Source: Thermus sediminis
GTDB taxonomy: Bacteria > Deinococcota > Deinococci > Deinococcales > Thermaceae
Length of the DNA: 64,000 bases
Direction: 5' to 3'
Assembly: GCF_003426945.1 (NCBI RefSeq)
Contig: NZ_QURO01000004.1
Location: forward strand, 1,426,001 to 1,490,000
The notes under the pieces are model-generated. The model worked only from the letters and a program-made list of their open reading frames with translations, ran no database searches and was not told the DNA's origin. Both the position numbers and the translations under genes were made by a program. Of this stretch, positions 1-64,000 are shown piece after piece. Numbering within the stretch: the stretch's first letter is position 1; each line of letters begins with the position of its first letter.

Positions 1-988
1 AGGGGCCGAAGGGGAGGCGCCTTTGGCGGAGGAGGAGGCCCAGGAAGGCCCCGGCGAAGACGGCGAGGAGGAGGGCCAGGAAGGCGTAGGGGCCGAGCCA
101 GGCCCCAAGGGCCCCCAGGAGCTTCACGTCCCCGTAGCCCATGGCCACGGGCTCCTCTTCCCCTTCGGGTGGGGCGGGCTTGAAGGCCCAGTAGAGCCCC
201 CCGGCGAGGGCGAGCCCTCCCGCGGCCAGGAGGCTTCCCTTCAGGGCCTCCAGGAGGTCCAGGCCCAGGTAGGGGGTGAGGAGGAGGACGGCGGGAAGGA
301 GGGGCAGGGTGAGCCGGTCGGGCAGGACCACGGGCCTTCCCGTCCGGGCGGAGAGGCCCCAGGCGAGGAAGGCCAGGGCCATCCCCACCCCTGGGCCTAG
401 GAGGGCCCCCAGGAGGGCCGCCATGTGCACCTGGTGGGGGCCCACGGGGAGGAGGGCCTTGCCCTCCCGGAAACGCCTCAGGAAAAGCCCCCCATACCCC
501 GCCACCAGGCCCAGGGCCCCCGCCGCCATCAGGGCCCCATCCAGGCTCTCGCCGAAGGGGAGGGGGAAGGTGAGGAGGGAGGAGGCGAGGAGGCCCAGGA
601 AGAGGAGGCCGTAGGTAAGGGCATCGGGGAGCTCGTAGGTGTCCAGGTCAATGAAGGAGAGGGCCACCAGGAAGGCGAGGAAGGTGAAGACCAAGAAGGC
701 CTCCAGAGAGGGGGGGTAGAAGAGGGCGGTGAGGCCGAAGAGGAGGCCGGTGAGCCCCTCCACCAGGGGGTAGCGGGGGCTGATGGCCCCCCTGCAGTAG
801 CGGCACCGCCCCCCTAGGGCCAGGTAGGAGAGGAGGGGGACCAGGTCCTGGGGGCCCAAAGGGTGGCCGCAGGCCGGGCAACGGGAGCGCGGGTAGGCCA
901 GGGACTCCCCCCTGGGCAGGCGGTGGACCACCACGTTGAGGAAGGAACCCACCACCAGGCCCAGGACCAGCGCGAAAAGGGGCCACAT
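1..988 (-). CDS. pilD: Type IV prepilin peptidase / N-methyltransferase, C-terminus cut by window edge
   Basis: Membrane aspartic protease that cleaves and N-methylates type IV prepilins at the inner membrane; in Thermus it serves pili and DNA uptake. About 329 residues are visible. After an N-terminal membrane segment come two CxxC pairs (C37/C40 and C62/C65), the zinc-binding loop of this family. A first catalytic aspartate lies in [11 protein letters not shown] and the second in the GYGDVKLLG motif near residue 285. Several further hydrophobic segments follow. The reading frame runs off the window, so the last membrane segment is missing. The ATG at 988 is chosen because a TACAAT hexamer lies 6 nt before it, suggesting a leaderless mRNA. 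It is divergent from carboxypeptidase Taq. Identity is confident; nothing odd apart from the truncation. Confidence 0.93.
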
Positions 989-994
989 GGGGGC

Positions 995-1000
995 ATTGTA
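995..1000 (-). promoter_or_regulatory. -10 element of leaderless prepilin peptidase gene
   Basis: TACAAT on the minus strand, six bases before the ATG at 988. No convincing -35 is seen. The spacing predicts transcription starting at or next to the A of the start codon. Confidence 0.6.
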
Positions 1001-1035
1001 CCGGGGCTTTCACCGGGTTTTATCGGAGGAGGAAT

Positions 1036-1041
1036 TATGAT
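1036..1041 (+). promoter_or_regulatory. -10 element of leaderless carboxypeptidase Taq gene
   Basis: TATGAT, six bases before the ATG at 1048. A GGAGGAGG stretch at 1025-1032 looks like a ribosome binding site but is 15 nt from the ATG and would lie upstream of the predicted transcript start. Confidence 0.55.
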
Positions 1042-1047
1042 GCCTCT

Positions 1048-2583
1048 ATGACGCCGGAAGCCGCCTACCAGAGCCTGCTGGACTTCCAGAGGGAGACCGC
1101 CTACCTGGCCTCCTTGGGGGCCCTGGCCGCTTGGGACCAGCGCACCATGATCCCCAAAAAGGGGCACGGGCACCGGGCGAGGCAGATGGCCGCCCTTGCC
1201 CGCCTCCTCCACGAGCGGACCACCGACCCCAGGATCGGGGAGTGGCTTTCCAAGGTGGAGGGGTCTTCCCTGGTCCAAGACCCCCTAAGCGACGCCGCGG
1301 TGAACGTGAGGGCCTGGCGCTTGGCCTACGAGAGGGCCCGGGCCATCCCCGAGAGGCTTGCCGTGGAGCTGGCCCAGGCGAGAAGCGAGGGGGAGACCGC
1401 CTGGGAGGCCCTCCGCCCCCAGGACGACTGGCAGGGCTTCCTGCCCTACCTGAGGCGCCTCTTTGCCCTGGTGAGGGAGGAGGCGGAGATCCTCATGGCC
1501 GTGGGCCCAGACCCCTTGGACCCTCCCTACGGGGAACTTTACGACGCCCTTCTGGACGGGTACGAGCCTGGGGCCAGGGCGAGGGACCTCCTGCCCCTTT
1601 TCGGGGAGCTCCGGGGGGGGCTTGGGGAGCTTCTGGACCGCGTCCTGGGAAGCGGGCGGAGGCCCGATACCGCCCTCCTCCGCCGTCCCTACCCCAAGGA
1701 GGCGCAAAGGGCCTTCGCCCTAGAGCTCCTTCAGGCCTGCGGGTACGACCTCGAGGCGGGCCGCTTGGATCCCACCGCCCACCCCTTTGAGATCGCCATC
1801 GGCCCCGGGGACGTGCGCATCACCACCCGCTACTACGAGGACTTCTTCAACGCCGGCATCTTCGGCACCCTCCACGAGATGGGCCACGCCCTCTACGAGC
1901 AGGGCCTGCCCCAGGAGCACTGGGGCACCCCCCGGGGGGAGGCCGCCTCCCTGGGGGTCCACGAGTCGCAAAGCCGCACCTGGGAGAACCTGGTGGGCCG
2001 CTCCTTGGGCTTCTGGGAGCGCTTCTTCCCCCGGGCCCAGGAGGTCTTCCCGAGCCTCGCCGACGTGGCCCTGGAGGACTTCCACTTCGCCGTAAACGCC
2101 GTGGAGCCCTCCCTCATCCGGGTGGAGGCGGACGAGGTCACCTACAACCTCCACATCCTGGTGCGCCTGGAGCTGGAGCTGGCCCTCTTCCGTGGGGAGC
2201 TTCCCCTGGAGGACCTCCCCGAGGCCTGGCGGGAGCGGTACCGGGCCTACCTGGGGGTGGCCCCCGGGGACTTCAGGGACGGGGTCATGCAGGACGTCCA
2301 CTGGTCCTCGGGGATGTTCGGCTACTTCCCCACCTACACCCTGGGCAACCTCTACGCCGCCCAGTTCCTCCAGGGGGCGGAGAGGGAGCTTGGGCCCCTA
2401 GAGCCCATGTTCGCCCGGGGGAAGTTCGCCCCCTTCCTGGAGTGGACCCGGAAGAACATCCACGCCGAGGGGGGCCGCCTCCGCCCCCGGGCCCTGGTGG
2501 AGCGAGTCACGGGGGAGCCTCCTTCCGCCCAGCCCTTCCTCCGGTACCTGGAGGCCAAGTACCGGTCCCTTTACGGCTTCTAA
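1048..2583 (+). CDS. Carboxypeptidase Taq (M32 family metallocarboxypeptidase)
   Basis: Zinc carboxypeptidase of the M32 family; removes C-terminal residues from peptides in the cytoplasm. The protein is 511 residues, the length of the family's founding member from Thermus aquaticus. The zinc site is visible as HEMGH (H276, E277, H280), followed by the HESQS motif about 25 residues later, which supplies the third zinc ligand. The start at 1048 is the first in-frame start after a stop-containing stretch, and the -10 hexamer placement supports it. The gene stands alone: prepilin peptidase is divergent on the left and an MFS gene converges on the right, with a hairpin in the junction. Confidence 0.96.
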
Positions 2584-2648
2584 GTGACCGGACGCCAACT
2601 TCGCAACGCGTGGGACCAACCTCGGCGCGCGGGCCCGCTTTCCGGGGC

Positions 2649-2676
2649 CCCCACCAGGGCGAAAGCCACGGTGGGG
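2649..2676. terminator. 28-nt hairpin in convergent junction (copy 1)
   Basis: Arms CCCCACCAGGGC and GCCACGGTGGGG around a GAAA loop; 10 of 12 positions pair. It lies between the stop of carboxypeptidase Taq and the stop of the converging MFS gene, so it is probably a bidirectional terminator. It has no T tract. It belongs to the 12-4-12 hairpin family also seen at 41399, 48251 and 63356; its right arm is identical to that of the 63356 copy. Confidence 0.6.
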
Positions 2677-2679
2677 CAC

Positions 2680-3749
2680 TTAGCCCCGCCTGGGCCAGGC
2701 AGGGAGAAGGGCCAGGAGGAGGAGGGCGCTGGCCGCAAGGAGGGCCCCCTCCCCTCGGCCCAAACCCTCTGCGAAGAGGCCAGCCACCGCGGGCCCTAGG
2801 GCCTGCCCTAGGGCGAAGGCCGCGGTGGAAAGCCCCATGGCCCGGGGCCAGGCGGAAGGGGGAAGGGTGCTGCGGAAGGCCTGGGTGATGGCGGTGATCA
2901 CCCCCAGGAAGGAGAGGCCGAAGAGGAGGGCGCTTAAGGGCAGGAGATGGAGGGCTAGGGGGGAAGGCTTCCCAGGAAGAGCACCAGGAGGACGTGGAAA
3001 AGCCCCCGCCTTCCCCCCACCCGCTCCACCCAGGGGCCCCAGAGGGGCCCGGTGAGGAGGGCCCCAACCCCCAGAAGGGCGAAGAGCAGGGTCCAGTTCT
3101 CCACCGCAGTGGTGATGAAGGTCATATACCCGATGTACCCCGCCCCGTAGAGGCCGTAGGCCAGGAGGAGGGGAAGGATGGGCTTTAGGCTCCCTTCCCC
3201 CCGGGCGGGGGGCGGGGGTTCTTTTAGCTCGCGCCAGGCCAGAAGCGGCGGTAGGCCTAAAAGGAGGGCCCCTAGGCCCAACCTTCCCCAGGCCTCCCCG
3301 GGGCTTTCCGCCCCCCAAAGGAGCCAGGGCGCCAGGAGGAGGCCCAGCCCCACCCCCCCGTAGTAGACCCCCAGGGCCTGGCCCGAGCGGCCCTGGGCCA
3401 TGAGGAGAGCAGCCCCGCCCACGAAGACCAAGGCCCCCAGAGCTCCCTGGAGAAGGCGGAGGAAGAAGGCGGGAGCGTAGCCCCAAAGCCCGGTGAGCCC
3501 GAGGACCGGCCCCTGGAGCAGGAGGGAGAGGAAGAAGCCGCGGCGGTAGCCCACCCGTCCCAAGAGGGGATGGCTGAGGAGGGCCCCTAGGAGGTAGCCC
3601 AGGGTGTTGGCGCTTCCCAAAAGCCCCGCCTCCGCATAGGAGAGGCCCCAGGCCGCCTGCATGAGGGGCAGGACCAGGGCGTAGGCGAAGCGCCCTAGGC
3701 CCAGGGCCGCCGCAGGACCCAAGGTCAGGAGGGCACCCCTAGTGGCCAT
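2680..3749 (-). pseudogene. YbfB/YjiJ-like MFS transporter, split by a one-base frameshift
   Basis: Twelve-helix-type major facilitator protein, last gene of the minus-strand operon that starts at 6748. The N-terminal about 260 residues read in one frame from 3749 (start ATGGCCACTAG overlaps the permease stop by 11 bp) and hit TAG at about 2955. The rest, beginning with the residues LALHLLPLSALLFG and ending at 2680, reads in the next frame. The break sits at a run of six G (2958-2963); one more G would restore a protein of about 360 residues with no other defect. Substrate unknown. Either the gene is newly broken or, more likely given similar breaks elsewhere, the run is under-called. Confidence 0.75.
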
Positions 3750-4491
3750 GGAGAAGCCCAAGCCGCCGGGCCCTCTTCACCGCCAGGCGGAAGAGGAAAA
3801 GCCCCAGGAGGAAGTAGGCCAGGCTGTTGAGGAGGGCGAGGAGGAGGCCCAAGGGCTCCAAGGGGGTTCCCGCCGCCAGCATCCCCCGGGCCAGCGAGGC
3901 CCCCGGGGCCAGGGGGAGGAGGAGGAAGGGACCCTCGCCCGGGGCCTGGAGGAGGAAGAGGAGGAGGAACTGGGAGAGCCCCAGGAGCTGGCCTACCCGC
4001 TTGTAGAGGAGGGCCAGGGAGGCCATGGCGAAGCCCAGGCCGTAGGCCCCCAGGAGGACCACCAGGAAGGGGAGGACCACGGCGGGGGTGAAGGCTAGCT
4101 GGGCCCCGGTGAGGGCCATCAGGGCGAGGGCCACCAGGAAGACCAGAAGCCCCTGGCTCAAAAGCCCCGCCAGGTTCCGCACTAGGAAGAGGGGGATGGG
4201 GCCGTAGGGGGTGAGGAAGACCTGCTCCAGGGTGCCCGTCTGCGCCTCCTCCATGAGGCCGAAGGAGAGGCCATTGTAGGCTGAGAGGGTGAAGGTCCAG
4301 AGGAGGTAGCCCACGAGGACGGCCTCGAGCCTCCCCCCGAACTCCGCCCCAGGCCCCGCCAGGAAGCGGGCCCCCAGGAAGAGGAGGTAGAAGAGGAGGC
4401 TCAGGGTGACCACGGCCCCCAGGAGCTCCAGGGGGTAGCGGCGGAGGAAGAGGAGGCTTCGCCAGAGCTCGGCCAGGAAGAGGTCAAGCAT
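3739..4491 (-). CDS. ABC-2 type exporter permease
   Basis: Membrane half of an ABC exporter; 250 residues with about six hydrophobic segments and the ABC-2 layout (cytoplasmic N-terminus, first helix pair, then a loop carrying EEAQTGTLEQVFLTP before the remaining helices, a typical coupling region). It overlaps the ATPase gene upstream by 8 bp and the MFS gene downstream by 11 bp, so the three are translationally linked. The exported substrate cannot be told from sequence; such two-gene exporters often move lipids, antibiotics or polysaccharide parts. Confidence 0.85.
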   Translation of the reverse strand: MLDLFLAELWRSLLFLRRYPLELLGAVVTLSLLFYLLFLGARFLAGPGAEFGGRLEAVLVGYLLWTFTLSAYNGLSFGLMEEAQTGTLEQVFLTPYGPIPLFLVRNLAGLLSQGLLVFLVALALMALTGAQLAFTPAVVLPFLVVLLGAYGLGFAMASLALLYKRVGQLLGLSQFLLLFLLQAPGEGPFLLLPLAPGASLARGMLAAGTPLEPLGLLLALLNSLAYFLLGLFLFRLAVKRARRLGLLHGH

Positions 4492-5386
4492 GGCCCACCA
4501 CCTTCAGGAACACCTCCAAGAGGTCCGCCTCCGCCCTGGCCACCCGCTTGAGGGGAAGGGGCCTCAGGGCCTCTAGGACCCGCCACAGGGCCTCCCCGTC
4601 CCCCCGGAAGAGGAAGGGGCCTTCCCCCTCCACCCCCAGGGCCCGGAGGCGGCGGAGGACCTCGAGGGGCAGGGGGGCCTCCAGCTCCAGCACGTAGTGC
4701 TCCCCGGCGAAGCGGGCCAGGAGGGCCTCCTTCTCCCCCTCCAAGACGATCTCCCCCCGGTGGATGATGGCCACCCGGTGGGCCAGGGCCTGGGCCACGG
4801 AGAGCTGGTGGGTGGTGAGGAGGATGGCCTTGCCCCTTTGGGCCAGCTCCCGCACCTTGGCCTCCACGAGGAGGGCGGTCTCCACGTCCAGGCCTAGGGT
4901 GGGCTCGTCCAGGAGGAGGACCTCGGGGTCGTGGACCAGGGCCTGGAGGAGGGCCAGCTTCTGCTGCATCCCCCGGGAGAGGTGGCGCACCTCTACCCCT
5001 GCCTTTTCCCAAAGGCCGTACTCCTCCAGAAGCGCCTGGGCCCGCCGCTGGGCCGCTCCCAGGGAGAGGCCCCGGGCCACGCCGAAGTAGACCAGGTTCT
5101 CTAGGGGGGTGAGGCGCCAGTAGACGTTGCGGTTCCCCTCCAGCACCGCCCCCAGGTGGCGGAGGGCCCAGGGATTTTGGAAAGGGTCTTGGCCTAGAAG
5201 GCGGACCTCCCCCCCATCGGGGAAGAGGAGGCTTGCGAGCATCTTCACCGTGGTGGTCTTGCCCGCCCCGTTCTTGCCCAGGAAGGCCAGGACCTCCCCC
5301 GGGGCCAGGGCCAGGCCCACCCCCTTCACCGCCTCCAGGGCCCCGAAGCGCTTCCAGAGGCCCCGGGCCTCGAGGAGAGGTTCCAT
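4484..5386 (-). CDS. ABC exporter ATP-binding protein
   Basis: Cytoplasmic ATPase of the exporter whose permease follows with an 8-bp overlap. In its 300 residues: Walker A GKNGAGKTT near residue 37, Q-loop region, signature LSRGMQQK, Walker B VLLLDEPTLGLD and a switch histidine in LLTTHQ. The C-terminal 80 residues carry the extension common in ABC-2 drug/lipid exporter ATPases. It starts 4 bp after the stop of the MazG-like gene, in the same operon. Substrate unknown. Confidence 0.92.
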   Translation of the reverse strand: MEPLLEARGLWKRFGALEAVKGVGLALAPGEVLAFLGKNGAGKTTTVKMLASLLFPDGGEVRLLGQDPFQNPWALRHLGAVLEGNRNVYWRLTPLENLVYFGVARGLSLGAAQRRAQALLEEYGLWEKAGVEVRHLSRGMQQKLALLQALVHDPEVLLLDEPTLGLDVETALLVEAKVRELAQRGKAILLTTHQLSVAQALAHRVAIIHRGEIVLEGEKEALLARFAGEHYVLELEAPLPLEVLRRLRALGVEGEGPFLFRGDGEALWRVLEALRPLPLKRVARAEADLLEVFLKVVGHA

Positions 5387-5390
5387 AGGG

Positions 5391-5714
5391 TTACTCTAAC
5401 TCTTTCGGAGTCCACCGCGCCCCGTCCCGCTTTTGGTATTTCTCCATGGCCTTGAGGAAGGCCTCCTCCAGGTCAATCCCCTCCCGGTTGGCCAGGGAGA
5501 GGAGGACGAAGAGGAGGTCGGCGAGCTCCAGGGCCAGGTCCCCCTCCTCCTCCCCGGGCTTGGGGGTCTTCCCGTGGCGGTGGGCCAGGACCCGGGCCAC
5601 CTCCCCGAGCTCCTCGGCCAGGCGGGCCAGCATGAGGAGAGGGGGGAAGTACCCCTCCTCAAACCGCCCGATCCAGGCGTCCACCATGGCCTGGGCCTCC
5701 TTGAAGGTGAGCAC
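5391..5714 (-). CDS. MazG-like nucleotide pyrophosphohydrolase
   Basis: Small all-alpha NTP pyrophosphohydrolase (MazG/dUTPase-like fold), 107 residues from the GTG at 5714. Family features: the EELGEVARV metal-binding helix and a downstream ELADLLFVLLSLAN helix with E and D ligands. It likely cleaves NTPs or damaged nucleotides to NMP and pyrophosphate in the cytoplasm. The chosen GTG is 2 bp after the stop of the M42 peptidase gene; a longer upstream reading would sit inside that gene. Operon neighbours do not define a substrate. Confidence 0.82.
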   Translation of the reverse strand: MLTFKEAQAMVDAWIGRFEEGYFPPLLMLARLAEELGEVARVLAHRHGKTPKPGEEEGDLALELADLLFVLLSLANREGIDLEEAFLKAMEKYQKRDGARWTPKELE

Positions 5715-5716
5715 GG

Positions 5717-6748
5717 CTAGACCCCCCTCACGAAGGCGGCGAGGAGGCGCACCGCCCGCTCCACGTCGGTGAAGTCCACCATCTCCACCGGGGAGTGCAT
5801 GTAGCGAAGGGGGATGGAGACGATTCCCGTGGGGATGCCCTCCCGCACCTTGGCCACCTCGTCGGCGTCCGTGCCCGACCACCGCCCGTGGGCGTGGAGG
5901 ACGTAGGGGATGCCCTCTCGTTCCGCCGCCGCCCTCAGCCCCTTCAGGACCTCCTGGTCCACGAAGGGGCCCACGTCCAGCACCACGCCCTTACCCAGCT
6001 CCGCCTCCCCCACCAGGGCCTTGTCCATGCCGGGGGTGGCGCTGTCGTGGTGGACGTCCACCACCAGGGCCAAATCCGGGGCTTCCCGGAAGGCGGCGGT
6101 CCTGGCCCCGTAGGCCCCGATCTCCTCCTGCACCGTGCCCACGGCCACCACCTCCCCCGGGGCCAGGCCCACGAGGAGGCGGAGGGCCTCGAGGACCACG
6201 AAGGCCCCCAGGCGGTTGTCCAGGGCCTTGGAGACCAGGCGCCTTCCCAGAAGCCACTCCGGGGCCTGGTCCAGGACCCCCACCGCCCCCACCTCCAGGT
6301 GCGCTAGGGCCTCCTCCCGGCTCTCCGCCCCGATGTCGGCGAAGAGCTCCGGGATCTCCACGGCCTTCCTCCTCTCCTCCTCCTTCAGCACGTGGATGGC
6401 CTTCCGCCCCACCACCCCGAGGACCGGCCCCTTCTTGCCCAAAAAGCGCAGGCGCTGCCCCACCAGGACCTGGGGGTCCCAGCCCCCAAGGGGCCTTAGG
6501 CGCAGGAAGCCCTTCTCCTCCACGTGGCTCACGATGACCCCGATCTCGTCCAGGTGGCCCAGGAGGAGGACCTTGGGCCTTTTGCCGGGGTTGAGGCGGG
6601 CGTAGGCGTTCCCGTGCCGGTCGCGCTCCGCCTGGGCGAAGGTCCTGGCCCTCTCCAGGAAGACCTCGGCCGCCTCCTCCTCAAAGCCGGAAGGCCCGGT
6701 GGCTAGAAGGAGTCTTTCCAGAAAAGCCAGATCTGGCGCGTAGTCCAT
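5717..6748 (-). CDS. M42 family aminopeptidase
   Basis: Cytoplasmic dinuclear-metal aminopeptidase of the M42 (glutamyl aminopeptidase/TET) type; forms large tetrahedral particles in other thermophiles and trims peptides. In 343 residues: metal-ligand motif LLGHLDEIG near residue 67, the [10 protein letters not shown] motif, catalytic EE in [23 protein letters not shown] and the late HSPVEMVD ligand motif. First gene of the minus-strand operon running to 2680. The start at 6748 is supported by a TAAGCT hexamer 6 nt upstream. Older annotations call such proteins endoglucanase M; peptidase is the better call. Confidence 0.92.
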
Positions 6749-6754
6749 GCCCCA

Positions 6755-6760
6755 AGCTTA
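6755..6760 (-). promoter_or_regulatory. -10 element of M42 peptidase operon
   Basis: TAAGCT on the minus strand, 6 nt before the ATG at 6748. It overlaps by two bases the plus-strand -10 of methylglyoxal synthase, so the two promoters should exclude each other. Confidence 0.5.
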
Positions 6761-6764
6761 CAAT
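6759..6764 (+). promoter_or_regulatory. -10 element of leaderless mgsA
   Basis: TACAAT followed by GGCCCC and then the GTG at 6771. An ATG at 6747 upstream would contain the promoter within the coding part, so GTG 6771 is the preferred start. Confidence 0.6.
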
Positions 6765-6770
6765 GGCCCC

Positions 6771-7151
6771 GTGAAGCGCCTGGCCCTCATCGCCCACGAC
6801 GCCAAGAAGGAGGAGATGGTGGCCTTCTGCCTGAGGCATAAGGGGCTCCTCGCCCGGTTTTCCCTCGTGGCCACGGGGACCACCGGGGCCCGCATTGAGG
6901 AGGCCACGGGGCTTCCCGTGGAACGGGTCCTCTCCGGGCCCCTGGGCGGGGACCAGCAGATCGGGGCCCGGGTGGCCGAGGGTCGGGTCCTGGCGGTGAT
7001 CTTCCTCCAGGACCCCATGACGCCCAAGCCCCACGAGCCCGACATCCAGGCCCTCATGCGGGTCTGCAACGTGCATGGGGTGCCCCTCGCCACCAACCTG
7101 GCGGCGGCGGAGGCCCTGGTCCCTTGGCTCAGGGACCAGGCCGCCACCTAG
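6771..7151 (+). CDS. mgsA: Methylglyoxal synthase
   Basis: Converts dihydroxyacetone phosphate to methylglyoxal and phosphate, a bypass of lower glycolysis, in the cytoplasm. The product is 126 residues from GTG 6771. Visible family motifs: [11 protein letters not shown] at the N-terminus, [26 protein letters not shown] with the catalytic aspartate, FLQDPM and [14 protein letters not shown], then the [12 protein letters not shown] end. The start is chosen because residues upstream overlap the divergent peptidase gene and the promoter. Three bases after the stop lies the end of a converging gene remnant. Confidence 0.95.
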
Positions 7152-7155
7152 GCGC

Positions 7156-7205
7156 TCACAGGCTCTTGTAGTAGGCCAGCGCCCCGGCCGGGTGGGCTTC
7201 TTTGC
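7156..7205 (-). pseudogene. C-terminal remnant, possibly a TAXI-type TRAP solute-binding protein
   Basis: The minus strand reads KEAHPAGALAYYKSL and then a stop at 7156-7158. That resembles the conserved C-terminus (HPGA..YY) of TAXI-family TRAP transporter binding proteins. Upstream of about 7205 the composition changes sharply to A/T-richer DNA and the similarity stops. I read this as the tail of a transporter gene cut off by insertion of the island that follows. Only about 15 residues support it. Confidence 0.3.
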
Positions 7206-7397
7206 AACCAAGTTCACCTAGGTTCAAAATGCTGTGCAAGCTGAAGGTAATCCTACCTCTAGAAAGCATCTCGCCCTGAGCTACCGGCTGGAGAGCTGCT
7301 TCCCTCAAAAGGTGTACACCCGGGCAAACACGAAGCGTGGTCTGCTTATGATATCCCTTGGCTCCCAAGGATAAGGCTCCGGCTCCGAGTAGGGTAG
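7206..7397. other. A/T-richer island segment left of the IS256 copy
   Basis: Composition is visibly unlike the chromosome on either side. A 30-codon open stretch on the minus strand ends at a TGA at 7305-7307 and includes DIISRPRFVFARVYTF; it could be the C-terminus of the lipoprotein whose N-terminal part lies right of the IS at 8572-8900, but this is an inference from position only. Nothing else recognisable. Confidence 0.35.
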
Positions 7398-8571
7398 TGT
7401 CGCTTATTTTGTGGGTTAAGCATGGAGGGCTGAATGAACCAAGAGGGGTTCAAGAGGTTGACCAAGGAGGAGGTCAGCCGGCGCATCCGGGAAGGGGTCA
7501 AGGCCATCATCGAGCAGGTGTTGGAAGAAGAGATGACCGAGCGCCTGGCTGCGGGTCACCGTGAGCGCACCCCGAGCCGCCGCGGGGAGCGGAACGGCCA
7601 CTACACCCGGGACCTCATCACGCCGGCGGGCAAGATCGCGCAGCTCCGGGTACCCCGGGACCGGGAGGGGACTTTCCTGACCGAGGTGTTGGAGCGCTAC
7701 AAGCGGATGACCGGGGAGGTGGAAGAGGCCGTCCTGGAGATGGACCTGCAAGGGGTCTCCACCCGCAAGGTGGCGGCCATCACCGAAGGTCTGTCCCGAG
7801 TGCGGATTGGTAAGGACGCGGTCTCCAGGGTAGCCCAGCGCCTGGAGGAGGCGCCCTCTGCCTGGCGGGGCCGGCCCTTGGGGCTGGCTTACCCCTACCT
7901 CTACCTGGACGCGGCCTACTTCAAGGCGAACCGGGGCGGGCGGGTGGTGGACCTGGCCCTGCTGGTGGCGGTGGGGGTGAACGAGAAAGGCTACCGAGGT
8001 CACGGGCGCAGCCCGTACCTTTTGCTGCTGGCGGTGGAACCGGCGGGCGGGGAGCGGAAGGAGGCCTGGAGGAACCTCCGGAAGGGTCTGGTGGAGCGGG
8101 GGCTTCGTGGGGTGAGGCTGGTCATTTCCGACGACCCCCCTTCCATCCGCCAGGCGGCGAGGGCCGAGCTTCCTGGGGCCAGCTGGCAGCGGTGCGGAGC
8201 TCCAGGAGGTGTTTGTGGCGCGGCGGCGGGGCACGGCGGAATCTCTGGCCCGAGAGTTTGTTGAACGCTACCGGGACCGGTACAGGCGAGGGGTGGAGGT
8301 GTTTGCCCAGGGTTTGGGGGAAGCTCTGATCCACCTGGACTTTCCCAGCGGCCACCAGAAGCACATCAAGGGCACGAATGCGCTGGAGCGGCTTTTCCGG
8401 GAGGTGAAGCGGCGGACCAGGGTGGTTGGGGTTTTCCCCAGCGAGGGGAGCCTAGGGAATCTGGCCACGGTGGTGATGCTGAGAGCCACGGAGGACTGGG
8501 CGCTCAGGCGTTACCTGGACATGGCCCCGCTTTGGGCCGCGGAAGAGAAACCCACAAAAACCGCTACTTGA
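7398..8571 (+). mobile_element. IS256-family insertion sequence, defective copy A
   Basis: Element with imperfect terminal inverted repeats: GTCGCTTATTTTGTGGGTT near 7398-7416 and its partner near 8549-8567 (about 15 of 19 match). No clear target duplication; seven-base GGTAGTG/CACTACC inverted flanks lie just outside. The only gene is a transposase with a central deletion and frame change. From 7505 to 8571 it matches copy B (28907-29973) at a constant offset of 21402, with only two differences noticed, so the same defective form was copied. Confidence 0.85.
7434..8571 (+). pseudogene. IS256 (Mutator-type) transposase, internally deleted and frameshifted
   Basis: DDE transposase of the IS256 family. 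The first 250 residues from ATG 7434 carry D159 (YLDAAY) and D233 (VISDD). The frame breaks just after GASWQRC at about 8196; the C-terminal part continues in another frame (ELQEVFVARRRG on) and holds the third acidic residue in TNALERLFREVKRR. Intact relatives have about 40 more residues (an HF.RN-type region) between WQRC and the LQEVF helix, so 100-150 bp appear lost. Total coding content is about 360 residues versus about 400 expected. It should be inactive, yet copy B has the identical defect. Confidence 0.85.
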
Positions 8572-8900
8572 CTGTCACTACCGCTAACGGAATCGTTGGG
8601 GACCGGGAAAATGGTGCCGTCGCTCAAGCGGTAGAGATTGCCTCCCACCGGTTGCGCAACCTCGATTAAGCCCTTGAGATGTACTCGATTGACGTAAATC
8701 TTTCCGTTCGCGATGTAGATAACCGATTCCCAGTCTTCTGGCTTGAGCAAACGCATATGTCTAGCGATCACGGCTCGCTCTTCACCCTGGATCTCAGGGT
8801 CGATATGGGCCTGAATCTGTGCATCGAGGGGGTCTACTTGTTGGGTGCATGCTGTTAGCACCGTAATAGAGGCTAGTGCTGCAATCAGCTTCGTCCTCAT
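8572..8900 (-). pseudogene. Small lipoprotein gene interrupted by IS256 copy A
   Basis: The minus-strand reading from ATG 8900 gives a signal peptide with lipobox VLTAC near residue 18, then about 90 residues ending at SVSGSDS where the IS256 right end begins; the reading continues a few codons into the IS. Motifs such as YIANGKIYVNRVHLKG suggest a compact extracytoplasmic domain, but I do not recognise the family. Codon use and base composition are less GC-rich than in neighbours, pointing to recent acquisition. The missing C-terminus may be the open stretch left of the IS ending at 7305. Confidence 0.6.
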
Positions 8901-9107
8901 TGGTTCCTACTTCCTGTCCCAATTCTATCACCCGCGCCCGCCCTAGGGGAGAAGGCAAGGTGTGGACTTTGCTCGATGGCCCTCAGCCGCTTATCCTCAT
9001 TATCCTCTTCGCTGCTTGGCTTAATGTACCGCAGGTTTCCGATAGCAAAAGTCTATCACGAGTGTGCTTGGGAGATCCGGAGTGGAGCGACTTGTTGGAT
9101 TAAGCCC
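8901..9107. other. Right part of the A/T-richer island, no gene seen
   Basis: Between the lipoprotein start and the comM stop. It should contain the lipoprotein promoter (a TAGAAT-like hexamer reads on the minus strand near 8920-8930). I see no convincing coding sequence; the open readings on the plus strand lack family features. Confidence 0.4.
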
Positions 9108-10595
9108 TCACCCCAGGCTCCGCCGGTAGCTCAGCGCCTCGGCCACGTGGGCCTCCTCCACCCGCTCGGCGCCCGCCAGGTCGGCCACGGTGCGGGCCAC
9201 CCGGAGAAGGCGGTCGTAGGAACGGGCGGAGAGGAGGAGCTTCTTGGCGGCCGCCTGGAGGAGGGCCTCGGCCCCGGGGGTGAGGCGGAGGTGCTCGCGC
9301 AGGGCCCTGCCGGAAAGCTCCCCGTTGGGGCGGCCCTGGCGCCTCAGCATCCTCTCCCTGGCCCTCAGGACCCTTTCCCGCACCGCCTCCGTCCCCTCCC
9401 CCTCGGGGGCCCGGGCGAGCTCCAGGGGGGTGAGGCGGGGGACCTCCACCACCAGGTCGAAGCGGTCCAGGAGGGGCCCGGAGATCTTGCCCACATAGCG
9501 CTTCTGGATGCTTGGGGTGCAGGTGCAGGCCCTCTCCGGGTCCCCGTAAAAGCCGCAGGGGCAGGGGTTCATGGCCGCCACCAGGAGGAAGCGGGCGGGG
9601 AAGGTGAGGCTGGCCCGGGCCCGGGCGATGGTGACCACCCCGTCCTCCAGGGGCTGGCGCAGGGCCTCGAGGGCCTCCCGGGAGAACTCGGGAAACTCGT
9701 CCAGGAAGAGGACCCCCCGGTGGGCCAGGGAGACCTCCCCCGGCTTGGGGATGGCCCCGCCCCCGATGAGCCCGGCGTAGCTCACCGTGTGGTGGGGGGC
9801 GCGGAAGGGCGGGGTCCTGAGGAGGCCAAGGACGGCCTGCCCCGCGGCGGAGTGGATCCGGGTCACCTCCAAAGCCGCCTCCTGGGAAAGGGGGGGCATG
9901 AGGAAGGGAAGCCGCCTCGCCAGCATGGTCTTCCCCGAGCCGGGGCTTCCCACCATGAGGAGGTGGTGGTGGCCGCTGGCGGCGATCTCTAAGGCCCTCT
10001 TGGCCTTGGCCTGCCCCTTCACGTCCCTTAGGTCCAGGACCTCGGGGGCCTCGAGGGGGTCATGGGGCCTCGCCTCCTCCAGGGCCTCCTCGCCCCGCAA
10101 AAAGGCCACCACCTCCCCCAGGCTCCCCGCCCCAAAGACCCGCACCCCCTCCACCAGGGCCGCCTCCTGGGCGCTTTCTTGGGGAAGGACCAGGGTTTTG
10201 CCCTCGGCCAGGGCCCCCAGGGCCAGGTTCACCGCCCCCGGCACGGGCCTCAGGCTCCCGTCCAGGCCCAGCTCCCCCGCCACGGCCAAAGGGGAAAGGG
10301 CCTCGAGGGGCACCACCCCCTGGGCGGCGAGGAGGCCCAGGGCGATGGGCAGGTCAAACTGGCTCCCCTCCTTCTTGAGCTCCGCCGGGGCCAGGTTCAC
10401 CACCACCCGGGCCTGGGGATAGGGGAGGCCCGCGTTCTTCAGGGCGGCCCGCACCCTCTCCCGGCTCTCCTCCACCGCCTTGTCGGGCAGGCCCACCAGA
10501 GCGTAGGAGGGAAGTCCGGGACTAACATCCACCTCCACGGTGACGGGAATGGCGTCCAGGCCGAAAAGGGCGTAGCTCCGCACCTGGGCCAGCAT
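9108..10595 (-). CDS. comM: YifB/ComM-family Mg-chelatase-like AAA+ ATPase
   Basis: AAA+ helicase-like ATPase. ComM drives branch migration during natural transformation in other bacteria, fitting the competence of Thermus. In 495 residues: N-terminal ChlI-like domain ([16 protein letters not shown]), Walker A GSPGSGKT near residue 215, Walker [12 protein letters not shown], the PCPCGFYGD and [11 protein letters not shown] cysteine motifs of the family, sensor region DRFDLVVEV, and a C-terminal chelatase-like lid. The ATG at 10595 has a TAAACT hexamer 6 nt upstream, inside the 12-bp gap after the MFS gene, so it can be transcribed separately. Confidence 0.94.
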
Positions 10596-10601
10596 GGAGG
10601 G

Positions 10602-10607
10602 AGTTTA
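10602..10607 (-). promoter_or_regulatory. -10 element of leaderless comM
   Basis: TAAACT on the minus strand, 6 nt (CCCTCC) before the ATG at 10595, in the gap behind the MFS stop codon. Confidence 0.5.
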
Positions 10608-11738
10608 TCACTTGTGTAAAAGGGGCAGGTAGAGGACAAGGGCCAGGAGGAGGAGGCCCAAAAGCCCCAAGAAGGCCACAGGGTAACCGAAGGCCGCCAC
10701 CACCACCCCCACCCCCCACTGGAGGAGGAAGGTGCCCCCGATGCCGAAGAGGTTCACCAGGGTGGTCCCCCGGCCCACCAGGTGGCCCGCCACCAGCTCC
10801 CGGGCCTGGGTGAGGGTGAGGATGTTGAAGGCCCCGAAGAAGCCCAGGATCAGGTAGGCGGGGGCCAGGACCTTGAGGAGGAGGAGGAGGAGGCCTAGGG
10901 CGAAGAGGAGGCTTGAGGCAAGGAGCACCCTGGCCGTGCCCAGGCGGTCCGCCAGGTAGCCGGAGACCAGGAAGCCAAGGACGGCCGTCCCCGAATAGAA
11001 GAAGAGGAGGTTCCCTACCTCCAGGGTCCCCAGGCCCAGGTCGTAGGCGTAGGCCCCGGCCCAGAGGGTCTGCAGGGAGAGGAAGCCCCCGGCGAAGGCC
11101 AAGGCCAGGAAGGCCACCCTGAGGAGCCTTCCGTTCCTGACCACCTCCCCCAGGCCCCCGCTCCCACCGCCCTTGGGCCAGACCACCCCGGGCGGGGCGT
11201 TTTTCACGCCCAGGAAGATCAAAAAGGCCACCAGGACCACCACCAGGCTCCCCCCCAGGAAGACCCCCCGCCAGCCCACCATCTCCTTCAGGACGGCCAG
11301 GGGCGTGGCCGCCATCAGCCCCCCCGTGGCCCCCAGGCCCACGAGCAGGGTGGAAACCGTGGCGTACCCCTTGGGGAACCAGAGGCTAAAGGCCTTCAGG
11401 GAGCCCATGAGGGCCGCGGCCATCCCCACCCCGATCAGGGCCCGCCCCAGGGCCAGGGTGGCGAAGCCCTGGGCCAGGCCGAAGACCAGGCTCCCCAGGG
11501 CGGCCACCGCAAGGAGGGCGGGGGTGACGATCTGGGGGCCGAAGCGGTCCAGGAGGCTCCCCAAGGGGAGCTGCACCGCGGCGAAGGCCAGGTAGAAGAG
11601 GCTGGTCATGAGGCCCAGCTCCGCCGGGCCCAGCCTCAGCTCCTGGGAGAGGTCCTGGGAGAGCACCGCGTTGGCCGAACGGTAGAAGTAGGAGAGGAAG
11701 TAGCCCAGGGTAAAGAGGAAAAAGACGCGGATGGCCAT
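10608..11738 (-). CDS. MFS transporter
   Basis: Inner-membrane secondary transporter of 376 residues with about 12 hydrophobic segments. MFS features include the loop 2-3 motif GSLLDRFGPQ and the N-terminal FFLFTLGYFLSYFYRSANAV stretch, which resembles the anion:cation symporter and nitrate/phosphoglycerate-like groups. Substrate unknown. It starts one base after the stop of the downstream EamA gene, making a three-transporter minus-strand operon (13433 to 10608). Confidence 0.87.
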   Translation of the reverse strand: MAIRVFFLFTLGYFLSYFYRSANAVLSQDLSQELRLGPAELGLMTSLFYLAFAAVQLPLGSLLDRFGPQIVTPALLAVAALGSLVFGLAQGFATLALGRALIGVGMAAALMGSLKAFSLWFPKGYATVSTLLVGLGATGGLMAATPLAVLKEMVGWRGVFLGGSLVVVLVAFLIFLGVKNAPPGVVWPKGGGSGGLGEVVRNGRLLRVAFLALAFAGGFLSLQTLWAGAYAYDLGLGTLEVGNLLFFYSGTAVLGFLVSGYLADRLGTARVLLASSLLFALGLLLLLLKVLAPAYLILGFFGAFNILTLTQARELVAGHLVGRGTTLVNLFGIGGTFLLQWGVGVVVAAFGYPVAFLGLLGLLLLALVLYLPLLHK

Positions 11739-11739
11739 A

Positions 11740-12552
11740 TCACCTCCGGTTCAGGGCCACGCCCAGGAGAATCATAAGCCCGCCCAAGAGGGCCTCCGGC
11801 CGCAGGGGTTCCCCCGCCAGGGGCCAGGCGAAGAGGGCCCCGCTTAAGGGCTCCAGCATGGCCACCAGGGTGGCGGTGCGGGCGGGGAGGGTGCGCACCC
11901 CCAGGAGGAAGAGGCCAAAGGGCACCACCGTGCCTAAGGTGACCAGGTAGAAGACGGCCCCCCAGTGGCCCGGGGTGAGGGCCAGCGCCCGGTCCAGGTT
12001 GGCCAGGAAGAAGGGAAGGGCGAGGAGGCTTCCCACCCCCGTGGCCACCCCCAGGGCCACCAGGGGCGGGGTCTTGAGCCCGTGGGAAAAGGCAGCGTAA
12101 AGGGCGAAAGAGGTTGCGGAGAACAGGCCGAAGGCCACCCCCAAGGGGCTTCCCGAGAGGCCCTCCCGGCCCACCACCAGGACGTAGGCCCCGAGAAGGG
12201 CCAGGGCTACGCCCCATAGCGCCCTCTCGGGGAGCCTCTCCCCCTTTAGGAGGGCGTAGAGGGTAAGGAGGGCGGGGGCCAGGTACTGGAGGAAGAGGCC
12301 CGTGGCCACCGTGGTGGCGTGGATGGCCAGGTAGTAGAAGGCCTGGGCCCCGGAGAGGGCCAGGCCCACCTGGAGGAGGCGGGGCCTCTCCTTGGGTGCT
12401 GGCGGGCGGCGGAGGAGCAAGGGCAGGAGGAGGAGGAAGCTCAAGAGGAAGCGCAAGGGGATGAGGACCTCCGGAGGGATCTCCCGCATGAACCGGCCCG
12501 CTAGGGCGCCTCCCAAGCCCCAGAGGAGGGCGGCCAGGGCCACGGGGATCAC
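11740..12552 (-). CDS. EamA/DMT-family transporter (second of pair)
   Basis: Ten-helix drug/metabolite transporter built of two EamA repeats, 270 residues. Features: GLGGALAGRFMRE in the first repeat, a PALLTLYALLKGERLPE loop ending it, and a second repeat with LEPLSGALFAWPLAGE, the common LEP..a.l.g.. EamA signature. It overlaps the preceding EamA gene by 4 bp. Adjacent EamA genes may act as separate exporters or a heteromer; substrate (amino acids or metabolites) cannot be told. Confidence 0.85.
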   Translation of the reverse strand: MIPVALAALLWGLGGALAGRFMREIPPEVLIPLRFLLSFLLLLPLLLRRPPAPKERPRLLQVGLALSGAQAFYYLAIHATTVATGLFLQYLAPALLTLYALLKGERLPERALWGVALALLGAYVLVVGREGLSGSPLGVAFGLFSATSFALYAAFSHGLKTPPLVALGVATGVGSLLALPFFLANLDRALALTPGHWGAVFYLVTLGTVVPFGLFLLGVRTLPARTATLVAMLEPLSGALFAWPLAGEPLRPEALLGGLMILLGVALNRR

Positions 12553-13433
12553 CGCCGCCCTCCCAGGACCGCCAGCCCCACCCCCAGGAGGAGGACCAGG
12601 GCCCCGAGGAGAACTTGGAGGCCGGGAAGCTCCCCGAAGAGGAGGAAGGCCAAGAGGCCCGCCCCCACCGGCTCAAAGAGGATGGCCAAGGTCACCAGGA
12701 CCGGGGAGACGTGGCGCGTGGCCCAGTTGAAGCTGGTGTGGCCCACGAGTTGGGGCAGGAGGGCCATGAGGAGGATGTAGAGGTAGACCACCGGGGGATG
12801 CCCCCCGTACGCCCCGCCAAAGAGGTAGGGCAGGGGTAGGAGGGTCAGGAAGGCGGCGGTGTAGGCCACCCGCACGTATTCCAGAAGGGAAAGTCCCCGC
12901 CTTTGCGCCTCCCGCCCCAGGAGGAAGTAAAAGGAGGTGGCCAAGGCCCCCAGGACGGCCAGGAGGTTCCCCAAAGGGGGGTTCTCCGCCCCCCCGTGGG
13001 CGTCCCCGAGGCCGATGAGGAGTCCCCCGAGGAGGGCCACCCCCACCCCGAGGAGGGTGAGGCCGGTGGGCTTGTCCCCGAAGAGGAGCCAGCCGAAGAG
13101 GGTGACCCAGACCGGGTTGGTGGTGACCAAGGCGGTGCTGGCGGCCACGGAGGTATAGGAGAGAGAGGTAATCCAAAAGGCGAAGTGGAGGGCCAGGGCT
13201 ACACCCGCCGCCACCGCCCAGGGAAGCCCAGCCCTTCCCCCTAGGGGCCTCCTCCACCCGGGTAGGAGGAGGAGGGCGGCAAAGCCCATCCGCCCCGCGC
13301 TCATCACCAGGCTAAAGGCGAGGCCCTTTTCCCCGGAGGCGGCCAGGGCCAGTCGCACCAGGATGCTCCCAAAGCTAATGGCCAGGATGCCCAGGAGGAG
13401 GACCCCGGCGATCGTTAGCCCTGAGGGCCGCAT
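12549..13433 (-). CDS. EamA/DMT-family transporter (first of pair)
   Basis: Membrane protein of 294 residues with two EamA repeats: the first has TTNPVWVTLFGWLLFGDKP, the classic p.......lllger motif, the second has LFEPVGAGLLAFLLFGELP. First gene of the three-transporter operon, divergent from the transhydrogenase operon. An AAGAAT-like hexamer lies 6 nt before the ATG at 13433 and may be its -10. Substrate unknown. Confidence 0.85.
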   Translation of the reverse strand: MRPSGLTIAGVLLLGILAISFGSILVRLALAASGEKGLAFSLVMSAGRMGFAALLLLPGWRRPLGGRAGLPWAVAAGVALALHFAFWITSLSYTSVAASTALVTTNPVWVTLFGWLLFGDKPTGLTLLGVGVALLGGLLIGLGDAHGGAENPPLGNLLAVLGALATSFYFLLGREAQRRGLSLLEYVRVAYTAAFLTLLPLPYLFGGAYGGHPPVVYLYILLMALLPQLVGHTSFNWATRHVSPVLVTLAILFEPVGAGLLAFLLFGELPGLQVLLGALVLLLGVGLAVLGGRR

Positions 13434-13514
13434 AGGGGCATTCTTCCATAGAGGGTCGGTTACGACCAGGCAGCCAGCCCCTTGGGGAGGGACGGAGGCC
13501 CATAGCCTCGCTGG

Positions 13515-13520
13515 TATACT
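13515..13520 (+). promoter_or_regulatory. -10 element of the pnt operon
   Basis: TATACT, about 20 nt before the ATG at 13541. Unlike many genes here, this transcript would have a short leader with the ribosome site AAGGAGGT at 13529-13536. No clear -35. Confidence 0.55.
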
Positions 13521-13540
13521 GGCCCGGTAAGGAGGTCTCT

Positions 13541-14668
13541 ATGGTGACCATCTCGGTTCCTAAGGAGAGGGCCCCAGGGGAAAAGAGGGTGGCCCTGGTG
13601 CCCGAGGTGGTGGCCCGCCTGGTTAGGGGAGGGGCCAAGGTACGGGTGGAGCGGGGCGCGGGGGAGGGGGCCTACTACCCCGACTCCCTCTACCGGGAGG
13701 CCGGGGCGGAGGTGGTGGAGCGAGGAGACCTCCTAAAGGGGGCGGATCTCCTCTTCGCCGTGGGGCCCCTTGGAGAGGACCTGATCCAGGGCCTAAAGCC
13801 CGGATGCCTGGTGGTGGGCTTCGTCCAGGCCCACAAGAACCCCGATCTGATCAAGGCCCTCTCCACTAAAAGGGCCACGATTCTCGCCATGGAGCTCATC
13901 CCCCGCATCACCCGGGCCCAGAGCATGGACGCCCTTTCCAGCCAGGCCACGGTGGCGGGATACCTGGCGGCCATCCACGCTGCAAGGCTTTCTCCCCGCT
14001 TTTTCCCTATGCTCACCACCGCCGCGGGCACCATCCGCCCCGCCAAGGTGATGGTCATGGGGGTGGGGGTGGCGGGGCTCATGGCCATCGCTACCGCCAA
14101 GCGCCTGGGGGCCCAGGTCTTCGCTTACGACGTCCGCAAGGCGGCCTTGGAGCAGGCCCTCTCCCTGGGGGCCAGGCCCGTGGAGCTCCCCATCAGCGCC
14201 GAAGGGGAAGGGGGGTACGCCCGCGAACTCACCGAGGAGGAGAAGCGCATCCAGCACGAGGCCCTTCGCGAGCAGGTGGCGGGGATGGATGTCCTCATCA
14301 CCACCGCCCAGGTGCCCGGCCGCCGCGCCCCCATCCTCCTCACCGAGGACATGGTGGAGCGCCTCAAGCCCGGCACCGTGGTGGTGGACCTGGCGGCGGA
14401 GAGCGGGGGAAACTGCGTTCTCACCAGGCCGGGGGAGGTGGTGGAGGTGAAGGGGGTGCGCATCTATGGCCCCCTGAACCTGCCTAGCGAGCTTGCCGTA
14501 CACGCCTCGGAGATGTACGCCAAGAACCTCTTGAGCCTCTCCAGCCTCCTTATAGAAGGGGGTGAGTTCGCCCCCAAATGGGAGGATGAGATCGTCCAGG
14601 GAGCCCTTCTCATGAAGGAAGGCGAGATCCTGCATGGGCCTACCAGGGCCCTCGTGGGAGGTGTGTGA
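13541..14668 (+). CDS. pntAA: NAD(P) transhydrogenase alpha-1 subunit (NAD-binding domain I)
   Basis: Cytoplasmic NAD(H)-binding subunit of the proton-translocating transhydrogenase, which uses the proton gradient to make NADPH from NADH. 375 residues, the length of split alpha-1 subunits. It begins like alanine dehydrogenase relatives (SVPKERAPGEKRVALVPE), has the Rossmann loop GVGVAGLMAI with D in FAYDVR, and the mobile-loop region. Its TGA at 14666-14668 overlaps the next gene's start. The three-gene split (alpha-1, alpha-2, beta) matches Thermus and Rhodospirillum. Confidence 0.95.
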   Translation: MVTISVPKERAPGEKRVALVPEVVARLVRGGAKVRVERGAGEGAYYPDSLYREAGAEVVERGDLLKGADLLFAVGPLGEDLIQGLKPGCLVVGFVQAHKNPDLIKALSTKRATILAMELIPRITRAQSMDALSSQATVAGYLAAIHAARLSPRFFPMLTTAAGTIRPAKVMVMGVGVAGLMAIATAKRLGAQVFAYDVRKAALEQALSLGARPVELPISAEGEGGYARELTEEEKRIQHEALREQVAGMDVLITTAQVPGRRAPILLTEDMVERLKPGTVVVDLAAESGGNCVLTRPGEVVEVKGVRIYGPLNLPSELAVHASEMYAKNLLSLSSLLIEGGEFAPKWEDEIVQGALLMKEGEILHGPTRALVGGV

Positions 14669-14970
14669 TGGAGTTTGGCTTTTGGCCTGCCCTTTACATC
14701 TTCGTCCTCACGGCCTTTCTGGGCTACGAGCTCATCACCCGGGTGCCGGTGATCCTGCACACCCCCCTGATGTCCGGCTCCAACTTCATCCACGGGGTGG
14801 TGGTGGTGGGGGCCATGGTGGTCCTGGGCCAAGCGGAGACGGGTTTGGAGAAGTTCATCGGCTTCCTAGGGGTCATCCTGGGGGCGGCCAACGCCGCTGG
14901 AGGGTATGCGGTGACGGTGCGCATGCTGGAGATGTTCGAGCGGAAACCGGGCAAGGGGGGTGGTCCCTGA
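14668..14970 (+). CDS. pntAB: NAD(P) transhydrogenase alpha-2 subunit (membrane)
   Basis: Small membrane subunit of 100 residues with three hydrophobic segments, part of the proton channel domain II. The ATG at 14668 shares one base with the previous stop (TGATG); a GTG at 14665 is also possible. Its stop overlaps the beta-subunit start (ATGA). Conserved residues include the LITRVPVILHTPLMSGSNFI stretch typical of this subunit. Confidence 0.94.
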   Translation: MEFGFWPALYIFVLTAFLGYELITRVPVILHTPLMSGSNFIHGVVVVGAMVVLGQAETGLEKFIGFLGVILGAANAAGGYAVTVRMLEMFERKPGKGGGP

Positions 14971-16325
14971 TGGACCTCATCCAGGCGGCCTACGTCGCCG
15001 TGGCCATCCTCTTCATCGTGGGCCTTAAGCGCATGGCCCACCCCACCACCGCCAAGAGCGGCATCGTTTGGGCGGGCTTGGGCATGGCCCTGGCGGTGCT
15101 GGCCACCTTCTTCTGGCCGGGGATGGAGAACTTCGCCCTCATCCTCCTGGCCCTCCTGGTGGGGTCGGTGGTGGCCTGGTGGGCAGCGGTGAAGGTGGCC
15201 ATGACGGACATGCCCCAGATGGTGGCCATCTACAACGGCATGGGCGGGGGTGCTGCGGCCACCATCGCTGCGGTGGAGCTTTTGAAGGGGGCCTTTGCCG
15301 GCAACCCGGGCCTCATGACCCTGGCCATCCTGGGAGGGCTCATCGGCAGCGTGGCCTTCACCGGGAGCCTCGTCGCCTTTGCCAAGCTCCAGGGCCTCCT
15401 GCGGGCTCGGCCCATCCTCTTCCCAGGGCAGAGGGTGCTGAACGCCTTGGCCCTCCTCCTGGCCCTGGTCCTGGGCTTTTCCCTGCTCCTCAACGACGCC
15501 CCCTTGAGCATCGCCCTTTTCTTCCTCCTGGCCCTCCTCTTTGGTGTCCTCATGACCCTACCCATCGGCGGCGGAGACATGCCGGTGGCCATTTCCTTCT
15601 ACAACGCCTTCACCGGCGTGGCCGTGGGTTTTGAGGGCTTTGCCATAGGGAACGCCGCCCTCATGGTGGCGGGCACCCTGGTGGGGGCTGCGGGTACCCT
15701 CCTCACCGTGCTCATGGCCCGGGCGATGAACCGCTCCGTGTGGAGCGTGCTGGTGGGCGGCTTCGGGGTGGAGCAGGAGGGGGGCGAGGTCAAGGGGAGC
15801 CTCAAGCCCATTGAGGTGGAGGACGCTGCGGTCATGCTGGCCTATGCGGGCAAGGTGGCCTTCGTGCCCGGGTACGGCATGGCCCTCTCCCAGGCCCAGC
15901 ACAAGGTGAAGGAGATTGCCGACCTCCTCGAGGCCCGGGGGGTGGACGTGAAGTTCGCCATCCACCCGGTGGCGGGGCGGATGCCGGGGCACATGAACGT
16001 CCTCCTGGCCGAGGCCGGGGTGGACTACGACAAGCTTAAGGACCTGGAGGAGATCAACCCCGAGTTCCCCACCGCGGACGTGGCCGTGGTCATCGGGGCC
16101 AACGACGTGGTCAACCCTACCGCCCGCCGCCCCGGGAGCCCCCTTTACGGCATGCCCATCCTGGATGTGGACAAGGCCAAGAACGTCATCGTGATCAAGC
16201 GGGGCCAGGGCAAGGGCTTTGCCGGGGTGGAGAACGAGCTCTTCTACGCGGAGAATACCCGGATGCTCTACGGGGACGCCCAGAAGGTGCTTGCCGAGCT
16301 CACGCAAGCTCTGAAGAAGCTCTAA
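14970..16325 (+). CDS. pntB: NAD(P) transhydrogenase beta subunit
   Basis: Inner-membrane subunit of 451 residues: N-terminal domain II with about nine hydrophobic segments and GLKRMAHPTTAKSG before the first membrane stretch group, then C-terminal NADP-binding domain III with GYGMALSQAQH, VAGRMPGHMNVLLAEA, GANDVVNPTA and the KRGQGKGFAGVEN motif. The start ATG at 14970 overlaps the alpha-2 stop as ATGA. It completes the enzyme; the Mrp antiporter operon follows after 224 bp. Confidence 0.95.
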   Translation: MDLIQAAYVAVAILFIVGLKRMAHPTTAKSGIVWAGLGMALAVLATFFWPGMENFALILLALLVGSVVAWWAAVKVAMTDMPQMVAIYNGMGGGAAATIAAVELLKGAFAGNPGLMTLAILGGLIGSVAFTGSLVAFAKLQGLLRARPILFPGQRVLNALALLLALVLGFSLLLNDAPLSIALFFLLALLFGVLMTLPIGGGDMPVAISFYNAFTGVAVGFEGFAIGNAALMVAGTLVGAAGTLLTVLMARAMNRSVWSVLVGGFGVEQEGGEVKGSLKPIEVEDAAVMLAYAGKVAFVPGYGMALSQAQHKVKEIADLLEARGVDVKFAIHPVAGRMPGHMNVLLAEAGVDYDKLKDLEEINPEFPTADVAVVIGANDVVNPTARRPGSPLYGMPILDVDKAKNVIVIKRGQGKGFAGVENELFYAENTRMLYGDAQKVLAELTQALKKL

Positions 16326-16399
16326 GTCTGGGAACCCCTTTCCCTCGAGGGGCCCCCTTCGCGCTACGCTGCACCCATTCCCACCAGGCCCGGTGCGTG

Positions 16400-16429
16400 T
16401 TGCGGGGTCTAGGCTGCGCATGTTAAACT
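16400..16429 (+). promoter_or_regulatory. Putative promoter of the Mrp antiporter operon
   Basis: TTGCGG at 16400-16405, 18-bp spacer, TAAACT at 16424-16429. Transcription would start near 16436, giving a leader of about 110 nt before GTG 16550. A small stem TGCGCC/GGCGCA lies at 16439-16452 in this leader. The rest of 16326-16549 holds no recognisable gene. Confidence 0.45.
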
Positions 16430-16549
16430 GGGCCGCGTTGCGCCTTGGCGCAGCGCTTACCCCGGGTTTGGGCATAGGTCTTGCCTCCAGATAGGGGCCC
16501 TCGCTCAGTAGGGCGAAGGGCGCTTGGGGTGAGAGGGGGTGTAGGGCGG

Positions 16550-18856
16550 GTGCTGGCGATCCTCTTGATTGCGTTCCTGGTGGCGGGGCTCGCTCCCCTG
16601 CTCCATGCCCCCTTGGGCAGGCGCACGGGCTGGGTCCTGGCCCTGCTGCCCCTGGGCATCTTCGCCTACTTCCTGACCTTTGTCCCCAGGGTGAGCCAAG
16701 GGGAGGCGGTGGTCCATCTCACCCCATGGATCAGTAGCCTCCAGATCAACTTGAGCTTTTACCTTGATGGGCTAAGCCTGCTCTTTGCCCTGCTGATCAG
16801 CGGCATCGGGGCCCTGGTCCTGGTCTACGGTGGCGGCTACCTCGAGGGGGACCGGTACCTGGGCCGCTTCTACCTGTACATCCTCCTCTTCATGGCCTCC
16901 ATGCTGGGGTTGGTGCTGGCCAGCAACCTGATCACCCTCTTCGTCTTCTGGGAGCTGACCAGCCTGACCTCCTACCTCCTCATCGGCTACAAGCACCAAA
17001 GCGAAAAGGCCCGCAAGGCGGCCTTGCAGGCCCTTCTGGTCACCGGGATCGGGGGGTTGGCCCTCTTGGCCGGGCTGATCCTCTTGGGGTTCATGGCCGG
17101 TACCTTTGAGCTCCACGAGCTCCTGGCCGCCCCAACCCCCCTGCAGGAGCACCCGGCCTACCTGGGCGCCTTGGTCCTGATCCTGGTGGGGGCCTTCACC
17201 AAGTCGGCCCAGTTCCCCTTCCACTTCTGGCTTCCCGGCGCCATGGCGGCGCCCACCCCGGTCTCCGCCTACCTTCACTCGGCCACCATGGTCAAGGCCG
17301 GGGTCTACCTGCTGGCCCGCCTGGCCCCGGCCATGGGGGGGACCGAGGTCTGGCTCTACGCCGTGGCGGGCTTCGGCCTGGTCACGGCCTTTGTGGGCTC
17401 CTACCTGGCCCTCTGTTACACGGACCTCAAGCTCATGCTGGCCTACACCACGGTGGCTGCCCTGGGCACCCTGACCTTCCTCATCGGCCTCGGGACCCCA
17501 GAGGCCGCCAAGGCCATGGCGGTTTTCCTCCTGGCCCACGCCCTCTACAAGGCCGCCCTCTTCATGGGGGCCGGGTCGGTGGAGCACGGGAGCGGCTCGA
17601 GGGACGTTTCCCAGCTGGCCGGGCTGGGGCCCCTCATGCCCCTCTCCTTCGCCGCGGCCCTCTTGGCGGCCGCCTCCATGGCCGGGCTACCTCCTCTTTT
17701 GGGCTTCATCGGCAAGGAAGTTGTCTACGAGTCCGTCCTTCACCAAGCCCCCTCCCTCCTCCTGGTGGCCCTGGTGGTGGCCAAGGTGGCGGTGGTGGCC
17801 GTGGCCCTGCTGGTGGGGCTTAAGCCCTTTGTGGGCTCCCTGCGGGCGCCGCTGGGCCAGAAGGTCCACGAGGTCTCCGCGAGCATGTGGCTTCCACCTC
17901 TCCTGCTCGCCCTCCTGGGTCTGGGCTTTGGCCTCTTCCCTAAGCCGGTGGAGCCCCTGCTGGTGCCCGCGGCTGGGGCGGTTTTGGGCGAGGCCGTGGC
18001 CTTCTACCTGGCCCTCTGGCATGGCCTCAACCTCGTTTTGCTCTTGAGCCTCCTCACCCTCTTGGCGGGGGTGCTCCTCTACTGGCTCTGGGAGCGGCTC
18101 GGCCCGGCCCTGAGGGTTTACGAGAGGCTTTTCGCCCGCCTTCCGGAGCGGGGCTATGAGCTTTCCCTCGAGGCCATGAGCGCCCTCGCAGCCTTCCAGA
18201 CCCGGGCGCTGCAGAGCGGGCGCATGCCCCGTTACCTCCTGCTCATCCTCTCCTTCACCCTCCTCCTCGTGGGGTCCACCCTCTTCTTGAGGGAGGGGCT
18301 CGTGGGCAGGCTGGACCTGGCCGGCTTTAGCGTTTTTGAATGGGCCCTGGCCCTCCTCGTGCTGGTCGGCTCCCTGGTGGTGGCGACCACGGGCTCGCGC
18401 CTCATGGCGGTGGCGGCCTTGGGCGTGGTCGGCTACGCCGTGGCCCTGATCTTTCTGGTGTACGGGGCCATTGACGTGGCCATCACCCAGATCGCCGTGG
18501 AAACCCTGACGGTGATCCTCCTGGTGCTGGTGCTGCGTGCCCTGCCCAAGGGGGGCCTGGACGTCAACCCTCGGGGAAGGTGGCGGGATGCGGCTTTGGC
18601 GGTGGCCTTCGGCGCTCTGATGACCGCCTTGGTCCTGGGGGTCACCAGCCTGCCCTTCGACACCCGCCTAAGCGAGTGGTTTGCCGAGGCCAGCTACCCC
18701 TTGGCCCGGGGGCGGAACATCGTCAACGTGATCCTGGTGGACTTCCGGGCCCTGGACACCCTAGGGGAGATCCTGGTCTTGGTCACGGCGGCCGTGGGCG
18801 TGTACGGCCTCCTCAGGCTGCGCGCCCGCCGCAAGGAGAGGGGGGGTCGGGTGTGA
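16550..18856 (+). CDS. mrpA: Mrp Na+/H+ antiporter subunit A
   Basis: Largest subunit of the seven-part Mrp cation/proton antiporter, related to complex I NuoL. 768 residues from GTG 16550. The NuoL-like part has the conserved [48 protein letters not shown]-type region (proton path lysines) and [10 protein letters not shown]; the C-terminal 170 residues have the extra MrpA helices and the DUF4040-like [19 protein letters not shown] stretch. Start uncertain: GTG 16529 and TTG 16481 are in frame; 16550 puts the hydrophobic helix at the N-terminus behind GAGGGGG. The stop overlaps subunit B. Confidence 0.93.
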
Positions 18857-19266
18857 ACTCCCTGATCCTGCGCACCGCCAGCTTGTTCCTGGTGCCCCTG
18901 ATGTTCCTCTTTTCCCTCTTCCTTCTCTTCCGGGGGCACAACGAGCCCGGGGGTGGTTTCGTGGGCGGCCTGGTAGCGGTGGGCAGCTTTGTCCTCTACG
19001 CCATGGCCTACGGCCTTGCTGAGGCCCGGCGTGCCCTCCGGGTATCCCCGGTGACCCTGGTCGCCTGGGGCATCTTCTTGGCCTTTGTCAGCGGCCTGCT
19101 GGCGGCCCTCTACGGCACCCCCTACCTGACGGGTTACTGGCTGGAGTACCCCCTTCCGGGTGGGCTCAAGCTCAAGGTGGGCACGCCCACCCTCTTTGAC
19201 ATAGGCGTCTTTCTGGTGGTCGTGGGGAGCATCCTCACCATGATCTTCGCCCTGGAGGAGGAGTAG
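18853..19266 (+). CDS. mrpB: Mrp Na+/H+ antiporter subunit B
   Basis: 137-residue membrane subunit with four hydrophobic segments and the family motifs [14 protein letters not shown] and [17 protein letters not shown] 18853 overlaps the subunit A stop by 4 bp. It stands directly before subunit C, in the standard A-B-C-D-E-F-G order. Confidence 0.93.
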
Positions 19267-19641
19267 ATGGAGAGCTTGCTGGCCCTTACCATTGGCGCCC
19301 TTGCGGCCAGCGGCGTCTACCTCATGCTGCGGCGCAACCTCCTGCGCTTCATCCTGGGCCTGGCCCTGCTGACCAACGCCGTCAACCTGGTCATCCTGGC
19401 CGGGGGGCGGGTCACCCGCGGCCACCCCCCTCTTATCCCCGCGGGGGAGGCCGGCCTGGCCCCCCCGTTCGCCAATCCTCTCCCCCAGGCCCTGATCTTG
19501 ACGGCCATCGTCATCGGTTTCGGCCTGCTCTCCTATGCCTTGGTCCTCCTCTACCGCGCCCACGAGGAGCTCAGGACCCTGGACGCGGAGGCCATGCGGG
19601 CGGCTGAACCCGAGGAAGGGGACCCGGAGGTGGAGCCTTGA
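19267..19641 (+). CDS. mrpC: Mrp Na+/H+ antiporter subunit C (NuoK-like)
   Basis: 124 residues, three hydrophobic segments, homologous to NuoK of complex I. Family signature LRFILGLALLTNAVNLVIL and PLPQALILTAIVIGFG. ATG follows the subunit B stop immediately. The C-terminal acidic tail (EPEEGDPEVEP) is cytoplasmic. Confidence 0.93.
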   Translation: MESLLALTIGALAASGVYLMLRRNLLRFILGLALLTNAVNLVILAGGRVTRGHPPLIPAGEAGLAPPFANPLPQALILTAIVIGFGLLSYALVLLYRAHEELRTLDAEAMRAAEPEEGDPEVEP

Positions 19642-21152
19642 GCTGGCTGATCCTCGCCCCCATCCTGGTCCCCGCCGGGACGGCCTTCGTCTCCCTCCTC
19701 CTGTGGCGCCACCTCTTCTGGCAGAAGGCCTTGGCGGTGTTGGGCGCCGGGGGTACCCTGGCCGCTTCCTTGTGGCTGGTGGGAGCGGTGCACGCCCAAG
19801 GGGTGATGGCCACCCAGCTGGGCAACTGGCCCGCCCCCTTCGGCATCTCCTTTGTGGCCGACCACCTGAGCGCGGTGATGACCGCCCTGGCTGCGCTCAT
19901 GGGTTTCGCGGCGGCGGTCTACGCCCTCGGCGACGTGGACGAAGCCCGCTTTCGCCACGCCTTCTTTCCCCTCTTCCACATCCTCCTCATGGGGGTCAAC
20001 GGCGCCTTTCTGACGGGGGACCTCTTCAACCTCTACGTCTGGTTTGAGGTCCTGTTGATCGCCTCCTTTGCCCTGATGGCCCTGGGAGGGGGCAGGATCC
20101 AGATGGACGGAGCGGTGAAGTACGCCTTCATCAACCTTTTCTCCTCCCTGCTCCTGCTATCCGCCATCGGCCTCACCTACGGCATGACCGGGACGCTCAA
20201 CATGGCCGAGCTGGCCCTGCTCCTGCCTGAGACGGGAGCGGCGGGCCTGGTCACCACGGTGGCCATGCTCTTCCTGGTGGCCTTCGGCATCAAGGCGGCC
20301 ATCTTCCCCCTCTTCTTCTGGCTTCCCGCCTCCTACCACGTGCCGCCGGTGACCGTCTCCGCCTACTTCGCCGGAATGCTGACCAAGGTGGGGGTGTACG
20401 CCCTCATCCGGGCCTTCACCCTCCTCTTCGCCCAGGACACCAGCTACACCCACACCCTCCTCCTTTGGCTCTCAGGGGTCACCATGTTGTCGGGGGTCTT
20501 GGGGGCAGCGGCCCAGTTTGAGTTCCGGCGCATCCTAGCCTTCCACAGCGTCTCCCAGGTAGGCTATATGGTGATGGGGCTTGCCCTCATGAGCCCGCTG
20601 GCCCTGGCCGGGTCCCTGGTCTTCATGGTGCACCACAGCCTCGTGAAGGCCAACCTCTTCCTCGTCAGCGGGGTGGCCAAACGGCTGGCGGGCTCCTTTC
20701 AGCTGAGGAAGCTGGGGGGGCTTTACCAAAGTGCCCCGGCCCTCAGCGCCATATTCGTGCTGGCGGCCTTTTCCCTGGCGGGCTTTCCCCCTTTGACCGG
20801 TTTTTGGGCCAAGTTCCTCCTGGTCCGCGCCGGGCTTGAGCTCGAGGCCTACGCCATCGTGGCCGCAGCCCTCCTGACCGGCCTGCTGACCCTTTACTCC
20901 ATGGTCAAGATCTGGGCCGAGGCCTTCTGGAAGCCCCTGCCCGAGGGCAGCGCTCCCGAGCCCGAACGGGTGGGGGCCTTGGCGGCTTTTTACCTGCCCA
21001 TGCTCCTCCTGGCAGGGGCTACCCTGCTCTTGGGCCTCTTCTTTACCCCCCTTCTCGCCTTGGCCGAAGGGGCTGCCCGGGAGTTGCTGGACCCCGCCCA
21101 CTACATCCGGGCCGTGCTGGGAGAGGGGGCGCGCTTGGGGGAGGGGCCATGA
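19638..21152 (+). CDS. mrpD: Mrp Na+/H+ antiporter subunit D (NuoN/M-like)
   Basis: 504 residues, about 14 hydrophobic segments, homologous to NuoM/NuoN. Visible: NLYVWFEVLLIASFALM with the conserved glutamate of helix 5, IKAAIFPLFFWLPASYHVPP with the key lysine, and VHHSLVKANLFLVSG. TTG 19638 overlaps the subunit C stop (TTGA); it is the only start that fits the overlap pattern of the operon. Confidence 0.93.
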   Translation: MSWLILAPILVPAGTAFVSLLLWRHLFWQKALAVLGAGGTLAASLWLVGAVHAQGVMATQLGNWPAPFGISFVADHLSAVMTALAALMGFAAAVYALGDVDEARFRHAFFPLFHILLMGVNGAFLTGDLFNLYVWFEVLLIASFALMALGGGRIQMDGAVKYAFINLFSSLLLLSAIGLTYGMTGTLNMAELALLLPETGAAGLVTTVAMLFLVAFGIKAAIFPLFFWLPASYHVPPVTVSAYFAGMLTKVGVYALIRAFTLLFAQDTSYTHTLLLWLSGVTMLSGVLGAAAQFEFRRILAFHSVSQVGYMVMGLALMSPLALAGSLVFMVHHSLVKANLFLVSGVAKRLAGSFQLRKLGGLYQSAPALSAIFVLAAFSLAGFPPLTGFWAKFLLVRAGLELEAYAIVAAALLTGLLTLYSMVKIWAEAFWKPLPEGSAPEPERVGALAAFYLPMLLLAGATLLLGLFFTPLLALAEGAARELLDPAHYIRAVLGEGARLGEGP

Positions 21153-21634
21153 GCGTGTTTTTCCTCCTCAACCTGCTCCTGGCCTTGATCTGGGCGGCGA
21201 TAAGCGGTTCGGTCAGCGCCACAAACCTGTCCATCGGGTTTCTGGTGGGCTACGTCCTCATATGGTTAGCTGACCCCCTTCTGGGCTCAGGGCGGTACGC
21301 CAGACAGGTTTTCGTGGTGCTGGGCTTCCTGGCTTTCTTCGTCAAAGAGCTGGTCCTCTCCAGCCTCCGCGTGGCCCGGGACGTGCTTTCCCTGGACTAC
21401 GAGAGGAGGGTCAGCCCGGGGATCGTCGCCATTCCCTTGGACCTCAAGAGCAACCTGGCCATCACCCTGTTGGCCAACACCATCTCCCTCACCCCGGGGA
21501 CGCTGTCCTTAGACGTTTCCGAAGAAGATCGGGTGCTCTACATCCACTCCATGTACGTGTCCTCCCCGGAGGCGGTGCGGGAAGAGATCAAGGGTGAGCT
21601 GGAGCGGAGGGTGCGGGAGGTGGTGGGCGGATGA
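21149..21634 (+). CDS. mrpE: Mrp Na+/H+ antiporter subunit E
   Basis: 161 residues: two or three N-terminal hydrophobic segments, then a soluble domain with NTISLTPGTLSLDV and LYIHSMYV, the MrpE signature. ATG overlaps the subunit D stop by 4 bp (ATGA). Needed for stable assembly in known Mrp systems. Confidence 0.92.
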   Translation: MSVFFLLNLLLALIWAAISGSVSATNLSIGFLVGYVLIWLADPLLGSGRYARQVFVVLGFLAFFVKELVLSSLRVARDVLSLDYERRVSPGIVAIPLDLKSNLAITLLANTISLTPGTLSLDVSEEDRVLYIHSMYVSSPEAVREEIKGELERRVREVVGG

Positions 21635-21912
21635 TCCTCTCTCCCCTTGCCCTGGCCCTTTGGCTGACCTTCGCCGTCCTCTCCCTTTCCCTGCTCCTTT
21701 CGTTGGTGCGGGCCATCCGGGGACCCACGCTGCCGGACCGGGTGGTGGCCCTGGACCTGATCATGGCCGTGGCCGTGGCCTTCGCTGCCGCCTACGCCGT
21801 CTTTGCCGAGGACGCCCGCTTCCTGGACTTCGCCATCGCCCTGGCCCTCATCGCCTTCCTGAGCACCCTGGCCTTCGCCCGCTACCTGGAATGGAGGGGT
21901 GAGGATGCTTGA
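21631..21912 (+). CDS. mrpF: Mrp Na+/H+ antiporter subunit F
   Basis: 93 residues with three hydrophobic segments. Family residues RGPTLPDRVVALDLI in the first loop and ALALIAFLSTLAFARYLE near the end. Overlaps subunit E by 4 bp and subunit G by 8 bp. Confidence 0.92.
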   Translation: MILSPLALALWLTFAVLSLSLLLSLVRAIRGPTLPDRVVALDLIMAVAVAFAAAYAVFAEDARFLDFAIALALIAFLSTLAFARYLEWRGEDA

Positions 21913-22288
21913 GCTTCTCGTTGCCCTCCTCCTCCTAGCTGGGGCCTTCTTCGTCCTGGTGGCGGCGCTGGGCGTCCTGCGCTTTCCTGACCTCCTCATG
22001 CGCATGCACGCCTCCACCAAGGCCGGTACCCTTGGGGTGGGGCTCATCGTGTTGGCGGCGGTGGCGCATTTCGGGGAGCTGGGGATCACCGCCAAGGGGT
22101 TGGTGGGGGTTTTCTTCATCCTGCTCACCGCTCCGGTGGGGGCCCACGTGATCGCCCGCGCCGCCTACCTCGTCGGCGTGCGCCTTTGGGAGAAGACCGT
22201 GGTCAACGAGCGGGATGGGGGCCAGGGAGAGGAGGCCCCCCGCCTGGCCCGCGGCAAGGGGCCGGGGTCCACGGAGGAGAAGAAATAG
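21905..22288 (+). CDS. mrpG: Mrp Na+/H+ antiporter subunit G
   Basis: 127 residues from ATG 21905 (a GTG at 21899 is also in frame). Three hydrophobic segments with the family motif RFPDLLMRMHASTKAGTLG and TAPVGAHVIARAAY. A charged C-terminal tail of about 30 residues (rich in G, E, K) extends past the usual end. Last gene of the antiporter operon, 27 bp before the tRNA promoter. Confidence 0.92.
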   Translation: MLELLVALLLLAGAFFVLVAALGVLRFPDLLMRMHASTKAGTLGVGLIVLAAVAHFGELGITAKGLVGVFFILLTAPVGAHVIARAAYLVGVRLWEKTVVNERDGGQGEEAPRLARGKGPGSTEEKK

Positions 22289-22315
22289 CCCCCCCCGTGG
22301 GCTAGGGCCTAGTCC

Positions 22316-22345
22316 TTGACGCCTTCCCCTCGCCCTTGGTATAGT
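22316..22345 (+). promoter_or_regulatory. Promoter of tRNA-Asn
   Basis: TTGACG at 22316-22321, 18-bp spacer and TATAGT at 22340-22345. The closest match to the sigma-70 consensus in the window, as expected for a stable RNA. The start would be near 22352, 9 nt before the mature tRNA. Confidence 0.75.
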
Positions 22346-22360
22346 GCGCCTTGCGGCCGG

Positions 22361-22436
22361 TCCGCGGTAGCTCAGCTGGTAGAGCGGCCGGCTGTTAACC
22401 GGTTGGTCGCAGGTTCGAATCCTGCCCGCGGAGCCA
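22361..22436 (+). tRNA. tRNA-Asn (GTT)
   Basis: 76 nt including an encoded CCA at 22434-22436. The acceptor stem TCCGCGG pairs with CCGCGGA (22426-22432). Anticodon loop CTGTTAA puts GTT at 22394-22396, flanked by stem GCCGG/CCGGT. The T arm carries GGTTCGAATCC. All arms fold as expected. Confidence 0.97.
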
Positions 22437-22439
22437 GAG

Positions 22440-22472
22440 GGGGGCCTTGGGGCCCCCTGGGTCTTTTATTTG
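22440..22472 (+). terminator. Intrinsic terminator after tRNA-Asn
   Basis: Stem GGGGGCC (22440-22446), loop TTGG, stem GGCCCCC (22451-22457), then TGGGTCTTTTATTT. It is the only T-rich classical terminator I see here. Confidence 0.8.
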
Positions 22473-22486
22473 GGAGGGGAAAGGGG

Positions 22487-22492
22487 TATAAT
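22487..22492 (+). promoter_or_regulatory. -10 element of the rpsF operon
   Basis: Perfect TATAAT about 42 nt before rpsF. The leader of about 35 nt carries GGGAGGTG at 22523-22530 as ribosome binding site. No clear -35. Confidence 0.65.
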
Positions 22493-22533
22493 CCTCCCTT
22501 GTGCGGCCTGCCGGGCCGGGAAGGGAGGTGGAG

Positions 22534-22836
22534 ATGCGCAGGTACGAGGTCAACGTCATCCTGAGCCCCAACCTGGACCAATCCCAGCTCGCCCTGGAGA
22601 AGGAGATCATCGGCAGGGCCCTCGAGGCCCACGGGGCCAGGGTGGAGAGGGTGGAGGAGGGGATGCGCCGCCTGGCCTACCCCATCGCCAAGGACCCCCA
22701 GGGCTACTTCCTCTTCTACCAGGTGGAGATGCCCGAAGACCGGGCGAACGCCCTGGCCCGGGAGCTCCGCCTCCGCGACCACGTGCGCCGGGTGCTGGTG
22801 GTCAAAAGGGAGGAGCCCCTTTTGGCTAAGGCGTAA
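22534..22836 (+). CDS. rpsF: 30S ribosomal protein S6
   Basis: 100 residues; binds 16S rRNA together with S18 in the small subunit platform. It begins MRRYEVNVIL, nearly the T. thermophilus protein, and contains RRLAYPIAKDPQGYF. An in-frame upstream GTG at 22501 is rejected because the ribosome site GGGAGGTG directly precedes ATG 22534. First gene of the rpsF-ssb-rpsR-rplI operon. Confidence 0.98.
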   Translation: MRRYEVNVILSPNLDQSQLALEKEIIGRALEAHGARVERVEEGMRRLAYPIAKDPQGYFLFYQVEMPEDRANALARELRLRDHVRRVLVVKREEPLLAKA

Positions 22837-22845
22837 ACTACCCCC

Positions 22846-23643
22846 ATGGCAAGAGGCCTGAACCGAGTCTTCCTCATCGGCACCCTGACCGCCCGTCCCG
22901 ACATGAGGTACACCCCGGGGGGGCTCGCTGTCTTGGACCTGAGCCTGGCGGGCCAGGACGCCCTCACGGACGAGTCTGGTCAGGAGAGGGAGATCCCCTG
23001 GTACCACCGGGTGCGCCTCCTCGGCCGCCAGGCGGAGATGTGGGGGGATCTCCTGGAGAAGGGCCAGCCCCTCTTCGTGGAGGGCCGCTTGGAGTACCGC
23101 CAGTGGGAAAGGGATGGGGAGCGGCGGAGCGAGGTCCAGGTCCGGGCGGACTTCATTGACCTCCTCGAGGCCCGGGGCCGGGAGACCCAGGAGGACGCCC
23201 GGGGCCAGCCCAGGCTCCGCCGGGCCCTCAACCAGGTGATCCTCATGGGCAACCTCACCCGGGACCCCGACCTCCGCTACACCCCCCAGGGGACGGCGGT
23301 GGTGCGCTTGGGCCTGGCGGTGAACGAGCGCCGCCGGGGCCAGAACGAGGAGGAGAGGACCCACTTCGTGGAGGTTCAGGCCTGGCGCGAGCTGGCCGAG
23401 TGGGCTTCGGAGCTCACCAAGGGCGATGGGCTTCTGGTTATCGGCCGTTTGGTCAACGACTCCTGGACGAGCTCCAGCGGAGAGCGGCGCTTCCAGACCC
23501 GCGTGGAGGCCCAGAGGCTGGAGCGTCCCACCCGTGGGCCTGCCCAAGCCGGCGGAAGCAGGCCCCCTAAGGTCCAGACGGGTGGGGTAGACATCGACGA
23601 AGGGCTAGAAGACTTCCCGCCGGAGGAGGATTTGCCGTTTTGA
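22846..23643 (+). CDS. ssb: Single-stranded DNA-binding protein with two OB folds
   Basis: 265 residues, twice the usual bacterial SSB. Thermus/Deinococcus SSB has two OB folds per chain and works as a dimer. Both repeats are visible: [19 protein letters not shown] near residue 5 and [19 protein letters not shown] near 130. The C-terminus ends [10 protein letters not shown], the acidic tip that recruits repair and replication partners. Its TGA overlaps the rpsR start. Acts on exposed single strands in replication, repair and DNA uptake. Confidence 0.97.
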
Positions 23644-23906
23644 GCACGAAAAACGCCAAACCCAAGAAGGAGGCGCAAAAGCGCCCCTCCAGGAAGGCCA
23701 AGGTCAAGGCCACCCTGGGGGAGTTTGACCTGAAGGACTACCGGAACGCCGAGGTGCTGAGGCGGTTCCTGTCGGAGACGGGGAAGATCCTTCCCCGCCG
23801 CCGCACAGGGCTTTCCGCTAAGGAGCAGCGGATCCTGGCCAAGTCCATCAAGCGGGCCAGGATCCTGGGGCTTCTCCCCTTCACGGAGAAGCTGGTGCGG
23901 AAATAG
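23640..23906 (+). CDS. rpsR: 30S ribosomal protein S18
   Basis: 88 residues, almost the T. thermophilus sequence (starts [10 protein letters not shown], contains [11 protein letters not shown]). Uses TTG at 23640, overlapping the ssb stop as TTGA, so translation is coupled. Binds the S6 partner encoded upstream. The basic N-terminal tail is typical of Thermus S18. Confidence 0.98.
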
Positions 23907-23917
23907 GGGGTCTTAGG

Positions 23918-24361
23918 GTGAAGGTCATCCTGTTGGAACCCCTGGAGAACCTGGGCGACGTGGGCCAGGTGGTGGACGTGAGGCCGGGCTACGCCAGGAA
24001 CTACCTCCTGCCCCGGGGCCTGGCGGTTTTGGCCACGGAGGGCAACCTCAAGGCCCTCGAGGCCAGGATCCGCGCCCAGGCCAAGCGCCTGGCGGAGAGG
24101 AAGGCGGAGGCCGAGCGGCTCAAGGAGATCCTGGAAAACCTCACCCTCACCATCCCGGTGCGGGCGGGGGAGAACAAGATCTACGGCTCCGTCACCGCCA
24201 AGGACATCGCCGAGGCCCTCTCCCGCCAGCACGGCATCGCCATTGACCCCAAGCGCCTCGGCCTGGAGAGGCCCATCAAAGAGCTCGGGGAGTACGTCCT
24301 CACCTACAAGCCCCACCCCGAGGTGCCCATTAGCCTCAAGGTGAGCGTGGTGGCCCAGTAA
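23918..24361 (+). CDS. rplI: 50S ribosomal protein L9
   Basis: 147 residues with the GTG start at 23918. N-terminal rRNA-binding domain with VKVILLEPLENLG and GYARNYLLPRG, a long connecting helix, and a C-terminal domain with KIYGSVTAKDIAEAL. Last gene of the operon, 11 bp after rpsR, followed by a GC hairpin. Confidence 0.97.
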   Translation: MKVILLEPLENLGDVGQVVDVRPGYARNYLLPRGLAVLATEGNLKALEARIRAQAKRLAERKAEAERLKEILENLTLTIPVRAGENKIYGSVTAKDIAEALSRQHGIAIDPKRLGLERPIKELGEYVLTYKPHPEVPISLKVSVVAQ

Positions 24362-24383
24362 GGCCTTCTGGCAGGCCGCCAGA

Positions 24384-24404
24384 GGCGGGGGCGACCCCGC
24401 CCTT
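24384..24404 (+). terminator. Hairpin after rplI
   Basis: GGCGGGG, loop GCGA, CCCCGCC (24384-24401) followed by CTTT. A short strong stem with a poor T tract; probable end of the rpsF operon. Confidence 0.55.
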
Positions 24405-24409
24405 TCCCA

Positions 24410-26404
<1,995 letters not shown>

Positions 26405-26408
<4 letters not shown>

Positions 26409-26752
26409 GGCTTTTCTTCCTGGACTTCCTGGCCCTCCTCCTCTTCGCCCTGGTGGGCCTCCTCTCCCACGGGCGGGCGGTGGACCTCTCGGGCCTCGCC
26501 CGGAACCTCCTCCCCGTCCTCCTCGTCTGGCTCCTCCTAAGCCCCTTCCTCGGCACCTACCGCAGGCCCACCTGGGGGAACCTCCTCCTCACCTGGCTCC
26601 TCGCCCTCCCCGCCGGGCTTTGGCTCCGGGAGATGGTCCTCGGCGGGACCTTTGGCCCCCCCTTCTTCATCTTCCTCGGGGTGGCCATGGGCTTCAGCCT
26701 CCTTTTCCTCCTCCTCCTCCGGGGCCTGGCCAAGGCGTCTAGGGTGTGGTAA
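26405..26752 (+). CDS. DUF3054-family membrane protein
   Basis: 115 residues with four hydrophobic segments and the DUF3054 features [18 protein letters not shown] near the start and a WLREMVLGG loop between helices 3 and 4. Function unknown. It overlaps the lipA stop by 4 bp (ATGA), which ties its expression to lipoate synthesis, though a functional link is not established. Confidence 0.75.
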
Positions 26753-26761
26753 AAAGCCCCT

Positions 26762-27631
26762 ATGGACAAGGTGGCCTTTCTCGGCCTCGGGGCCATGGGC
26801 TACCCCATGGCGGCCCACCTGGCCCGGCGCTTCCCTACCCTGGTCTGGAACCGGACCTTCCAAAAGGCCCTAAGGCACCAGGAGGCCTTCGGCTCCAAGG
26901 CCGTCCCCCTGGAAGGGGTGGCCGAGGCCGGGGTCCTCTTTACCTGCCTCCCCACCACCCGGGAGGTGGCCCAGGTGGCGGAGAGGCTTCTTCCCCACCT
27001 CCGGCCCGGGACCCACTGGGTGGACGCCACGAGCGGCGACCCCGAGGAAAGCCGGAGGCTGGCGGCGCGCCTCCTGGAGAGGGGGGTGGTCTACCTGGAC
27101 GCCCCCGTCTCCGGGGGCACGGCGGGGGCGGAAGCGGGTACCCTCACCGTGATGCTGGGGGGGCAGGAGGAGGCGGTGGAGCGGGTGAGGCCCTACCTGG
27201 CCTACGCGGGGAAGGTGGTCCACGTGGGGCCCGTGGGGGCGGGGCACGCGGTCAAGGCCATCAACAACGCCCTCCTGGCGGTGAGCCTCTGGGCGGCGGG
27301 GGAGGGCCTTCTCGCCCTGGTGGCCCAGGGGGTTTCCGCGGAAAAGGCCCTGGAGGCCATCAACGCCTGCTCGGGCCGCTCCAACGCCACGGAGAACCTG
27401 ATCCCCGGGAGGGTCCTCACCCGGGCCTTCCCCAAGACCTTCGCCCTGGGCCTCCTGGTCAAGGACCTGGGGATCGCCATGGGGGTCCTGGACGGGCAGA
27501 AGGCCCCAAGCCCCCTCCTCCGCCTCACCCGGGAGGTCTACGAGATGGCGGGGAGGGAACTGGGCCCCGAGGCCGACCACGTGGAGGCCCTGAGGCTTTT
27601 GGAGCGCTGGGCGGGGCGGGAGATCCGCTAG
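26762..27631 (+). CDS. 3-hydroxyisobutyrate dehydrogenase-family oxidoreductase
   Basis: NAD(P)-dependent beta-hydroxyacid dehydrogenase, 289 residues. Nucleotide loop GLGAMGYPM at the N-terminus, substrate motif DAPVSGGTAGAEAGTL, catalytic lysine in GAGHAVKAINN and a C-terminal LLVKDLGIAMG segment. Could act in valine breakdown (which would fit the branched-chain dehydrogenase operon nearby) or on tartronate semialdehyde/succinate semialdehyde-type substrates. Starts 9 bp after the DUF3054 gene. Substrate uncertain. Confidence 0.85.
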   Translation: MDKVAFLGLGAMGYPMAAHLARRFPTLVWNRTFQKALRHQEAFGSKAVPLEGVAEAGVLFTCLPTTREVAQVAERLLPHLRPGTHWVDATSGDPEESRRLAARLLERGVVYLDAPVSGGTAGAEAGTLTVMLGGQEEAVERVRPYLAYAGKVVHVGPVGAGHAVKAINNALLAVSLWAAGEGLLALVAQGVSAEKALEAINACSGRSNATENLIPGRVLTRAFPKTFALGLLVKDLGIAMGVLDGQKAPSPLLRLTREVYEMAGRELGPEADHVEALRLLERWAGREIR

Positions 27632-27639
27632 CCCCCGGC

Positions 27640-27672
27640 GTTCACCCCCGGTTCAGGCCCCGTTCAGGCCCC
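27640..27672. repeat. Three tandem 11-bp repeats resembling a PhoB-type operator
   Basis: GTTCACCCCCG, GTTCAGGCCCC, GTTCAGGCCCC directly in tandem. The 11-bp period (one helical turn per unit) and the GTTCA core are what PhoB/OmpR-type response regulators bind. Just downstream lies a TACCCT hexamer (27679-27684), a GAAAAGGGGG ribosome-like site and GTG 27700. The gene it would control has been cut by the IS4-like insertion at 27776. Confidence 0.45.
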
Positions 27673-27699
27673 CTGGGGTACCCTGGGGGCGAAAAGGGG

Positions 27700-27775
27700 G
27701 TGAAAGCTTTGGAAAAAGGGAGGGTTTTCCCCGGTTCAGAAGGCAGTCAAGGCGGCTTTTGGGCGGCTTCCTCTA
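27700..27775 (+). pseudogene. Possible 5' end of a gene truncated by the IS4-like element
   Basis: GTG 27700 behind an A/G-rich ribosome-like site opens a reading frame of 45 codons (VKALEKGRVFPGSEG...), of which about 25 precede the IS left end. No family can be named from such a short piece and it may not be coding. Confidence 0.2.
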
Positions 27776-28906
27776 CAGGACTTTACCCACATCCTGCCTG
27801 CGTGGTAGATTTCGGAGCCGAAGTTGAGCCATGAAGGCGCTCAAGGTTGCAGAGAGCAGGCTCCACGAGTTCACGGCCCGGCTCGCCGACCTTTTCCCCC
27901 GATAAGCGGCTCTTCAGGCGTTTGGAGGAGATGAGCCGAGGCATCTTGGCTGCGGGCTCCGCCCGGGTAAGCGAGATGGTGGCTACCCTGCCCTCCCACC
28001 TCCAGCGCCCCTTCCACCAGGCCGAAGCCCTCTACCGCTTCCTGGCCAACCCCCGGGTGGGGGCCGAGGCCCTCCTGGAGAGGGTGTGCCGGGAGAGCGC
28101 CCTGGCCCTGGAGGGGGAGGAGGTTTTGGTCTTCCTGGACCTGAGCCCGGTGCGCAAGCCCCACGCCCGGGCCCTGGAGGGGATAGCCCGGGTGGGGAGG
28201 AAGCGGGAGACCGGGTATGAGCTCCTGACCGCGCTGGGGATGGATGTCCAGGGGCGGCTGGTGGGGTACGCCCACCTGGTGGCCTACGGGGAGCGGGGGT
28301 TTGCCAGCCTGCCCCGGGAGGTGGAGCGGGCCATTGCGGGGGCGCGGGGGGTTCTTGGGGGGAGGGGCGGCGGCTGGTGTACGTGGCGGACCGGGGTTTT
28401 GACGACCGGAAGGTGTTTGGGCAGGTGCTGGGGTGTGGAGCTTGGGCTGGGATGGAGGGAGGTGGAGGGGCGGAGGCTTCATCTGGTGGTGAGCTGGATA
28501 CCGGCTTTGGGGAGGCGGGGGGAGTGGTGGCTTTTGACCAGCTTGGAGGTGAGGGGGGAGAGGGAGGCGCTGCGGGTGGTGGAGATGTACCGGAGGCGGT
28601 GGGGGGTGGAGGAGTTTTTCCGCCTTCTGAGGGCGGGGTTGGGGCTTGAGAGCTTTCAGGTGCGGGGGCTTAGCCGGATTCGCAAGGTGGTGGCTGTTTT
28701 GCTGGGGCTGGCGGTGTTTCTTTGGGAGGTGCGGCGGTCTGGGGGTGTCTTGGAGGGCCTCCTTTTGCGGCTTGGGGGAAAGCTGGGGATAGCCAGTGAG
28801 CGGGATGGTCCCTACCTGCTCTTGCGGGGCTTGGTCCGCCTGCTCAACTACGAGGTCACCAAGGAGGCCTTGGAAGAGGAGGAGGGAAGTTTTGGGTAAA
28901 GTTCTG
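27776..28906 (+). mobile_element. IS4-family-like insertion sequence, decayed
   Basis: 1131 bp bounded by inverted repeats: left CAGGACTTTACCCACA, right (reverse strand) CAGAACTTTACCCAAA, 14 of 16 identical. One transposase reading fills it. No target duplication is visible: left flank is chromosomal DNA, right flank is the interior of IS256 copy B. This suggests insertion into copy B followed by a deletion that removed the IS256 left end. Confidence 0.75.
27832..28899 (+). pseudogene. IS4-like transposase with several frame breaks
   Basis: The natural start is ATG 27832 (MKALKVAESRLHEF), but the frame ends at TAA after the C run 27896-27900; the next part (DKRLFRRLEEMSRG on) is shifted by one base. 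It then reads to about 28355, where a run of six G (28357-28362) shifts the frame again: the catalytic motif VYVADRGFDDRKVF at 28377-28420 is only readable in the other frame. The C-terminus returns to the first frame with MYRRRWGVEEFFRLLRAGL, the Y-(2)-R-(3)-E box of IS4 elements. The stretch between the second D and the E is shorter than usual. Not functional as read. Confidence 0.75.
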
Positions 28907-29973
28907 CATCATCGAGCAGGTGTTGGAAGAAGAGATGACCGAGCGCCTGGCTGCGGGTCACCGTGAGCGCACCCCGAGCCGCCGCGGGGAGCGGAACGGC
29001 CACTACACCCGGGACCTCATCACGCCGGCGGGCAAGATCGCGCAGCTCCGGGTACCCCGGGACCGGGAGGGGACTTTCCTGACCGAGGTGTTGGAGCGCT
29101 ACAAGCGGATGACCGGGGAGGTGGAAGAGGCCGTCCTGGAGATGGACCTGCAAGGGGTCTCCACCCGCAAGGTGGCGGCCATCACCGAAGGTCTGTCCCG
29201 AGTGCGGATTGGTAAGGACGCGGTCTCCAGGGTAGCCCAGCGCCTGGAGGAGGCGCCCTCTGCCTGGCGGGGCCGGCCCTTGGGGCTGGCTTACCCCTAC
29301 CTCTGCCTGGACGCGGCCTACTTCAAGGCGAACCGGGGCGGGCGGGTGGTGGACCTGGCCCTGCTGGTGGCGGTGGGGGTGAACGAGAAAGGCTACCGAG
29401 GTCACGGGCGCAGCCCGTACCTTTTGCTGCTGGCGGTGGAACCGGCGGGCGGGGAGCGGAAGGAGGCCTGGAGGAACCTCCGGAAGGGTCTGGTGGAGCG
29501 GGGGCTTCGTGGGGTGAGGCTGGTCATTTCCGACGACCCCCCTTCCATCCGCCAGGCGGCGAGGGCCGAGCTTCCTGGGGCCAGCTGGCAGCGGTGCGGA
29601 GCTCCAGGAGGTGTTTGTGGCGCGGCGGCGGGGCACGGCGGAATCTCTGGCCCGAGAGTTTGTTGAACGCTACCGGGACCGGTACAGGCGAGGGGTGGAG
29701 GTGTTTGCCCAGGGTTTGGGGGAAGCTCTGATCCACCTGGACTTTCCCAGCGGCCACCAGAAGCACATCAAGGGCACGAATGCGCTGGAGCGGCTTTTCC
29801 GGGAGGTGAAGCGGCGGACCAGGGTGGTTGGGGTTTTCCCCAGCGAGGGGAGCCTAGGGAATCTGGCCACGGTGGTGATGCTGAGAGCCACGGAGGACTG
29901 GGCGCTCAGGCGTTACCTGGACATGGCCCCGCTTTGGGCCGCGGAAGAGAAACCCACAAAAATCGCTACTTGA
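28907..29973 (+). mobile_element. IS256-family insertion sequence, copy B, left end missing
   Basis: Matches 7505-8571 of copy A without gaps at offset 21402; the two differences noticed change Y to C in the first catalytic motif region and T to I near the end. The first about 107 bp, including the left inverted repeat and transposase residues 1-24, are replaced by the IS4-like element. The transposase carries the same central deletion and frameshift as copy A, so it is dead twice over. Same orientation as copy A. Confidence 0.88.
28908..29973 (+). pseudogene. Fragment of IS256 transposase (copy B)
   Basis: Frame of copy A from residue 25 on; reads YLCLDAAY where copy A has YLYLDAAY, then breaks after GASWQRC at about 29598 and resumes out of frame to the stop at 29973. 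No start codon or ribosome site is left. Confidence 0.85.
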
Positions 29974-29989
29974 CTACGTACGCCCTTTG

Positions 29990-30812
29990 GGCGTGACTTG
30001 CACTATAGACGATGCCCTTGAGGCGATGGGCCACAAGGATGACCCCCAAGCCAAAACCCCCGCATCCGCCATCCTCACCCTAGCCGTCCTCGCCGCCATG
30101 TAACTCGGCGGCAAGCACCACCAGGCCCTGGCCAAAGACCTGAACCTCTTCACCCCCATCCCCTCTCCAAGCCGCTTCAACCTCAGGCTCCACGCCCTCT
30201 ACCCTCTCCTCCTGCCTCTCCTCCACCTCCTGGCCCAGGCCTATGCCTTGGACACCTTCCCCCTCCCCGCCTGCGAGAACCTCCGCACCCCCCGCTCCCG
30301 GCTTTTCCCCAACAGGACCTACCGGGGTTTCGTCCCCGGCAGGCGGGTCTACTTCCACGGCCTAAAGCGCCACCTCCTGGTGGACGATGGGAAATACATC
30401 TTTGGGGCCCCTACCCCAAATGAACCGCCACGAGGTGAACCTGACCCCGGGAAGTTTCCACGACTTGGTCCCCCTACTCCTGCTTCCCCTGGACCTTCCC
30501 GAGGGAGCGGAGCTCTACCTAGACCGGGGGTACGAGGGCCATCTGTACGAGGACCTGCTTCGGGAAGCAGAGGGGATTGTTCCCATGGTCGTTCGCAGGG
30601 GGAACCGTCGGCGGTATGGGCCTTGGATGCGGTACCTGGCCATTGTGGGGCGGAGGGGGGTGGAGACGGTGGGGGGTATGCTTCACGCGATGTTTCCCCG
30701 GCGCATCCATGCCGTGACCCAAGGGGACTTCGTCATCAAGGTCCTCACCTTCGTCCTGGCCCATAACCTCAGCCTCATGGCCCAGAAATGCGTGGGTAGC
30801 AACTTGGGTTAA
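29990..30812 (+). pseudogene. IS982-family transposase remnant
   Basis: Reads TIDDALEAMGHKDDPQAKTPASAI... from about 30000, with an in-frame TAA at 30101-30103, resumes (GGKHHQALAKDLNLF) and shifts frame between about 30390 and 30440. The C-terminal part has LTPGSFHDL, LYLDRGYEG, the GRRGVETVGGMLHAMFPRR motif with the third acidic residue, and VLAHNLSLM, matching IS982 transposases. About 270 codons of 290 expected. Dead. It directly abuts IS256 copy B, so three IS types are packed together here. Confidence 0.75.
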
Positions 30813-30960
30813 GCTACTTGAGGGGGATCAACTTCTGTTGGAGCCTTCCCTGGACCTCCAGACCCACAAGGAGACCCGTTTCTGGGCCATGGTGGGCTGC
30901 CTGGCCGCCTAGGGCTGGACCGCCCCAAAGACCGCCCGGCACCTCCATAAGGACTGATTT
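30813..30960 (+). other. IS debris, no intact gene
   Basis: A plus-strand reading includes THKETRFWAMVGCLAA, a stop, and GWTAPKTARHLHKD, which looks like a degenerate N-terminal DNA-binding part of some transposase or recombinase. I cannot assign a family. It fills the gap up to the hypothetical gene at 30961. Confidence 0.3.
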
Positions 30961-31560
30961 TTGCTCTCATTCTCGGGAATAGTATTAACCTGGAGGCCCG
31001 GCCTAGATCCCCGGCTGGCGCAGCGGATCGTGGATGGGGCTTACAGCCGTTTGCCCAAGGTGGGCGTCTTTTGGGAGGGGGAGGTAACCGCGCTCTCCCT
31101 GGAGCGGGGTTCTCCTGAGGCCTGCCTACCTCCCAAGGGAAGCCGACCCCGGAAGGTACGGGTGGGGGGGCAGGGGGAGGTGGTCTCCATTCTGGCGGAG
31201 TGTGCCCGGAATGAGTTCAAGGTTATCTCCGGCGAAGAGGCCTTGTCCATGCCCAAGAGGTTCCTTCCCGATGGGCACCTGCGGGTCTATCTGGAGGTGG
31301 TGGGCCTTCCCACCCTCGAGGCCCGCGAGGCGTACACCTTGGGGGCCAAGGTAAGGGAGGGCTACCGGAGGGCCTACCGGGTTACGTACCTGGACGATTG
31401 GCGGCAGGGGGAAAAGGGGTGGGAAGGCACACTGGTCTTCTACCTGGACCTCAGCGACCTGGGAGTGGATCCCCAGGGTTCCCTCTCCTTGGTCTTCTTG
31501 ACGGAAAGCCCCCAGGACTGCCTCTACCGCTTAACGGTAGACCTGGGGGCCTTTGAGTAG
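30961..31560 (+). CDS. Hypothetical protein, N-terminus uncertain
   Basis: 199 residues if TTG 30961 is used, but no ribosome site or promoter supports it and the first codons are A/T-rich IS-flank sequence; the 5' end may have been lost. The body from about residue 14 (GLDPRLAQRIVDGAYSRL) is protein-like with normal Thermus codon use and ends TVDLGAFE. No signal peptide, membrane segment or motif I recognise. It converges on the bkd E3 gene with only 5 bp between stops. Confidence 0.5.
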   Translation: MLSFSGIVLTWRPGLDPRLAQRIVDGAYSRLPKVGVFWEGEVTALSLERGSPEACLPPKGSRPRKVRVGGQGEVVSILAECARNEFKVISGEEALSMPKRFLPDGHLRVYLEVVGLPTLEAREAYTLGAKVREGYRRAYRVTYLDDWRQGEKGWEGTLVFYLDLSDLGVDPQGSLSLVFLTESPQDCLYRLTVDLGAFE

Positions 31561-31565
31561 GGGGT

Positions 31566-32963
31566 TTAGCGGTTGAGCACGTGGATGGCCTTCTTGTGGA
31601 AGGCCTCCGCCGCCTCCATGAGGCTTTCCGAGAGGGTGGGGTGGGCGTGGACGGTGAGGGCCAGGTCCGTGGCCGTGGCCCCCATCTCCAGGGCCAGGGC
31701 GGCCTCGGCGATGAGCTCCCCCGCCTGGGCCCCCACGATGAAGACCCCGAGGAGGAGGTCCGTCTCCTCGTCCCCCACCACCTTGACGAGGCCCTCCGGG
31801 GCCCCTAGGGTGAGGGCCCGGCCGCTGGCGGCAAGGGGGAAGCGGCCCACCCGGACCCGGTACCCCGCCCGCCTCGCCTCCTCCTCGGTGAGGCCCACTC
31901 CGGCCCACTCGGGGGAGGTGTAGACCACGTTGGGGACCTGGTAGTCAAAGGCGCTGTCCTTCCCAGCAGCGTTCTCCGCGGCCACGAGGCCCTCCCTCAT
32001 GGCCTTGTGGGCTAGGAGGGGCGGCCTTGCGGCGTCCCCCACGGCGTAGACGCCCTTGTGCGTGGTCTCCATGCGGGCGTCCACCCGCACGAAGCCCCTT
32101 GCGTCCAGGGCGATCCCCGCCTCCTCCAGGCCCAGGCCCCCGGTGCGGGGCCTCCGGCCCACGGCCACCAGGACCTTGTCCACCACCACCTTCTCCTCCT
32201 TGCCCCCCTCCGCGGGGGCGAGGAGGACGTGGAGGCCGTCTTTCTTCTTCTCATAGCCCAGGGCCTGGGTGCCCGTCAGGACCCGGATCCCCTCCTTCTC
32301 CAGGGCCCGGCGGAGGAGGCCTGCGGTCTCCCGGTCCCCCTGGGGGAGGACCTCGGGCATGTACTCGATGAGGGTCACCTCCGCCCCCAGGCGGCGGTAG
32401 ATCTGGCTGAACTCTAGCCCCACCGCCCCGCCCCCGATCACCAGGAGGCGCCTGGGGAGGCCCTCCTCCACCCATAGGGCCCGGGTGGAGTCCCAGACGT
32501 CCTCCCCGAAAGGGAAGCCCTTCAGGGGCATGGGCTCGCTCCCCGTGGCCAGGATGAGGCTTCGGGCCCGGTAGCGGCTCCCCCCTACCTCCACCTCCTT
32601 GGGGCCCACCAGGCGGGCGAAGCCCTGGACCAGGTCCACCCGGTTCCCCTTGAGGAGGCCCTGCACGCCCCCGGTGAGCTTCTTCACCACGCCGTCCCGC
32701 CAGGCGGCGAGCCTCTGGTGGTCCAAGGCGGCCTCCACCTTCAGGCCGAAGGCCTCGGCCACCTTCAGATGGTGAAGGGTTTCCGCGGCGTGGAGGAGGG
32801 CCTTGGTGGGGATGCACCCCACGTTGAGGCAGACCCCCCCCACCTTCTCCCCCTCCACCGCCAGGACCCTTAGGCCCAGCTGGGCCCCCCGGATGGCGGC
32901 GTGGTACCCCCCGGGCCCAGTGCCGATGACGATCAGGTCGTAGGCGCGGTCGCTTTCCGTCAT
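31566..32963 (-). CDS. lpdA: Dihydrolipoamide dehydrogenase, E3 of the branched-chain complex
   Basis: FAD enzyme that reoxidises the lipoyl group of E2 using NAD+. 465 residues. FAD site GTGPGGYHAAIRG near the N-terminus, redox-active cysteines in GGVCLNVGCIP, NAD loop GGGAVGLEF, second FAD motif GVYAVGDAA, and the C-terminal HAHPTLSE with the catalytic histidine and glutamate. ATG 32963 is preferred because GGATGGAG lies at the right distance; ATG 32975 is also in frame. Last gene of the bkd operon, 16 bp after the E2 stop. Confidence 0.93.
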   Translation of the reverse strand: MTESDRAYDLIVIGTGPGGYHAAIRGAQLGLRVLAVEGEKVGGVCLNVGCIPTKALLHAAETLHHLKVAEAFGLKVEAALDHQRLAAWRDGVVKKLTGGVQGLLKGNRVDLVQGFARLVGPKEVEVGGSRYRARSLILATGSEPMPLKGFPFGEDVWDSTRALWVEEGLPRRLLVIGGGAVGLEFSQIYRRLGAEVTLIEYMPEVLPQGDRETAGLLRRALEKEGIRVLTGTQALGYEKKKDGLHVLLAPAEGGKEEKVVVDKVLVAVGRRPRTGGLGLEEAGIALDARGFVRVDARMETTHKGVYAVGDAARPPLLAHKAMREGLVAAENAAGKDSAFDYQVPNVVYTSPEWAGVGLTEEEARRAGYRVRVGRFPLAASGRALTLGAPEGLVKVVGDEETDLLLGVFIVGAQAGELIAEAALALEMGATATDLALTVHAHPTLSESLMEAAEAFHKKAIHVLNR

Positions 32964-32979
32964 AGCGTTCTCCATCCTC

Positions 32980-34348
32980 TCACATCTCCAGCATCAGGGT
33001 TTCCGGTTTTTCCAGGAGCCTTATGACCTCCCGGGTGAACAGGGCGGCCTCGGCCCCGTCAATGAGGCGGTGGTCAAAGGAGAGGGAGAGGAAGGTGATG
33101 TCCCGGGCCTGGATGGAGCCATCGGGCATCACCCAGGGGCGCTTTCTTATGGAGTGCACCCCCAGGATGGCCGCCTCGGGGACGTTGATGATGGGGAAGC
33201 TCAAGGTGGCCCCGATGGAGCCGATGTTGGTGAGGGTGAAGGTGGAGCCCGAGACCTCCTCTGGGGAGAGGCGCCCCTCCCGGGCCTTTTGGGAAAGCTC
33301 GGCGATCTCCCGGGCAAGTTCCAGAAGGCTCTTGCGGTCGGCGTCCCGGACCACGGGGACGAGGAGCCCCCTTTCGGTGGCCACGGCGATGCCGATATGG
33401 TAGTAGCGCTTGTAGACGATCTCTCCCCGTTCCTCGTCCAGGCTAGCGTTCAGCATGGGGTACTTCTTCAGGGCCCGCACCGCGGCCTTGACGATGAAGG
33501 GCAAGTAGGTGAGCCTGATCCCTTGGGCCTCGGCCTCCCCCTTTAGCCTCTCCCGCAGGGCCACCAGTTCCGTTAGGTCCGCCTCGTCCACGTTGAGGGT
33601 GCGCACGGTGTAGAGGTGGCTCTGCCAGAGGCCCTGGGCGATGGTGCGGCGGATGCCCCTTAAGGGAGTGCGCTCCTCCAGGTGCTCGTACCCCTTGGGG
33701 GGGGTGTACCTGGGGGGGGCGGAAAGCCCACCGGGGCGGGGGGTTCCTGGGGGGCGGGGAGGCCGGCGCCGGCGTGGGGGAAGGCGGGGCCTTCAGCTTT
33801 TGGGCGTAGGCCCGCACGTCCTCCACCCGTACCCGGCCCATGGGCCCCGAGCCCGGGACCGCCTCAATGGGGATGCCCAGCTCCCGGGCGAGCTTCCTGG
33901 CGGCGGGAACGGCTAGGACCCTTTCCGCCTTGGACCCTTCCTTGGGCTTCTCCTCGGCCAGGAAGGGGTTTCTCACCGCCACCTGCGTGGGGTCGGGCCG
34001 GAAGAGGGAGAGGTCCTCCTTCTCCTTCTCGGGCAGGCCGGGCTCCACGATGGAGCGCTCCTCCACCGCCTGGACCGGGGGGGGCTCCTTCACCCTCTCC
34101 ACCGCCTCCCCGGGCTCGGCGAGGAGGGCGATGGGGGCGTGGACCTTCACCACCTCCCCCTCCTTGGCGAGCTTCTTCAGGAGCACCCCCTCGTAGGGCG
34201 AGGGGAGCTCCACGGTGACCTTGTCGGTCATCACCTCCACGAAGGGCTGGTCCTTCTTGAGGTGGTCCCCTTCCTCCACCAGCCACTTGAGGATCTCGCC
34301 CTCCACCACGCTTTCCGCCAGTTCCGGCATGAGGATTTCCTTGGGCAT
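32980..34348 (-). pseudogene. Branched-chain 2-oxoacid dehydrogenase E2, frameshifted as read
   Basis: Lipoate acyltransferase core of the complex. N-terminal part (from ATG 34348) has the lipoyl domain with EVMTDKVTVELPS (lipoylated lysine), then a subunit-binding domain (AARKLARELGIP...VPGSGPMGRVRVEDV). The frame is lost in the Ala/Pro linker; the catalytic domain continues in another frame (GIRRTIAQGLW through HRLIDGAEA, with the catalytic histidine). Adding one G to each of two runs (33749-33754 and 33712-33719) gives an unbroken linker PPAPVGFPPPPRYTPPKGY and a protein of about 456 residues. The exact double fit makes sequencing error likelier than real damage. Confidence 0.85.
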
Positions 34349-34357
34349 ACTCCTCCT

Positions 34358-34597
34358 CTACAGTTCCAAAAGGCGTTCAAGGGCTTTGCGGCCCATGCCG
34401 CGGGCCTCCGTCACCGCCCTCGGGATTCCGGCCAAGGTACCTACCTTCAGCGGCCGGTGTAGGGGTATGGCGCGTTCACCCTTTGGACCTTTCCAGACCA
34501 TGCGCGCGTGACTTCCCGTTTGCCGCTCTACCTGGTAGCCCAGGCAGGCCAGTTTTTGGACGGGCTCCTTCCCGGTGAGGTCGCGGGGAAGCTTCAC
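34358..34597 (-). CDS. HicA-like toxin (mRNA interferase family)
   Basis: 79 residues from GTG 34597. HicA/YcfA features: LTGKEPVQKLACLGYQ at the N-terminus, then QTGSHARMVWKGP carrying the conserved G-S-H with catalytic histidine, and IPLHRPLKVGTLAGI. The start overlaps the corrected hicB stop (GTGA). Family members cleave mRNA and are held by HicB. It sits between E1-beta and E2 of the bkd operon, 9 bp before E2, an unusual place. A longer-than-minimal C-terminal helix (AVTEARGMGRKALERLLEL) is present. Confidence 0.7.
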   Translation of the reverse strand: MKLPRDLTGKEPVQKLACLGYQVERQTGSHARMVWKGPKGERAIPLHRPLKVGTLAGIPRAVTEARGMGRKALERLLEL

Positions 34598-34799
34598 GGG
34601 ACCAGGACCTCCTCGCGGACGAAGCGCAGGCGGATGACAGGGGGGCTTCTTCGCCGAGGTGGTACCGCACCGCGTCCCGCACCATCTCCCTGAGTTCCTC
34701 CCAGGTTTCTCCCTCCGTGAAGATGGCTTCTCCCAAGGCCCGGGCCACGAACCTCCCCTCTTCTGCCTCTTCCACCAAGAAGATGACTTCCCTCGGCAT
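34594..34799 (-). pseudogene. HicB-like antitoxin, frameshifted as read
   Basis: Short HicB of the partial RNase H-like type: EEAEEGRFVARALGEAIFTEG followed by TWEELREMVRDAVRYHLGEE. After GEEAP the frame is lost at a run of six G (34640-34645); with seven, the protein continues PVIRLRFVREEVLVP and ends at TGA 34594, overlapping the hicA start, about 68 residues in total. That ending is typical of short HicB proteins, so I believe the gene is intact in the cell. Starts 1 bp after the E1-beta stop. Confidence 0.7.
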
Positions 34800-34800
34800 A

Positions 34801-35775
34801 TCAGTAGTCTAGCGCCCGCTTGACGGCGTTGAGGATCCGGGTGACCGTGGGCATGTAGAGCTTGTCCTGGGCGTAGGGGTAGGGGGTGTCAAACCCCGTG
34901 ACCCGGATGGGCGGGGCCAGGAGCATGTCCAGGATCTCCTCGGCGAGGGTGGCCGCCACCTCGCTCATGAAGCCTGCGTGCCTGGGGGCGTCGGCGATGA
35001 GGACCGCCCGCCCGGTCTTGGCCACGGAGTTCATCACCGCCTCGTGGTCCCAGGGCATGAGGCTACGGAGGTCCAGGACCTCGGCGGAGATCCCGGCCCT
35101 CGCCAGCTCCTCCGCCGCCTGCAAGACCTCGGGCATCACCGCCCCGTAGGCGATGAGGCTTAGGTCCTTTCCCTCCCGCCTCAGGGCGGCCTTGCCGATG
35201 GGGAGGGTATAGTCCTCCTCGGGCACCTCCTCCTTCACCGAGCGGTAGAGGCGCTTGGGCTCCAGGAAGACCACGGGGTCCTCGTCGTGGATGGCGGCCT
35301 TGAGGAGGCCCTTGGCGTCGTAGGGGGTGGAGACGGCCACCACCTTGAGCCCGGCGGTGTGGACGAAGTGGGCCTCAGGGCTTTGGGAGTGGTGGTGCCC
35401 CCCCCTCACCCCGCCCCCGGAGGGCATCCGCACCACCAAAGGGCCGGTGAACTGCCCCCCGGAGCGGTAGCGGAGCTTGGCCACCTGGCTTACGAGCTGG
35501 TCAAAGCCGGGGAAGATGTAGTCGGCGAACTGGATCTCGGCCACGGGCCTCAGGCCGTGGACCGCCATGCCCAAGGCGGCCCCCACGATGGCCGCCTCGG
35601 ACAGGGGGGTGTCCAGGACCCGGTCGGGGCCGTACTTCTGCAGAAGCCCCTCGGTCACCAGGAAGACCCCGCCCCTCCTCCCCACGTCCTGCCCCAAGAC
35701 CACCACCCTGGGGTCTTTGGCCATCTCCTCGTCCAGGGCCCGGTTCAGGGCCTGCACCATGGTCATGAGGCCCAT
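34801..35775 (-). CDS. Branched-chain 2-oxoacid dehydrogenase E1 beta
   Basis: Beta subunit of the thiamine diphosphate-dependent decarboxylase acting on 2-oxo acids of Val, Leu and Ile. 324 residues from ATG 35775, behind AGGGGGG. Conserved: [34 protein letters not shown] with the ThDP-activating glutamate, QFADYIFP, and [19 protein letters not shown] with the active-site histidines. Nearly the T. thermophilus protein. Follows E1-alpha by 10 bp. Confidence 0.95.
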
Positions 35776-35785
35776 GACCACCCCC

Positions 35786-37412
<1,627 letters not shown>

Positions 37413-37416
<4 letters not shown>

Positions 37417-37811
37417 CCTATTCCGAGTTCGCAAAGCTGGTGGCGCGGCTTTGGGAGGAGATCCCCGAGGCCTTCAAAAGGGGCCTCCAGGGGGTGCACG
37501 TCTTCCCCGAGGCCAGGCCGGAGCCGGGGCTTCCCGGGGTGTGGCGGCTTGGGGAGTACCTGGACCCAGGGCCCCCCACGGCCTTCGGCGGGTTTGAGGG
37601 GCTAGGGCGGCACATCGCCCTCTACTACGGCTCCTTCCTCGAGGTGGCGGGAGAGGGGTTTGACTGGGAGGGGGAGGTGTGGGAGACCCTCCTCCACGAG
37701 CTAAGGCACCACCTGGAGTCCCTGGCGGGCCGGGACGACCTGGTGCGGGAGGACCTCAGGCGCCTGGCCGAGTTGCGCCGGGGCGGTTCCCCTCCGGCAG
37801 GGGAGGGGTAG
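37413..37811 (+). CDS. Zincin-like metallopeptidase family protein
   Basis: 132 residues. Contains TLLHELRHHLE near residue 95, a HExxH zinc site with a following histidine, as in the small Zincin_1/DUF1025 family. Other family features: IPEAFKRGLQGVHVFPE at the N-terminus and ALYYGSFLEVAG. Enzymatic activity has not been shown for the family as far as I know. Couples to rlmH through ATGA. Its last 56 bp overlap the converging DUF2203 gene. Confidence 0.8.
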
Positions 37812-38181
37812 TCCCGGCTAGGGGGCGGCGGTCCTTAAAGCCCCCAGAGAGGGGGTGGTAGTGGGCCACCTCGGGTTCCCCCTCCCGCCAACAGAGGAAG
37901 ACCACCTCCCCCCCGATCCGGGCGGGGAAGTCCACGAGGCCCCGGTCCAGGTCCTTGAGGAAGACCCCTAGGGAGGCCAGGTAGCGGGCGTCGGCCTCGA
38001 GGGTGCCGAGGAGAAAGCGGATCTCCTCCTCCAGGGCCCGCCGCTCCAACCCGCGGGCCTGGGGGAGCCGGGCCTGGGCCTCTAGAAGTTCCCCCCTGGC
38101 CTGGCGCATCTCCCCCAGGACCCGCCCGAGCTCGGGCAGGAGGGCATCGGCCTCCTCCTTGGTGAAGATGCGGGCGAACAT
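37756..38181 (-). CDS. DUF2203-family protein
   Basis: 141 residues: an N-terminal helical part (FTKEEADALLPELGRVLGEM) and a C-terminal LVDFPARIGGEVVFLCW ... EVAHYHPLSGGFKDRRPL, the DUF2203 signature. Function unknown. The C-terminal about 20 residues (after RRPL, Pro/Gly-rich) extend past the usual end and lie in the overlap with the zincin gene, so an older stop may have been lost. TAACAT 6 nt before ATG 38181 suggests a leaderless mRNA. Confidence 0.8.
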   Translation of the reverse strand: MFARIFTKEEADALLPELGRVLGEMRQARGELLEAQARLPQARGLERRALEEEIRFLLGTLEADARYLASLGVFLKDLDRGLVDFPARIGGEVVFLCWREGEPEVAHYHPLSGGFKDRRPLAGTTPPLPEGNRPGATRPGA

Positions 38182-38187
38182 GCCCCT

Positions 38188-38193
38188 ATGTTA
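38188..38193 (-). promoter_or_regulatory. -10 element of leaderless DUF2203 gene
   Basis: TAACAT on the minus strand, 6 nt (AGGGGC) before ATG 38181. A TTAGAT about 18 bp further upstream is a weak -35 candidate. Confidence 0.5.
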
Positions 38194-38224
38194 ACAAAAA
38201 GGGTGAGGGAAATCTAAGCGCAGA

Positions 38225-39109
38225 TTACTCAAGGAGGGGCAGGGGCGCCACCTCCCCCGCCCCCACCCGTACCCCGCCCACGAGGAGGCTCCCGTCGGGG
38301 AGGACCTCCTCCGCCAACCCCTCCACCGCTCCCTTGGGGGTTTCCACCCGCACCCTGCGGCCCAGGGTGCAGGAGGCCTGGCGGTAGCGGGCAAGAAGGG
38401 TCTTTGGGTCCTCCAGGAGGGGGAGGAGGGCCTCGAGGCGCCCTAGGAAGCCCAGGAGGACCTCCTTCCTAGAGTAGGGGCCAAACTCCTGGAGATGGGC
38501 CCCCCCCTCCGGGGCCCAGGCCACGTTGACCCCCACCCCCAGGAGGGCGTAGGCCAACTCCTCCCCTTCCGCCTTGGCCTCCAGGAGGATGCCCGCCAGC
38601 TTCCTCCCGTCCGGGGCCAGGAGGTCGTTGGGCCACTTGAGCCCCCCCAGCCCCACGGCCTCCCACAGGGCCAGGCCGGCGAGGAGGGGGAGGAGGCCCG
38701 AGGAGGGGAGGGGCAGGGCGGGCCTCAGGAGGAGGGAGAAGGTGAGGCTATCCCCAAGGCGGCTTTCCCAGACCCTCCCCCGGCGGCCCCGCCCCTTCTC
38801 CTGGACCTCGGCCAGGACCAAGGCCCCCTCGGGGGCCCCTGCCTCGGCCCAGGCCCTTAGGACGTCCTGGGTGCTCCCCACCCGGCCCAGGTAGCGGTAG
38901 GGGCTTCCGAGCCGCCCCTGGGGGCGGAAGAGGTGGGGCAGGGGGGTGCCCGGGCGGACGCGGTAGCCCCGGCGGCCCACCTCCACGGGAAAGCCCAGGG
39001 CCAAAAGCCTCCTCGCCTCCTTGGAGACCGCGGCCCGGCTCACCCCAAGCCGCCGCGCCAAGGCCTCCCCGCTCTGGTAGGTCTCGTCCAGAAGGTCCAG
39101 GAGGCGCAT
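38225..39109 (-). CDS. birA: Biotin-protein ligase / biotin repressor
   Basis: Attaches biotin to acetyl-CoA carboxylase and similar carriers, and with its DNA-binding domain may repress biotin genes. 294 residues: N-terminal winged helix (about 1-60, SGEALARRLGVSRAAVSKE), catalytic domain with GRGRRGRVWES (biotinyl-AMP loop), WPNDLL and KLAGILLEAK, then a small C-terminal SH3-like domain. Follows the nucleotidyltransferase gene by 4 bp in one operon. Confidence 0.93.
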   Translation of the reverse strand: MRLLDLLDETYQSGEALARRLGVSRAAVSKEARRLLALGFPVEVGRRGYRVRPGTPLPHLFRPQGRLGSPYRYLGRVGSTQDVLRAWAEAGAPEGALVLAEVQEKGRGRRGRVWESRLGDSLTFSLLLRPALPLPSSGLLPLLAGLALWEAVGLGGLKWPNDLLAPDGRKLAGILLEAKAEGEELAYALLGVGVNVAWAPEGGAHLQEFGPYSRKEVLLGFLGRLEALLPLLEDPKTLLARYRQASCTLGRRVRVETPKGAVEGLAEEVLPDGSLLVGGVRVGAGEVAPLPLLE

Positions 39110-39113
39110 GCCC

Positions 39114-40160
39114 CTAGGCCAGCTCCACTTGGGAGAGGTCCCCCAGGACCAGGCGGTGGGCCCGGGGGAGGCCGTTGCGGCTTCTCACCTTGACCCCCAC
39201 CCCCAGGATGCTCTCCTGGAGGCGCAGGGCCACGTGTTCCAGGGCGGCTTGGTCCTCGAGGATGGAGTACTCCACCTCCGAGCCCACCACCCGTGCCCCC
39301 GGGCCCAGGGAGGTGAAGGGGCCCACGTAGGCCCCCTCCACCTCCGCCCCCTCCCCGATGAAGGCGGGGCCGATGACCGTGCTCCCTGCCACCCTGGCCC
39401 CCTTCTCCACCACCACCCGGCCCGTGAGGGTGCTCTCCACCACCTCCCCTTCCACCCTGGGGGAAAGCTCCTCCAGGAGGAGGCGGTTGGCGTCCAGGAG
39501 GTCCTCGGGGCGGCCCGTATCCTTCCACCAGCCTTGGACCTCCACCCCCACCACCTTTTTGCCCCGGTCGAGGAGGCCTTGGATGGCGTCGGTGATCTCG
39601 TACTCCCCCCGGGCGGAGGGCTTGAGGTCCCCCAGGGCCTCCCACACCTCCTCCGAGAAGACGTACACCCCCGCCACCGCCAGGTCCGAAGGGGGCTCCT
39701 TGGGCTTCTCCAAGAGCCGCACGATGCGGTCCCCCTCCAGGACGGCCACCCCGAACTGCCGGGGGTCCGCCACCCGGACCAGGGCGATGACGGCGCTCAC
39801 CCCCTCCTGGAAAGCCTCCAGGTATGGCCGGATGCCCTTTTGGAAGAGGTTGTCCCCCAGGTAGAGGACAAAGGGGCTACCCCCTAGGAAGTCCCGGGCC
39901 ACGGCCACGGCGTGGGCCAGGCCCTGGGGTTCCTCCTGGAGGACGTAGCCCACGGGGTAACCCTCCAGGGCCAGGCGCAGGTCCCCTTCGGTCTCGGGGG
40001 AGACCACCACCCCGATCTCCTCCACCCCCGCCTCCAGGAGGTTCTCCACCGCATAGTGGATGATCGGCCGGCCCGCCACCCGGATCACGGGCTTGGGCCT
40101 TGTGTGGGTGAGGGGGCGGAGCCTCGTTCCCCGCCCCGCCGCCAGGATGAGGCCCTTCAT
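39114..40160 (-). CDS. Long-form glucose-1-phosphate thymidylyltransferase-like nucleotidyltransferase
   Basis: Sugar-1-phosphate nucleotidyltransferase, 348 residues. N-terminal signature GRGTRLRPLTHTRPKP, substrate motifs YLGDNLFQ and EKPKEPPSDLAVAGVYVF, GEYEITDAI, and a C-terminal left-handed beta-helix (hexapeptide repeats from about residue 245). The long form with beta-helix resembles StrD/RmlA-long enzymes that make dTDP-glucose for secondary sugars; substrate not certain. ATG 40160 has TATACT 7 nt upstream; longer readings would cross the divergent promoter. birA follows. Confidence 0.87.
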   Translation of the reverse strand: MKGLILAAGRGTRLRPLTHTRPKPVIRVAGRPIIHYAVENLLEAGVEEIGVVVSPETEGDLRLALEGYPVGYVLQEEPQGLAHAVAVARDFLGGSPFVLYLGDNLFQKGIRPYLEAFQEGVSAVIALVRVADPRQFGVAVLEGDRIVRLLEKPKEPPSDLAVAGVYVFSEEVWEALGDLKPSARGEYEITDAIQGLLDRGKKVVGVEVQGWWKDTGRPEDLLDANRLLLEELSPRVEGEVVESTLTGRVVVEKGARVAGSTVIGPAFIGEGAEVEGAYVGPFTSLGPGARVVGSEVEYSILEDQAALEHVALRLQESILGVGVKVRSRNGLPRAHRLVLGDLSQVELA

Positions 40161-40167
40161 GCCCCGG

Positions 40168-40173
40168 AGTATA
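40168..40173 (-). promoter_or_regulatory. -10 element of leaderless nucleotidyltransferase gene
   Basis: TATACT on the minus strand, 7 nt before ATG 40160, only five bases from the opposing -10 at 40179. Confidence 0.6.
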
Positions 40174-40178
40174 CCCCG

Positions 40179-40184
40179 TACAAT
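40179..40184 (+). promoter_or_regulatory. -10 element of methyltransferase gene
   Basis: TACAAT, 10 nt before ATG 40195, giving no or only a few leader bases. A TTCATG 17 bp upstream (40156-40161) is a weak -35 and falls on the start codon of the divergent gene. Confidence 0.55.
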
Positions 40185-40194
40185 GGAAGGGGAG

Positions 40195-40986
40195 ATGCCC
40201 GGCGCCCCCACCCGGGTGGCCTACGCCTATGACCGCCTCCGGGCCTACCCGCCGGAGGTGGCGGGCCGGATCGCCACCGCCATGGGCCACGCCGTGGCGG
40301 GCAGGGGCGAGGAGCCCGTCCTTCTGGAGCTGGGGGTGGGCACGGGGCGGATCGCCCTTCCCCTCATCGCCCGGGGGTACCGGTACATCGCCCTGGACCT
40401 GGACCCCGCCATGCTGGAGGTCTTCCAAAGGAAGGCGGCAGGGGTGATGCGCAAGGTGCGCTTCCTTCTGGCGGATGCCCGGGAGATCCCCCTTCCCGAG
40501 GCGAGCGTGCACGCGGTCATCGCCGTCCACCTCTGGCACCTCCTCCCCGACTGGCAAAGGGCCCTGGCCGAGGCCTTAAGGGTCCTGAAGCCGGGAGGGG
40601 TCCTCCTGGAGGGCTGGGACCAGTTGGCCTCTGGGCCTGAGTGCCGCCTCCAGGAGCGGTGGCGGGAGCTTCTGGCCGAGGAGGGGGTCTTGGTGGAGCG
40701 GGGGCTCCACAGGAGGCGCCTCTCCGAGGTGGGGGAGGCCCTTAGGCGGCTTGGCCTGAGGCCCAGGACCCGGGAGGTGGTGGCCTGGCGGGAGGAGCGC
40801 ACCCCGAGGGAGGCCCTCGAGGCCCTCTCCGAGCGGCTTTACTCCTTCACCAAGGGGGTCCCCGAAGAGGCCCACAGGCGGGCCATGGGGCGGCTTGGGG
40901 CCTGGGCGGAAAGGGAGTTCGGCGACCTGGACCGTCCCTTCCCCGTGGAGAAGCGCTTCTTCCTGCGGTCCACCCGGCTTTCCTGA
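40195..40986 (+). CDS. Class I SAM-dependent methyltransferase
   Basis: 263 residues from ATG 40195 (ATG 40183 is in frame but lies in the -10). SAM motif I is LLELGVGTGRIALPL, motif II has YIALDLDPAML, and motif IV/post-I is FLLADAREIPLPEASVHAVI. This is the ubiE/small-molecule methyltransferase type; the substrate cannot be told. Divergent from the nucleotidyltransferase with 34 bp between starts, followed after 12 bp by the YjbQ gene. Confidence 0.85.
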   Translation: MPGAPTRVAYAYDRLRAYPPEVAGRIATAMGHAVAGRGEEPVLLELGVGTGRIALPLIARGYRYIALDLDPAMLEVFQRKAAGVMRKVRFLLADAREIPLPEASVHAVIAVHLWHLLPDWQRALAEALRVLKPGGVLLEGWDQLASGPECRLQERWRELLAEEGVLVERGLHRRRLSEVGEALRRLGLRPRTREVVAWREERTPREALEALSERLYSFTKGVPEEAHRRAMGRLGAWAEREFGDLDRPFPVEKRFFLRSTRLS

Positions 40987-40998
40987 TAGGCTCTTCCC

Positions 40999-41379
40999 AT
41001 GAAGAGGATCCTGGTGCGCACCCCTAAGGAGGGGCTGGTGGACATCACGGGGGCGGTGGAGGGGGCCCTCGAGGGGCACACGGGCCTCGTCTACCTCTTC
41101 GTCCCCCACACCACCTGCGGCCTCGCCGTGCAGGAAGGGGCCGACCCCGACGTGGCCCACGACCTCCTCCAACGCCTCTCCGAGCTAGCCCCCCGCCTCC
41201 ACCCCAAGGACCGCCACAGGGAGGGGAATAGCCACGCCCACCTGAAAAGCCTCCTCACCGGGGTCCACCTCCTCCTCCCCGCGGAGGGGGGAAGGCTCAG
41301 GCTGGGCCGCTGGCAGCAGGTCTTCTTGGCGGAGTACGACGGGCCCAGGGAGCGGGAGGTCTGGATAAGGCCCCTTTAG
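40999..41379 (+). CDS. YjbQ/UPF0047 family protein
   Basis: 126 residues, the usual length. Conserved: FVPHTTCGLAVQEGADPDVAHDL near residue 35, HAHLKSLLTG with histidines, and a LGRWQQVFLAEYDGPR C-terminus. Family members are trimeric and some replace thiamine phosphate synthase in vivo; the true reaction is not settled. Convergent with the Rel/SpoT gene, with a perfect hairpin between. Confidence 0.9.
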   Translation: MKRILVRTPKEGLVDITGAVEGALEGHTGLVYLFVPHTTCGLAVQEGADPDVAHDLLQRLSELAPRLHPKDRHREGNSHAHLKSLLTGVHLLLPAEGGRLRLGRWQQVFLAEYDGPREREVWIRPL

Positions 41380-41398
41380 GTAGAGGGTCTTCTAGGGT

Positions 41399-41426
41399 CC
41401 CCATCCCGGCTTGGGCCGGGATGGGG
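41399..41426. terminator. 28-nt hairpin in convergent junction (copy 2)
   Basis: Arms CCCCATCCCGGC and GCCGGGATGGGG pair perfectly around TTGG. Lies between the stops of the YjbQ and Rel/SpoT genes. Probable bidirectional terminator, same 12-4-12 design as at 2649, 48251 and 63356. Confidence 0.75.
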
Positions 41427-41427
41427 T

Positions 41428-43608
41428 CTAGACCCAGCGCACCTCCTGGACGCTCCTCACGCCCATGAGGGCCTGGGCCAGGGCCTCCCGCTCCCCGTCC
41501 CCCACGCTGAGGCGGAGGCGGATCCGGGCCATGGGCCCCAGGATCCGGGTCTCCGAGCCCAGGGCGCTTTTGCCCGCCTCCGCCACCACCTGCATCACGT
41601 CCCGGAGAAGGCCGGTGCGGTCCTGGGCCAGGACCTCGAGGGTGGCCACCTTGCCCCCTACGCCTTCCCAGTAGGCCCCGATGACCCGGCCCGCCTCGGG
41701 GCCCCCGAGGAGGCGGCGCAGGTTGGGGCAGTCCGCCCGGTGGACCGTGACCCCCCGGCCCCGGGTGACGAAGCCCAGGATGCCATCCCCTTTGGAGGGC
41801 TCGCAGCAGGAGGCCAGGCGGATGGGGGCCTGGAGGTTCCCCTCCAGGCGGATGCCCCACTCGTTCCTGGGGGGCTCCTTGGGCCTTTCGGGCTTGAGGA
41901 GGGCCTTGGGGTAGAGCTTTTCCGCCACCTGCCTGGGGGTGAGTCGGTTTAGGGCCAAGGCCAGGTAGAGCTCCTCGGGGGAGGGGGTGAGGCCGAGCCT
42001 CTTGGCCGCCTCCTCCAGCCCGCTGTCCGTGGGCTTGGGCAGGCCCTTGCGCTTCAGGTAGCGCTCAAGGAGGTTTTGCCCTCTTTCCAGGGTTTCCTGG
42101 CGCTCCTGGGTGCGGAAGTACTGGCGGATCTTGCTCCTGGCCGTGCGGGTCTTGGCGTACTCCAGCCAGCCCTTGGAGGGGTGGGCGTTCTTGGCGGTGA
42201 GGATCTCCACCATCTCCCCGTTCTGGAGCTCGTAGGAGAGGGGGACGATCCTCCCATTGACCTTGGCCCCCACCATGTGGTGCCCCACCTCGGTGTGGAT
42301 GTGGTAGGCGAAGTCCACGGGGGTGGCCCCCTTGGGCAGGTTGATGATCCGCCCCTTGGGGGTGAAGACGAAGACCCTCCCCCCCAGGAGGTCCCGGGTG
42401 ATGGCCTCCACGAACTCCCGGGAGCTGCTGAACTCTTGCTGCCACTCCTGGATGTTCTTCAGCCAGGCGACCCGCCTCCTCACCTCCTCGGGATCGGTGA
42501 GGCCCTCCTTGTAGAGCCAGTGGGCGGCGATGCCGTACTCGGCCACGCGGTGCATCTCCCGGGTGCGGATCTGCACCTCCAGGGGAATGCCCTCCAGGGC
42601 GATGACCGTGGTGTGGAGGGACTGGTAGCCGTTGGGCTTGGGCACAGCGATGTAGTCCTTGACCCTTCCCGGGATGGGCTGCCATAGGGCGTGGACCAGG
42701 CCCAGGACGTGGTAGCAGACCTGCTTCTCCCTGAGGCCCCTGGCCTCCTCCGTGGGGCTCGGCTTGGGGTCCAGGATGACCCGCACCGCCAGGAGGTCGT
42801 AGATCTGCTCCAGGGCCTTCCCCTCCCTTTCCATCTTCTTCCAGATGGAGTAGAGGTGCTTGGGCCGCCCCGTGACCTCGTAACCCCGGAGCTGGCCCTG
42901 GAGGAGCTCGTCCCCCCTTAGGGCTTCCTCCAGGATCTCCATGGCCCGCTTCACCAGCCGCTCCCGGGCCTCCTGGGTTTCCCGGAGGCGGGCGGAGAGG
43001 GCCTGGTAGGCCTCGGGGTGGAGGTAGCGGAAGGCGAGGTCCTCCAGCTCCCACTTGATCTGCCCGATCCCCAGGCGGTGGGCCAGGGGGGCGTAGATCT
43101 CCAGGGTCTCTTGGGCGGTGCGCCTCTGCTTCTCGGGGGGCATGTGCGCCAGGGTGCGGAGGTTGTGCAGGCGATCCGCCAGCTTGACGATGATGATGCG
43201 CACATCCTCCGCCATGGCGATGAACATCTGGCGGAGGTCCTCGGCCCTTTGCTCCTCCCCCTCGAGGTTGGCTAGCTTGTAGAGCTTGCTGACCTTGGTC
43301 TCCCCCTCCACGATGCGGCGCACCGCAGGGCCGAAGCGCCTCTCCAGCTCCTCCCCCGCCACCCCGCAGTCCTCCATGGTGTCGTGGAGAAGGCCCGCGG
43401 CCACGGTGTCCGCGTCCATGCCCAAGGAGGCCAGGATCTCCGCCACGGCCACGGGATGGGTGATGTAGGCCTCCCCGCTTCGCCTAAACTGTCCCCGGTG
43501 GGCCTCCTCGGCAAAGAGGTAGGCCCCATGGACCTTCTCCCGGTCTTCCGGGGAGAGGTAGTCCAGGGCTCTTTCCAGATTTTCCCAAAGAGTCTCGCGG
43601 ACGACCAC
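41428..43608 (-). CDS. Bifunctional (p)ppGpp synthetase/hydrolase (Rel/SpoT homologue)
   Basis: Makes and degrades the stringent-response alarmone. 726 residues: HD hydrolase domain with HP at 51-52 and HDTMED at 75-80; synthetase domain with GRVKDYIAVPKPNGYQSLHT, where RVKD is the RXKD form typical of bifunctional enzymes; TGS domain (VFVFTPKGRIINLPKGATP) and C-terminal zinc-finger/ACT regions (CCEPSKGDGILGF; ACT from about 650). GTG 43608 is preceded by TACACT at 7 nt. Placed after the coiled-coil gene and MscS channel gene, so it may be expressed with them and also alone. Confidence 0.95.
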   Translation of the reverse strand: MVVRETLWENLERALDYLSPEDREKVHGAYLFAEEAHRGQFRRSGEAYITHPVAVAEILASLGMDADTVAAGLLHDTMEDCGVAGEELERRFGPAVRRIVEGETKVSKLYKLANLEGEEQRAEDLRQMFIAMAEDVRIIIVKLADRLHNLRTLAHMPPEKQRRTAQETLEIYAPLAHRLGIGQIKWELEDLAFRYLHPEAYQALSARLRETQEARERLVKRAMEILEEALRGDELLQGQLRGYEVTGRPKHLYSIWKKMEREGKALEQIYDLLAVRVILDPKPSPTEEARGLREKQVCYHVLGLVHALWQPIPGRVKDYIAVPKPNGYQSLHTTVIALEGIPLEVQIRTREMHRVAEYGIAAHWLYKEGLTDPEEVRRRVAWLKNIQEWQQEFSSSREFVEAITRDLLGGRVFVFTPKGRIINLPKGATPVDFAYHIHTEVGHHMVGAKVNGRIVPLSYELQNGEMVEILTAKNAHPSKGWLEYAKTRTARSKIRQYFRTQERQETLERGQNLLERYLKRKGLPKPTDSGLEEAAKRLGLTPSPEELYLALALNRLTPRQVAEKLYPKALLKPERPKEPPRNEWGIRLEGNLQAPIRLASCCEPSKGDGILGFVTRGRGVTVHRADCPNLRRLLGGPEAGRVIGAYWEGVGGKVATLEVLAQDRTGLLRDVMQVVAEAGKSALGSETRILGPMARIRLRLSVGDGEREALAQALMGVRSVQEVRWV

Positions 43609-43615
43609 TAGCCCC

Positions 43616-43621
43616 AGTGTA
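43616..43621 (-). promoter_or_regulatory. -10 element of leaderless rel/spoT
   Basis: TACACT on the minus strand, 7 nt before GTG 43608, located within the 18-bp gap behind the coiled-coil gene. It allows separate transcription of the stringent-response gene. Confidence 0.55.
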
Positions 43622-43626
43622 GCACC

Positions 43627-45882
43627 CTAACGGAGGGCCAGGAGGAAGGTGGGGAGGGTGTCTCTTTCCATGAGGGCCACCAGGGTCCGGCCCGAGAAGG
43701 GGGCCAGCACCAGGGCCTTCCTTCCCAGCAGAAGGGCGGCGGGTCCCTTTTCCCCCAGGAGGGCCTCCAGGGTGGCCAGGGCGCGCTTGAGCTCCAAAAG
43801 GGCCTCCCTGGGCAGGGGGGGGTTCTCCTCCAGGAAGCCCAGGGCCTCCACCCCAGGAAGCCGCAGGCGCTCCAGGTCGGGGGAAGGCTTCCCCTCCTCA
43901 AAAACCCCCAGGAGGGCCTCGAGGTCCGCCCCCCGGATCTCCTGTAGGAGGGCCTTGGCGGCCTCGGCCTCCCTCTCCAGCTCCCCGAGGAGCTTCTCGG
44001 CCTGGGCCAGGGTCTTCTCCGTCCCCAAAAGCCCCTGGGGCCCCAGGCGGGGGAGCCTCTCCTGGGCCCTTTTCAGGACCCCCAGGAGGGGCTTCAGGCG
44101 GCGGTGGGTTTCGCTTTGGAACCGGCTCAGGCGGCCGTAGGCCTGGAAGAAGGCCACGAGGCGGGTGAGGACCTCCTCCCGCTTGGCCTCTAGACGCTGC
44201 TTCAGGGCCTGCAGCGCCCGGGCGATGGGGATGGGGTCCGGAAGGGGCTTGGCCTTCTCCTCCTCTATGGCCCGCAAGACCCCCTCGCCCCCGAAGCCCC
44301 GGAAGCGCTCCGCCAGGCTCTGGAGCCGGGAAAGCTCCTCCAGGGCCTCCTTCTGGGCCTGGGCCTTGGCCTCGGCCACCTCCCGGCGCAGGCGGGTGAG
44401 GTCGGGAAGCCGCCCCTCTTCCAAGGCCTCCTCCGCCTCCCTCACCTCCGCCTCGAGGCCCAAGGCCATAAGGCCCAGGGCCGAGGCCTCGGACTTGAGG
44501 GCCTCCAGCTCCCTTTCCGCTTCCAGAAGCTTGGCCTTTAGGGCCTCCTTTTCCCCTTGGGCCTGAAGGAGGGCGGCGTAGCGGGCCTGGACCCTGGGGA
44601 GCCCCTGGGGGAGGTCCCCTGGGGCCAGGGCCTGGAGCTCCTCCAGGAGGGGGCGGAAGGCCTCCCCCCTTTGGGCCAGCTCCCGGGCCAGGGCTTCTTT
44701 TTCCTCCAGAAGCCGCTTCTCCTCTCCCTTTTTCCTCCTGGCCTCCTCCTCCAGGCGGGCGAGCTCCACCTCCAAGGGCTTCAGGTCGGGGAGGCCCCCC
44801 TCCTCCAGGGTCTCCTCGGCCAGGCGCAGGGCGCCCTCCAAGGAGGCCTTGGCCTCCTCGGGCAGGGGGAGGGTCCTCAGGGCCTCTCCTAGCTGGATGA
44901 GGCGGGCCCGCCTTTCCGCCCGCAGGTTCTTCTCCGCCTCCTTCAGGGCGGCCTCCAGGAGGGAAAGCTTCTCCCCGGCGGGCTTCCCCGCCCCCAGGAG
45001 GGCCTGGACCTCGGCGAGGAGGGGGCTCACCGCAGGCCCCTCCAGGAGGGGGGCATAGCGGGCCAGGAGCTCCTCCAGCCTGCGCCTCTCCTCCTCCGCC
45101 TCCAGGGCCTCTAGGCGCCTCGCCGCCTCCTCGGGGAGGGCCTCGAGGTCGATGACGAGCTCCCCTTCCAGATCCTCCGCCTCCTCCACGGTGAGGAAGA
45201 CGTCCGTGGCCTTATTGGGGGGCTCCTCTTGGGTCTCAAAGGCGATCTCCGGCAGGGTGGGGGAGCGGGCCACGCTGGACTCCAGGAGCTTTCGCAGCTC
45301 CAGGGCCAGGCCCCGGGCCCGCTCCACCTCGGCCTGGGCCAGGACCCCCTCCTCCTGGGCCCTTTGGACGGTGGCCAGGAGGCTTTCCAGGCGGCGCACC
45401 TTGGCCCCCCCCAGGTGGCGCACCCTCTCCAGGCTCTCCTCCAGGTAGGCCAGGTCCTGGGCCTGGCGCAGGAGGGCTTCCTCCAGCCTCTCCTCCAGGG
45501 CCTCCAGCAGGGCCTCCGCCTCCCGCTTCAGCCCAGGCTCGTACGCCCGGCGGAGGCGGTTCACCAGGGCGCGGAGGCGGGCTACCTCGGGCCAGTCCAG
45601 GTAGAGGCCGAAGCGCTTCAGGCCTGCCTCCAAGGCCTCCAGGTTCGGGGGTTCCGAAAGCCTCCTGAGGGCCTCCTCCACCACCCGCCGGGCCTTTTCG
45701 GGGGAAAGCCTCCCCTGGAGTTCGCGGAAGGCGAGGCCCTTCAGGAGGGCCTCCCCGTCCTTGGGGGAGAGTTCCTGGGGGCGCTTTCCCAGGCGCTTTA
45801 GGCCCTCTTCCAGGACCGCCTCCGCCCTGGCCCCCAGGTGGGGGCGGAGGGTTTCCAGGATCACCCCGTAGACCTCCGGCAT
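43627..45882 (-). CDS. Large coiled-coil protein of unknown function
   Basis: 751 residues, rich in Leu, Glu, Ala and Arg, with long heptad stretches from about residue 130 to 650 (for instance EARRKKGEEKRLLEEKEALA) interrupted by Gly/Pro-containing breaks (about 300 and 480). The N-terminal about 120 residues are helical but not coiled coil (LSPKDGEALLKGLAF); the last about 40 residues (AALLLGRKALVLAPF ... TLPTFLLAL) look like a small globular domain, distantly like a Roadblock/LC7 end, which is a guess. No signal peptide, no membrane segment. Between mscS (10 bp) and rel/spoT (18 bp). I do not recognise the family. Confidence 0.75.
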   Translation of the reverse strand: MPEVYGVILETLRPHLGARAEAVLEEGLKRLGKRPQELSPKDGEALLKGLAFRELQGRLSPEKARRVVEEALRRLSEPPNLEALEAGLKRFGLYLDWPEVARLRALVNRLRRAYEPGLKREAEALLEALEERLEEALLRQAQDLAYLEESLERVRHLGGAKVRRLESLLATVQRAQEEGVLAQAEVERARGLALELRKLLESSVARSPTLPEIAFETQEEPPNKATDVFLTVEEAEDLEGELVIDLEALPEEAARRLEALEAEEERRRLEELLARYAPLLEGPAVSPLLAEVQALLGAGKPAGEKLSLLEAALKEAEKNLRAERRARLIQLGEALRTLPLPEEAKASLEGALRLAEETLEEGGLPDLKPLEVELARLEEEARRKKGEEKRLLEEKEALARELAQRGEAFRPLLEELQALAPGDLPQGLPRVQARYAALLQAQGEKEALKAKLLEAERELEALKSEASALGLMALGLEAEVREAEEALEEGRLPDLTRLRREVAEAKAQAQKEALEELSRLQSLAERFRGFGGEGVLRAIEEEKAKPLPDPIPIARALQALKQRLEAKREEVLTRLVAFFQAYGRLSRFQSETHRRLKPLLGVLKRAQERLPRLGPQGLLGTEKTLAQAEKLLGELEREAEAAKALLQEIRGADLEALLGVFEEGKPSPDLERLRLPGVEALGFLEENPPLPREALLELKRALATLEALLGEKGPAALLLGRKALVLAPFSGRTLVALMERDTLPTFLLALR

Positions 45883-45892
45883 CCCCTCTAGC

Positions 45893-46951
45893 CTACCCCT
45901 TTTCCAGCCTCAGGGCCTCGCCGAAGTAGAGCTTCTGGTGCGGGTAGGGGATCTCGATCCCCTCCCGGTCCAGGCGGTTTTTGATGCGCCTGCGGAACTC
46001 CCGGGCCACGGCCCACTGCTCCGCGGGCTTGGTGTTGAAGAGGACCCGGATCACCACCCCGGAGTCCGCCAGGTGCTGCACCCCCAAGACCTCCGGGGAG
46101 GCGTTGAAGCGGGCCTGCCACTCGGGGTCCTCGTGGAAGCGGGCCGCCTCGTCGCGGAAGACCTCCAGCACCCGGTCCAGGTCCTCCTTGTAGGCCACGC
46201 TCACGTCCACCACCGCCCGGCTCCACTCCTGGGTGAGGACGGTCACCTGGCGCACCTCGGAGTTGGGGAGGAAGTGGACCCGGCCCTCGAGGTCCCGGAG
46301 CACGGTGATCCTCAGGTTGAACCGTTCCACCACCCCCCCCACGCTCCCGATCTGCACGATGTCCCCCACGCCGTACTGGTCCTCCAGGAGGATGAAGAAG
46401 CCGTGGATGAAGTCCCGGATGAGGTTCTGCGCGGCGAAGCTGATCGCCAGCCCCACCACCCCCGCCCCCGCCAGGAGGGCGGTGACGTTGAGGCCCAGGT
46501 TGGAGAGGAGGAAGAGCCCCCCCACGATCAGGACCGCCACCCGGAGCACCGACTCGGAGACCGCCCTCAGGGTGCGCCCGCGCACCGCCTCCCGGGTGCG
46601 CTCCCCCTCGGGGGGCCTGGGGAGGCCCTGGAGGAGGAGGGGGGCCAGGCGGTAGCCCAAAAAGGTGAGGGCCAAGACGGCCAGGGCGGAAAGCCCCTGC
46701 CCTCCCAGCCACCGGATGAGCCCCTCCCCCCAGGAGCGCCAGGGCTCGTAGGGGAGGCCCAGGGCCTGGACCAGGTAGCTGAAGTAGAGGAGGGCCACCA
46801 CCCCCCACCAGAGAAGGCCCAGGAGCTGGAAGAGACGGCCATCCCCCTCCGCGGGGGTGAGGCGGCCCAGGGCGTTCAGGGCCCGGGCCCCGTAGCGGCC
46901 CAGGAGCCAGGCCACCAGGAGGGCCAGGGCCAGTTCAGGCCAGGGTGCCAT
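45893..46951 (-). CDS. MscS-type mechanosensitive ion channel
   Basis: 352 residues: four N-terminal hydrophobic segments, the pore helix ALLAGAGVVGLAISFAAQN with the glycine/alanine pattern of MscS TM3, then the beta domain (EDQYGVGDIVQIGSVGGVVE) and an alpha/beta C-terminal domain ending near PYPHQKLYF. Releases solutes when membrane tension rises. ATG 46951 has TATATT 6 nt upstream; longer readings cross the divergent hemQ promoter. First gene of the mscS-coiled coil-rel/spoT operon. Confidence 0.92.
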   Translation of the reverse strand: MAPWPELALALLVAWLLGRYGARALNALGRLTPAEGDGRLFQLLGLLWWGVVALLYFSYLVQALGLPYEPWRSWGEGLIRWLGGQGLSALAVLALTFLGYRLAPLLLQGLPRPPEGERTREAVRGRTLRAVSESVLRVAVLIVGGLFLLSNLGLNVTALLAGAGVVGLAISFAAQNLIRDFIHGFFILLEDQYGVGDIVQIGSVGGVVERFNLRITVLRDLEGRVHFLPNSEVRQVTVLTQEWSRAVVDVSVAYKEDLDRVLEVFRDEAARFHEDPEWQARFNASPEVLGVQHLADSGVVIRVLFNTKPAEQWAVAREFRRRIKNRLDREGIEIPYPHQKLYFGEALRLEKG

Positions 46952-46957
46952 GGGGCC

Positions 46958-46963
46958 AATATA
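46958..46963 (-). promoter_or_regulatory. -10 element of leaderless mscS
   Basis: TATATT on the minus strand, 6 nt (GGCCCC) before ATG 46951. Confidence 0.6.
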
Positions 46964-46980
46964 CATAAGCCCCGGGGCCG

Positions 46981-46986
46981 TATAGT
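46981..46986 (+). promoter_or_regulatory. -10 element of leaderless hemQ
   Basis: TATAGT, 7 nt (GGGGGAC) before ATG 46994. The divergent mscS start is 42 bp away, so each -35 zone falls on the other's -10. Confidence 0.6.
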
Positions 46987-46993
46987 GGGGGAC

Positions 46994-47746
46994 ATGGAAG
47001 GCCGCGTGCCCGAACCCACCCACACCCTCGAGGGCTGGCACATCCTCCACGACTTCCGCCTCCTGGACTTCCCCCGCTGGCGGAAGGCCCCGCCTTTGGA
47101 GCGGCAGGCCGCCTGGGAAGAGCTTTTGGACCTCCTCGCCGCCTGGCGGCGGGTGGAGGAGGCGGGGCGGGGGTCTTTTGGGGTCTACCAGGTGGTCACC
47201 CACAAGGCGGACCTCCTCTTCCTAAACCTGAGGGAAGGGTTGGACGAGCTCTTGGAAGTGGAGGCCGCCCTCAACAGGAGCCTCCTCGCCGAGTACCTCC
47301 TCCCCGCCTACGGCTTCTACTCCGTGGTGGAGCTGGGAAGCCAGGAAAGGCCCTTGGACCCCGAGGCCCCCTACGTGAAGCCCCGCCTCACCCCCAAGGT
47401 GCCCAAGGGGGGCTACGTCTGCTTCTACCCCATGAACAAGAGGCGGGAAGGGGGGGACAACTGGTACCTGCTCCCCGCCAAGGAGCGGGCCCACCTCATG
47501 CGGGCCCACGGGGAGACGGGGAGGAAGTACCAGGGCAGGGTCCTCCAGGTCATCAGCGGGGCCCAGGGCCTGGACGACTGGGAGTGGGGGGTGGACCTCT
47601 TCAGCGAGGACCCCGTCCAGTTCAAGAAGATCGTCTACGAGATGCGCTTTGACGAGGTCTCCGCCCGCTACGGGGAGTTTGGCCCCTTCTACGTGGGCAG
47701 ATACCTGGACGAGGAGGCCCTGGCCAGGCTTTTGAGCGTAGGATAG
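46994..47746 (+). CDS. hemQ: Coproheme decarboxylase HemQ (chlorite dismutase family)
   Basis: Last step of the coproporphyrin-dependent heme pathway: decarboxylates coproheme to heme b using peroxide. 250 residues, very close to the T. thermophilus protein of known structure. Visible: THTLEGWHILHDFRLLDF at the N-terminus, VELGSQERPL, YVCFYPMNKRREG with the coproheme-binding loop, RKYQGRVLQVISGAQGLDDWEWGVDLF with the proximal histidine region nearby (AHGETGRKY), and KKIVYEMRFDEVSARYGEFG. A second Cld-like gene follows by 4 bp. Confidence 0.95.
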   Translation: MEGRVPEPTHTLEGWHILHDFRLLDFPRWRKAPPLERQAAWEELLDLLAAWRRVEEAGRGSFGVYQVVTHKADLLFLNLREGLDELLEVEAALNRSLLAEYLLPAYGFYSVVELGSQERPLDPEAPYVKPRLTPKVPKGGYVCFYPMNKRREGGDNWYLLPAKERAHLMRAHGETGRKYQGRVLQVISGAQGLDDWEWGVDLFSEDPVQFKKIVYEMRFDEVSARYGEFGPFYVGRYLDEEALARLLSVG

Positions 47747-47750
47747 GGGT

Positions 47751-48245
47751 ATGGAGCGCTACTGGGCCCTGGGGCTTTTCCGGCTTCTCCCCGAGTTCCG
47801 CCGCCTGGAGGCCGAGGGGCAGGAGCACCTCAAGGAGGAGTTCGCCCTCCTCCTCCACCGCTTCCGCGAGCGGGGGGAGTTCCTCAGGGCCTATAGCCTA
47901 GTAGGCTTTTCGGCCGAGGCCGACCTCCTCCTCTTCCAGGGGGCGGAGGACCCCAGGGCCTTCCAGGTCCTGAGGCGGGAGGCCCACCGCACCCGGCTCA
48001 TGGGCTACCTGGTCCCCGTGGCCCTCTTCCTGGACCGGGGGATGGGGGAGCCGGAGGCGGGGGCCTTGGCCCTCTTTCCCTTTGGCCTCGAGGCCCCGCC
48101 TCCCCAGGGGGTGAGGCTCCTCAAGGGGCGGCAGGTGGTCCTCCTGGAAGGGCCTCTGGAGGCCCTCTTCCCCCTGGCCCTGGCCGAGGGGGGGTATTTG
48201 GCCCTTCCCCGGGGCTTCCGGGAGGCCCTGGACGACCTGGGCTAA
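47751..48245 (+). CDS. Short chlorite-dismutase-like paralogue of HemQ
   Basis: 164 residues. The first 95 follow the N-terminal Cld pattern (YWALGLFRLLPEFRRLE, then YSLVGFSAEADLLLFQGAEDPRAFQVLRRE), matching the same part of HemQ (YQVVTHKADLLFL). The C-terminal part is short and lacks the heme-binding Tyr/His motifs (no PMNKRR, no AHGETGRKY), so heme binding is doubtful. It probably arose by duplication and shortening, or is a non-enzymatic partner. Cotranscribed with hemQ. Confidence 0.65.
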   Translation: MERYWALGLFRLLPEFRRLEAEGQEHLKEEFALLLHRFRERGEFLRAYSLVGFSAEADLLLFQGAEDPRAFQVLRREAHRTRLMGYLVPVALFLDRGMGEPEAGALALFPFGLEAPPPQGVRLLKGRQVVLLEGPLEALFPLALAEGGYLALPRGFREALDDLG

Positions 48246-48250
48246 TACCA

Positions 48251-48278
48251 CCCCATGCTGGCTTGCGCCAGCATGGGG
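48251..48278. terminator. 28-nt hairpin in convergent junction (copy 3)
   Basis: Arms CCCCATGCTGGC and GCCAGCATGGGG pair perfectly around TTGC, between the stops of the Cld-like gene and ruvA. Followed by GCCCC, as in the copy at 63356. Confidence 0.75.
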
Positions 48279-48328
48279 GCCCCAGGGCTTTGGCCTGGGC
48301 CCCGTGGCGAAACCCGGGCGCAAGGCCC

Positions 48329-48904
48329 CTAGCGCAGGCGCCTCAGGGCCTCCTTGATGAGCTCCTGGGCCTTGGCCCCCGGGTTTTGGGCCAGGAGGTC
48401 CAGGACCACCCCCCGGGCCTGCCCCTCCTTGAAGCCCAAAGCGGCCAGGGCCTGGATGGCCGCCTCGGCCTCCTGGCTTTCTACCCTCTCCCCGGCAAGG
48501 AGGTCCTTAGGCACCTTGTCCCTGAGCTCCAGGGCCAGGCGCTCGGCGAGCCTTCTGCCCACCCCGCTCGCCGAGGTGAGGAGCCTCATGTCCCCCTCGG
48601 CCAGGGCCTGGGCCAGGAGGCCGGGGCCCAGGGCGGAGAGGAGGGCCAGGGCCACCTTGGGCCCCACCCCGTTCACGGAGAGGAGCAGCTCAAAGAGCCT
48701 TAGGCTTGCCTCCTCGGGGAAGCCGTAGAGGGCGAGCCCCTCCTCCTTGAGGAGGAGGTGGGTGTGGACCCCCACCTCCTCCCCCTCCTTCAAGGCCTTT
48801 AGGAAGGGCGCGGGGGCCTGGAGGAAGAAGCCCACCCCGCCCACCAGGAGGAGGAAACCCTCCCCCTCCTTCCTCAGGACCACGCCCTGGAGGTAGCGGA
48901 TCAT
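48329..48904 (-). CDS. ruvA: Holliday junction branch migration protein RuvA
   Basis: 191 residues. Domain I OB fold (MIRYLQGVVLRKEGEG), domain II with two helix-hairpin-helix motifs (LLSVNGVGPKVALALLS and TSASGVGRRLAERLALELRDK), and the small C-terminal domain (AIQALAALGFKEGQA) that contacts RuvB. Binds four-way junctions. Its start overlaps the end of the enoyl-CoA hydratase gene by 4 bp, an odd functional pairing but a tight operon. Confidence 0.95.
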   Translation of the reverse strand: MIRYLQGVVLRKEGEGFLLLVGGVGFFLQAPAPFLKALKEGEEVGVHTHLLLKEEGLALYGFPEEASLRLFELLLSVNGVGPKVALALLSALGPGLLAQALAEGDMRLLTSASGVGRRLAERLALELRDKVPKDLLAGERVESQEAEAAIQALAALGFKEGQARGVVLDLLAQNPGAKAQELIKEALRRLR

Positions 48905-49665
48905 CGCCCTTGGAAGCGGGGCGGACGCTTCTCCCGGAAGGCCCTCACCCCCTCCTCGTGGTCCAGGGTGCGCCCCGCCTCCCCCTGGAGGATGGCCTCG
49001 AGGGCCAAGGCCTCGGTGAGGGAGAGGCGGTAGGTCTCCAGGAGGAGCTTCCTGGTGAGGGCGTGGGCCCGGGTGGGGCCTTGGGCCAGCTCCTGGGCCT
49101 GCCTTAGGGCCTCCTCCACGAGCCTTTCCCCGGGCACCACCCGGTGCACCAGGCCCAGGGCCAGGGCCTCCTCTGCCGAGAGGCGGGGGGATAGGTGGAG
49201 GAGCTCTTGGGCCTTGGCCAGGCCCACCAGCCGAGGCAGGAGGAAGCTCATCCCCGAATCCGGCACCAGGCCGATGCGGAGAAAGGCGGTGGTGAAGCTG
49301 GCCTCCGTGGCGGCCAGGCGGTAGTCCCCCCAGAGGGCCAGGCTCATCCCCGCCCCCGCCGCCGCCCCGTTCACGGCCACCACCAGGGGCTTCTCCAGGG
49401 CGCTCAAGGCCTCCACCACCCGGTTGTAGCGGCGGAGGTGGGCCTCGTAGTCGGGCTTGGCCTCGCCGAACTCCATGAGGTCCTGGCCCGCGGAGAAGGC
49501 CTTCCCCGCCCCGGTGAGGAGGAGAGCCCGCACCCCCTGGTCCCGGTTCGCCTCCTCTAGGGCGGCGAAGAGGGCTTCCAGGAGCTCTCCCGTGAGGGCG
49601 TTGAGCCTTTCGGGCCGGTTGAGCGTGAGGACCAGCACGCCTTCTTGACGCTCCTTGAGGACCAT
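48901..49665 (-). CDS. Enoyl-CoA hydratase/isomerase family protein
   Basis: 254 residues of the crotonase fold. Motifs: LTLNRPERLNALTGELLEAL, oxyanion-hole residues in AFSAGQDLMEFGE and NGAAAGAGMSLALWGDYRLA; the usual catalytic glutamate position (FLRIGLVPDSGMSF) has D/G as in PaaG-type isomerases. Acts in fatty acid or phenylacetate breakdown; exact substrate open. ATG 49665 has TACAAT 6 nt upstream. Overlaps ruvA. Confidence 0.87.
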   Translation of the reverse strand: MVLKERQEGVLVLTLNRPERLNALTGELLEALFAALEEANRDQGVRALLLTGAGKAFSAGQDLMEFGEAKPDYEAHLRRYNRVVEALSALEKPLVVAVNGAAAGAGMSLALWGDYRLAATEASFTTAFLRIGLVPDSGMSFLLPRLVGLAKAQELLHLSPRLSAEEALALGLVHRVVPGERLVEEALRQAQELAQGPTRAHALTRKLLLETYRLSLTEALALEAILQGEAGRTLDHEEGVRAFREKRPPRFQGR

Positions 49666-49671
49666 GGCCCC

Positions 49672-49677
49672 ATTGTA
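49672..49677 (-). promoter_or_regulatory. -10 element of leaderless enoyl-CoA hydratase-ruvA operon
   Basis: TACAAT on the minus strand, 6 nt (GGGGCC) before ATG 49665. Confidence 0.6.
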
Positions 49678-49686
49678 AGGCTTGGG

Positions 49687-49741
49687 CACTACACCGCTTT
49701 TTGGTGTAGCGTAGTGAAGGGGGTATGCCCCCTAGGAGGCA
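49687..49741 (+). promoter_or_regulatory. Inverted repeats in the sucA leader
   Basis: CACTACACC...GGTGTAG with a GCTTTTT loop, then GTAGTG again, followed by GGGGGTATGCCCCC directly before TAGGAGG, the sucA ribosome site. The first repeat could be an operator between the divergent genes, the second a hairpin that hides the ribosome site. Function inferred only from symmetry. Confidence 0.4.
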
Positions 49742-49743
49742 GG

Positions 49744-52422
49744 ATGGAGCTCACGCTGGAAAGCCAAGGCTACCTGGAAGCCCTGTACCAGGCCTACCTG
49801 GAGGACCCCTTTTCCCTTCCCGAGGAGTGGCGGCGCTACTTCTCCGCCCTGGCCTTGGAGGGCGGCCGACGAGAACCCCTGGCCCCCCCGGTGGGGGAGG
49901 CTTTGGACCCGGCCTTCTTCCTCAGGGTGGAAAGGCTGGTCCAGGCCTATCGGGAGCTGGGCCACCTGGCGGCCCGGATCGACCCCCTGGGCCGGGAAAG
50001 GCCCTGGCCCAAGGGGCTTGCCCTCGAGGCCCACGGCCTCTCCTCGGGGGACCTCAGTAGACCCTTACCCCCCCTCTTCGGGGCCCCCACCCTGGAGGCC
50101 CTTTTGGAGAGGCTGAAGGCCACCTACCTGGGCCCCGTGGGCTTTGAGCTCGCCCACGTGGACCCCGAGGAACGGGCCTGGCTCCTGGCCCAAATCGAAG
50201 CCCCCTGGCCCAAGCCCCCCCGGGAGGTGCGGAGGCGGCTTTTCAAGGGGCTTCTGGAGGCAGGCCTCTTTGAGGCCTTCCTGCAGCGGAAGTACCTGGG
50301 GGCCAAGACCTTCAGCGTGGAGGGCCTGGAAAGCCTCATTCCCCTCCTAGGGGAGACCCTGGAGGAGGCGGCCCGGCACGGGGTGCGGGAGGTGGTCATC
50401 GGCATGGCCCACCGGGGGCGCCTGAACGTCCTGGCCCACGTGGCGGACAAGCCCTTTGAGCGCATCTTCCGCGAGTTTGAGGAGATCTTCCCCGAGGGCT
50501 ATTCCGGGGACGTCAAGTACCACCTGGGCTTCTCCACGGACCGCATGACCGCCTTCGGCCCTGTCCACGTCTCCTTGAACTTCAACCCCAGCCACCTGGA
50601 GTTCGTGAACCCCGTGACCTTGGGAAGGCTTCGCGCCAAGCAGGACCGCTTCGGGGACCGGGAGAGGCGGCGGGGCCTGGCGGTTTTGGTCCACGGGGAC
50701 GCCGCCTTCATCGGGGAGGGGATTGTCCAGGAGACCTTGAACCTCTCCGGGCTTCCGGGCTACCGGGTGGGGGGAACCCTCCACGTGGTGGCCAACAACC
50801 AGCTGGGCTTCACCACCCTGCCCTCGGAGTACACCTCCTGCCGCTACCCCACGGACATCGCCAAGATGGTGGGGGCCCCCATCTTCCACGTGAACGCCGA
50901 GGCCTTGGACGAGCTCTGGTTCGTCCTGAGGTTGGCCCTGGACTACCGCGGGCGCTATGGCAAGGACGTGGTCATAGACCTTGTGGGCTACCGCCGCCGG
51001 GGGCACAACGAGACCGACGAGCCCACCTTCACCCAGCCGGGGATGTACGCCCAGATCGCCAGGCGCCCCGAGCCCTGGAAGGTCTACGCCGAGCGCCTCC
51101 TGGCCGAAGGGGTCCTCTCCGGGGAGGAGGTCCAGGCCTGGCAGGAGGCCTACCTGGAGCGCCTGGAGAGCGAGTTCGCCCGGGTCAAGGCCGAGCCCGG
51201 CCCCGTGGTGCCCCACGGGCTTTCCGGCATCTGGCAGGGGTACGTGGGGGGGGAGGACCGCCTGGTGCCGGAGGTGGACACCGGGGTGCCCAAGGAGACC
51301 CTAAGGAACCTCCTCCTCCGCCTGACCTCGGTCCCCGAGGGCTTCCAGGTCCACCCCAAGCTCAAGCGCTTTCTGGAGGCCCGCCGGGAGATGGCCGAGG
51401 GGAAGCGCCCCCTAGACTGGGCCACGGCCGAGGCCCTGGCCTTCGCCTCCTTGGCGGTGGAGGGCCACCGGGTCCGCCTTACGGGCCAGGACGCCTTGAG
51501 GGGCACCTTCACCCAGCGCCACGCTGCCCTCTACGACTACGAGACGGGCGAGCCCTACATCCCCCTCCAGCACCTGGCCGAGGGCCAGGCGGAGGTGGAG
51601 ATATGGAACTCCCCCCTCTCCGAGGCCGGGGTCCTGGGGTTTGAGTACGGCTACAGCCTGGACTACCCCGAGGGCCTCGTCCTCTGGGAGGCCCAGTTCG
51701 GGGACTTCGTCAACGTGGCCCAGGTCTACATCGACCAGTTCCTGGCCAGCGCCGAGGACAAGTGGAACCGGCTTTCGGGGCTGGTGCTCCTCCTCCCCCA
51801 CGGCCTCGAGGGCCAGGGCCCCGAGCACTCCTCCGCCAGGCTGGAGCGCTTCCTGCAGCTTGGGGCCCGGGACAACCTCCAGGTGGCCTACCCCACCACC
51901 CCGGCCCAGTTCTTCCACCTGCTCCGCCGCCAGGTGAAGCGCCCTATCCGCAAGCCCCTCGTCGTCATGACCCCGAAAAGCCTCCTCCGCCACCCCGAGG
52001 TGGTCTCCGCCCTGGAGGAGGTGGCTCAAGGGCGCTTCCAAAAGGTCCTCCCCGAGCGGGTCAAGGGGGCGAGGAAGGTCCTCCTCACCTCGGGCAAGGT
52101 CTACTACGACCTCCTGGCCAAAAGGCGGGAGCTTGGGGCGGAGGACGTGGCCTTGATCCGGCTGGAACTCCTCTACCCCTTCCCCGAGGAGGAGCTAAGG
52201 GAGGCCCTAGGCCTTTACCCCAAGGAGACCCCGGTGGTCTACGTCCAGGAGGAGCCCGTGAACCAGGGGGCCTGGTGGTACCTCTCGGCCCGCTTCTGCG
52301 GGGAGATCTACGGCCACCCCTTCAGCGTGGTGGCCCGGCCCGAGTCCCCGAGCCCCGCCGTGGGCTCCTCCAAGGTGCACAGGCTGGAGCAGGAAAGGCT
52401 TCTTGAGGAAGCCTTCCAGTGA
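49744..52422 (+). CDS. sucA: 2-oxoglutarate dehydrogenase E1
   Basis: ThDP enzyme of the TCA cycle, decarboxylates 2-oxoglutarate and loads succinyl groups on E2. 892 residues. N-terminal segment that binds E2 (YLEALYQAYLEDPFSLPEEWR), GMAHRGRLNVLAH, GDAAFIGEGIVQETLNLS with the ThDP motif, GYRRRGHNETDEPTFTQP and the C-terminal transketolase half (FTQRHAALYDYETGEPYIPL; LPHGLEGQGPEHSSARLERFL). ATG 49744 sits behind TAGGAGG; upstream codons belong to the leader repeats. First gene of sucA-sucB-lpd. Confidence 0.96.
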   Translation: MELTLESQGYLEALYQAYLEDPFSLPEEWRRYFSALALEGGRREPLAPPVGEALDPAFFLRVERLVQAYRELGHLAARIDPLGRERPWPKGLALEAHGLSSGDLSRPLPPLFGAPTLEALLERLKATYLGPVGFELAHVDPEERAWLLAQIEAPWPKPPREVRRRLFKGLLEAGLFEAFLQRKYLGAKTFSVEGLESLIPLLGETLEEAARHGVREVVIGMAHRGRLNVLAHVADKPFERIFREFEEIFPEGYSGDVKYHLGFSTDRMTAFGPVHVSLNFNPSHLEFVNPVTLGRLRAKQDRFGDRERRRGLAVLVHGDAAFIGEGIVQETLNLSGLPGYRVGGTLHVVANNQLGFTTLPSEYTSCRYPTDIAKMVGAPIFHVNAEALDELWFVLRLALDYRGRYGKDVVIDLVGYRRRGHNETDEPTFTQPGMYAQIARRPEPWKVYAERLLAEGVLSGEEVQAWQEAYLERLESEFARVKAEPGPVVPHGLSGIWQGYVGGEDRLVPEVDTGVPKETLRNLLLRLTSVPEGFQVHPKLKRFLEARREMAEGKRPLDWATAEALAFASLAVEGHRVRLTGQDALRGTFTQRHAALYDYETGEPYIPLQHLAEGQAEVEIWNSPLSEAGVLGFEYGYSLDYPEGLVLWEAQFGDFVNVAQVYIDQFLASAEDKWNRLSGLVLLLPHGLEGQGPEHSSARLERFLQLGARDNLQVAYPTTPAQFFHLLRRQVKRPIRKPLVVMTPKSLLRHPEVVSALEEVAQGRFQKVLPERVKGARKVLLTSGKVYYDLLAKRRELGAEDVALIRLELLYPFPEEELREALGLYPKETPVVYVQEEPVNQGAWWYLSARFCGEIYGHPFSVVARPESPSPAVGSSKVHRLEQERLLEEAFQ

Positions 52423-52433
52423 GGAGGTAAACG

Positions 52434-53630
52434 GTGCAGGAGCTTAAGGTCCCCTCCGTGGGCGAGTCCATCGTGGAAGTGGAGATCGGCGCTTGGCTGA
52501 AGGGGGAGGGCGAGCCCTTCCAGGCCGACGAGCCCCTGGTGGAGCTCATCACCGACAAGGCCACCCTGGAGCTCCCCGCCCCCTTCGCCGGGACCCTGAA
52601 GCAGATCCTCAAGGCCCAAGGGGAGACGGCCCGGGTGGGGGAGGCCATCGCCCTCCTGGAAGAGGGGGTGGCCCAAGCCGAGGCCCGGCCAGAGCCCCGG
52701 GCCCCCGCCCAGGAGCCCCCCCTGGCCATGCCCGCGGCGGAAAGGGTCATGCGGGAGGCCGGAGTCGCCCCCGGGGAGGTGAGGGGTACCGGCCTAGGGG
52801 GGCGGATCCTCAAGGAGGACGTGGAGCGCTACCTGGAGGAGCGGCCTGCCGCCCCCCCGCCTGCCCCTGAGCCCATCCCCGCCCCCCGTCCTCCTGCGCC
52901 TCCCGTCCAGGCCCCTACGGATAGGCCCTGGCGGGTGGACGAGGTGGTGCCCATGACCCCCCTGCGCCGCCGCATCGCCGAGAGGCTCCTCCTGGCCCGG
53001 CAGACCACGGCCATGCTCACCACCTTCAACGAGGCGGACATGTCCCAGGTCATCGCCCTGAGGCGGGAGCTAGGGGAGGCCTTCCAGAAGAAATATGGGG
53101 TCAAGCTGGGCTTCATGAGCTTCTTCGTCAAGGCGGTGGTCCAGGCCCTGAAGGAGATCCCCGAGCTCAACGCCGAGATCCGGGACCAAGCCATCGTCTA
53201 CCACCGCTACTACGACATCGGCATCGCCGTGGGGGGAGGGGAGGGGCTGGTGGTGCCCGTCCTCCGGGATGCGGACCGCCTCTCCTTCGCCGAGATTGAG
53301 AAGCAGATCGCCGACTTCGCCGAAAGGGCCCGCACCAAGAGGCTCAGGCCCGAGGAGCTCATGGGGGGCACCTTCACCATCACCAACGGGGGGATCTACG
53401 GCTCCTTGAACTCCACCCCCCTCCTCAACCCGCCCCAGGTGGGGATCCTGGGCATGCACGCCATCCAGGAGAGGCCCGTGGCCCGGGAGGGGCAGGTGGT
53501 GGTCCGGCCCATGATGTACCTGGCCCTCTCCTACGACCACCGCATCGTGGACGGTCGCGAGGCGGTCACCTTCCTCCGCCGGGTGAAGGAGCTCATAGAG
53601 AACCCCGTGAGGCTCCTCCTGGAGGTGTGA
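52434..53630 (+). CDS. sucB: 2-oxoglutarate dehydrogenase E2 (dihydrolipoyl succinyltransferase)
   Basis: 398 residues from GTG 52434. Lipoyl domain with [14 protein letters not shown] (lipoylated lysine), Pro/Ala linkers, subunit-binding domain ([29 protein letters not shown] region) and catalytic domain ending with [13 protein letters not shown], which holds the active histidine and aspartate. The frame is intact here, unlike the bkd E2. GGAGG lies before the GTG. Followed by the E3 gene after 1 bp. Confidence 0.95.
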
Positions 53631-53631
53631 G

Positions 53632-54999
53632 GTGTACGACCTCCTCGTTGTTGGAGCGGGCCCAGGGGGGTACGTGGCCGCCATAAGGGCGGCCCAGCTG
53701 GGGATGCGGGTGGGGGTGGTGGAGAAGGAGCGGGCCCTGGGGGGGACCTGCCTCAGGGTGGGGTGCATCCCCTCCAAGGCCCTCCTGGAGACCAGCGAGC
53801 GCATCTACGAGGTGAGGAAGGGCCTCCTTGGGGCCAGGGTCCAGGGGCTGGAGGTGGACCTTCCTGCCCTCCTCGCCCACAAGGACAAGGTGGTCCAGGC
53901 CAACACCCAGGGGATTGAGTTCCTCTTCAAGAAAAACGGCATCGCCCGCCACCTGGGCAGGGCCCGCTTCCTCTCGGAGAGGAAGGTCCTGGTGGAGGAA
54001 ACGGGGGAGGAGCTTTCCGCCCGCTACATCCTCATCGCCACCGGCTCCGCCCCCCTCCTCCCCCCCTGGGCCCAGGTGGACGGGGAAAGGGTGGTGACCT
54101 CCACCGAGGCCCTAAGCTTCCCCGAGGTGCCGGAAAGGCTCCTCGTGGTGGGGGGCGGGGTCATCGGCCTCGAGCTCGGCGTGGTCTGGCACCGCCTGGG
54201 GGCGGAGGTCATCGTCCTGGAGTACACGGACCGCATCCTGCCCACCATGGACGCAGAGCTTTCCCGGGCGGCGGCGAAGGTCTTCGGGAAGGAGGGCCTG
54301 AAGATCCGGACCGGGGTGCGGGTGAAGGCGGTCTTTCCGGAGGCCAAGGGGGCCCGGGTGGAGCTCGAGGGGGGGGAGGTCTTGGAGGCAGACCGGGTCC
54401 TCCTAGCTGTGGGAAGGAGACCCTACACCGAGGGGCTCGGGCTAGAGAATGCGGGGCTCGCCGCCGACGAGGGGGGCCGGATCCCCGTGGACGGGCACCT
54501 GAGGACCCGCATCCCCCACATCTACGCCGTGGGGGACGTGGTCCGGGGCCCCATGCTGGCCCACAAGGCCAGCGAGGAAGGCATCGCCGCGGTGGAGCAC
54601 ATGGCGAAGGGCTTCGGCCACGTGGACTACCAGGCCATCCCCAGCGTGGTCTACACCCACCCGGAGGTGGCCGGCGTAGGGTATACGGAGGAGGAGCTCA
54701 AAGCCCAGGGCATCCCCTACAAGGTGGGGAGGTTCCCCTACTCGGCCAGTGGCCGCGCCCGGGCCATGGGGGAGACGGAAGGGTTTATTAAGGTCCTGGC
54801 CCACTCCAAGACCGACCGCATCCTGGGGGTCCACGGGATCGGGGCCCGGGTGGGGGACGTCCTAGCGGAGGCTGCTTTGGCCATCTTCTTCAAGGCAAGC
54901 GCCGAGGACGTGGCCCGCGCTCCCCACCACCACCCCTCCCTCTCGGAGATCCTCAAGGAGGCCGCCCTGGCGGCGTGGGAGAGGCCCATCCACCTCTAG
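53632..54999 (+). CDS. lpd: Dihydrolipoamide dehydrogenase, E3 of the 2-oxoglutarate complex
   Basis: 455 residues from GTG 53632. FAD motif GAGPGGYVAAIRA, redox pair GGTCLRVGCIPSK, NAD motif GGGVIGLELG, second FAD motif IYAVGDVV, and PHHHPSLSE with the catalytic His-Glu dyad. It is clearly different from the bkd E3, so each complex has its own E3. End of the operon, convergent with the exported subtilase. Confidence 0.94.
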   Translation: MYDLLVVGAGPGGYVAAIRAAQLGMRVGVVEKERALGGTCLRVGCIPSKALLETSERIYEVRKGLLGARVQGLEVDLPALLAHKDKVVQANTQGIEFLFKKNGIARHLGRARFLSERKVLVEETGEELSARYILIATGSAPLLPPWAQVDGERVVTSTEALSFPEVPERLLVVGGGVIGLELGVVWHRLGAEVIVLEYTDRILPTMDAELSRAAAKVFGKEGLKIRTGVRVKAVFPEAKGARVELEGGEVLEADRVLLAVGRRPYTEGLGLENAGLAADEGGRIPVDGHLRTRIPHIYAVGDVVRGPMLAHKASEEGIAAVEHMAKGFGHVDYQAIPSVVYTHPEVAGVGYTEEELKAQGIPYKVGRFPYSASGRARAMGETEGFIKVLAHSKTDRILGVHGIGARVGDVLAEAALAIFFKASAEDVARAPHHHPSLSEILKEAALAAWERPIHL

Positions 55000-55136
55000 G
55001 CGCCGCGAGGGGTTTCCCCAGGTAATACCTGGCCTCTAGCCCTGGGCGGACTTGCCCTAGGGCCGCTGCCGCGGGGTACCTGTCCCAAAGCTTCCCCCCC
55101 GGGGGTGGCCCGGGGGGATGGATGGGGAGGGGTGGC
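55000..55136. other. Convergent junction with several palindromes
   Basis: Contains CCAGGTAATACCTGG (55018-55032, perfect), a GCCCT/AGGGC stem around 55040-55064 and a C7G5/GGCCCGGGG stretch near 55095-55120. Probably terminators for the two converging operons. It is not of the 12-4-12 type. Confidence 0.45.
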
Positions 55137-56792
55137 CTAGGGTTGGGTGGCCAGGAGGCGCACCCACTTAAAGTCTGGTTGGGCTAGGCTGGAACCAGGC
55201 CTGGCCACCAGGGTGCCCACGAAGGTGCCCCGCTCCTCGGGAAGGCCACCGGTTACGGCGAGGTCCGCCCCGGCCACGTAGATGTCGTAGGTGCCCGGGG
55301 CGATCTCGTAGAACCAGGCCTCCCCGTTCCCATCCGTCTTGGCCCAGTAGATGGGGGTGGGGTCGGTGGGGTCTCCGGGGCGAAGGCCCCTGCCCCGAAG
55401 GATCACGTCCGCCAGGAGGCCGGGGAAGATGCCATCGGGGTTCTGGTACTCCACCTTGATCCTCACCACCGAGCCCTTGTCGGGCAGGGCAGAGCACCCT
55501 CGAGCCAGGATCTCCACGGCCAGGTTGCCGGCGTTCAGGTGGCCCCAGCCCTTCTCCCGGGTAAAGGTCCTCTCCCAGGTGGTGGTTTCCAGCGCTCGGC
55601 GCACCTGGAAGGGGGTGGCATCGGGGCAGGCTCCCTTCACCAAGGCGGCAGCGGCAGCGGTGTAGGGGCCGGAGAAGGAGGTGCCGGAGATGAGGCCGTA
55701 CCCGCCCCCAAGCCAGGTGGGGTTGGCCAGGAGAACGTCAAGGCCAGGGGCGGCGCTGGACACGTGGCGGCCGTAGGTGGAGAAGTTCGTCTTGTTGCGG
55801 TTGCCGTCGGCGGCCACGGAGGCGATGATGCCTGGATAGCCCGCGGGGGTGCGCACCTCGTCCTTGTAGGAGTTGCCGGCGCTGGCCACCACCACCACCC
55901 CGTTGGCCAGGGCGTAGTCAAAGGCCTCTTTGACCAGGTTCCCGTAGCCCAGCCCGCCCCAGGAGTTGTTGAGGATCTGGGCCCCGTGGTTCACTGCCCA
56001 AACGACACCCCGTGCGGTGAAGAAATCCCCCACGTAGTTGGGTTGGAAGATGGCCACCGGGAGGAACTTGGCCCTGGGGGCGAGGCCCACGATGCCCTGG
56101 CCGTCCTTGGCAGCGCTCACCGCGGAGGCCACGAAAGTGCCGTGGTAGATGCTAGCGGCGCCGAGCTCCTGGATGAAGGCCGTCCAGTCGGAGGCCCGGG
56201 TGTAGGTGGTGCCCGTGACCGGATCGTAGGCCAGGCCTGCCCAGTTGGCGGCCAGGTCGGGGTGGGTGACGTCAGCGGGGTCGTCAATGATGGCCACAAT
56301 CACCCCTTCCCCGAAGAAGCCCAAGTCCCAAGCAGGCCTGGCGTTGAGGTGGCGGGGGTCTAGGGCGTACTGGGGCAGTTGGTCAAAGATCTGGTCGGGA
56401 GGGTTGCCCAGAGGGGCTAGCCCCTCTCCGGAAGCCCGCCTCTGCACCACGGGATCGTCCTTGGGCGCCAGGACCATGGCCAGGTGGGGCTCGGCGTAGC
56501 GGACTCCAGGGATCCCTCTCAGGGCCCGGCTGGCCTCGAGGGCATCCCCGGGCACCCGAAGGAGGGCAGCGCGAAGCTCGGGGATGCGGGCGATCTCCCT
56601 GGCCGCCAGCCTGCGGATGGCCTCCTGCAGGGCGGACTCGTCCTGGTAGGCCACCACCACCTCGTTCTGGATGTAGGTGAGGTTCTCGCTCGAGGCCAGC
56701 GTGGGGTTAGGGGTTTGGGGAGGCCGGAGGGCGTTTTGGTTGCACGCCCCCAAAAGGCCTAGAAGGGCCAGGGTCCAGAGATACCTCCTCAT
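55137..56792 (-). CDS. Exported subtilisin-like serine protease lipoprotein
   Basis: S8 family protease, 551 residues from ATG 56792. Signal peptide with lipobox LLGAC (C about 17), an inhibitor-I9-like propeptide (NEVVVAYQDESALQEAI...VRYAEPHL), then the catalytic domain: D in VAIIDDPADVTHPD, H in YHGTFVASA, oxyanion N in NNSWGG and S in GTSFSGPYTAAA. The last 110 residues form a beta-rich domain (VVRIKVEYQNPDG ... AWFYEIAPGTYDIYV) similar to a carboxypeptidase-regulatory-like fold. Starts one base after the upstream lipoprotein gene's stop. Acts outside the membrane. Confidence 0.9.
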   Translation of the reverse strand: MRRYLWTLALLGLLGACNQNALRPPQTPNPTLASSENLTYIQNEVVVAYQDESALQEAIRRLAAREIARIPELRAALLRVPGDALEASRALRGIPGVRYAEPHLAMVLAPKDDPVVQRRASGEGLAPLGNPPDQIFDQLPQYALDPRHLNARPAWDLGFFGEGVIVAIIDDPADVTHPDLAANWAGLAYDPVTGTTYTRASDWTAFIQELGAASIYHGTFVASAVSAAKDGQGIVGLAPRAKFLPVAIFQPNYVGDFFTARGVVWAVNHGAQILNNSWGGLGYGNLVKEAFDYALANGVVVVASAGNSYKDEVRTPAGYPGIIASVAADGNRNKTNFSTYGRHVSSAAPGLDVLLANPTWLGGGYGLISGTSFSGPYTAAAAALVKGACPDATPFQVRRALETTTWERTFTREKGWGHLNAGNLAVEILARGCSALPDKGSVVRIKVEYQNPDGIFPGLLADVILRGRGLRPGDPTDPTPIYWAKTDGNGEAWFYEIAPGTYDIYVAGADLAVTGGLPEERGTFVGTLVARPGSSLAQPDFKWVRLLATQP

Positions 56793-56793
56793 T

Positions 56794-58821
56794 TCACTCC
56801 TCCGTGGTGAAGTCAAAGACCTGGGTTCCAGGGCGGGATATGCGAATGAAGGAGGTGGAGCTGGGCCAGGTCTGGACACTGTAAGCCGAAACCCGATAGC
56901 CCTCGTCGGGGTTGTACCTGTAGGCGTAGCTCACAAAGAGTTGCCAAGCGTAGGTGCGAAGGCTCTGGAGCTGAGGAAGCTGGGCGTAGCCATCAAAGTT
57001 GTAGGGCAGGGTGAAGGTGCCCTGGGCAAGGTCCACGGGCACCGTGTTGGGCCCATTGGGATCTGTGGTGTCCGTGAAGACCGTAAAGCTCCCTCCCGGG
57101 AAGCCATATACCAGGGCCTCTCCTTGAGGCACCTCGTTTCCTTCGTCTCCGGTGCCGAACTCCACGAAGAGGAGGGAGCCCGCTAGGGTTTGCCAGGTCA
57201 CGCCATCCCCGGTCAGGGTGTCCCAGAGGACCAGGTTGTAGGCGGCGCCGTCGGCCCCCACGCTCAGCTGGGGGTGGCCGATGGTGAAGTCCGGCGTTTT
57301 GGAAACGCCCTTGGCCTCGTCGGCGGGGCTGAGGAGAGGGGCGAAGAAGGGAGGCAGGGGCGTGGTGGAGCTGGGCGCGCTTTCCTCTCGGTTGGCGCCC
57401 CGGGCCACCACCCGGTAGTAGTAGGTCTCGCCGGGGGTGAGGTCGGGGGAGACATCCCGGAAGAAGAAGGGCCGGTTGAAGGGGTTGGCGGGGCAGCTTG
57501 CGCTCTGAGCGCCGCCCACAAGGCCCACCCGGGTCCAGTTCTGGCCATCTTGGGAGCGCTCAATCTCAAAGGCGAAGGGAACGGCTGTGGCCGTGTAGCA
57601 CCAGCGCACCTCCACATAGAGGTTGCTGCCCTCGGGCACGGCGTTGGGGTCCAGGCGCATCTCCCCCACCTGCCCCCTGGCCAGGGGCACGGTCAGGCTG
57701 AGTGGAGCCCCCACCTGGAAAAAGCCCACGGCCTCGGTGAGGGTAATGGCTGTGGCCGCCACGTCCGTGGGGGCGGAAACCGTGTTGTTTTGGGCGACAG
57801 AGGTGTTCACAAAGGTGAGGGGCAGAATGTAGTGGCGACGGTTCCTGTTGAAATCGTAGGCCACTACCTCTAGGAACACCTCCTCGCCGCTAGCGCTTCC
57901 CAGACCGGCCACGGCCGTACCCGAAAGGCTCTGATTACCTGTGTCCTCCAATTCGGCAAAGATCGCACGGGAGGAGGTGGGCGTGTTGCTGATGAAGGCC
58001 GCGCCCGGGGTGCGGCCCAAGGCCACGTAGATGAGGCGCATGGGCCTAACCAAGCCTTTGGTGGTGTCCACCTGGACGCGGAAGGGGATGGTGTTGGTGT
58101 AGGTGCCCCCTTCCAAGGGCTGGTTACCGTCCCGGGTGATGATGAGGGTAGGTGGGGTGGTGCTAGCGCTGGCGTCAAAGGCGGGCATCTGGATGATGCG
58201 CACAAAGCTCATCCCCGGCACCCTTACCCCCTCCACGGCACTGCCGGCCATGCCGGGTTTGCGGACCTCCAACCGGTAGGTGCCGGGCACGATGTTGGCA
58301 AAGGTGAAGGCGCCCTGGGCGTCCGTGGTGGTGGAGGCCACCAGGGTAGTTCCCCGGAAGAGCTGGACCCGGCTGCCGGCCACTGGGCCACCGGCGTTCT
58401 CACTGACCACCATCCCGGAGAGGGTTTCCGTGCCTATAGGACCGGTGACCGTAAGGGTGAGGCCCGCTGTCCTGGCGATGTTTCCCGAGCTGGCCCGGAC
58501 CCGTAGGTTATACGTGTCAGCATCTACATTCGTAGCCACGTTAATTGTGAGGGTCTGGGTCACGGGGCTGGTGCCGGTTACGTTCAGGCTGGTGGGGGAG
58601 AGGGTGATTCCGGAGACTGGGTTCCCGTTTCTGTCCACCAGGCTCAGGTTCACTGGGCCGGTGAAGCCGCCCTGGGGGGTGAGGGTCAGGGTGGTTTGGT
58701 TGCTGCCGCCCTGCTGCACGGTGAGGCTTGTGGGGGAGAGGGAGAGGGTGAAGTCAGGGGGACGGGAGCAAGCTGCGAGGACCGCAAGGGCCAGTGGCGC
58801 CAAGATCCAGGCTCTCCTCAT
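56794..58821 (-). CDS. Large exported lipoprotein with Ig/carboxypeptidase-like beta domains
   Basis: 675 residues. Signal peptide with lipobox VLAAC (C18). Order: an Ig-like repeat (SLSPTSLTVQQGGS, ITLSPTSLNVTGTS), a carboxypeptidase-regulatory-like domain with TTTDAQGAFTFANIVPGTY around residue 170, a middle beta region, a fibronectin-III-like part with TPGETYYYRVVARGAN near 470, and a C-terminal region rich in aromatic residues. No catalytic site seen. GGGAGG lies before ATG 58821. One base separates it from the protease, so the pair are likely partners, perhaps substrate or scaffold and protease. Thr, Ser and Asn-rich, unlike cytoplasmic neighbours. Confidence 0.75.
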   Translation of the reverse strand: MRRAWILAPLALAVLAACSRPPDFTLSLSPTSLTVQQGGSNQTTLTLTPQGGFTGPVNLSLVDRNGNPVSGITLSPTSLNVTGTSPVTQTLTINVATNVDADTYNLRVRASSGNIARTAGLTLTVTGPIGTETLSGMVVSENAGGPVAGSRVQLFRGTTLVASTTTDAQGAFTFANIVPGTYRLEVRKPGMAGSAVEGVRVPGMSFVRIIQMPAFDASASTTPPTLIITRDGNQPLEGGTYTNTIPFRVQVDTTKGLVRPMRLIYVALGRTPGAAFISNTPTSSRAIFAELEDTGNQSLSGTAVAGLGSASGEEVFLEVVAYDFNRNRRHYILPLTFVNTSVAQNNTVSAPTDVAATAITLTEAVGFFQVGAPLSLTVPLARGQVGEMRLDPNAVPEGSNLYVEVRWCYTATAVPFAFEIERSQDGQNWTRVGLVGGAQSASCPANPFNRPFFFRDVSPDLTPGETYYYRVVARGANREESAPSSTTPLPPFFAPLLSPADEAKGVSKTPDFTIGHPQLSVGADGAAYNLVLWDTLTGDGVTWQTLAGSLLFVEFGTGDEGNEVPQGEALVYGFPGGSFTVFTDTTDPNGPNTVPVDLAQGTFTLPYNFDGYAQLPQLQSLRTYAWQLFVSYAYRYNPDEGYRVSAYSVQTWPSSTSFIRISRPGTQVFDFTTEE

Positions 58822-59021
58822 AGATTGACCTCCCTTTTGCGAAACCGAAAACCTATGGGCATGGCTCGCCTCCTTTTAGCCACAGGGGTTCTTGACCCAA
58901 CTGGTTTCGAATGGACGAGGCGCCTCCCTGTCAAGGGCCTAAGGTATTAAGGCGAGGGCTGCCATCGCGGTTCTGCGTATACTTATGCATGCCCCCCTCG
59001 AGGGGGTAGACTGGGAGGGAC
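58822..59021. other. Divergent control region lipoprotein operon / argG
   Basis: On the minus strand a TTGACA reads at 58929-58934 and a TTGGGT...TAAAAG pair closer to the lipoprotein gene. On the plus strand TATACT at 58978-58983 and TAGACT just before GGGAGGG are -10 candidates for argG; a GCCCCCCTCGAGGGGG palindrome lies between them. No gene seen. Confidence 0.45.
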
Positions 59022-60212
59022 ATGAGGATCGTCTTGGCGTACTCCGGCGGGCTGGACACCAGCATCATCCTCAAGTGGCTTAAGGAGACCTATCAGGCCG
59101 AGGTCATCGCCTTCACTGCGGACATCGGCCAAGGGGAGGAGGTGGAGGAGGCCCGGGAAAAGGCCCTAAGGACCGGGGCCTCCAAGGCCATCGCCCTGGA
59201 CCTAAAGGAGGAGTTCGTCCAGGACTTCGTCTTCCCCATGATGCGGGCTGGGGCCCTCTACGAGGGCTACTACCTCCTGGGCACCGCCATCGCCCGGCCC
59301 CTCATCGCCAAGTACCTGGTGAGGATCGCCGAGGAGGAGGAGGCGGAGGCCATCGCCCACGGGGCCACGGGCAAGGGCAACGACCAGGTGCGCTTTGAGC
59401 TCACCGCCTACGCCCTGAAGCCCAACATCCGGGTCATCGCCCCCTGGCGGGAGTGGGGCTTCAGGGGAAGGCAGGAGATGATCGCCTACGCCGAGGCCCA
59501 CGGCATCCCCGTGCCCGTGACCCAGGAGAAGCCCTACTCCATGGACGCCAACCTCCTGCATATTTCCTACGAAGGCGGGGTCCTCGAGGACCCCTGGGCC
59601 GAGCCGCCAAAGGGGATGTTCCGCATGACCCTAGACCCCGAGGAGGCCCCCGACACCCCCGAGTACGTGGAGGTGGCGTTCCATGAGGGGGACCCGGTGG
59701 CGGTGAACGGGGAGAGGCTTTCCCCGGCGGCTCTGTTGCAAAGGCTCAACGAGATCGGGGGGCGGCACGCGGTGGGCCGGGTGGACCTGGTGGAGAACCG
59801 CTTCGTGGGCATGAAGTCCCGGGGGGTTTACGAGACCCCGGGGGGGACGATCCTCTACCACGCCCGGCGGGCGGTGGAGAGCCTCACCCTGGACCGGGAG
59901 GTCCTCCACCAGCGGGACATCCTCTCCCCCAGGTACGCGGAGCTCGTCTACTACGGCTTCTGGTATGCCCCGGAAAGGGAGGCCCTCCAGGCCTACATGG
60001 ACCACGTGGCCAAAGGGGTCACCGGCGTGGCCCGGCTCAAGCTCTACAAGGGGAACGTCTACGTGGTGGGGAGGAGGGCGGAGCGAAGCCTCTACCAGAG
60101 GGACCTGGTCTCCTTCGACGAGCTTGGGACCTACGACCAGAAGGACGCCGAGGGCTTCATCCGGATCCAGGCCCTGCGCCTCAGGGTCCGGGCCCTGGTG
60201 GAGGGGCGATGA
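59022..60212 (+). CDS. argG: Argininosuccinate synthase
   Basis: Joins citrulline and aspartate using ATP. 396 residues. N-terminal ATP pyrophosphatase loop [29 protein letters not shown], and [14 protein letters not shown], all diagnostic. ATG 59022 behind GGGAGGG. Overlaps argH by 4 bp; together with the NAGS-like gene it makes an arginine operon. Confidence 0.97.
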
Positions 60213-61597
60213 GCCAGAGGACCTGGGGCGGCCGCTTCGGGGAGGGGCCCGATGCCTTGGCGGCCCAGTTCAACGCCTCCCTCCCCTTTGACGGGGCCCT
60301 TTGGCGGGAGGAACTCTGGCAGAACCGGGTCCACGCCCGGATGCTCCACCGGGTGGGCCTCCTCGCGGAGGAGGAGCTTGCAGCCATCTTGAAGGGCCTG
60401 GACCAGATCGAGGGGGAGATAGAGGCGGGCACCTTCCCCTGGCGGGAGGAGCTGGAGGACGTGCACATGAACCTCGAGGCCCGCCTCATAGAGCTCATCG
60501 GCCCCCCAGGGGGGAAGCTCCACACCGCCCGGAGCCGCAACGACCAGGTGGCTACCGACCTGAGGCTTTTCCTCCGGGCCGCCTTGGACGAGCTTCTGGA
60601 CCTCCTCCTTGCCCTGCGCCGGGTCCTGGTAGGGGAGGCGGAGAGGCACCTGGAGCCCCTCCACGTCCTCCCCGGCTACACCCACCTGCAGCGGGCCCAG
60701 CCCGTCCTCCTTTCCCACTGGTTTTTGGCCTACTACGAGATGCTAGGGCGGGATGCGGAAAGGCTAGGGGACGCCCGGGAACGCCTGAACGAGAGCCCCC
60801 TGGGGGCGGCCGCCCTCGCGGGGACGGGCTTCCCCATTGACCGCCACTTCACCGCCCGGGAGCTAGGCTTCAGGGCCCCCATGCGGAACTCCCTGGACGC
60901 GGTGGCCTCCCGGGACTTCGCCCTCGAGGTCCTTTCCGCCCTCAACATCGGCCAGCTGCACCTAAGCCGCCTCGCCGAGGAGCTCATCCTCTATAGCACC
61001 GAGGAGTTCGGCTTCGTGGAGGTGCCGGACGCCTTCGCCACCGGGTCTTCCATCATGCCCCAGAAGAAGAACCCGGACATCCTGGAGCTCATCCGGGCCA
61101 AGGCGGGGAGGGTTTTGGGGGCCTTGGTGGCCCTCTCCACCGTGGTCAAGGGGCTTCCCCTGGCCTACAACAAGGACCTGCAGGAGGACAAGGAGCCCCT
61201 CCTGGACGCCCTGGCCACCTACCGGGATAGCCTCAGGCTCCTCATCGCCCTGCTCCCAGGGCTTAAGTGGAACCGGGAGGGGATGTGGCGGGCGGCGGAG
61301 GGGGGGTTTGCCCTGGCCACGGAGCTCGCCGACTACCTTGCGGAGAAGGGCCTTCCCTTCCGGGAGGCCCACCATGTGGTGGGGCGGCTGGTGAGGAGGC
61401 TTTCCCAGGAAGGGCGGGTGCTGAAGGACCTCACCCTGGAGGAGCTTAGGGCCCACCACCCCCTCTTCGCCGAGGACGCCCTTCCCCTCCTCCGCCTGGA
61501 AACAGCCATTGGCAGGCGGCGCTCCTTTGGGGGCACGGCCCCGGAGGCGGTGCGGGAAAGGCTTTTGGAGGCCAAGAAGGAGGTGGGCCTTGGTTGA
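60209..61597 (+). CDS. argH: Argininosuccinate lyase
   Basis: Splits argininosuccinate to arginine and fumarate. 462 residues. Motifs: [55 protein letters not shown], and the signature [12 protein letters not shown] with the catalytic serine. Start ATGAGC overlaps the argG stop; its last 8 bp overlap the TTG-started acetyltransferase gene. Confidence 0.97.
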
Positions 61598-62132
61598 ACC
61601 CGTGAACCTTTCCCTTTCCCCCGTGGTCCTGCCCGAGGTGCGGCGGGAGGCGGGGGTGGAGCTCCGAAAGGCGAGGCTTAGCGATGTGGACGCCATCTAC
61701 TGGCTCATCCGCTACTGGGCGGAAAAGGGCCTCATGCTGGTGCGGAGCCACAGCCACCTCTACGAGAACATCCGGGACTTCCAGGTCCTGGAGGACGAGG
61801 ACGGAAAGATCGTGGGCACCGTGGCCCTCCACGTCCTCTGGCGGGACCTGGCGGAGATAAGGGGCCTGGCCGTCCACCCCATGCGCCAGGGCCAGGGGCT
61901 GGGGCGGTGGCTGGTCCTAGGGGCCGAAAGGGAGGCCCGGGACCTGGGCCTCCCCCGGGTCTTCGCCTGGACCCTGCAGGTGAACTTCTTCCGGGCCCTG
62001 GGCTACCGGGTGACCACCCGGGAGGCCCTGCCCCCCAAGGTGTGGAGCGAGTGCAACGCCTGCCCCTTCTACGAGAACTGCCGGGAGATCGCCGTCATCA
62101 AGGGGCTTTCCCCGGGGGCCTTTGGGGGCTAG
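61590..62132 (+). CDS. argA: Short N-acetylglutamate synthase-like GNAT acetyltransferase
   Basis: 180 residues from TTG 61590, which follows AGGAGG by five bases (GTG 61602 is an alternative). GNAT fold: [33 protein letters not shown], the acetyl-CoA loop [21 protein letters not shown], and [11 protein letters not shown]. The C-terminal [10 protein letters not shown] is typical of short NAGS proteins. First step of arginine synthesis; its place after argG-argH supports this. It overlaps argH, a step away from the argHA fusions known in other bacteria. Confidence 0.85.
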
Positions 62133-62135
62133 AAT
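62130..62135 (+). promoter_or_regulatory. -10-like element before carA
   Basis: TAGAAT beginning at the stop codon of the acetyltransferase gene, 43 nt before carA, could let carA be transcribed alone. No clear -35. Confidence 0.35.
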
Positions 62136-62178
62136 GGGCGGAATGGGTACCCTCACCCGCGGGGATTGAGGAGGAGGA

Positions 62179-63354
62179 ATGGCCTTCTTGAAGGAAAAAG
62201 CGGTTTTGGTCCTCGAGGACGGCACCCTTTACCACGGCTACGCCTTCGGGGCCCGGGGGAAGACGGTGGGGGAGGTGGTCTTCAACACCGCCCAGACGGG
62301 CTACCAGGAGATCCTGACCGATCCCAGCTACCACGGTCAGATCGTGGTCATGACCTACCCCCACCAGGGCAACTACGGGGTGAACGTCTACGATATGCAG
62401 AGTAACCGCCCCTGGGTCCGGGGCTTCGTGGCCAAGGAGTTTAGCCGGATCGCCTCCAACCCCAGGGCCCAGCAGACCCTGGGGGAGTTCATGGAGTTCT
62501 ACGGGGTGGTGGGGATCGAGGGGATAGACACCCGGGCCCTGGTGCGCAAGATCCGGGAAGGGGGGGTGCTGAAGGGGGCCATCGCCCACGCCACCCTCTA
62601 CGGGAGCCCCGACCACGCCTTCACCGAGGAGGAGCTAGAGGCCCTACGGGAAGAGGCCAAGGCCTGGACGGACATTGACGGCCGGGACATGACCCCCGAG
62701 GTCTCCACCCCCCTGCCCTACGCCTGGCCCACCCTGAAAAGCGGCCGGCGCATCGTGGTCATGGACTTCGGCATCAAGCACGCCATCGTGGAGAACCTGG
62801 CCCAGATGGGCTTTGAGATCCTGGTGGTGCCGGGCAAGACCCCGGCCAGCCAGATCATGGCCCTGGAGCCCCACGGCCTCCTCATCAGCAACGGCCCCGG
62901 GGACCCCTCCATGCCCCGGTACGCCCACGAGACCATCTGGAAGCTCATGGGGCTTCTCCCCACCTTCGGCATCTGCCTGGGGCACCAGCTTTTGGCCCTG
63001 GCCGCCGGGGGGCGGACCTACAAGATGAAGTTCGGCCACCGGGGGGCCAACCACCCGGTGAAGAACCTAAAGACGGGGAAGGTGGAGATCACGAGCCAGA
63101 ACCACGGCTACGCGGTGGACATAGACTCCTTAAAGGACTTCCGCCCCACCCACATCAACCTCAACGACGGCACCCTCGAGGGCATGGCCCACGCCCGCTA
63201 CCCTGTCTTCTCCGTCCAGTACCACCCCGAGGCCGCTCCCGGGCCCCACGACGCCCTCTACCTCTTCCGCCGCTTTTTGGAGGAAGTGGAGGCCTTCCAC
63301 GGGGCCACGGGCCTCCCGGTGGAGAAACAGCGGGCGGACCAGCACGGGATTTAA
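62179..63354 (+). CDS. carA: Carbamoyl phosphate synthase small subunit (glutaminase)
   Basis: Provides ammonia from glutamine to CarB for arginine and pyrimidine synthesis. 391 residues. N-terminal domain ([34 protein letters not shown]), then the class I amidotransferase domain with ISNGPGDPS, the nucleophile in [12 protein letters not shown], and the [11 protein letters not shown] histidine/glutamate. ATG 62179 behind GAGGAGG. Follows the arginine operon by 46 bp; carB is not in the window. Confidence 0.96.
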
Positions 63355-63355
63355 A

Positions 63356-63383
63356 CCCCGCCGTGGCTTTTGCCACGGTGGGG
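63356..63383. terminator. 28-nt hairpin in convergent junction (copy 4)
   Basis: Arms CCCCGCCGTGGC and GCCACGGTGGGG around TTTT, with one G-T wobble. Lies between the carA stop and the fhs stop. Right arm identical to the copy at 2649; followed by GCCCC. Confidence 0.72.
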
Positions 63384-63390
63384 GCCCCAG

Positions 63391-64000
63391 TTAGTAATCC
63401 ATGCCCCGGATGTTTCCCTCCTCGTCCACGTCTATCCCCAGGGCCTGGGGGAGTTTGGGCAGGCCAGGGAGGGTTTCAATCCCCCCCATGTAGACCACCA
63501 CGAACCCCGCCCCCAGGCGGCACCGGAGGTCCGTGACCCGCACGGTGAAGCCCGTGGGGCGGCCCCGGAACCTGGGGTTGTCGGAGAGGGAGGTGGCCGC
63601 CTTGGCCACGACCACGGGCAGGGCCTCGCACCCCTCCTTCTTGGCGGCCTTGAGGGCCTTCCTGGCCTCCTCGCTCCACTCCACGCCTTGGGCGCCGTAG
63701 ACCCGCTTGGCGATGGTCTCCACCTTGGCCTCCAGGGGGGCCTCGAAGGGGTAGAGGGGGCGGTAGCTGTGGGGAAGCTCCAGGGCCTCCAGCACCCTCT
63801 CCGCCAGCTCCAGCCCCCCTTCACCTCCCTTGGCGTAGACCTCGCTTAAGGCGAAGGGTAACCCCCGCTCCTCGGCGAAGGCCCGCACCAGGGCGATCTC
63901 CTCTTTCGTGTCCGAGGGGAAACGGTTTAGGGCCAGGACGGGCTTGTAGCCAAAAAGCTCCACGTTCTCCACGTGCTTGGCCAGGTTGGCGAGGCCCCTC
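63391..64000 (-). CDS. fhs: Formate-tetrahydrofolate ligase, C-terminal part (5' end outside window)
   Basis: ATP-dependent formyl-tetrahydrofolate synthesis for one-carbon metabolism. About 203 C-terminal residues are visible. The frame is open to the window edge, reading NLAKHVENVELFGYKPVLALNRFPSDT, with later LSDNPRFRGRPTGFTVRV and the VYMGGIETLPGLPKLP signature followed by the GIDVDEEGNIRGM end. Full-length members have about 530-560 residues, so two thirds lie to the right. Confidence 0.93.
   Translation of the reverse strand, partial: RGLANLAKHVENVELFGYKPVLALNRFPSDTKEEIALVRAFAEERGLPFALSEVYAKGGEGGLELAERVLEALELPHSYRPLYPFEAPLEAKVETIAKRVYGAQGVEWSEEARKALKAAKKEGCEALPVVVAKAATSLSDNPRFRGRPTGFTVRVTDLRCRLGAGFVVVYMGGIETLPGLPKLPQALGIDVDEEGNIRGMDY

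Follow-up and report, generated by a model that had tools for sequence, protein, structure and literature searches.

In most Thermus genomes, hemQ is followed almost without gap by a small gene of the chlorite dismutase (Cld) family, the product of which, judged from sequence and predicted structure, cannot function as a HemQ-type heme enzyme. The evidence supports, in our view strongly, that this gene is the reduced remnant of an ancestral HemQ that was displaced and now sits beside a Bacillota-type hemQ. As an explanation of the whole, a reduced, displaced native HemQ that became the operon partner of the new HemQ accounts best for the observations, and we hold it with modest confidence. Here, "native" denotes the type of HemQ that is found in the sister genera and in other Deinococcota. 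The sister genera of the family are presumably Meiothermus-like; Meiothermus belongs to the family Thermaceae.

The window, a stretch of 64,000 nucleotides from Thermus sediminis (contig NZ_QURO01000004.1), contains the features listed in Table 1. By NCBIfam, the hemQ product is classified as a full coproheme decarboxylase, matching the equivalog "hydrogen peroxide-dependent heme synthase" with 319.8 bits (cut-off 253). Its nearest solved relative is the protein from T. thermophilus HB8 (1vdh). Tyr145 and His172, which we take to be the catalytic tyrosine and the proximal histidine, are kept in all 27 Thermus HemQs, and assignment of the catalytic role to the tyrosine of the VYPF motif is consistent with the Y135A mutant entry 7q4g for the family aligned here. 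A leaderless hemQ start is possible, the TATAGT in front of it being a weak candidate because a sigma-70 scan recovered no site. Downstream of the small gene, the region 48240-48300 folds with a z of -3.4 and the hairpin situated there may mark the end of the transcript; it is not among the sites returned by a terminator scan. The pair is flanked by a divergent mscS-like frame upstream and a convergent ruvA-like frame downstream (both named by eye), such that hemQ and the small gene form a closed unit. As listed, the mscS-like frame (45893-47203) extends antisense into hemQ by way of a GTG start, and the true start probably lies near 46966 or 46951. Next to mscS, a protein of 751 residues is encoded (43627-45882) that appears coiled-coil-like by eye and also adjoins mscS in the three genomes G017, G026 and G071, which we return to below.

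Table 1. Features of the hemQ region in the T. sediminis window (aa, residues of the small protein).
Feature	Positions	Strand	Remarks and basis
TATAGT, possible -10 element 7 bp before the hemQ ATG	46981..46986	+	weak; read by eye
hemQ, Bacillota-type coproheme decarboxylase	46994..47746	+	250 aa; Tyr145 and His172 present
AGGA, possible ribosome-binding site of the small gene	47740..47743	+	within the last hemQ codons; presumed, read by eye
Small Cld-family gene without heme site	47751..48245	+	164 aa; open reading frame, Pfam, profile, model, tree
N-terminal ferredoxin-like domain, aa 1-97	47751..48041	+	profile alignment, model
Most conserved stretch, aa 11-28	47781..47834	+	alignment of 24 small proteins
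Reduced second ferredoxin-like domain, aa 105-154 (predicted)	48063..48212	+	two models, profile alignment
Aa 109-121: Phe109, aligned with the catalytic Tyr, and after it the site of the missing proximal-His helix	48075..48113	+	profile alignment, column counts
Perfect 12-bp hairpin without T run, between the small gene and convergent ruvA	48251..48278	+	possible end of transcript

A first-pass annotation of the window had described the second gene as lying 4 bp from hemQ, as having kept only the N-terminal half of Cld and as lacking the heme-binding motifs. The distance holds, as the reading frame begins 4 bp beyond the hemQ stop codon, and the absence of proximal histidine and catalytic tyrosine is borne out as well. 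The description as an N-terminal half needs correction, since residues 105-154 are predicted to fold into a second ferredoxin-like domain of reduced size, and the modelled chain can be superposed on Cld/HemQ over its full length. In Pfam, the protein from the window scores 24.9 bits with Chlor_dismutase (PF06778; cut-off 25) over model positions 2-69 of 189, and the 22 of 25 small proteins from Thermus that pass the cut-off, the one from the window not among them, are matched at positions 2-71 of 189 only. A phmmer search at E values up to 10 did not find a solved structure of the small protein, and the best matches of a small-protein profile among solved structures are Cld/ChdC entries (E 0.0065 and weaker).

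An AlphaFold2 model based on 37 rows (pLDDT 93.2, pTM 0.88) features two fused ferredoxin-like domains in a barrel. The N-terminal one is complete (residues 3-97), while the other consists of strands 105-109, 122-126 and 130-134, a helix at 136-146 and a strand at 149-154 and is thus, in the model, a ferredoxin-like domain minus its first helix. In Cld/HemQ, this helix carries the heme-binding histidine, as described in a passage of PMC4835899. When the model is compared with solved structures by VIA-align, 28 Cld/HemQ entries come out on top (Z 14.3-17.7, rmsd 2.7-3.3, 156-161 of the 164 residues; HemQ 1vdh: Z 15.9, rmsd 3.2, 161 residues), followed by DyP proteins with Z values of at most 10.4. 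The prediction of a Cld fold is repeated in a second model derived from 24 small proteins alone (pLDDT 82.5), which contains the same second domain and matches the same 28 entries at Z 11.9-14.8. A profile alignment of the second domain that makes long gaps cheap places a gap at the proximal-His helix and Phe109 opposite the catalytic tyrosine. It reaches a z of 3.4 to native HemQ (0 of 200 shuffles) and of 3.3 to Thermus HemQ, and so supports a Cld-like second domain while not telling apart which of the two is its parent; the N-terminal domain, serving as control, scores 50.0 versus a shuffled mean of 2.6. Plain hhalign aligned only the last 12 residues of the second domain. Homology of this domain to Cld/HemQ is likely, chiefly on the strength of the models.

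Little is left of the active site. The place of the catalytic tyrosine (VYPF/FYPM motif) is taken by phenylalanine in 22 and by leucine in two of 24 small proteins. The proximal histidine, shared by HemQ and active chlorite dismutase and present in all 16 aligned native HemQs and all 27 Thermus HemQs, has no counterpart: between residues 98 and 164, no column contains histidine in more than three of the 24 rows, and the helix is missing in the model. A conserved distal arginine is a further named feature of active chlorite dismutase in the portion of PMC7611857 that treats it.

With regard to descent, the notion of a half-size paralogue of the adjacent HemQ is misleading, as the small protein is nearer to HemQ of other Deinococcota than to its neighbor. 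To the latter it aligns by BLASTP with an E value of 0.35, whereas it shares 39-47% identity over about 90 residues with native HemQ from its own family and from a further one (f4), and 33-38% with that of another (f2). For the single Cld protein of the sister genera, the range is 39-46%. For the N-terminal domain, hhalign against native HemQ aligns 93 columns at 43% identity, with a probability of 99.4%. We calculated two trees, for both of which the program warned of long branches that meet. The first, built on the N-terminal domain (98 columns; 61 rows comprising 24 small proteins, 16 native and 13 Thermus-type HemQs and eight outside sequences), joins small proteins with native HemQ at a support of 89/79 (not starred), and support for Thermus HemQ joining Bacillota is 100/99 (starred); constraining small proteins and Thermus HemQ to group together is rejected (p-AU 9.9e-5). 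In the second, full-length tree (37 rows, small proteins left out), a single starred split (100/100) separates Thermus HemQ plus Bacillota from native HemQ plus Actinomycetota and Thermomicrobium, and placing Thermus-type and native HemQ on one side of a branch is likewise rejected (p-AU 2.4e-4). Bacillota are sampled by three rows only, which do not fix donor and direction within that group. Outside Thermus, genome G071 from a different genus (g5) of the same family also encodes the foreign type of HemQ beside mscS, without the small gene. The full-length tree places its HemQ as sister to those of Thermus (93/86, not starred), the N-domain tree in their midst; due to this difference, G071 gives no date for the origin of the small gene.

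In the sister genera, native hemQ directly adjoins cpfC and cgoX in all ten loci fetched from three genera (Cld matches exist in 21 genomes of these genera, ten of which are covered), and hemE is located on its other side in eight of them. The arrangement is not universal, since hemE, cpfC and cgoX were not found near native hemQ in seven loci fetched from two further families. Thermus has no hemQ between hemE and cpfC, which are immediate neighbors in all 26 readable loci (the remaining one, L137, is cut). It thus seems that Thermus lost hemQ from this cluster and carries the foreign type elsewhere, with a reduced protein of native type next to it; the location of the small gene differs from the place of hemQ in the sister genera. 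As an aside, Thermus HemE proteins (L111-L136) are only 45-49% identical to HemE from one of the sister-genus loci (L091), compared with 59-63% for CpfC, and hemE of the Thermus heme cluster may have a history of its own.

The small protein occurs in 25 of 27 Thermus genomes, in one copy each, while HemQ is present in all of them. Wherever it exists, the small gene is adjacent to hemQ, and the gap between hemQ stop and small gene start ranges from -4 to +4 bp (25/25 loci). At two loci, long open frames of 410 and 449 residues gave the impression of a hemQ-small gene fusion; this was dismissed, as the two genes share 4 bp at the hemQ stop there and are read in different frames. Upstream, mscS is found in 23 of 25 loci (no match in L017, only an antisense match inside hemQ in L020), whereas ruvA follows the small gene in just eight of 25, such that the two genes stay together even where the sequence downstream of them differs. 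In the phylum outside Thermus, all matches of the small protein stop at or before residue 145; apart from three rows from two fragmented genomes (G045, G047), they sit in frames of more than 250 residues. A separate tblastn search found a match reaching residue 162 (34%) in one relative (L098). Among 111 genomes searched with Pfam, 65 contain Cld genes; 35 of the 38 non-Thermus genomes among these have one match and three fragmented ones (G044, G045, G047) have two, and a short second Cld gene of the kind described here was not encountered in these 38. A plasmid search with the small protein gave no match, and a scan of genome contigs with short exact patterns returned three loci, all from Thermus. 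The fold is predicted to be that of Cld and the gene co-occurs with hemQ, so that neither of the two outcomes named as refuting in the first-pass annotation has occurred, and a functional link between small protein and HemQ is well supported.

Besides G071, two Thermus genomes (G026 and G017, with a completeness of 100% and 87%, respectively) have HemQ and lack the small gene, and HemQ is therefore not strictly dependent on it. The HemQs of G026 and G017 are alike in 246 of 249 residues and share RSYSFYSVVELG at residues 104-115 with the enzyme from strain HB8 (1vdh); R104, S105 and S107 do not occur in any of 23 other HemQs compared. From this resemblance, T. thermophilus HB8 probably lacks the small gene, too. 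As the HemQs of G026 and G017 nest among Thermus HemQs in both trees, loss is the simpler reading, and the small gene was probably lost in the T. thermophilus lineage. In both genomes, a convergent gene that appears YjbQ-like by eye ends at the hemQ stop (loci L109 and L110), so that the site is cleanly replaced. When the three genomes without the small gene were searched for a remnant of it, the best match outside hemQ was at 4460-4621 in L110 (about 30-36% identity over 39-60 residues; E 2e-5, reached by one query out of 24 in a 20-kb set) and is read in another frame than a hydrophobic ORF of 129 residues at 4237-4626. The best matches in L109, where the order of genes is identical, and in L108 have E values of 0.02 and 0.025 and are located elsewhere. 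The match in L110 probably arose by chance in G+C-rich DNA.

The HemQs of these two genomes have the most diverged N-terminal domain of the 25 out of 27 that were compared (G012 and G020 were left out), with a ratio of 1.65 versus 1.28 for the C-terminal domain and 1.16-1.28 for HemE, CpfC and CgoX. Twelve of the 14 residues private to them with respect to the 23 others fall between positions 39 and 107, including a change from PAYGF to RSYSF at 104-108. The neighboring MscS also stands out in G017 and G026 (ratio 1.54), and the divergence of the HemQ N-terminal domain after loss of the partner may thus reflect a regional effect.

The small gene is under purifying selection. It is open in all 25 genomes at pairwise identities of 54-100%, and the median dN/dS is 0.31 as compared to 0.21 for HemQ (NG86, 299 of 300 pairs, one identical pair dropped), the method being rough at high G+C content; among the pairs listed individually, values reach about 0.5. 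The dN/dS is equal in both domains. Of 30 positions in the N-terminal domain that are invariant in 16 native HemQs, ten are conserved in 20 or 21 of 21 small proteins, and P14, F16, R17, R18, S49, G52, D58 and G85 are among those retained. Ten others are kept in none, four of which correspond to deleted positions. All 24 aligned small proteins agree at residues 19-22 and 24-28 (LEAE and QEHLK). L19 and K28 also occur widely in native HemQs, while the rest of the block is variable or different there. Constraint on helix 1 (EAE.QEHL) was thus gained after the active site had been lost, as would be expected of a binding surface, and this suggests a new binding job.

Putting these observations together, we propose that a HemQ of Bacillota type entered an ancestor of Thermus, that native hemQ left the hemE-hemQ-cpfC-cgoX cluster, and that one native copy lost the proximal-His helix, exchanged its catalytic tyrosine for phenylalanine and stayed on, closely coupled to the new hemQ in an operon of two genes. 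The protein would then probably act by protein contact, its N-terminal domain binding HemQ either in a mixed oligomer or as a regulator; alternatively, this domain might dock CpfC, the supplier of coproheme, to HemQ. Whether it acts in one of these two ways we consider evenly balanced. A contact role is suggested because the N-terminal domain has been kept, and in pentameric Clds contacts are richest in this ferredoxin-like fold according to a section of PMC7611857. Among the individual readings, a HemQ-binding subunit or regulator ranks first. The adaptor is the boldest of them and, taken by itself, rather unlikely: here, the small protein would recognize the resident CpfC and hand coproheme, or CpfC with its coproheme, to a foreign HemQ that did not co-evolve with it.

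Next after the HemQ-binding subunit comes a porphyrin or heme carrier, which is also on the unlikely side. The reduced barrel might transiently hold coproheme or heme, perhaps via His26, and accept the product of HemQ or guard against free heme. His26 is indeed present in all 24 small proteins, the gene shares an operon with hemQ, and the position of the heme site varies among alpha+beta barrels, as summarized in part of PMC4835899. Against this speaks that the heme-binding helix of Cld/HemQ is missing in the model and that His26 sits on helix 1 of the N-terminal domain. To our knowledge, no solved Cld protein binds heme there. Departure from heme metabolism is an option we find distinctly unlikely: on the same barrel, a small enzyme or sensor of another kind could have evolved, similar to Dabb/ABM proteins. 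The new conserved block on helix 1 would fit, as would a scaffold that serves many functions (again from that part of PMC4835899), but the constant pairing with hemQ despite a changing downstream flank does not. The gene could, furthermore, simply be a functionless remnant in decay, kept by its position in the operon, a view suggested by its reduced size, the vanished active site and its absence from two Thermus genomes and G071. It is among the least likely options and in our eyes very improbable, given frames that are open in all 25 genomes at the identities stated, a dN/dS of about 0.31 in both domains and the newly invariant helix-1 block. Least credible of all is rapid divergence following a tandem duplication of the neighboring Thermus hemQ. 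Family membership and adjacency would be explained, but not the E value of 0.35 to the neighbor as opposed to 39-47% identity to native HemQ, and the required grouping with Thermus HemQ is refuted by the AU test under the model used.

The small protein can be compared with several known systems. With HemQ/ChdC of other Deinococcota and Actinomycetota it shares, by sequence and model, the N-terminal ferredoxin-like domain and the two-domain barrel, but it consists of 164 instead of about 260 residues, lacks the proximal-His helix, carries phenylalanine or leucine in place of the tyrosine and is encoded outside the hem cluster. HmoB from the IsdG family is an active heme monooxygenase and owes its activity to its other domain, whereas in the small protein it is the heme-binding domain itself that is degraded. 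In pseudoenzyme partnerships, a catalytically dead relative is encoded beside an active enzyme; unlike the usual partners of this kind, the small protein seems to be descended from the displaced native enzyme and not from a duplication. The shorter, dimeric clade 2 chlorite dismutases are likewise members of the family that became shorter, but as outlined in a part of PMC7611857 they lack the N-terminal fold and have kept the heme domain, while the small protein represents the reverse case with its heme helix lost. We therefore regard it as a pseudoenzyme partner of the Cld family that is unusual in the domain that is degraded and in its apparent descent from a displaced enzyme. A search of titles and abstracts, with supplements and most subscription journals outside its scope, did not reveal literature on the small gene; the locus tag TTHA1714 is mentioned once in PMC3084264. 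Strain HB8, the source of HemQ structure 1vdh, probably lacks the small gene, and this may explain why it went unnoticed.

The hand-over of coproheme within the pathway and the reason why HemQ is pentameric are named as open questions in a section of PMC7611857, and a conserved, catalytically dead Cld protein encoded together with HemQ offers a natural handle on both. If the proposed origin is true, the small gene would be a clear case of an enzyme that was displaced by gene transfer and found a second life beside its replacement. If, in addition, the adaptor reading proved true, conversion of the displaced enzyme into an adaptor for its successor would have facilitated the replacement.
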